Virus record (IMG/VR): IMGVR_UViG_3300036861_000835
Span: 1 to 21,295 of that record
DNA length: 21,295 bases
Source: a virus
Reading direction: 5' to 3' (one strand)
Shown here: positions 1 to 21,295 of the stretch, piece by piece
Position numbering within the stretch: the first letter of the stretch is position 1
How the letters are laid out: each line of letters begins with the position of its first letter
Translations under genes and position numbers: made by a program
The notes under the pieces: model-generated
Told to the model about the DNA's origin: nothing
The model's database searches: none
What the model saw: only the letters and a program-made list of their open reading frames with translations

Positions 1-1088
1 AGCTGCTGCTTCTGTTTGAACTCCAGCTCGATTTGCTGCCGGTTCAATGCGCGCTGCTCGGTCTCTTCCCTTTCTACGCCGGCTACAAGATCGGTGATCG
101 ACTTCCCGATCGCCGCGCGCCGCTCCGCGTCTGCTTGTTCCTCCGCCGCGCGCTTTTTTTCCGCCTCGGTTACGTCGATTAGCATCTTCTTTAGCTCGGC
201 GTTGTTGAGTATATAGCTCTTCAGCGCGGGCGTTAGTTTCTGCTCGAAGGCCAGGGCGGCGATCTCCGCGCGGGCGCCTTGATCCACCAGCGCCTTAGAC
301 AATCTGACCGCCTCGGGCGTGCCCTGAGCAAGCGTGGCCTGGAGCTGGAGCGATTCGGCGCGGAGAGCTGCGACGGCCTGCGTGGTCTGTTGTGCATCCT
401 CGCGAAGGCCGGGGGCGGCGCGCGCCGCAGCGAGGTCCGATACTTCCTTCATGAGCTTAAATAGCTCGCTGCGGTATTCGAGAATGCCGATCTTGTTTTC
501 CTGGAATTGTTTTAGGAGCTTGGCCTGGGCCTCACGCATGACAAACGAGCTCTCTATTCCTATGCGCTCCTGAGCCGTCGCCGCCGCGGCGAGCCTGGTC
601 TGATCGGCTATTTCGCGGCGCGTCTGTTGAAGCGACTCTCTGAGGGCATCGTTCGCCTTTCGCGCCTCTTCCGTTTTTCTAGCGGCGGCTTCGGCCTGGC
701 CGGAAAAATACGCGATCGCCGCACCAACCGCCGTGATGACAGTCACTGCTATGCCGACAGGCCCCATCCAGGCCGTGATCGCGGCGCGCATCGTGCCTGC
801 CGATAGGGCGGCGGCCGTGGCGGAGATGGCGAGGTTGTCGATGGCGCCTGCGGCTGCTGCCGCGGCCGGACTCTGCTGGCGGAGAAGCTGGGTGGCCTGG
901 CTGATGCCCGAAGCGAGCGGTCCTAACGCGGCACGGGCGGAGATCATGCCGCGCTCGTGCTTTTGCATCGCTTGGTTGGTCCGCTCCGTCTCGCCGGTGA
1001 GCTTGGCCGTCTCCTGCTGCGCGCGCTGGACGGCGGCGGTGTAGTCCTTCTCGTCGCCGGTGATCAATATGGAAATCGTGAACGCCAA
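1..1088 (-). CDS. Tail tape measure protein, N-terminal part (runs off the window)
   Basis: The frame is open from 1088 to the window edge, about 362 residues, so the C-terminal part is missing. The proposed start is a TTG at 1088, giving MAFTISILITGDEKDY, with GAGGT a few bases upstream; no ATG lies near. The product is alanine-, glutamine- and glutamate-rich and mostly helical, with coiled-coil stretches at about residues 15-50 and 130-340. A hydrophobic segment (about 104-129, AITAWMGPVGIAVTVITA) interrupts them. This mix of coiled coil and buried hydrophobic helix, placed directly after tube and chaperone genes, is typical of tape measure proteins, which set tail length and are ejected into the cell envelope. 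The start codon is less certain than the assignment. Confidence 0.85.
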   Translation of the reverse strand, partial: MAFTISILITGDEKDYTAAVQRAQQETAKLTGETERTNQAMQKHERGMISARAALGPLASGISQATQLLRQQSPAAAAAAGAIDNLAISATAAALSAGTMRAAITAWMGPVGIAVTVITAVGAAIAYFSGQAEAAARKTEEARKANDALRESLQQTRREIADQTRLAAAATAQERIGIESSFVMREAQAKLLKQFQENKIGILEYRSELFKLMKEVSDLAAARAAPGLREDAQQTTQAVAALRAESLQLQATLAQGTPEAVRLSKALVDQGARAEIAALAFEQKLTPALKSYILNNAELKKMLIDVTEAEKKRAAEEQADAERRAAIGKSITDLVAGVEREETEQRALNRQQIELEFKQKQQ

Positions 1089-1106
1089 CGTTACCTCAAA
1101 GATAAT

Positions 1107-1176
1107 TTCACCGCGGAGGCGCGGAGGGCGCGGAGTATCGATCCACTCTCTGCGAACTCTGCGTCTCTGTGGTGAA
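1107..1176. repeat. Interspersed inverted repeat, GCGGAG family (copy 1)
   Basis: The element begins TTCACC and ends GGTGAA. Its arms are purine-rich (GCGGAGGCGCGGAG type) on the left and match CTCTGCG-type sequence on the right as an imperfect inverted repeat. It fills the whole gap between the tail chaperone extension, whose stop codon it touches, and the tape measure gene. A related copy with reversed arm order is at 2919-2986. Such elements are common in intergenic regions of GC-rich bacterial chromosomes. Confidence 0.7.
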
Positions 1177-1557
1177 TCATTTTTTGTTCAGCTCCGCGAT
1201 CTGCCGGCGGTTGCGTTCCGCCTTTAACATCAAAAGCCCGCGCCACTCGCGATCGACGAGATCGCTGTAGTGGAACGTCGCGCCCGCCGTAATGAGCGAC
1301 TCGAGGTAGAACAGGTGCGCGAGCGGCGGCGACGGCGTCGGCTTATTGAACGGGTTGAGCTCGCAGTCGTCGCAGTAGCTCGGCGTAGAGACGATCCAGC
1401 CGCACTTATACGGCGGCATGACGGACGCGACCGGCTCGCCGTCGATGCTCCAATTTCTTCTTTCGAGCGTGATCTCATCGCCATCGGCGCTTTCTACTCT
1501 CGGTGGATCTCCGTATGGGCATTCGCCCCGGAGCGACGCGTCGAGGACCTCGCGCAA
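1177..1557 (-). CDS. Tail assembly chaperone, frameshift extension (GT-like C-terminal part)
   Basis: This 126-codon frame has only a TTG at 1557 as a possible start and no convincing ribosome site. It is open further upstream and overlaps the end of the preceding gene in the -1 frame. The best reading is that it is the C-terminal part of a 248-residue fusion made when ribosomes slip back one base on A AAA AAC (1575-1569), as in the lambda G/GT pair. It carries four cysteines (GECP, YKCG, YCDDC) that might bind a metal, and a charged helical end (LKAERNRRQIAELNKK). Independent translation from the TTG cannot be excluded. It sits between the tail tube and tape measure genes, the usual place for chaperones. 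Confidence 0.7.
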   Translation of the reverse strand: MREVLDASLRGECPYGDPPRVESADGDEITLERRNWSIDGEPVASVMPPYKCGWIVSTPSYCDDCELNPFNKPTPSPPLAHLFYLESLITAGATFHYSDLVDREWRGLLMLKAERNRRQIAELNKK

Positions 1558-1562
1558 CTCCG

Positions 1563-1922
1563 TCAGGAGTTTTTTTCGTCTTCCTCGTCGGGCTGAATCT
1601 GCCCCAGGAACGCGATCGCCGCGTAGTCCTTCACCATCGCCGGGACGAGGTCTTTGAAATTCTCGACCGCGACGCGCTGCCTATCGTCGTCCTCAACTTC
1701 TACTTTTTCGCACCACTCGTCGTAGACCCAGAGGCGGACGCCCGCGGCGTCGTCGCTCGCCGTGACCTTGCCCTTCCGCACGCGGTAGTTAGACGCGCGC
1801 CGCTGGTACTCGAGCCACTCCCTGCGGTCGGGAAATCGGAACGTGTGCACGAGCACGCGATCGCGAAACGTCGTGCGGATCTCGGTCCTCTGATCGAACA
1901 AAGCTTTTACGTCGACTGGCAT
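1563..1922 (-). CDS. Tail assembly chaperone (gpG-like)
   Basis: A 119-residue acidic protein starting at an ATG preceded by GGAGGGAAA. It contains an aromatic/basic stretch (HTFRFPDRREWLEYQRR, about residues 26-42) and ends in a very acidic tail (PDEEDEKNS). Its size and position after the tail tube gene and before the tape measure gene are those of the G-type tail chaperone, which coats the tape measure during tail assembly. The last codons contain a slippery A AAA AAC, so it is probably the abundant unshifted product of a frameshifting pair. Fold-level similarity was not tested. Confidence 0.72.
   Translation of the reverse strand: MPVDVKALFDQRTEIRTTFRDRVLVHTFRFPDRREWLEYQRRASNYRVRKGKVTASDDAAGVRLWVYDEWCEKVEVEDDDRQRVAVENFKDLVPAMVKDYAAIAFLGQIQPDEEDEKNS
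1569..1575 (-). promoter_or_regulatory. Candidate -1 ribosomal frameshift site (A AAA AAC)
   Basis: The heptamer A AAA AAC lies in the zero frame (GAA AAA AAC TCC TGA), two codons before the stop of the chaperone gene. Slipping back one base gives CTC CTG ACG GAG and continues without a stop into the downstream frame for 130 residues. A AAA AAC fits the X XXY YYZ rule and is a known slippery sequence. Confidence 0.68.
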
Positions 1923-1957
1923 TTTCCCTCCGTGTTCCGGGCGTGCTTTCCGCGCGC

Positions 1958-2902
1958 CTAAGTCGTGACGATCGACATTTCGTCGGAGGCCGTATCGGTC
2001 GACGCGCGGATACGGAGACCGACGTCGTAGTTCCTCACTCGCTCGCGCGCCGCCCAGTTCGGCCCGTCGTATTGGACGGCCGGCGCGTTGATCGCGACGC
2101 GGTTGCCGACGGCAGTGCCGATCGTGTTCGACGCCAGCGCGACGGACGTGCCGGCGACGAAATTCGCCCACCACGGATGCGTCGCCTCGGTCACGGCCTC
2201 CGGATCGATCCGGCCGGTCACGTTGCGGCGCCCCTGCATAAATCCCACGATGCCATTGGTGGCGTGCAGGTCCTCGCGAATAGAGAGACCCGTGTCGAGT
2301 GAGATCTCCAGCATCTTGGCGATCGGCGAGTAGCCGCCGAGCGTGAACGCAAGCGCCTGCATCGGCACCTCGACGGAGGGATCGAAGACGGCGCCGCCCG
2401 CGATCGCCGTGTCGGTCGGCGCGACGTAGAGCGCGTTCATCTCGACGCTCGCGACGGGAAACTCATTCACCGCCTGCTTGATAGTGAACCGCTTGCCGGA
2501 GCCGAACGTCAGCTTGTGAAGGATGCCGTCCATGTAGGCGTAGAGGGTGCAGCTCTCGTGGCTGCTGTTGACGAAGGCGTAGGTCACGTTCACGCCGGCG
2601 TTGACCGTCTGGCCGAACTGAAACGCTCTCAGGATCGGCCCGTAGCGCGGCACCGCGTCGACGGCGCCGCCCGCGCCCTTGATGGCAAACTCGAAGGATA
2701 CGTTCATCACGGTCCGCGCGACGACGTCCTTAAGCGACGAGAGCGAGTCGCGGAGAAAGTCGCGCGCGATGATCGCCGGCTCCGGCCGCACGCTCAGGTT
2801 TCTAACCAGCAGCGCGTTGGCCGCGGCGGTCGGCACGGAGTCCGTGCCCGACGTGGTCTCGATCTTTGCCAGCAACAAGCCGGCGTCTGCTCTGAACGGC
2901 AT
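1958..2902 (-). CDS. Major tail tube protein
   Basis: A 314-residue protein with an ATG start and a good site (AAAGGAGTAACCC) just upstream. The sequence is beta-rich with short polar loops and no coiled coil. It has a long mixed N-terminal region with sequence such as KIETTSGTDSVPTAA, typical of siphophage tube proteins of the lambda V or 'tail tube 2' type, which stack as hexamers to form the tail lumen. It follows the tail terminator and tail completion genes and precedes the chaperones. No sheath gene lies upstream, which favours a non-contractile tail. The assignment rests on sequence character and position. Confidence 0.75.
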   Translation of the reverse strand: MPFRADAGLLLAKIETTSGTDSVPTAAANALLVRNLSVRPEPAIIARDFLRDSLSSLKDVVARTVMNVSFEFAIKGAGGAVDAVPRYGPILRAFQFGQTVNAGVNVTYAFVNSSHESCTLYAYMDGILHKLTFGSGKRFTIKQAVNEFPVASVEMNALYVAPTDTAIAGGAVFDPSVEVPMQALAFTLGGYSPIAKMLEISLDTGLSIREDLHATNGIVGFMQGRRNVTGRIDPEAVTEATHPWWANFVAGTSVALASNTIGTAVGNRVAINAPAVQYDGPNWAARERVRNYDVGLRIRASTDTASDEMSIVTT

Positions 2903-2918
2903 GGGTTACTCCTTTGTT

Positions 2919-2986
2919 CTTCTCTGCGATCTCCGTGTCTCTGCGGTAAAGATTCTTTTCACCGCGGAGGCGCGGAGGACGCGGAG
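2919..2986. repeat. Interspersed inverted repeat, GCGGAG family (copy 2)
   Basis: The left arm (CTCTGCG..GCGGTAAA) and right arm (TTCACCGCGG..GCGGAG) are imperfect inverted repeats around a short loop. The arms are in the opposite order to the copy at 1107-1176. The element occupies the gap between the small protein gene at 2989 and the tail tube gene. Confidence 0.7.
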
Positions 2987-2988
2987 TT

Positions 2989-3234
2989 TTATGACAGTTC
3001 CTTTTCGTTCTCGGCCTCAGCCCGAGGCTGAGGCGTTCTCGACGGCGCCTCGGTGAGGGTCAGCACGTCCGCGTCTTTGTCGTATTTCCAGCTTCCGCCG
3101 AAGGGCATCACGGCGCCCTTGACCTTCAATCCCTCGACGCGCTTGTCTTCCGGCAGCGCCTTTGCCTCGTCCACGGTCAGCGGGCGGACACGCAGGTCCG
3201 CCCCTACATTCGCCCCTACGGTTTCTTCGTCCAT
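2989..3234 (-). CDS. Small protein with a repeat-encoded N-terminal segment
   Basis: An 81-residue charged protein. The ATG at 3234 is chosen because AAGGAG lies seven bases upstream; longer readings run into intergenic repeats. Residues 6-18 (VGANVGADLRVRP) are the translation of the palindromic repeat at 3181-3220, so the repeat has entered or extended the 5' end of the gene. The rest (PLTVDEAKALPEDKRVEGLK, then MPFGGSWKYDKDADVLTL) has no family I recognise. It lies between the tail terminator and tail tube genes and may be a small tail-assembly or accessory protein. Confidence 0.6.
   Translation of the reverse strand: MDEETVGANVGADLRVRPLTVDEAKALPEDKRVEGLKVKGAVMPFGGSWKYDKDADVLTLTEAPSRTPQPRAEAENEKELS
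3181..3220. repeat. Palindromic repeat, GGGCGGAC family (copy 1, inside a gene)
   Basis: A 27-base core here (3181-3207) is identical to 12373-12399. It is an interrupted palindrome of the form GGGCGGACnnnnnnGTCCGCCC and is followed by an extra CGCCCCTAC unit. In this copy the element is translated as part of the small protein at 2989-3234; the other copy is intergenic. Confidence 0.8.
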
Positions 3235-3270
3235 CGCTCGTCTCCTTTTTCCGATTCCGGTCTTCAATCC

Positions 3271-3317
3271 AAAATCCCAAATCCGCCAGAGGGCAACCAC
3301 GGGGGGTTGCCCCTACC
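3271..3317. repeat. Intergenic repeats: TCAATCCAAAAT motif and GGGCAACC palindrome
   Basis: A TCAATCCAAAATCCCAAAT stretch is followed by the palindrome GGGCAACCnnGGTTGCCC-type element with a CCCTAC end (3291-3317). Both types recur in the window (19863-19921, and part at 21174-21187). The whole gap between the tail terminator gene and the small protein gene is filled by them and the downstream ribosome site. Confidence 0.65.
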
Positions 3318-3329
3318 ATTTATTTTTTC

Positions 3330-3797
3330 TCAGTACGTGACTCTTTCCCAGATCGGCTGCCGCAGCTCGACAAAGTGAGCGAGCACGCCGCCGAACATTC
3401 TTTCGGTTATTTCTCCCGCAACCATCGGCTCGACGCGGTCCACCTGGCCGCCGAGGGTATCTTCAGGCAAAAATTTAATGAGCACCGACCGAACGAGATT
3501 GCTGAATGTCCTGTCGGTCGAGTTGGCGTCGGAGAGCCCGCAGTACCCTCGAATAATCGTGATCCACTTCATATCGGCGATGCGGTTCGGCGACACGCCG
3601 CTGATGTACTTCACGACCGTCGGCGTCGACTCGACGGAAACCTCCCAGCCGAGAATCTTTCCCGTATCGGGGTCCTTAAAAAATTCCAAAAACTTAGACC
3701 AGTCGGTCGCGAGCCGGGGATATTCGTGCACGACGCCGCGATCCGGCACGCTGTCGAGGACGGTCTTATATTGCGTCCTGACGAGATCCAGATTCAT
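3330..3797 (-). CDS. Putative tail terminator protein (gp37/gpU-like)
   Basis: A 155-residue protein whose ATG overlaps the stop of the upstream gene (ATGA). It has an alternating alpha/beta pattern (WEVSVESTPTVVKYI, MKWITIIRGYCGLSDANST), without membrane segments. Directly after a gp10-like tail completion gene and before the tail tube gene, this is the normal place for the tail terminator, which caps the tube and joins it to the head. I recognise it by size, pattern and context rather than by a signature motif. Confidence 0.6.
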   Translation of the reverse strand: MNLDLVRTQYKTVLDSVPDRGVVHEYPRLATDWSKFLEFFKDPDTGKILGWEVSVESTPTVVKYISGVSPNRIADMKWITIIRGYCGLSDANSTDRTFSNLVRSVLIKFLPEDTLGGQVDRVEPMVAGEITERMFGGVLAHFVELRQPIWERVTY

Positions 3798-4279
3798 TTT
3801 CCGCTCACCGCCTCGTTGACGATCGTCGCCCCCATTTTTTCCGCCACCTGCTGCAATTGCGGATTGCTCTCGCGCACCGCGCGCTCGAACATGAACGCGC
3901 CCTTGGTTCCGTGCTTGGCGATTCCCGCTCTGATCTTATAGGCGGTGCTCTTTGTCCGCTCGCCGCGAAAGTCCGGCTTGCCTTCCACCCAGAGCAGAAT
4001 CGGTCCAATGGGCGGGGGCTTGCCCGGCCGCCGGCCGCGCTCGACGATGTCGGCCGGAAACGGCGCGCCGATGATTACTTCCCGAATCGGATTGCCGCGT
4101 TTTTCAGCGACGATCGAGCCGCGCGTGAGCCGCATCCCGCCGATCGGCGTCCTGATCTTCACCTCCCGTTCGATGAGCTGCCCCATCTCGACGAGCCCGC
4201 TCTCGATCGACTGCAAGCCCGGCGCAGGCGCGCCCGGCTTCAGGGCGTCGGGAGTTTTGACGATGATGCGAAAACTCAT
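3794..4279 (-). CDS. HK97 gp10-like tail completion / virion morphogenesis protein
   Basis: A 161-residue basic protein. It shows the pattern of the gp10/gpZ-like family: an N-terminal helix (GLVEMGQLIEREVKIRTPI), a sheet with a proline-glycine motif (TPIGGMRLTRGSI), a central PFPADIVERGRRPGKPPP stretch that resembles the 'Y-A..vE.Gt.p..p' motif, and a C-terminal helix (ERAVRESNPQLQQVAEKM). These proteins act at the head-tail joint or in tail completion. It is followed with a four-base overlap by the putative tail terminator gene. Confidence 0.72.
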   Translation of the reverse strand: MSFRIIVKTPDALKPGAPAPGLQSIESGLVEMGQLIEREVKIRTPIGGMRLTRGSIVAEKRGNPIREVIIGAPFPADIVERGRRPGKPPPIGPILLWVEGKPDFRGERTKSTAYKIRAGIAKHGTKGAFMFERAVRESNPQLQQVAEKMGATIVNEAVSGK

Positions 4280-4282
4280 GCT

Positions 4283-4588
4283 TTACGGTCCGATGTTAAT
4301 TACGGTCACTACGACCCGCCTTGTGATTCTTTCCGGCCCGACGACGGCGCGGAGTTGCATCTCGTATTTGCCCGCCGGCAGCGCGGCGTTGGTCGCGTCG
4401 AAGAGCGCCGACTGCTTCATCGTCGTGGCGTCGTAGGATGCCGCGGCCCAGTCGAAGCCGGCGACGAGCGTCAGGTCCGACTTGACGATTCGCCTTTCGG
4501 GATTCGTCACGACGAACGCGCCCGAGCCCCAGTTCCGCTTCCACTGCACCCATATCGTTTTCTTGTCTCCCTCGTTGACTTCTTTCAC
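4283..4588 (-). CDS. Small beta-sandwich virion protein
   Basis: A 101-residue protein whose GTG start overlaps the stop of the repeat-protein gene (GTGA), so translation is probably coupled. It is beta-rich (KKTIWVQWKRN, AGKYEMQLRAVV, RITRRVVVTVINIG) and resembles a single immunoglobulin-like or baseplate N-terminal-type sandwich domain, as found in phage fibre-associated proteins. No catalytic motif is visible. Just downstream of the fibre block, it is likely a fibre or decoration component. The family is not certain. Confidence 0.6.
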   Translation of the reverse strand: MKEVNEGDKKTIWVQWKRNWGSGAFVVTNPERRIVKSDLTLVAGFDWAAASYDATTMKQSALFDATNAALPAGKYEMQLRAVVGPERITRRVVVTVINIGP

Positions 4589-5562
4589 AGCTCGACCATC
4601 GCAAATTGATCCGGCGGTTCTGCTGCGCCGAACTCCTCGGCCATCTCGATTTGCTCGAACTCTTCTTCCAGCTCGACGATGTCCACCGGGATCGGCGCAC
4701 CGATCGTGACGATCTGCGCCTGGAGCGACTCGGTGAGCGACACGGTCTCTTGCAGCCCGAGCACGCGCGTAACACGCGTCTGGAGATCCTCGGTGAGGCC
4801 GAGCGTCTCGGCCACGGTCCGGGAGATTTGCTTCTTCAAATCCTCGGAGAGGTTCACCGTCTCGGTAAAAACTTTCCCCGGCCGCATGCCCACCTGCTCG
4901 GTCAGTCCCAGCGCGTCGCCGATCGCGCGCTGTACCTGCTTCGATAAATTCTCGGTCAGCACGATCGCCTCGGCGACGGACCGCGAGATCCCGGCGGTGA
5001 TATCTTCCGACAGCGCGACGGCCTCGCCGAAAACTTTTTGCGACTGGACTTGCAGGCTCTCCGTCAGGCTCACGGTTTCGGCGATGTCTTTCAGCTTCAC
5101 GATAGTCGTGGATAAATTTTCCGAGAGGCCGACCGACTCGGCGATCGTCCGCTGCGTCTGCTTCGTGAGCTGCTCCGTCAGCGCGGCCGTCTCGGCGAGC
5201 ACTTTCGCGATCTGGACCGCCTGGTCTTCGGTCAGGACCGCCGTCTCGCCGATCGTCTTCCCGGCGAGCTTCGCCATTGCCTCGTCGAGGGTGGCCGTCT
5301 CGGCAAAGAGTTTCTGCGCCTCTTTTTTGAGGTCCTCGGAGAGCGACGGCGCCTCGGCGATCGTCTTCTGCGCCTGCTTGGCGAGCGCCTCGGTGAAGCC
5401 CGGCGCCTCCGCGATCGCGCGCATCACTGTTTTCGAGAGCGACTCCGAGAGCGAGACGGTGTCGGAGACGGCCTGCTGAAAAGTCGTCCCGCCGGCCGCG
5501 GCGGTCGGGATCAGCGTCCGGCGCGGCTTGAAAAGGCGGTGAAATACTTTTCGGAAAATCAT
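4585..5562 (-). CDS. Fibre-like protein built from about fourteen 18-residue repeats
   Basis: A 325-residue protein whose ATG overlaps the upstream stop (ATGA). After a short basic N-terminus (MIFRKVFHRLFKPRRT), residues about 30-285 consist of tandem units close to (I/V/F)AE(T/A)xxL(S/T)E(D/N)LxKQxQ(K/R). Most are 18 residues long; one or two have short insertions. The acidic C-terminus (VELEEEFEQIEMAEEF) lacks repeats. Eighteen residues equal five turns of alpha helix, so a long rod is possible; a repetitive fibre stalk or a head-surface fibre is the likely role. It lies in a block of receptor-binding-type genes. Confidence 0.75.
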   Translation of the reverse strand: MIFRKVFHRLFKPRRTLIPTAAAGGTTFQQAVSDTVSLSESLSKTVMRAIAEAPGFTEALAKQAQKTIAEAPSLSEDLKKEAQKLFAETATLDEAMAKLAGKTIGETAVLTEDQAVQIAKVLAETAALTEQLTKQTQRTIAESVGLSENLSTTIVKLKDIAETVSLTESLQVQSQKVFGEAVALSEDITAGISRSVAEAIVLTENLSKQVQRAIGDALGLTEQVGMRPGKVFTETVNLSEDLKKQISRTVAETLGLTEDLQTRVTRVLGLQETVSLTESLQAQIVTIGAPIPVDIVELEEEFEQIEMAEEFGAAEPPDQFAMVEL

Positions 5563-6041
5563 CCGCCAATCTCCTCGAAGGTCACCTGGCCGCTGATCGT
5601 GATCGAGTCGGCCGGCGTCGTCCCCAGCTCGAGCCCCCAGGTATCGCTTGGACTAATCACGCGGCGCTGCTCCGGGGTGAATACTTTTTCCAGCGGCTGG
5701 CGCACGTTCCACTGTTGCGGCAGAATTTCTTTGATCGCCCCGCTGCCGGCCGCGAGCTTGGTCGTATTATTGCGCTCGACGGTGCCGCCGAACGCGGGGT
5801 CTCCTTTTTCCAACGGCACCGGCGTGACCGACGCGCCGCCCGACCCGCTCGTGACCGCGCCCTCGCCGCGCTTCTCGACGATAAGGAGTTGCTCCTCCTC
5901 CGCGTCCTTGGCCTCGGTCTCTTGGTGCAGCTCGTAGCTGTGTATGACGACGACGGCGTCGGCCGGGGCGACGACCTCGAAAAAATCCTGCTGCGCCGTG
6001 ACGGCGATCGACTTGAACGGGGCCACGTACATTCTTCCCAT
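5559..6041 (-). CDS. Virion structural protein of the fibre block
   Basis: A 160-residue protein with an ATG eight bases after GGGAG. It is beta-rich (MYVAPFKSIAVTAQQDFFEVV, then DAVVVIHSYELHQ) with a central glycine/serine-rich loop (GAVTSGSGGASVTP). It resembles small conserved virion proteins found beside fibre genes in siphophages, but I cannot give a named family. It sits between the lectin-like fibre protein and the repeat protein, and its stop overlaps the start of the latter. Confidence 0.6.
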   Translation of the reverse strand: MGRMYVAPFKSIAVTAQQDFFEVVAPADAVVVIHSYELHQETEAKDAEEEQLLIVEKRGEGAVTSGSGGASVTPVPLEKGDPAFGGTVERNNTTKLAAGSGAIKEILPQQWNVRQPLEKVFTPEQRRVISPSDTWGLELGTTPADSITISGQVTFEEIGG

Positions 6042-6044
6042 CGT

Positions 6045-7187
6045 CTATCTCCCTATGAGCCCGCGCATCGGATCGCGGCGGAACAGTATGCCGCCGACGA
6101 TCGTTCCCCCGCCGAAGTCATCGACGCGATGCGCCGTATTGTTGCATTGCAAGCCGATGTTGCCGGCGACGGTATAAGTCCCGTCCGTTGCCGAGCCGAG
6201 CAAGGTCCAGTTACCGGCGCCCGCTTTATAATAAGCTTCGTGCACCGATCCGGCATCTCGCAACCCCATCGAATCGCCGCTCGCGACTTCTTGGGTCGGC
6301 GCGGCAAGTTGAGTCCCTACATCGTTGTCAACGCGCGCAATTCGGTGCTCGTCCGCGCCGCCGAGTTTTGTCATGAGCACGCGGTAGCCGTCGGTTGCTC
6401 CCGCGCTGCCGGGGTTAGCGAGGCGCGCATAGACGCCGACCTGGCTCGTGCCGCTCAGGGTCGGTAGCGTGTAAAACGTTTCGGTGTCGGGACCGTAAGT
6501 CGCATTGTTTCGATAGCCGCTGTTGTTGCTCGCGGTTGTCCCCTTGCACTGCGTGCCATTGGCTTCCATCGCGGCATGGGAGCTGATAATTCCCGTCGTC
6601 CAGTTGCCGCCGTCAGAGAGCGGGTTTTCGGTGCGATTGAAGGCGTCGAGAACGTTCGTCGTGGGAAACGCGCCCGTCTGGTCGAACGCCGCGCGCAGCG
6701 CGAGGCGCGAAAAGCTCGTCGGCTCGCCTACGTTGAGCGCGAGCGCGAGCGCGAGAAAATAAGGTACGCGCCAGCCGAGGCCGAAGCCGGCGCCGAGCCA
6801 GAGAGCGACGATCGATTTAAGCTCGGTGGAGCGGATCGCGCCGTCCACGCGCGATACTAAGAGATCGAGCGGCGTCGTGGGCGACCGCTGCGCCGCGCGA
6901 AATTTGATCGTGCCGTTCGTATGAAGAAAAGGCCTTGCGCGGTCGGGAGTCCAGGCGGCTCGCGCCTCGGCGTCTGATAGTTGCCTGTGCGCCAGCGCGA
7001 GCGACGCGAGCACGGCGTCGGGCGCTCTCACGCGCGCGATCGCCTGGTCGCCGTCGATCTCTGAATATTCCCAAGAGCCGCCCGCCGCGACGATCGCGGC
7101 GTTCTCGTCGTGGACCGCGCAGTAGCGGTACAGCTCGCCGTCCTGGCGCGCCTGGGGCATGGGGGTGAGATAAAACGCGGATGACAT
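6045..7187 (-). CDS. Tail fibre / receptor-binding protein with a laminin-G-like lectin fold
   Basis: A 380-residue protein. The ATG at 7187 begins MSSAFYLTPMPQARQDGELY; the ribosome site is weak but the sequence before it reads as intergenic. The N-terminal 180 residues carry phage-structural sequence and one hydrophobic stretch (SIVALWLGAGFGLGW, then VPYFLALALAL). The C-terminal 190 residues (from NVLDAFNRTENPLSDGGNW) have the pattern of a concanavalin/LamG jelly-roll, including YKAGAGNWTLLGSATDGTY. Such domains bind carbohydrate, so a host-recognition role is likely. Confidence 0.68.
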   Translation of the reverse strand: MSSAFYLTPMPQARQDGELYRYCAVHDENAAIVAAGGSWEYSEIDGDQAIARVRAPDAVLASLALAHRQLSDAEARAAWTPDRARPFLHTNGTIKFRAAQRSPTTPLDLLVSRVDGAIRSTELKSIVALWLGAGFGLGWRVPYFLALALALNVGEPTSFSRLALRAAFDQTGAFPTTNVLDAFNRTENPLSDGGNWTTGIISSHAAMEANGTQCKGTTASNNSGYRNNATYGPDTETFYTLPTLSGTSQVGVYARLANPGSAGATDGYRVLMTKLGGADEHRIARVDNDVGTQLAAPTQEVASGDSMGLRDAGSVHEAYYKAGAGNWTLLGSATDGTYTVAGNIGLQCNNTAHRVDDFGGGTIVGGILFRRDPMRGLIGR

Positions 7188-7234
7188 TAGAAGCCAGCTT
7201 TCAAAAAACGCTCGCGGTGGAAAGCCCTCTCGCT

Positions 7235-7807
7235 TTACTCGACCGTCAAATCGTAGGTCGTCTGGAGCGAATCGCCGCTCGACAAATTGATCGTCGAGAA
7301 GACGACGCGGCTCCACATCGTGCCGCCGCCGGTCGCCGCCTGGGACAAGAGGCACCACTCGGTGACCGCCGCAGTCGCATCCACGGTGTTGGTCCCGACG
7401 GTTCTAAACACGCTGGCCGATGCCTCGGTGAGCGAGCCGGTCGCGCGCGTGTTGTCGGGATTGTACTGCGTGGTGAGCTCGGTCTGGCAGCCGGTGTCGC
7501 CCTCGGCGGCGGCCGTCGCGCCGGTGCCGATGCCGTGGAACTTCATGTTCTCCAGCTCGACCAGGTTCTGCCACGCGTCGACCAGGAACGCCTCGCCCGC
7601 GTTGACGATCAGATTTTTGTAGGGGCCGTAGTTCTGGACCGCCCCGCTCGCGCGAATAACCTTGAGCGTGAGATAGCCCTGGACGCGGGCGCGCTCTCGG
7701 ATCGGCGCCGGTTTGTTCAAATTCAGAACGGAGAAAAATGAGACGGCGGCAAGAACTACGGCTGCGACGAAAAGCGCTCCTCGCGCGGCTACACCCTGAA
7801 GTTTCAT
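7235..7807 (-). CDS. Membrane-anchored or secreted-type virion structural protein
   Basis: A 190-residue protein with an AAGGAG site; its ATG overlaps the stop of the gene before it (ATGA). The N-terminus (MKLQGVAARGALFVAAVVLA) is a signal-anchor-like helix, unusual for a virion protein. The remainder (from VQGYLTLKVIRASGAVQNYG, including LIVNAGEAFLVDAWQNL and the TTQYNPDNTRATG region) resembles a beta-rich structural protein seen in many siphophage genomes, usually without such a leader. It precedes the fibre gene and follows another leader-bearing protein. Confidence 0.65.
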   Translation of the reverse strand: MKLQGVAARGALFVAAVVLAAVSFFSVLNLNKPAPIRERARVQGYLTLKVIRASGAVQNYGPYKNLIVNAGEAFLVDAWQNLVELENMKFHGIGTGATAAAEGDTGCQTELTTQYNPDNTRATGSLTEASASVFRTVGTNTVDATAAVTEWCLLSQAATGGGTMWSRVVFSTINLSSGDSLQTTYDLTVE

Positions 7808-8076
7808 TTAGTCTCTCCTTTTGTTTCTTTCGCCTCGGTCCGGTGCTCGATTTCGAGCGACTCTCTCAACTTCGGCCCGGCCGGCGCGCGCGGCTTGCGC
7901 TTGGTTTTCTCGGCGGGCTTTTTCTTGATGACCGTCGCGCTCAGCTCCTCGCCCATCCGGACCGTGTCGCGCTGCGCGAACGCGGGCGCGGCGATAAAAA
8001 GTAAAAGCGCGACAATCGAAAATCTAAAACCTGTCCTGAGCCAGGTCGAAGGATCTAAAATCGAAAATCGTTTCAT
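7804..8076 (-). CDS. Small secreted basic protein with a repeat-derived leader
   Basis: A 90-residue protein with AGGAGAGAG directly before the ATG; both ends overlap neighbouring genes by four bases. The hydrophobic core IVALLLFIAAPAFA, followed by Q, is a typical Sec signal peptide with an AFA cleavage site. The residues before it (FSILDPSTWLRTGFRFS) are the translation of a chromosomal-type repeat (8013-8071), so the leader is partly built from repeat DNA. The mature part is very basic, lysine- and arginine-rich (KKKPAEKTKRKPRAP), with no known fold. Function unknown. Confidence 0.65.
   Translation of the reverse strand: MKRFSILDPSTWLRTGFRFSIVALLLFIAAPAFAQRDTVRMGEELSATVIKKKPAEKTKRKPRAPAGPKLRESLEIEHRTEAKETKGETK
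8013..8071. repeat. Interspersed repeat with CTGAGCC..GTCGAAGG core (copy 1, inside a gene)
   Basis: The core CCTGTCCTGAGCCAGGTCGA (8030-8049) is flanked on both sides by AATCGAAAATCTAAAA-type sequence. The core is a variant of a widespread bacterial intergenic element (CCTTCGACnnGCTCAGG type). It is translated as the N-terminal part of the signal peptide of the gene at 7804-8076. A second copy is at 15540-15561. Confidence 0.72.
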
Positions 8077-8771
8077 CTCTCTCTCCTCGGGTGCGTGAGC
8101 CGATCGCCGCCCCACGGATAGTTCACATCGAGATCTTTGAAGGCGATCGCAGCGCCGACGTCGCCCGGCTTGATGCCGAGGTGCTGGAAGTACTCGCCCT
8201 CTTCCTTGTTCGCGTTGCTCCGGGCCTCCTGCGACTTGCTGCGGTGATCGACGGAGTCGGCCTGGATCGTCGAGTCCTGCGTTTGCGTGTAGCGGTTGGC
8301 CAGCGCGTCGAGCGCGAAGTGCGCGGCATAATGGCTGACCGCCTCGAAGTCGCCGTCGGGAATCGTCCCGGCCGCGGCGTCGACGCTGTGGCGCACGGTG
8401 TAGCGCACGCGAATTTTTTCCGTCGCGCCCGGCGTGGCGGCCAGCAAGCGGAGTTTCGGCGTCTCGGTCGCCGCCTCGTAGATCGTCCAGTCCTCGTCCT
8501 CGAGATAAACCGGTACGCGCTCTCCGGCGGGAAACTCGACCGACAGCACTTTCGAGAAGCCGACCTCGAAGCCGGCCGCGCCGCTGAGCAGAAAGTCGAA
8601 CGCCGCGCCGTCGCCGTTGAAGTCGTGGATGCGCGAGCGCGGCTTGTACTTCGAGTGAGCGCTGACGGCGTTTTGAATCGCCGCGCTCTTGTCCTCCGGG
8701 TCGAGATCGCCCGCCTGCTCCTTCAGGATCTGGTCGAGCCGGAGCTGATAGTCGGCTAAAACTTTCGGCAT
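8073..8771 (-). CDS. Putative head-tail connector / adaptor protein
   Basis: A 232-residue soluble protein starting MPKVLADYQLRLDQIL. It begins with a helical segment (SAAIQNAVSAHSKYKPR), has a middle beta region with an aromatic stretch (PVYLEDEDWTIYEA), and ends in a helix-rich part (HYAAHFALDALANRYTQ). This layout, and the place after capsid and decoration genes, fit a head-completion or adaptor protein that docks on the portal ring. No signature motif is decisive. The last four bases overlap the next gene. Confidence 0.58.
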   Translation of the reverse strand: MPKVLADYQLRLDQILKEQAGDLDPEDKSAAIQNAVSAHSKYKPRSRIHDFNGDGAAFDFLLSGAAGFEVGFSKVLSVEFPAGERVPVYLEDEDWTIYEAATETPKLRLLAATPGATEKIRVRYTVRHSVDAAAGTIPDGDFEAVSHYAAHFALDALANRYTQTQDSTIQADSVDHRSKSQEARSNANKEEGEYFQHLGIKPGDVGAAIAFKDLDVNYPWGGDRLTHPRRER

Positions 8772-8783
8772 CTACTTTCTTCC

Positions 8784-8889
8784 CTTGGCGCCCTTTGCGC
8801 CTTTGCGCGAGATGCCCTCTCCCCCGCCCTCTCCCGCTAGCGGGAGAGGGAAGGGGTGAGGGTCGCGCCAAGCCGCCAAGCTCGCAAAG
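8784..8889. repeat. Composite inverted repeat: CTTGGCG/CGCCAAG arms around a 24-bp palindrome
   Basis: The left arm (8784-8812, CTTGGCGCCCTTTGCGCCTT type) and right arm (8863-8889, CGCGCCAAGCCGCCAAG then CTCGCAAAG) match the elements at 16981-17072 and 17688-17764. Between them lies a different repeat with a perfect 24-bp palindrome at 8827-8850 (half site CCCTCTCCCGCT). One repeat family appears to have inserted into the loop of another. The element fills the gap between the decoration and connector genes. Confidence 0.75.
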
Positions 8890-8891
8890 TT

Positions 8892-9689
8892 TCAGTCCTC
8901 GGTCTCGATGTACTCGATCAACACGACGCTGGCCGGCGCGTTGGCCGTGCCGTTCGCGGTAACGGCGATAGTTACGTTGGCATTGGCCGCCACGCTCGGG
9001 TTCGTGATCGTGCCCATGTCATTCACCGACCCGGCGGCCAGGGCCGTCTGTACGGCCAATGTGGCGACGGCGCCGACGGCGGCGTTCGACACCACGACCG
9101 TCGCGTCGTTGGCCGGCGCGGCGGCGACCCATGCGGCCTGCGGGACATGATACGCCTTGACGATCGTGGCCGGCGTCTGCGGCTTCCAGAGGACGTAGCC
9201 GGCGGCGATGTCGGCGTCGGCGGCGCCCGGATCGGGCACGTGCACGGCGATCGATTTCACGCGGCGCGCGCGCCCCACGTCGATCACGTATTGCGTCGCC
9301 GAGATAGCCCGGCCGACGTTTTGCGAGTAGGCGGTCGGCTGCGTCTGCGTGGTGGCGCCGGCGGTCGTGTGCAGAAAAACGTAGCCGCCCTTGGTGAGCG
9401 AGCTGAGCCCGCCGACCTGGCCGCGCGTTACCACCGGGACGTTGGCGCCCGACGACGCCTTGGCGCCGGCCACGCCGGCCGCAGGGCGGAGCGTCGAGTC
9501 GTCGGCGTCGGCCTTGTAGCACTTGCCGTCCGACGCTTTGATCGCGAGCACGTCGCCCTCGACGACGGCCTCGCCCGTGACGCAGCCGAAGCGCGCGTCG
9601 ACCCGCTCGACTCGGGCGGCCAGCGCGGCCGAGCTGATAAAGAGCAGCGCTAGCAGCGCCGCCCAGATGGTGAAAAATTTATTTTTCAT
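8892..9689 (-). CDS. Capsid decoration (cement-like) protein with an N-terminal signal peptide
   Basis: A 265-residue protein with GAAGGGAAAA before the ATG. Residues 1-25 (MKNKFFTIWAALLALLFISS, then AALAA) are a textbook Sec signal peptide. The next 120 residues (VVEGDVLAIKASDGKCYKAD, VTRGQVGGLSSLTKGGYVFL, VGRAISATQYVIDVG) follow the DUF2190-like cement pattern of small beta-barrel proteins on capsid surfaces. The C-terminal 120 residues form another beta-rich domain ending SVVLIEYIETED. It directly follows the capsid gene. No alternative start codon exists that would remove the leader and keep the domain, so the leader is part of the gene. Confidence 0.72.
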   Translation of the reverse strand: MKNKFFTIWAALLALLFISSAALAARVERVDARFGCVTGEAVVEGDVLAIKASDGKCYKADADDSTLRPAAGVAGAKASSGANVPVVTRGQVGGLSSLTKGGYVFLHTTAGATTQTQPTAYSQNVGRAISATQYVIDVGRARRVKSIAVHVPDPGAADADIAAGYVLWKPQTPATIVKAYHVPQAAWVAAAPANDATVVVSNAAVGAVATLAVQTALAAGSVNDMGTITNPSVAANANVTIAVTANGTANAPASVVLIEYIETED

Positions 9690-9733
9690 TTTTCCCTTCT
9701 CCTGTTTTTCCCGAAACCTTTTTTTGAAGATCA

Positions 9734-9757
9734 GGCGGGAGACTCGCGCCTCCCGCC
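9734..9757. repeat. Hairpin repeat GGCGGGAG..CTCCCGCC in the capsid/decoration gap
   Basis: An 8-bp perfect stem with an 8-base loop in the 100-base gap between the capsid stop and the decoration gene start. It is not followed by a T run on the minus strand, so it does not look like a terminator. It resembles other GC-rich chromosomal repeats in this window. Confidence 0.55.
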
Positions 9758-9789
9758 TCTCGCCTCGTGCCAGTTTAAAATCCCAGGGC

Positions 9790-12027
9790 TTACGCCACCA
9801 CCGATTTGACGGCGTTACGGAAGTCCACCAGCTCGCCGCCGTAGACGAAGCGGTCCTTGAACACGATCGTGTCGCGGAGCAGCATCTCGCCGACGGTCGG
9901 CTGGTCGGCGATCCACATTTCCGGCTCCTGGCGGCCGTCGAGATACTTCATCTCGACGATCTCCCGGTCGGCCGGGTTGCAGAGCACGCCCCAGTTGTTC
10001 GCGTCGGTCTCCAGCGGATTGATGACGATCCGCTCGTCGTTGTCGCCGAACAGGTGGTAAACCGGATTGGGCGTGAAGGCGGCGTCGAGGTACTGCGCCT
10101 GGTTGATCTTCACCGCGTTGGTCCAGAGCGCGTCGGGGACGACCAGGGTGAGGCGCTTTTTCTGTAGCTGATCGAGGCCGATTTTTTCGCCGGAGCTGGG
10201 CTCGGTAAACGCCATGATCTTCGTCACCGCGTCGGCGATCTCGGCGGCGGCGATTGCCTCCGTCTTCAGGTTGCCGTGGCCGGCCGCGAACCACGCAACG
10301 GCGTCGTCGTCGTAGACCGCGTTGTTGAGATAAAAACTCCAGACGAAGCGGGCGTGGCCGCGGCGGTAGGCGCGGCTCCGGCCGTTGATGCGCTTGGTCA
10401 GGCCGCCGAGGTCGTCGTTGCGCATGGTGATCTCGGTGATCTTCACCAGCTCGCCCCGGATCTCGACCTTGAATGTAACGCTCTCCTCGCCGGGCTTCGC
10501 CGCCTCGAGGTAGTCGCCGGTCTCCGGATCGACGATCGGCGGGTCGGCGTAGTACCCGACGCGGTTCGCCTCCTGGAGCTTGAAGTCGCTCGCCGAGCCG
10601 CGCATCGAGATCAGGAGATCCTCCCGGTAGTCGAATGCGTTGTAGTCCTGCGCGAGGCGGCGGTTGTGGGTGCGCGCCAGTAGATTTGGAAAGTCGGTCG
10701 ATACGATCGCCTCTTCCGCGCGGAGGCCCCGGATCTCGAACTGGCGGAACTCGCCGCGTCCGGTGATCTGCGCGAACGCGTGCATCAAGCCGCGAAACGG
10801 CCGGATGTCGTCGTGGCCGGCGACTTTGACGCCGAAGGTCTTGTCGAGCGCCGCCTGGATTTTATCCACGGCCTCGCGCGCGATGACGACGCGGGTCTCG
10901 CCCGCGCCGACGACGATGCCGGTAGACGGCATCAGCGCGTCGAGCATTTCCTTTTCGGCGGTGATCGCCCCATCCAGCGCCTCGCGCGCGAAGACGACGC
11001 CGCTGAATTGCTTCTCGATCTTTTTCTTGACCGGCTCAGGCAGATTGCAGTCGGCGAGCCGCCGCGTGAGATAGGCGTCGCAGGAGTCGGTCCTCAACTG
11101 ATCGCGCAAGGTCCGGAGCTCCGTGGCCTCCTGGGCGCTTAGCTCGACGACCGGGTCTTTTTTCTTCTGGAAGGCGTCGAGTTGATCGAGGTGCGCGTTG
11201 TACGCCTGCTCGAGCGCCTCCTGCGCCTGTTCGATCGTCGGCGTCGCGCCGAGCTTGGTAATTAAATCTTCTCGCTTTGCCTTTTTCAGCATCGCGAGAA
11301 TCTTTTCTAGGTTCATAAACCCCTCTCTGGCGACGCTCTCGGTCGCCCGCAGAAATTCGCCACCCGCCGACGGCACGGTGGCCAGATCCAATGCTTCCAA
11401 TCCCAGGAACCTCTTCACCCAGACTTGGCCGTTCGCCAGCTTGACGCCCTCGACGGGTGCGTTGATAGAGACTCCGTTGACTCTGCCGGCCTTCATTTCT
11501 CCGAGAAGCCAATCGCGCCGGCTGTCGTCGATCTCGGCTTCCGCTCTCGGCTCGTAAAATCCATCGACCTCGACGGCGTTCGGCGCGGCGAGCTTGCCAA
11601 TCACGGCGGCGCGCCCGCTGTGCGCGTAGACGCCGTCGACGGTCTCGACGGCGCGCAGCTTCGCGCCGCTGATGAAAGGTAACAAGCTCTCCAGCGCCTT
11701 CTTGGTGTAGATCCAGCCCTTCTTCGACACGCCCTCGCGTATCAGCCGGACCTCCCACTTTTTCCCCTTCGGCGTCAGCGCCTCGAGCGCCTCGGTCACG
11801 GTCGCGTACTCGACCTTGACTTCCTCCGGCTCGCCGAAGGAAACCTCGGTCCCCGCGATCGTGTACGGGATGCGGTAATATTTTCCCTCGCGGCAAACGA
11901 CCGCATAGTCGTCGAAAACTTCCTCGACCCACGGACCCGGCACGCCGACGCCGAGCGCGGCTTTCTGCTCGTAGGCGCGCCGAACGAGGGACGCGCGCCC
12001 CTCCAGGGAATCGACCGAATAGGCCAT
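9790..12027 (-). CDS. Prohead protease / scaffold / major capsid fusion protein
   Basis: A 745-residue protein with GGGAGAACC before the ATG. Residues about 85-230 form a prohead protease-like domain: YAHSGR (H135) and GVSINAPVEG (S188) are candidate catalytic positions, followed by LEALDLATVPSAGGEFL, the usual end of such domains. Residues about 237-400 are helical and charged (MNLEKILAMLKKAKREDLI), as in a scaffold or delta domain. The remainder (from about 400) is an HK97-fold major capsid protein with YYADPPIVDPETGDYLEA and a C-terminal LLRDTIVFKDRFVYGGELVD. Fused protease-capsid genes are known in some phages; processing would release the shell subunit. Confidence 0.82.
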   Translation of the reverse strand: MAYSVDSLEGRASLVRRAYEQKAALGVGVPGPWVEEVFDDYAVVCREGKYYRIPYTIAGTEVSFGEPEEVKVEYATVTEALEALTPKGKKWEVRLIREGVSKKGWIYTKKALESLLPFISGAKLRAVETVDGVYAHSGRAAVIGKLAAPNAVEVDGFYEPRAEAEIDDSRRDWLLGEMKAGRVNGVSINAPVEGVKLANGQVWVKRFLGLEALDLATVPSAGGEFLRATESVAREGFMNLEKILAMLKKAKREDLITKLGATPTIEQAQEALEQAYNAHLDQLDAFQKKKDPVVELSAQEATELRTLRDQLRTDSCDAYLTRRLADCNLPEPVKKKIEKQFSGVVFAREALDGAITAEKEMLDALMPSTGIVVGAGETRVVIAREAVDKIQAALDKTFGVKVAGHDDIRPFRGLMHAFAQITGRGEFRQFEIRGLRAEEAIVSTDFPNLLARTHNRRLAQDYNAFDYREDLLISMRGSASDFKLQEANRVGYYADPPIVDPETGDYLEAAKPGEESVTFKVEIRGELVKITEITMRNDDLGGLTKRINGRSRAYRRGHARFVWSFYLNNAVYDDDAVAWFAAGHGNLKTEAIAAAEIADAVTKIMAFTEPSSGEKIGLDQLQKKRLTLVVPDALWTNAVKINQAQYLDAAFTPNPVYHLFGDNDERIVINPLETDANNWGVLCNPADREIVEMKYLDGRQEPEMWIADQPTVGEMLLRDTIVFKDRFVYGGELVDFRNAVKSVVA

Positions 12028-12064
12028 GGTTCTCCCGCCTTCCTTTCTCGTTGCCGGCGACGGT

Positions 12065-12316
12065 TTACTTTTTCTTCGGCTTGGGCGCCGGTGCTCCGGT
12101 GAGCTGGAAGTCGGAAAGCTTCGCGACCTCGTCGCCCTCCGTGAAAGAGACTTTGGCCCCGCCCTTGGTCACGATGACGACGCGATCGCCGTAGTCTTTC
12201 GACCCGGCGACGTGCTGCGGCTTGATGCCGTAGCGGCCCAGCGCCTCGCGCATGAGCTTCGATGGGCCCTTGACTTCCTCCGCCGCGGGTGGATTTTGTT
12301 GACTTTGCTCTGCCAT
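12065..12316 (-). CDS. Small head-module protein of unknown function
   Basis: An 83-residue protein with AAGGAGA seven bases before the ATG. It starts with a disordered N-terminus (MAEQSQQNPPAAEEVKG), has a short alpha/beta core (LMREALGRYGIKPQHV, then DRVVIVTKGGAKVSFTEGDE) and ends in a lysine-proline tail (APAPKPKKK). It lies between the MuF gene and the protease/capsid fusion. I do not recognise its family; a capsid-assembly accessory role is only suggested by position. Confidence 0.62.
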   Translation of the reverse strand: MAEQSQQNPPAAEEVKGPSKLMREALGRYGIKPQHVAGSKDYGDRVVIVTKGGAKVSFTEGDEVAKLSDFQLTGAPAPKPKKK

Positions 12317-12372
12317 GATTTTCTCCTTCTTCTTTTGTGGCCCTTATCGGGCGGTTTGTTTTTTTTCTTTAC

Positions 12373-12400
12373 CGGGCGGACACGCAGGTCCGCCCCTACG
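12373..12400. repeat. Palindromic repeat, GGGCGGAC family (copy 2, intergenic)
   Basis: Its first 27 bases are identical to 3181-3207. It lies two bases past the MuF stop codon (12402-12404) in transcription order and ends before the A-rich leader of the next gene. Being palindromic, it could fold as a short hairpin in the transcript. Confidence 0.78.
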
Positions 12401-12401
12401 T

Positions 12402-14078
12402 TCACGCTGCCAACTTTTGCAGATTCCAGTCCGACTTGTACGGGATCGACTGACAGCCGCAGTTGGAAGTTAAAATATTTTCTGCTATTAAAAGGCCACT
12501 CGTGGATTCGAGATCGTAGACATGCCCGAGGTAATAAAAATCCCGGACCTCGACCACGTCGTCGAGCGCTATCGCTCCGGGGCATCGATCAAGCAGCTCG
12601 CTGGCGAGCTCGGCGTTGCGCGCGGCACTCTCACTAAACGGCTCCGCGATCGCGAGATTCCCGTCAGAGATATTGCCGCAGCCGGACGTGTCGTATGGTC
12701 GGAACTCAAGCGCGACCGGAGAGCGGTCGAAGCGCAGTGCGGATCCGCCTGGGGCTCCTGTCGGGGATCCACCGTATCGGCGGCGCGGATGCAGGCTCGG
12801 GCCGAAGCTCGTGAGATCGCGCTGTTTCACCCCGGCTACTTTGAGGACGAAATCGACGCCGAGCTGCAAGAGGCCGGCTGCTTCACCCGCCGGATGTACC
12901 CGGTCGGACCGTACAGCGTGAATCTCGCCTTTCATGTTGACCGCGTCGCCGTGGAAGTTTCCGCCAACTTTAACTACCGGCACCGTAAGGCTCTCGACCG
13001 CGACCGCGTCGAATACATTCTCGATCAGCGATGGGCGGTCCTGTTTATTTTTCATTCCAAAAACAAAGCCGTCCTTCCGCACCGCATGACTGAGGAGGCG
13101 ATCGCCTTTCTGGAGGCGGTGCGCGAAGATCAATCCATGCTCGGTCATTACGGGATGGTTTGGAGTGACGGCGAGCTTGTAGCCTCGGCGGCTCGTGATC
13201 TCCCGCGCCGGCCCCGCGTAGAAGGCTTTTGATCCGCCGATAAATTCCCCGCTAACTTCCGCTCCGGGCAAAAAGCAGTTGACGGTATTGCACGCGCTCC
13301 CGTTCGGATCGCGCGGAAACATGAGCTGCTCGGCCGGGCACGTGCGCGACGCCGGCAGATCGAACGGCTCGTCGATCTCGCGCACCTGGCCGTTGATCGC
13401 GCGGTGATTCAAGCGTGAGACGCCCGACCATAGCCACTGCTTCTTGAGGCCGGCGACGACCTTGGCCGCCTCTTCCTGGCGCGCCTGGGTCGCGAGCGAG
13501 AGCACGCGCCCGGTCTCGGTCCGCGTGATAATCTCCGCCCGGTTGGCGATTGTCCCGAACGTCGCCGGGTCGTCGAGCGTCGCCTCGATTTCCTTCAGCG
13601 CCTCGAACGGCGTCTTGGCGCCGTTCGCCGCAAGCAGAATCTCGCGCTTGATTTCTTCCCGCGCGTCGAGGCTGAGGCGCGTAATCAGGTCGACGGTCGC
13701 GACGCGCGACGCCTGCAAGACGGAGAGCGACGGCTCGGGAAACCGCACGTCGATGCCGGCGGCGCGGAGCGGATCGTCCACCTTGTCGATGCCGATCTCG
13801 AAGCCGCGGCGGACGAGCTCGCGCGAGTCGATGGAATATTTTTGCGCCCAGTCGTCGGCGAGCCGGTCGACGGACATTAAAAGTTTCGGCAGGCGCATGG
13901 CGTCGAAGCCCTCGGCCTTGATGATTTGAGCGAGGATCTCCTGCCGCCAGGCGGCGAGGGAATCCAGCGCGGCGCGCTGCGCGGCTTTGTCCAGCGCGGC
14001 GATCCGCGCCATGATCGCGCGCGTCGCGGCGAGCGGGTCTTCAGCGGCCTCGCGGGCTATGTGCAAAAAAGGGCTCAT
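12402..14078 (-). CDS. MuF-type minor head protein interrupted by an intein
   Basis: The 558-residue precursor starts at an ATG overlapping the portal stop (ATGA). The N-extein (267 residues) has helices at residues 1-180 and then the MuF domain: RAEIITRTETGRV, KKQWLWSGVSRLNHRAINGQ, and LMFPRDPNGSACNTVN. The C-extein is only 19 residues, starting CGCQSIPYKSDW. Joining NTVN to CGC rebuilds the conserved asparagine-cysteine-x-cysteine end of MuF domains, giving a 286-residue mature protein. MuF proteins attach near the portal inside the head. The gene follows the portal gene, as in Mu-like and SPP1-like phages. Without splicing the conserved end would be split, so splicing is probably needed for function. 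Confidence 0.88.
   Translation of the reverse strand: MSPFLHIAREAAEDPLAATRAIMARIAALDKAAQRAALDSLAAWRQEILAQIIKAEGFDAMRLPKLLMSVDRLADDWAQKYSIDSRELVRRGFEIGIDKVDDPLRAAGIDVRFPEPSLSVLQASRVATVDLITRLSLDAREEIKREILLAANGAKTPFEALKEIEATLDDPATFGTIANRAEIITRTETGRVLSLATQARQEEAAKVVAGLKKQWLWSGVSRLNHRAINGQVREIDEPFDLPASRTCPAEQLMFPRDPNGSACNTVNCFLPGAEVSGEFIGGSKAFYAGPAREITSRRGYKLAVTPNHPVMTEHGLIFAHRLQKGDRLLSHAVRKDGFVFGMKNKQDRPSLIENVFDAVAVESLTVPVVKVGGNFHGDAVNMKGEIHAVRSDRVHPAGEAAGLLQLGVDFVLKVAGVKQRDLTSFGPSLHPRRRYGGSPTGAPGGSALRFDRSPVALEFRPYDTSGCGNISDGNLAIAEPFSESAARNAELASELLDRCPGAIALDDVVEVRDFYYLGHVYDLESTSGLLIAENILTSNCGCQSIPYKSDWNLQKLAA
12463..12491 (+). promoter_or_regulatory. Candidate sigma-70-like promoter for the antisense gene
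   Basis: TTGGAA (12463-12468) and TATTAA (12486-12491) are separated by exactly 17 bases, each matching four of six consensus bases. They lie in an AT-rich island that is unusual in this GC-rich window and coincides with the codons of the last residues of the intein. Transcription would begin near 12498, about 24 bases before the ATG at 12522. No strong ribosome site is visible. This is a pattern match only. Confidence 0.4.
12522..13232 (+). CDS. Antisense HTH plus Vsr-like nuclease, candidate homing endonuclease nested in the intein
   Basis: A 236-residue protein on the opposite strand, wholly within the intein. Residues about 11-50 form a helix-turn-helix (VVERYRSGASIKQLAGELG, then ARGTLTKRLRDREIPVRD), as used for DNA contact. 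Residues about 94-200 match the Vsr/EDxHD-like PD-(D/E)XK pattern: an acidic helix (FEDEIDAELQEAG), VGPYSVNLAFHVD, then VAVEVSANFNYRHR (E145, H154) and a helix with RDRVEYILDQRWAVLFIF. The position usually occupied by Asp in 'xVDxA' is Asn134, so activity is uncertain. The frame is codon-on-codon antisense, where long open frames are common by chance; the call rests on the two domains, not on length. Confidence 0.72.
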   Translation: MPEVIKIPDLDHVVERYRSGASIKQLAGELGVARGTLTKRLRDREIPVRDIAAAGRVVWSELKRDRRAVEAQCGSAWGSCRGSTVSAARMQARAEAREIALFHPGYFEDEIDAELQEAGCFTRRMYPVGPYSVNLAFHVDRVAVEVSANFNYRHRKALDRDRVEYILDQRWAVLFIFHSKNKAVLPHRMTEEAIAFLEAVREDQSMLGHYGMVWSDGELVASAARDLPRRPRVEGF

Positions 14079-15517
14079 GCGTAGGCGCGCCTCACGCGCG
14101 TCAGTCCTTCCCGGCTGTAGTCTTTCGTGACGTTCGGTTCGGGCTCGGTCTCCTCGGCGTCTGCCGGCTCGACCTCCATGCCGAGCGCCGTCGCCGCGTT
14201 GGCGAAGACGTTGGCGGCGGTCTCTTTCGTGATCCACTGCTGCGTCTCGGCGACCATCAAAGAGCTCGTGATCTGCGTGAGCGCGGCGGCCAGCTTGACA
14301 AGGTCCTTGGGCGACAATTCCGGCGCGGTCACGGCGAACGCGGCGACGGTAGGAATCGGCGGGCCGTCTTTTTGCGCGACCTCCACCTTCAGCTCACCTT
14401 TCTCGATTTTCTTTCGGAGCTGATAGCGGATCATCTGGCGGATCATGTCTTTCACGATCGCCTGCGCCATCGTGAGCGCCTTGAGCGTCGCAGTGTCCAG
14501 CTCGCCCGCGGCGGCGCGGTTCACGTCGCCGCTCTCGGCGAACCACGTCGGCGGCAGCGAGTGGCCGGCGAGAATATGATTTTTCACCAGCCGGGCGTCG
14601 GTCGTGGCGTCGTCGGCGCTGAGCGACGGCGCGACCGCGACGCGCTTTACTTTTTCGTTGTGGATAAACTCCATGCCACGCTTCGGCGCGGGCATATTGG
14701 CTTTGATCACGTCGATCTCTTCCTGCGTCTTGCCCTCGATCGTCGTGTCCCAAATAAACGCGTTGATGAGACTCCGCATGTCGAGGCGGTCGAAGAGAAA
14801 CTGCTCATAGCCGTCGAGGCTGTCGGCGCTGGCCAACAGCTCGGAGCGCCCGCGCGAAGCGTTGGAGACCTCGTTGACGGTGAAATAAAAGCACTCGCCG
14901 TCGGTGAAGCTCTCGCGGAGCGCCTGGCCCGCGGCGCTCGCCAGCTCGTCCTCCGAGTCGTAGATGATTTTGTAGCGTTTGCCCTTTTTGTTGCCGCGCG
15001 ATTTCAGAGCCACGCCGATCCGGACCTCGCAGTTTTCCGGGTCGGTGACGACTTCCTTGATCGACGCCGGATCGACGTAGCCGAGCCGGACCTTGCCGGC
15101 GAACTCGGTCGTAAACGCCGGATAGCACTGCTCGCCGAAGCCGAAGAGCTGGCGGATTTTTTTCGGCAGCTTCTGCTCAAAGTTGTTGACGGGGTCGTAC
15201 CAGAAGTCATGAATCGCGGCGTCGACTTTTTCGTCTTCGCACGTCCAGCCGATCCCCTCGCCCGCGAGAAAGTCGCGGAACTTCCCGACGATCGCGCGCG
15301 CCATCGGATTGGTCTCCATCAGCCAGTAGGCGATCTCGATCATGCGTTCCTGGCTGAGCGGCGTGAGGTCGCGGTCGAGCTGCTGTGAGATCGGCCGAAA
15401 GCCCTCGCCCGGATCGCGAAACGCGCCGATAGAAGGGATCGCCGCCTCGCGCGCCATCAGGCGCTTCGGCGCTTCGCCGTTCTCCGGCACCTGAACGCCC
15501 ATGTACGCCCGGCTCAT
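14075..15517 (-). CDS. Portal protein
   Basis: A 480-residue protein whose ATG overlaps the terminase stop (ATGA); the open frame extends further upstream only as a shadow of the terminase gene. It begins with a disordered part, then SQERMIEIAYWLMETNPMAR, the helical start common to portals. A beta-rich wing follows (RLGYVDPASIKEVVTDPENC), then SNASRGRSELLASADSLDGY, a portal hallmark, and a stem/crown region with LPPTWFAESGDVNRAAAGEL. The C-terminal region is helical and ends acidic (PADAEETEPEPN). Twelve copies form the DNA channel. The neighbours, large terminase and MuF, are the expected ones. Confidence 0.87.
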   Translation of the reverse strand: MSRAYMGVQVPENGEAPKRLMAREAAIPSIGAFRDPGEGFRPISQQLDRDLTPLSQERMIEIAYWLMETNPMARAIVGKFRDFLAGEGIGWTCEDEKVDAAIHDFWYDPVNNFEQKLPKKIRQLFGFGEQCYPAFTTEFAGKVRLGYVDPASIKEVVTDPENCEVRIGVALKSRGNKKGKRYKIIYDSEDELASAAGQALRESFTDGECFYFTVNEVSNASRGRSELLASADSLDGYEQFLFDRLDMRSLINAFIWDTTIEGKTQEEIDVIKANMPAPKRGMEFIHNEKVKRVAVAPSLSADDATTDARLVKNHILAGHSLPPTWFAESGDVNRAAAGELDTATLKALTMAQAIVKDMIRQMIRYQLRKKIEKGELKVEVAQKDGPPIPTVAAFAVTAPELSPKDLVKLAAALTQITSSLMVAETQQWITKETAANVFANAATALGMEVEPADAEETEPEPNVTKDYSREGLTRVRRAYA

Positions 15518-16974
15518 TGCAGCCTCCCGCCGATCGCCTGCCCTGAGCCTCGTCGAAGGGCCTCGCGCATCGACACCGGCCGGCGCTCGCCGAAAATGAG
15601 CGACTGCCGTGCCGTGCCCGCCGCGTGCGGCGGCTGCATTTCGCGCGACGTCTCCGCCGCCTCGACGCCCGGATTGCTGCCCGCCATCTCGGCGAGCGCC
15701 TTGGCCCACATGCGGTCGCTGTGGCCCTGCTCGGTGCGCTCGGCGTCGAAGCGGACGTTGCCCGCCGCCGTCGTCACTTTGCGCACGGCGTGAAAATCGT
15801 CGCGGACCTCGGCGCTCTTCGGGATGCGCATGACCCGATCTTCCATGTTGCGCTTCACACGAAAGGCGAGATCCTGCTTGACGAGCGCGTTCATCAAAAC
15901 GCCCTCGACGCGGTGCGCGCCGTAGCGGCGCTTGGCGTCCTCGACCGGCTTTTCGCCCATGCCGGTTTGATCCATGCAAATGCGCCGCACGGCGTAGCTC
16001 CGCACGATGCGGTCCAGCTCGGCGTCCTGCGCGGCGAAAGACGCGCCCTTGAGCGTAGACACTTCGCGCGTCCACATGACGTCGCCGATTTTCTCGTCGA
16101 CCCATGCGACCCAGAGATCGCGGCGCCGCGCGATGTCGTTGCCGACATAAACCGGCCCGCCGGCATATTTCGCCGGATCGCCCGCGGCGGTGTCCTCGCA
16201 TGTAGCGATAAGGTCGTAGGTGAGAAACGCGGTCGCCTCGTCCGACGCGGTGCAGCCGTACTCTTGCCCGAAGTTGTCCCGGCTGAGGCGCCGGCAGCGA
16301 TCGATGAATTTCTGCTTTTCTTCGTCGGTCGCCGGCCGCTTGAGAATCTTGTCGACCAGGCCGTCGGCGACCGCCCGAAAAATATCGGTCTTGTGGATCG
16401 ACCAGTCGGACTTTTCCCCGCGCGCGATTATCTGCCACTCTTCGTCCAGCAGGCGGTAAAAGAGACACGCCTTGCCGTTGTGGGTCGAGAGCACCCTCAA
16501 GGGAAATCCCCAGGTGACGGCCGGCGACGCCGCGGCCCAGAGCGCCTCCTGGTCGTCGTGGTGCGCGAATTCGTCGAGCACTACCTTGCCGCCCTTGGAC
16601 CGAAAGGCCCTGGGGTTCGACCGCAGCGCGTTGACGCGCTTGCCGCTCTCGAACTCGACGACGAATGCCTTGATATCGTTTTTGGAGTCGATCACGACCT
16701 CGCCCAGGCTCCGCGCGACCACGTCGAAGATTTTCGCCCACTGCTCGACGTAGAGAATGTATTCGCGCGCGGCGCTCTCGTCGGCCGAGGAAAACCAAAC
16801 GTCCCACAGTCCCATCACCGCGTCGCGCGTATCCTCGTAGCTCTGCGCATAGGTGGCGCCGATGCGGCGGGACTTGTCCCAGATCTTTTGCAGCGACTGG
16901 TCTTGCAGCCAGAGGCCCTGGTAGCCGAGGAAATATTTTCCCCGCTCGGCGACTTCTACGTTGGCGTCGATCAT
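15514..16974 (-). CDS. Terminase large subunit (Mu gp28-like)
   Basis: A 486-residue motor protein for packaging DNA through the portal. The ATG at 16974 is preceded by AAGGAG at close spacing, at the edge of an intergenic repeat; longer readings run through that repeat. The ATPase has a Walker A-like KSRRIGATYA (34-43), Walker B KVVLDE (130-135) and a coupling motif LSTHN (162-166). The RNase-H-like nuclease shows candidate acidic residues D280 (VGNDIA), D335 (ICMDQTG) and D420 (GHSDRMW). The last residues (EALRRGSGQAIGG) are translated from a chromosomal-type repeat at 15540-15561, so the C-terminus seems to have been extended or altered by repeat DNA. Confidence 0.9.
   Translation of the reverse strand: MIDANVEVAERGKYFLGYQGLWLQDQSLQKIWDKSRRIGATYAQSYEDTRDAVMGLWDVWFSSADESAAREYILYVEQWAKIFDVVARSLGEVVIDSKNDIKAFVVEFESGKRVNALRSNPRAFRSKGGKVVLDEFAHHDDQEALWAAASPAVTWGFPLRVLSTHNGKACLFYRLLDEEWQIIARGEKSDWSIHKTDIFRAVADGLVDKILKRPATDEEKQKFIDRCRRLSRDNFGQEYGCTASDEATAFLTYDLIATCEDTAAGDPAKYAGGPVYVGNDIARRRDLWVAWVDEKIGDVMWTREVSTLKGASFAAQDAELDRIVRSYAVRRICMDQTGMGEKPVEDAKRRYGAHRVEGVLMNALVKQDLAFRVKRNMEDRVMRIPKSAEVRDDFHAVRKVTTAAGNVRFDAERTEQGHSDRMWAKALAEMAGSNPGVEAAETSREMQPPHAAGTARQSLIFGERRPVSMREALRRGSGQAIGGRLQ
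15540..15561. repeat. Interspersed repeat with CCTGAGCC..GTCGAAGG core (copy 2, in the terminase 3' end)
   Basis: The sequence GCCCTGAGCCTCGTCGAAGG belongs to the same family as 8030-8055 and is an imperfect palindrome. It lies inside the coding sequence of the terminase, about eight codons before its stop. Confidence 0.7.
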
Positions 16975-16980
16975 TTGCTC

Positions 16981-17072
16981 CTTGGCGCCCTTTGCCTTGG
17001 CGTGCTTGGCGGCTTGGCGCGAGACAATCCGCTCCGAAGAGTTTCTCCCGCAAAGGCGCAAAGTCCGCAAAG
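16981..17072. repeat. Inverted repeat of the CTTGGCG/GCAAAG family (copy 2)
   Basis: The left part (CTTGGCGCCCTTTGCCTTGG and repeats of CTTGGCG) and right part (CGCAAAGGCGCAAAGTCCGC) flank GAGACAATCCGCTC. The complement of that centre (GGATTGTCTCGCGCCAAG) recurs in the copy at 17688-17764. It fills the gap between the gp27-like and terminase genes and runs up to the terminase ribosome site. Confidence 0.75.
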
Positions 17073-17077
17073 CTTCA

Positions 17078-17668
17078 TCATTTGCTGAGACCTAAAATCT
17101 GGTCGACCATCGCGACGACCTTCTCCGGTTTGGCGCCAGCCGCGACCGCGCTCTTCACTCTCTCCGCGCTCGCCTTCACCTTTTCCAAAGCTCGTTTTTT
17201 CAGCTCCAAACTTTCCTCCAGCACCTTGACCTTCTTCCCGTCGTTGGCGGTCCGCTCGGTCAAAATTTTGTTCCGCTCCTTCTGGACGCCGAGACGGCCC
17301 TCGGCCAGGACCAGGTCATAGAGCGCGAGAGGATCTTGATTCTGAGCCGCCGCCATGCCGTTGAACAAAAGAGTCTTAAGCATCTCGCTCGTGACTTCAT
17401 CGATCGGCTTTCCCTTCGCGCCCTCGAGCGAGTCCTTGACCATCGCAAAAAGCCGCTCGGTCTCGGCCAGCGTCCGCCGGACCGGGAACCAGCGGTTGGC
17501 GTGATAGCGCTGCAAGGAGCTGACGGGGAGCTTTTCCCCTGTCGCTTTGAGAAGCGCGGCGCAAACTTTTTCATAGGTCTCGTTGGCGCTAAGCCCGTCA
17601 TCGACGATCTTCTTCCCCGCCAACGAAAGTTTTTCGGCCGCGTAGTGTCGCTTCCGCTCAGCGGCCAC
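17078..17668 (-). CDS. gp27-like protein (DUF3486 type), probable small terminase
   Basis: A 196-residue helical protein. The GTG at 17668 is chosen because GGAG lies seven bases upstream; the overlapping ATG is in another frame. It has an N-terminal HTH-like part (KKIVDDGLSANETYEKVCAA, then PVSSLQRYHANRWF), followed by long coiled-coil helices (VLEESLELKKRALEKVKASA). This matches the DUF3486 / Mu gp27 pattern, thought to act with the large terminase in DNA recognition. It directly precedes the terminase gene, as in Mu-like phages. Confidence 0.72.
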   Translation of the reverse strand: MAAERKRHYAAEKLSLAGKKIVDDGLSANETYEKVCAALLKATGEKLPVSSLQRYHANRWFPVRRTLAETERLFAMVKDSLEGAKGKPIDEVTSEMLKTLLFNGMAAAQNQDPLALYDLVLAEGRLGVQKERNKILTERTANDGKKVKVLEESLELKKRALEKVKASAERVKSAVAAGAKPEKVVAMVDQILGLSK

Positions 17669-17687
17669 ATCCCCACTCCGTTTTCAC

Positions 17688-17764
17688 CTTGGCGCCCTTT
17701 GTGCCTTTGCGCGAAAAAAGATTCGGGCCGGATTGTCTCGCGCCAAGACGCCAAGCTCGCAAAG
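17688..17764. repeat. Inverted repeat of the CTTGGCG/CGCAAAG family (copy 3)
   Basis: Left arm CTTGGCGCCCTTTGTGCCTT and right arm CGCGCCAAGACGCCAAGCTC plus GCAAAG are imperfect inverted repeats around AAAAAAGATTCGGGCCGGAT. The centre and right arm match the complement of 16981-17072. It fills the gap between the winged-helix and gp27-like genes. Confidence 0.78.
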
Positions 17765-17770
17765 TTAAAA

Positions 17771-18085
17771 TCATCGGATGCCTTTGATAATTTCGTCGCC
17801 CTCTAGAACCCGGACGCCCTTGGCCGTGATTCTGTATTTGTAGACGTAGGGCGGCGTCTTCCCGAGCTTCACCATGTCGATGCAGCCGATCTCGTTGTCG
17901 AAGAGATAAATGCAGTAGTCCTTCAGATCCTCGGTCGACAGGTCGTAGCCCTGCACGGACATCAGCTCCTGGAGCATCAAGTGGTTGAGATAGCCGCCGC
18001 TCTCGGTCAGCGCGGCCTTCCGCGCCTCGTGGAGGATCTCTAGGATCATCCGGCGGATCTCTCTACTGAGATATTTTTTGTCCAT
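17771..18085 (-). CDS. Winged-helix phage protein (Mu gp26-like, VpaChn25_0724 type)
   Basis: A 104-residue protein whose start lies inside the last 23 bases of the upstream gene. It has the layout of a winged helix: REIRRMILEILHEARKA, a recognition-like pair of helices (LMLQELMSVQGYDLSTEDLK), and a wing with a basic strand (YVYKYRITAKGVRVLEGDE). This is the pattern of the small protein between gp25 and gp27 in Mu-like phages, whose exact role is unknown. It may bind DNA. Context supports the match. Confidence 0.7.
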   Translation of the reverse strand: MDKKYLSREIRRMILEILHEARKAALTESGGYLNHLMLQELMSVQGYDLSTEDLKDYCIYLFDNEIGCIDMVKLGKTPPYVYKYRITAKGVRVLEGDEIIKGIR

Positions 18086-18518
18086 CGATGATCAGCTTCC
18101 TGATGTCGCTGAAGCCGGTAGCCATCTGCGACTGAACGTCCTGGACCTCGCGGCTGACGCCCTCGACGCGCGAGACGAGAATGCGGTCGTTGATGAGGCA
18201 CTCGGCGACCGTCTGCTCCATCCGGCTTTCACGCCCGGCGATCGATTCCATGGCGTCGGATATTTTTGTCAGCGCCTCCGCCTGCTTTTGCTGCGAGACG
18301 ACGAACTTGAAAACGAGGTCGCGCGGCACGTAGTAGAGAAAGATGCCGATTAGGACCGCCGCCGGCCCCCACTTGCGGATCTCCTCCACCATCCAGTCGG
18401 GCACGCCGAGCACGTCGGCGCCCGCCGCCACGCCCGCCGCCACGCCGCCGACGGCGATCGCCGCCGGCAGATATCTTTTGATCGTGGCGCCGCCGGCTAT
18501 TTTTTCCGGTTCGGTCAT
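18063..18518 (-). CDS. Membrane protein with coiled coil (gp25/DUF2730 position; possible lysis role)
   Basis: A 151-residue protein. It has two hydrophobic segments (LPAAIAVGGVAAGVAAGADV at about 17-36 and WGPAAVLIGIFLYYV at about 50-64) and then a coiled coil (residues 70-145, QQKQAEALTKISDAMESIAG). In Mu-like order this is the gp25 (DUF2730) place. Its topology would also suit an inner-membrane lysis protein such as a holin or spanin partner of the lipoprotein upstream. The sequence does not decide between these. Confidence 0.6.
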   Translation of the reverse strand: MTEPEKIAGGATIKRYLPAAIAVGGVAAGVAAGADVLGVPDWMVEEIRKWGPAAVLIGIFLYYVPRDLVFKFVVSQQKQAEALTKISDAMESIAGRESRMEQTVAECLINDRILVSRVEGVSREVQDVQSQMATGFSDIRKLIIDGQKISQ

Positions 18519-18527
18519 TGGGCCTCG

Positions 18528-18926
18528 CTACTTCGTCCCCGACTCCGACGGGATGATCACGATTACCTGCTTGGCGGTGGGAGCTGGCGGCGCGACGACG
18601 ACGATCGGCGTAGCGCCGCAGGCGATGTTCGAATACTGGGAGTTGCCGCCGGTGTTGTAGGCGCGGAGCCGATAGCAAAAGCCCGTGCCGTCGGCGAGGC
18701 CGACGTCGTCGTAGGTCGTGGCGTTCGCCGGCGGCGCGGCGACCTGGCTCCAGTTGGTCGACGTCTGCGTGCACGAGCCGGAGACCGTGACCGTGCAGCG
18801 CTCGACCTTGAAGCCGTCCTCGTTCGTCGAGTTGTCGATCCACTGGAGCTGGAGCTGCGCGGCCTCGGCGGAAGCGCCGATGGCCAGAGCGGCAACGACG
18901 GCAATCAGAACTAAAAATCGTTTCAT
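18528..18926 (-). CDS. Secreted single-domain fibronectin-III protein
   Basis: A 132-residue protein; its ATG overlaps the endolysin/lipoprotein stop (ATGA) and AAGGGG lies just upstream. Residues 1-22 (MKRFLVLIAVVAALAIGASA) are a Sec signal peptide. The mature part is one FnIII-type domain: LQLQWIDNSTNEDGFKVERC, then ATTYDDVGLADGTGFCYRLR and AYNTGGNSQYSNIACGAT, with three pattern tryptophan/tyrosine positions of that fold and possible disulphides. Its C-terminus is proline/valine-rich. FnIII domains are common on phage particles, but an exported version within a lysis cassette is odd; binding to the cell surface is possible. Confidence 0.7.
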   Translation of the reverse strand: MKRFLVLIAVVAALAIGASAEAAQLQLQWIDNSTNEDGFKVERCTVTVSGSCTQTSTNWSQVAAPPANATTYDDVGLADGTGFCYRLRAYNTGGNSQYSNIACGATPIVVVAPPAPTAKQVIVIIPSESGTK

Positions 18927-19345
18927 GGCATCCCCTTTGTCTGCGGCTCACCCCTTTCGAGCAGCCGCTGAATCACGGTCCGAGCCTCCGGCGATTCTTT
19001 GACGCCAGCGCCGTGCTCGATCGTGAGCTTGCCGCTCTCGGCCGTGATGCGCGCGTCGGGTTGGTTGCTGCGGCAAAAGAAGGCCTCGCCGCTCCCGTAG
19101 CCGCCGGCCGGAATCGGGACGGGCGTCGCGGCCATCATACCCGCGCCGCCGCGGCCGGTGAGCGCGAAGCAGACCGAGGCCGAGTCGTTTTTCAACTCCG
19201 CGACGACGGCCGCCATCTCCTTCCCGCTCATCGACGGCACGCAGCCGGTCGCGAGCGCGAACAGCGCAATCAGCGCGCCCAGCTCCAGGCGGACCATCCA
19301 GCCGCGCACGTTTTTTTTAAGCCGGGGTTTTCTTTCTCGTATCAT
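18923..19345 (-). CDS. Lipoprotein from an internal start inside the endolysin gene (candidate outer spanin)
   Basis: The same frame as the endolysin contains an ATG at 19345 with a perfect AGGAGGTGA site seven bases upstream. Its 140-residue product begins with a basic n-region (MIRERKPRLKKNVRGW), then a hydrophobic core and lipobox (ALIALFALATGC). This would be cleaved and lipidated by the Lol/signal peptidase II route in a diderm host. The mature part (CVPSMSGKEMAAVVAEL, then CFALTGRGGAGMMAATPV) has two more cysteines and no known fold. A lysis role, such as an outer-membrane spanin, is suggested by position only. Confidence 0.6.
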   Translation of the reverse strand: MIRERKPRLKKNVRGWMVRLELGALIALFALATGCVPSMSGKEMAAVVAELKNDSASVCFALTGRGGAGMMAATPVPIPAGGYGSGEAFFCRSNQPDARITAESGKLTIEHGAGVKESPEARTVIQRLLERGEPQTKGMP

Positions 19346-19816
19346 CGCTCTCACCTCCTCGATGTTTTCGGCGCCGAGGAAATAGGCCATGCCGCGAAGC
19401 ACGGTATAAACTTCCAGGAGCGCCTCGGGATACTGGTACGAATTGGCGGCGGCGATCGTCAGCGGGCCGATCTTGTAGTCGAGCTGTAGATTCTGCCCGA
19501 GCAGGATCAGCGCGCCCTGGAGCGCGCCCGGCCCGATCCGGCGATCCTGGTTGACGACGGTATCGAATATCTTCATCGCGAGACGCGTGTCGCGCAGCGC
19601 GTCGAGGCGCATGGGCATCCAGTATCCTTGGTGGTAAATAGCGATCGCGCCGTCGCGCGTGAGATTTTTAATATCCAGGTCCGGGTGCCAGCGGGCGGCG
19701 ATCCCCCAGTTGGTCTCGCCGCCCGGATCTTCCGGATCGTTCGAGTAGCCGCCCTCCCAGCCGAGCGTCTTATCGATCGCGCGCTGAAAAGTGACGGTGT
19801 AGTTTTCTTTTTCCAT
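18923..19816 (-). CDS. GH108 endolysin (muramidase) read in frame into a lipoprotein
   Basis: A 297-residue frame from an ATG at 19816, with GAGGAG three bases upstream; a TTG further upstream lies in a repeat and is not preferred. Residues 8-100 are a GH108 domain with LGWEGGYSNDPEDPGGETNW, where E21 is the likely catalytic acid. Residues 100-170 fit the PG_binding_3 domain (GALQGALILLGQNLQLDYKI, then IGPLTIAAANSYQYP, ending near GWMV). Such proteins normally end here. Instead the frame continues without a stop into a signal-like hydrophobic stretch and lipobox. It cleaves peptidoglycan glycan strands. Whether the full fusion is made is unclear. Confidence 0.8.
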   Translation of the reverse strand: MEKENYTVTFQRAIDKTLGWEGGYSNDPEDPGGETNWGIAARWHPDLDIKNLTRDGAIAIYHQGYWMPMRLDALRDTRLAMKIFDTVVNQDRRIGPGALQGALILLGQNLQLDYKIGPLTIAAANSYQYPEALLEVYTVLRGMAYFLGAENIEEVRAMIRERKPRLKKNVRGWMVRLELGALIALFALATGCVPSMSGKEMAAVVAELKNDSASVCFALTGRGGAGMMAATPVPIPAGGYGSGEAFFCRSNQPDARITAESGKLTIEHGAGVKESPEARTVIQRLLERGEPQTKGMP

Positions 19817-19862
19817 CAGCTCCTCGGCGGCCAGACGGTGAAGGTCACGAAGGCCGGCAGCC

Positions 19863-19921
19863 AAGGGGCGGTTCGCGAACCGCCCTTACATCTTCAATCC
19901 AAAATCCAAAATCGAAAATTT
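19863..19921. repeat. Intergenic repeats: GGGCGGTTCGCGAACCGCCC palindrome and AATCCAAAAT motif
   Basis: A near-perfect palindrome (19863-19889, core GGGCGGTTCGCGAACCGCCC) is followed by ATCTTCAATCCAAAATCCAA-type repeats. The same two elements appear at 3271-3317 in variant form. A tiny frame across them (MKFSILDFGLKM) is repeat translation and not a gene. Confidence 0.75.
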
Positions 19922-19926
19922 CATAG

Positions 19927-20160
19927 TTACACCTCGTGATTGCCAGAATTGCGGACCGTGACGATCGGCCTGCCTTGGACGCGCTTGAGCGAGACGATCA
20001 GCATCGTCGTCGTGTGATTTTGCGACCGGCATTGCTCGCAGCGGCCGGCGGCGATCGCGCCGGGCGCGCCGCACTCCAGGCAGACGCGAATGCGCGCGAA
20101 GCTCTCGAAGCCGCGCTCCTCGCTCCCGATCGTCGTGACCGTCGCGTTGCTGATTTCCAT
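19927..20160 (-). CDS. Small zinc-ribbon protein
   Basis: A 77-residue protein. The ATG at 20160 is used because upstream sequence is a chromosomal-type repeat; AAGGACGCAAAGGT precedes it. It carries two CxxC knuckles (VCLECGAPG at 27-30, RCEQCRSQ at 41-44), typical of a treble-clef or zinc ribbon, and then a beta-like end (TTMLIVSLKRVQGRPIVTVR). Two-knuckle proteins of this size can bind nucleic acid or proteins. It lies between the candidate holin and endolysin genes. Function unknown. Confidence 0.62.
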   Translation of the reverse strand: MEISNATVTTIGSEERGFESFARIRVCLECGAPGAIAAGRCEQCRSQNHTTTMLIVSLKRVQGRPIVTVRNSGNHEV

Positions 20161-20162
20161 TA

Positions 20163-20190
20163 CCTTTGCGTCCTTTGCGCTTTGGCGCGA
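20163..20190. repeat. Half copy of the CTTGGCG/GCAAAG repeat family
   Basis: CCTTTGCGTCCTTTGCGCTT and GGCGCGAAAACG match one arm of the elements at 16981, 17688 and 8784. It lies in the gap upstream of the zinc-ribbon gene and supplies its purine-rich leader on the minus strand. Confidence 0.6.
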
Positions 20191-20198
20191 AAACGCCC

Positions 20199-20408
20199 CT
20201 ACAAATTCTCCACGTACCAGATGGCGGAGAGGACCGCCGCCGAGAGCGCGACGATCGCGCCGAGCAGCACGTCCACCAGCAACCCGCCCCGGCGCGGCCC
20301 GACGGCGCGATAGACCAAAAGCGCCGCGCCGATCGGCAGCGCCAGCTTGGCGAGAATCTCGATCGCCTCCAGGAGGAGGATGCCGTAAGCGATCTGCATA
20401 AACGACAT
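20199..20408 (-). CDS. Small two-helix membrane protein, candidate holin
   Basis: A 69-residue protein starting at an ATG eight bases after GGGGGG (a TTG two codons earlier is possible). It has two hydrophobic helices (IAYGILLLEAIEILAKLALP to about 32, and VDVLLGAIVALSAAVLSAIW near the end) separated by a basic loop (YRAVGPRRGG). Size, topology and place upstream of the endolysin gene suit a holin, which forms pores in the inner membrane and times lysis. Small unrelated membrane proteins look alike, so the function is tentative. Confidence 0.62.
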   Translation of the reverse strand: MSFMQIAYGILLLEAIEILAKLALPIGAALLVYRAVGPRRGGLLVDVLLGAIVALSAAVLSAIWYVENL

Positions 20409-20422
20409 TTTCAAATCCCCCC

Positions 20423-20474
20423 AAAAAAAAGAGAGGCCCGTCCTCCCGCGTTAACGGAAGGACCGGGCCTCTCT
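20423..20474 (-). terminator. Strong intrinsic terminator upstream of the lysis/head operon
   Basis: On the minus strand, an 11-bp perfect stem (AGAGAGGCCCG with CGGGCCTCTCT, 20464-20474 and 20430-20440) is extended by TCCT/AGGA with one bulged base and has CGTTAACG at its tip. It is followed directly by eight T (20430-20423, the first T shared with the stem end). It lies between the 48-residue peptide gene and the candidate holin gene. Confidence 0.85.
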
Positions 20475-20531
20475 GGGCTCTTACGACTGGGACCTTGGGC
20501 TCTCTGGCCTCACGCCCCTTTTAAAATCAGT

Positions 20532-20678
20532 TTATTTCATGTCGTACTCGATGAAGCAATGCCCGTCGCCGCCGGCCAAGCTTTTATAATAGACGCACGC
20601 GACGAAGCCTATGCGTTCGCGGTAGGCGACGCCCAGAATCGCGCCTGCTATAACCAGGCCAACCAGGATTCTTTTCAT
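20532..20678 (-). CDS. 48-residue membrane or exported peptide
   Basis: A short frame starting six bases after the stop of the Com-like gene: MKRILVGLVIAGAILGVAYR, then ERIGFVACVYYKSLAGGDG and HCFIEYDMK. The first 20 residues are a basic n-region and hydrophobic helix, either a signal peptide or a membrane anchor. Two cysteines follow. The close spacing suggests translation coupled to the upstream gene, and the terminator follows about 60 bases later. Function unknown. Confidence 0.6.
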   Translation of the reverse strand: MKRILVGLVIAGAILGVAYRERIGFVACVYYKSLAGGDGHCFIEYDMK

Positions 20679-20684
20679 TGAGGT

Positions 20685-21137
20685 TCAGGGTTTTTGTGCA
20701 GACTCGTCAACGGGCCGATCTTGCCCTTTATCGTTCACGTTGTCAACTTTTTTTTCACTGCGCAAAAGCCACCCGCAGCGGCGGCACTTTATCTCCAGCC
20801 GCCCGTCGGCGCGGCACAAAAACGCGTTGCACTTGGGGCAGCGAATCGCGGGCAGATCCTCCTCCGGCTTTTTCGGCCCTTGCGACTCGCTATATAAAAA
20901 GCCGCGCAAGGCCCGAGTCAGTTCCCTGCACCGATCCGGATCGCCTTCAACCTCGACCGCCCAGTCGCAGCCGGGCCGAAGCGAGGGAGGTAAAGACACA
21001 ATTGAGAGTTCCAGATCGGAAGCCTTTTCGGTGAAAAGTTCAGTCAACTGGATTCTAAAAGGCCCGGTATCACGCTCGCCGAGATGGTCCCGGAATGCCT
21101 TCGCGGTAAATTTGATTCCATATCTGCTCATGGGCAT
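20685..21137 (-). CDS. Com-like zinc-finger protein with an N-terminal extension
   Basis: A 150-residue protein with GGGAGGGAAA before the ATG. Its C-terminal part (about 97-127) carries IRCPKCNAFLC and LEIKCRRCGWLL, the spacing and flanking residues of Mu Com, the zinc-binding protein that activates mom mRNA translation. The N-terminal 90 residues (YGIKFTAKAFRDHLGERDTG, then LELSIVSLPPSLRPGCDWAV) are a separate alpha/beta region absent from Com of about 60 residues. The tail is charged. A role in nucleic acid binding or regulation is likely; a modification target gene is not visible in the window. Confidence 0.65.
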   Translation of the reverse strand: MPMSRYGIKFTAKAFRDHLGERDTGPFRIQLTELFTEKASDLELSIVSLPPSLRPGCDWAVEVEGDPDRCRELTRALRGFLYSESQGPKKPEEDLPAIRCPKCNAFLCRADGRLEIKCRRCGWLLRSEKKVDNVNDKGQDRPVDESAQKP

Positions 21138-21184
21138 TTTCCCTCCCGGTCCGATCCTATCATCCCACGATTCTCAATCCAAAA

Positions 21185-21295
21185 TCATTTTGCCTTGAAT
21201 CCTATCTCCGTGGTTTCCTGCGTCAGCGGCACGACCTCGTGCGGCCAGAGCCACTCCACGCGGCGGACGCGGCCGTCACCACCACACGCACTCGT
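21185..21295 (-). CDS. C-terminal end of an unknown gene (partial)
   Basis: The frame is open from the window edge to a TGA at 21185-21187, giving 36 residues (GGDGRVRRVEWLWPHEVVPL, then TQETTEIGFKAK). The composition is that of a real protein rather than a shadow, but no family can be named. The stop codon lies about 47 bases before the Com-like gene, across a TCAATCCAAAAT-type repeat. Confidence 0.45.
   Translation of the reverse strand, partial: TSACGGDGRVRRVEWLWPHEVVPLTQETTEIGFKAK

Follow-up and report, generated by a model that had tools for sequence, protein, structure and literature searches.

The window analysed here, a 21,295-nucleotide stretch of viral DNA, carries on its minus strand an intein-interrupted, MuF-like gene for phage head morphogenesis, and on its plus strand, opposite this intein, an open reading frame of 236 codons. 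A preliminary description had taken this frame to be a homing endonuclease gene lying antisense within the intein. The locus therefore raises the question of whether the antisense frame encodes a real protein at all and, if so, whether that protein is the enzyme that mobilizes the intein.

The interrupted gene occupies positions 12402–14078 (minus strand), with its N- and C-exteins at 13278–14078 and 12402–12461, respectively. The N-extein matched the Pfam family Phage_Mu_F (E 1.3e-5) and was assigned to head morphogenesis by PHROG. The intein (12462–13277, minus strand) comprises 272 residues, running from C1 to N272 before a +1 Cys, and consists of a Hint splicing domain whose central part is disordered. 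Splicing block B (TPNHP, identified by sequence) lies at 13152–13166, block F (GHVYDLE) at 12507–12527, and block G (ENILTSN, immediately before the +1 Cys) at 12462–12482, all on the minus strand. Every block named in the preliminary description (C1, TPNHP, VYDLE and the SN preceding the +1 Cys) was present, and the coordinates given there for the intein and the antisense frame were exact. The window intein has the features of a class 1 Hint intein, possessing C1, a block B TxxH (TPNHP), a C-terminal Asn (N272), and a +1 Cys; C1 and N272 were invariant across 50 cluster representatives. Its penultimate residue is Ser, not His. The profile of the sense intein family matched the inteins MJ0781, RadA, and RecA (E 1e-10), and a Foldseek search with the AF2 model of the sense intein listed the inteins TliVMA, RecA, and GyrA.

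The sense strand had been said to lack LAGLIDADG and HNH motifs, and indeed Pfam found Phage_Mu_F and Intein_splicing only; the middle of the sense intein matched no nuclease family, and the nuclease is antisense. In the AF2 model, confidence was high at residues 1–66 and 221–272 (pLDDT 92–98), fair at 84–126 (which includes an FHGD motif), and below 50, indicating disorder, within 127–216. This last segment is the place where selection acts on the antisense strand only, as described below, and the middle of the sense intein appears to be mostly a tolerated, disordered read-through linker. Residues 84–126 (window 12900–13028) form a conserved extension of the Hint domain, containing a helix and strands as well as the near-invariant FHGD.

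The putative antisense homing-endonuclease gene runs from ATG to TGA at 12522–13232 (plus strand), opposite sense residues 16–252, its codons in exact register with those of the sense frame. When the window protein was searched as a single sequence, Pfam returned HTH_7 (E 1e-4) and weak matches to MTES_1575/DUF559, and a PDB search returned no nuclease; a family profile was needed, which matched 3hrl (E 5e-7), the homing endonuclease I-Bth0305I (3r3p, E 5e-6), and Vsr (1cw0, E 0.01). The AF2 model of the antisense protein had a mean pLDDT of 91.8, a confidence that partly reflects an alignment gathered through that same protein (the AF2 alignments excluded rows from the phage collection). Using VIA-align, the best structural match of this model was the catalytic domain of I-Bth0305I (3r3p; Z 9.5 over residues 106–202, 91 residues at 2.2 Å), followed by the putative endonuclease 3hrl (Z 9.4) and Vsr (1vsr, Z 9.1), while residues 2–49 matched the helix-turn-helix (HTH) of Hin recombinase (Z 6.6). 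Foldseek also ranked Vsr and I-Bth0305I high (prob 0.98 and 0.94, E about 0.09), although by itself it gave no match at E < 0.001 and the match was supplied by VIA-align and the profile search. The HTH DNA-binding domain spans 12546–12668 (plus strand) and was recognized as Pfam HTH_7/23/58 across members, which carry one or two copies; the Vsr/EDxHD-like nuclease domain, delimited by VIA-align and the profile E-values, spans 12828–13127 (plus strand). Thus, when both translations were checked for fold, the sense strand yielded Hint/intein and the antisense strand Vsr/I-Bth0305I, and the proposed combination of an N-terminal HTH with a Vsr/EDxHD-like core was borne out by HTH_7, the family profile, and VIA-align.

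Across cluster representatives the acids of the predicted active site were nearly invariant (E108 in 51 of 53, D134 in 52 of 53, and E145 in all 53), and a check for the exact EDxHD motif found a His after the VAVE strand (GGxWH) in many clusters, not all. For the window itself the nuclease assignment held only in part: the family fold stood, but the conserved Asp did not. Because codon 134 of the window is AAT (Asn; 12921–12923, plus strand) where 52 of the 53 representatives have Asp, its own nuclease copy may be inactive. Endonucleases decay after fixation in the homing cycle, and in keeping with such decay the window copy may have been inactivated recently. In phage REQ3 (L289), the antisense reading frame is shortened and has lost the HTH while the sense intein remains, possibly a stage of decay.

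How surprising is an open frame opposite a GC-rich gene? The codons whose complements are stops (TTA, CTA, and TCA) make up 0.66% of sense codons in the window's other genes, so that 236 in-register codons would stay open with a probability of 0.21. Taken alone, the open antisense frame of this GC-rich window is unremarkable, and a 487-aa antisense frame lies opposite its terminase gene. The case therefore depends on relatives. In their overlaps, TTA, CTA, and TCA occurred 0 times in the sense frame as against 306 expected from the usage of the same genes, and, counted from the antisense view, stop-complement codons occurred 0 times as against 241 expected. That all frames should be open over 96 clusters had, under same-gene codon usage, a log10 P of about −179, a figure that serves as an illustration and not as a P value, as the clusters are related and many were picked through an antisense match. 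In an AT-rich Helicobacter prophage (GC 36%), the open antisense frame had a P of 1e-7 by itself.

We found these relatives in several ways. A tblastn search with the antisense protein returned 75 phage records, and three of its relatives used as queries returned about 120–130 records each, spanning phages of Pseudomonas, Cronobacter, Vibrio, Klebsiella, Acinetobacter, Salmonella, Escherichia, Gordonia, Rhodococcus, and Mycobacterium as well as prophages of Haemophilus and Helicobacter; in the regions that we opened, the nuclease was antisense, in register, and within an intein-bearing MuF/head gene. All 80 loci fetched from an IMG/VR search with the family alignment showed the same arrangement. 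Because this family query contained the shadow of block B, we ran a second search restricted to the nuclease core, which added 67 viral loci and 13 bacterial contigs (including Micromonospora, Chitinophaga, Scytonema, and Arcobacter), all of them in register and opposite an open sense frame, and nearly all with recognizable intein blocks. No free-standing relative of the nuclease appeared among the best 80 viral and 13 genome matches of this core-only profile. An IMG/VR search with the window sequence only, which reaches close relatives only, gave no match, nor did a search of plasmid DNA. Our main statistics refer to 97 clusters at 70% identity, and some loci from different searches share contigs.

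The reciprocal search, starting from the sense splicing domain (residues 1–75 only), gave at least 600 matches in IMG/VR, and all 80 loci fetched from it carried the antisense nuclease; no intein of the family without the antisense gene was found among these 80. Two apparent exceptions (L220 and L231) proved to be frame artefacts at contig ends. The antisense frame was open in every homologue examined, and in none of the 80 loci chosen from the sense side did antisense stops accompany an intact sense intein. Antisense-nuclease inteins were also seen at other MuF sites in phage KMB36 (L290; T/C...N/CRARDG, slashes marking the junctions) and phage Sejanus (L291; WV/C...HN/CTIDGKTRP), indicating that the family invaded MuF more than once. 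Some intein-bearing Jerseyviruses have an endonuclease VII-like gene (so annotated in one phage) two genes from MuF (L008 1609–2148 and L185 596–1135).

With the two frames in register, the antisense wobble position coincides with sense position 1 and the first antisense position with sense position 3, and the ratio of substitutions at sense positions 1 and 3 reports which strand is selected. For nine pairs of relatives taken from distinct clusters, this ratio was 0.42 in the N-extein and 0.35 in intein residues 1–30, rose to 1.18 around block B, 2.0 at residues 70–104, 1.14 at FHGD, and 2.08 from residue 114 to block F, and returned to 0.26 in blocks F–G and 0.42 in the C-extein. The pattern indicates that coding passes from the sense to the antisense strand at one end of the antisense frame and returns at the other, with two stretches serving both. 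In a single pair (L003 and L028), substitutions at the three codon positions numbered 59/9/20 in the overlap vs 41/24/99 in the extein, and the pooled contrast between middle and extein gave a chi2 of 197 (p 1e-44). The concentration of substitutions at the antisense wobble position in the overlap attests to purifying selection on the antisense protein beyond any forced by the sense frame, as the preliminary description had required.

One of the doubly used stretches is a motif at 12945–12956 (minus strand), where sense F-H-G-D (residues 108–111) and antisense V-A-V-E (residues 142–145) are exact complements. E145 of the antisense motif is the invariant nuclease acid, and 49 of the 50 clusters have G at the wobble position of antisense Val144 (10.5 expected), an excess implying that the sense His of FHGD is selected too. 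The other is the TPNHP stretch of block B, in which the ratio of 1.18 and the wobble test show constraint on both strands; its complement encodes a conserved motif of the antisense tail (G-x-Y-x-V-I/W-x-G/S-D/N-G).

The splicing blocks at the other end of the intein carry codon choices of a kind that expression of the antisense gene would need. The antisense start codon is the complement of the block F His codon (GHVYDL; CAT on the sense strand, ATG on the antisense strand of the window), and it reads ATG at 58 of 87 loci, GTG at 13, and TTG at 3. This His was encoded as CAT in 65 of 84 cases (30.3 expected from the genes' own codon usage), and the Leu following it, within the codons that form the family's antisense Shine-Dalgarno region, as CTC in 78 of 89 (25.5 expected). 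A Shine-Dalgarno-like tetramer preceded the antisense start in 68 of 84 cases, compared to 21.7 in synonymous resampling; in the window this signal is weak, consisting of GAG only (12510–12512). Block G holds a −10-like box, which in the window is TAAAAT (12471–12476, plus strand), 51 bases before the antisense ATG. Across the family a TATAAT-like hexamer occurred in block G mostly at this distance (z 17.6 vs resampling over the region), matches of at least five of six bases to TATAAT at −51/−54 were found in 59 of 97 clusters vs 16.8 by synonymous resampling, and an extended −10 was found in 23 of the 97 vs 3.1 expected. The candidate promoter rests on the −10 box, as any −35 element would fall in host-gene sequence. 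Taken together, the biases for the start codon, Shine-Dalgarno sequence, and −10 box in blocks F and G (z 9–18) point to a probable promoter, ribosome-binding site, and start codon inside the splicing blocks.

Evidence that the element moves came from alleles that lack it. A relative of the window (contig L191; 95.6% identical upstream and 85.6% downstream) has an intein-less MuF gene with an exact join at N/C, this allele being 92.6% identical in DNA sequence to the joined exteins of the window; two more distant relatives also lack the MuF intein. The extein flank at 13278–13307 (minus strand) differed from L191 at 9 of 30 positions, compared with about 4% across the remaining 1.5 kb (p 2.6e-6). 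Such excess divergence beside the insert is expected if the flank was co-converted from a donor, and this segment is likely a co-conversion tract. Among Jerseyviruses, empty alleles are found in SEW_9 and JD02, and excess divergence beside the insert was seen in three of four comparisons on the N side and four of four on the C side. Transfer between lineages was evident when the Salmonella Jerseyvirus BPS11Q3 was compared with the E. coli Kagunavirus Snoke: their N-exteins differed at 120 of 200 third positions, whereas the start of the intein differed at 1 of 30 third positions and its 183-codon middle at 27 bases. More generally, N-exteins were alignable (E<1e-5) in only 9% of pairs with homologous nucleases. 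Lateral transfer with co-conversion of the flanks, as expected of a homing element, was found, and it is evidence that the element moves, not that the antisense nuclease drives the movement.

We propose, with a probability of roughly 0.87, that this is a mobile intein with a homing endonuclease encoded on the intein's own opposite strand. Read in the direction of the host gene, the locus would produce a MuF precursor, and the Hint domain would excise itself from this precursor by splicing, such that the essential head protein keeps working. Read in the opposite direction, it would yield a nuclease with an HTH and a Vsr/EDxHD fold, expressed from a small block G promoter and a block F start signal. 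This enzyme would recognize and cut the empty MuF site (HPN/C or IN/C) of a resident or co-infecting phage; recombinational repair templated by the copy with the intein would then insert the whole element and co-convert its flanks. Both folds, two-strand selection, initiation signals, exact empty sites, lateral transfer, and co-conversion are supported computationally, and we infer splicing activity, cleavage, target specificity, and expression timing.

The simplest alternative is that the antisense frame is a shadow, left open in register by GC-rich sense coding, with sense homology mimicking antisense homology. This account suffices for the window seen alone, and it is correct for the antisense tail over block B, which is truly a shadow of TPNHP. 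However, it predicts neither the inverted substitution pattern in the overlap nor the retention of the arrangement in AT-rich phages such as that of Helicobacter, and it leaves the independent fold match of the antisense protein and the start, Shine-Dalgarno, and −10 biases without a cause. We rejected it on codon positions, synonymous resampling, and AT-rich genomes, the codon-position switch being what refutes it, and consider its chance of being right close to negligible. Of the readings that accept a real antisense protein, one assigns it a role other than homing, for example as an HTH-dependent repressor of the intein/MuF gene or as a nuclease that cuts rival phages and so excludes superinfection. 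The presence of the HTH, the status of cutting as a prediction, and the retention of the frame in a window copy that has lost the Asp are compatible with such a role, but almost every cluster conserves the nuclease residues, I-Bth0305I is the nearest homing enzyme of solved structure, and the element is mobile, with precise empty sites and co-conversion; we regard this role as unlikely.

It could also be argued that the element spreads by ordinary phage recombination, with the nuclease as a passenger and homing unneeded, as phages recombine freely and any recombination can yield divergent flanks beside an insert. Against this, the breakpoints closely match the intein ends in host genes that are saturated at third positions, exact empty alleles occur in two unrelated lineages, and selection maintains an intact nuclease, which together make a passenger very unlikely. 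Still less probable, in our estimation, is that the Hint domain of the sense strand acts by cleavage (autoprocessing) and not by splicing. Splicing is a prediction, and the penultimate Ser of the window, in place of His, might suit such a domain, but C1, block B, the C-terminal Asn, and the +1 Cys are all retained, and the C-extein continues the MuF frame in an arrangement that equals that of the empty allele exactly. The mobile intein with an opposite-strand endonuclease therefore remains our preferred reading. We consider it very probable, by a shade less than that reading itself, that these loci form a distinct and widespread class of mobile inteins that encode the splicing protein on one strand and the homing endonuclease, in register, on the other, with the signals for the latter in blocks F and G and with FHGD/VAVE doubly selected.

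In the open literature that we searched, we found no precedent for an antisense, opposite-strand, or hidden endonuclease in an intein, in agreement with the preliminary description, which knew of no such system; the parts are known, and the architecture was not found described. Some group I introns harbour an endonuclease gene in antisense orientation. The phage 'fractured genes' of Dassa (2009; cited in PMC3229294) reportedly pair Vsr-like endonucleases with split inteins, the gene lying between the intein halves and forming no antisense overlap with a contiguous intein. The Vsr mismatch endonuclease (PDB 1cw0/1vsr) shares the fold (Z about 9), but it is a repair enzyme that has no HTH and is not mobile. 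In phage T4, segD is antisense to its neighbours and not within an intein (PMC2988022). The top structural and profile match, I-Bth0305I, is a homing endonuclease of the EDxHD type from a group I intron in a phage (PDB 3r3p; PMC3943268) and likewise a multi-domain phage enzyme with separate DNA-binding parts, but it is encoded by an intron and not antisense in an intein, and the antisense nuclease differs in its one or more N-terminal HTHs.

Intein homing endonucleases have been described as in-frame domains (PMC3943268, PMC6801210). Full-length inteins such as PI-SceI and TliVMA resemble the present family in uniting a Hint domain and a homing endonuclease as one mobile unit; however, their enzyme is translated as an in-frame fusion with the intein (PMC3943268), whereas here it would be a separate protein of the complementary strand, one that also overlaps block B and has its own predicted start signals. 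The closest earlier case of a hidden gene is the mobile ShiLan element of a phage methylase (PMC11855218), where an HNH endonuclease likewise lies concealed in another frame of an open insertion. In that case the endonuclease is on the same strand and of the HNH type, and its authors detected no intein or splicing element (PMC11855218), whereas the antisense enzyme is on the opposite strand, has a Vsr-like fold, and lies inside an intein.

Antisense coding may uncouple the nuclease from virion-protein expression, which is late and abundant, and a separate enzyme would let the selfish element express it at another time or level. With one stretch of ~0.8–1 kb encoding two unrelated proteins, these loci would, if our reading is true, be extreme natural antisense overlapping genes. 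Long antisense overlaps in which both products have recognizable folds and selection on each strand is measurable codon by codon are rare, and with this intein family the long-argued question of antisense coding becomes directly testable. Given the size of the family, with its hundreds of IMG/VR splicing-domain matches, annotated phage genomes should contain hundreds of unannotated nucleases, a predicted new source of site-specific DNA cutters.

Elsewhere in the window we observed intergenic repeat elements of 39–82 nt, some of them inverted, at 8772–8902, 16984–17085, 17676–17777, and 20152–20190, as well as at 1106–1136 and 2957–2987; several repeat copies are unusual for a phage genome of the window's size. 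In addition, a palindromic 31-nt repeat, CGGGCGGACACGCAGGTCCGCCCCTAC, occurs just after the MuF stop codon (12373–12403) and again 9 kb away (3181–3211). The same repeat is found at the same place in the intein-less relative L191 (1594–1624), and it could be a terminator.
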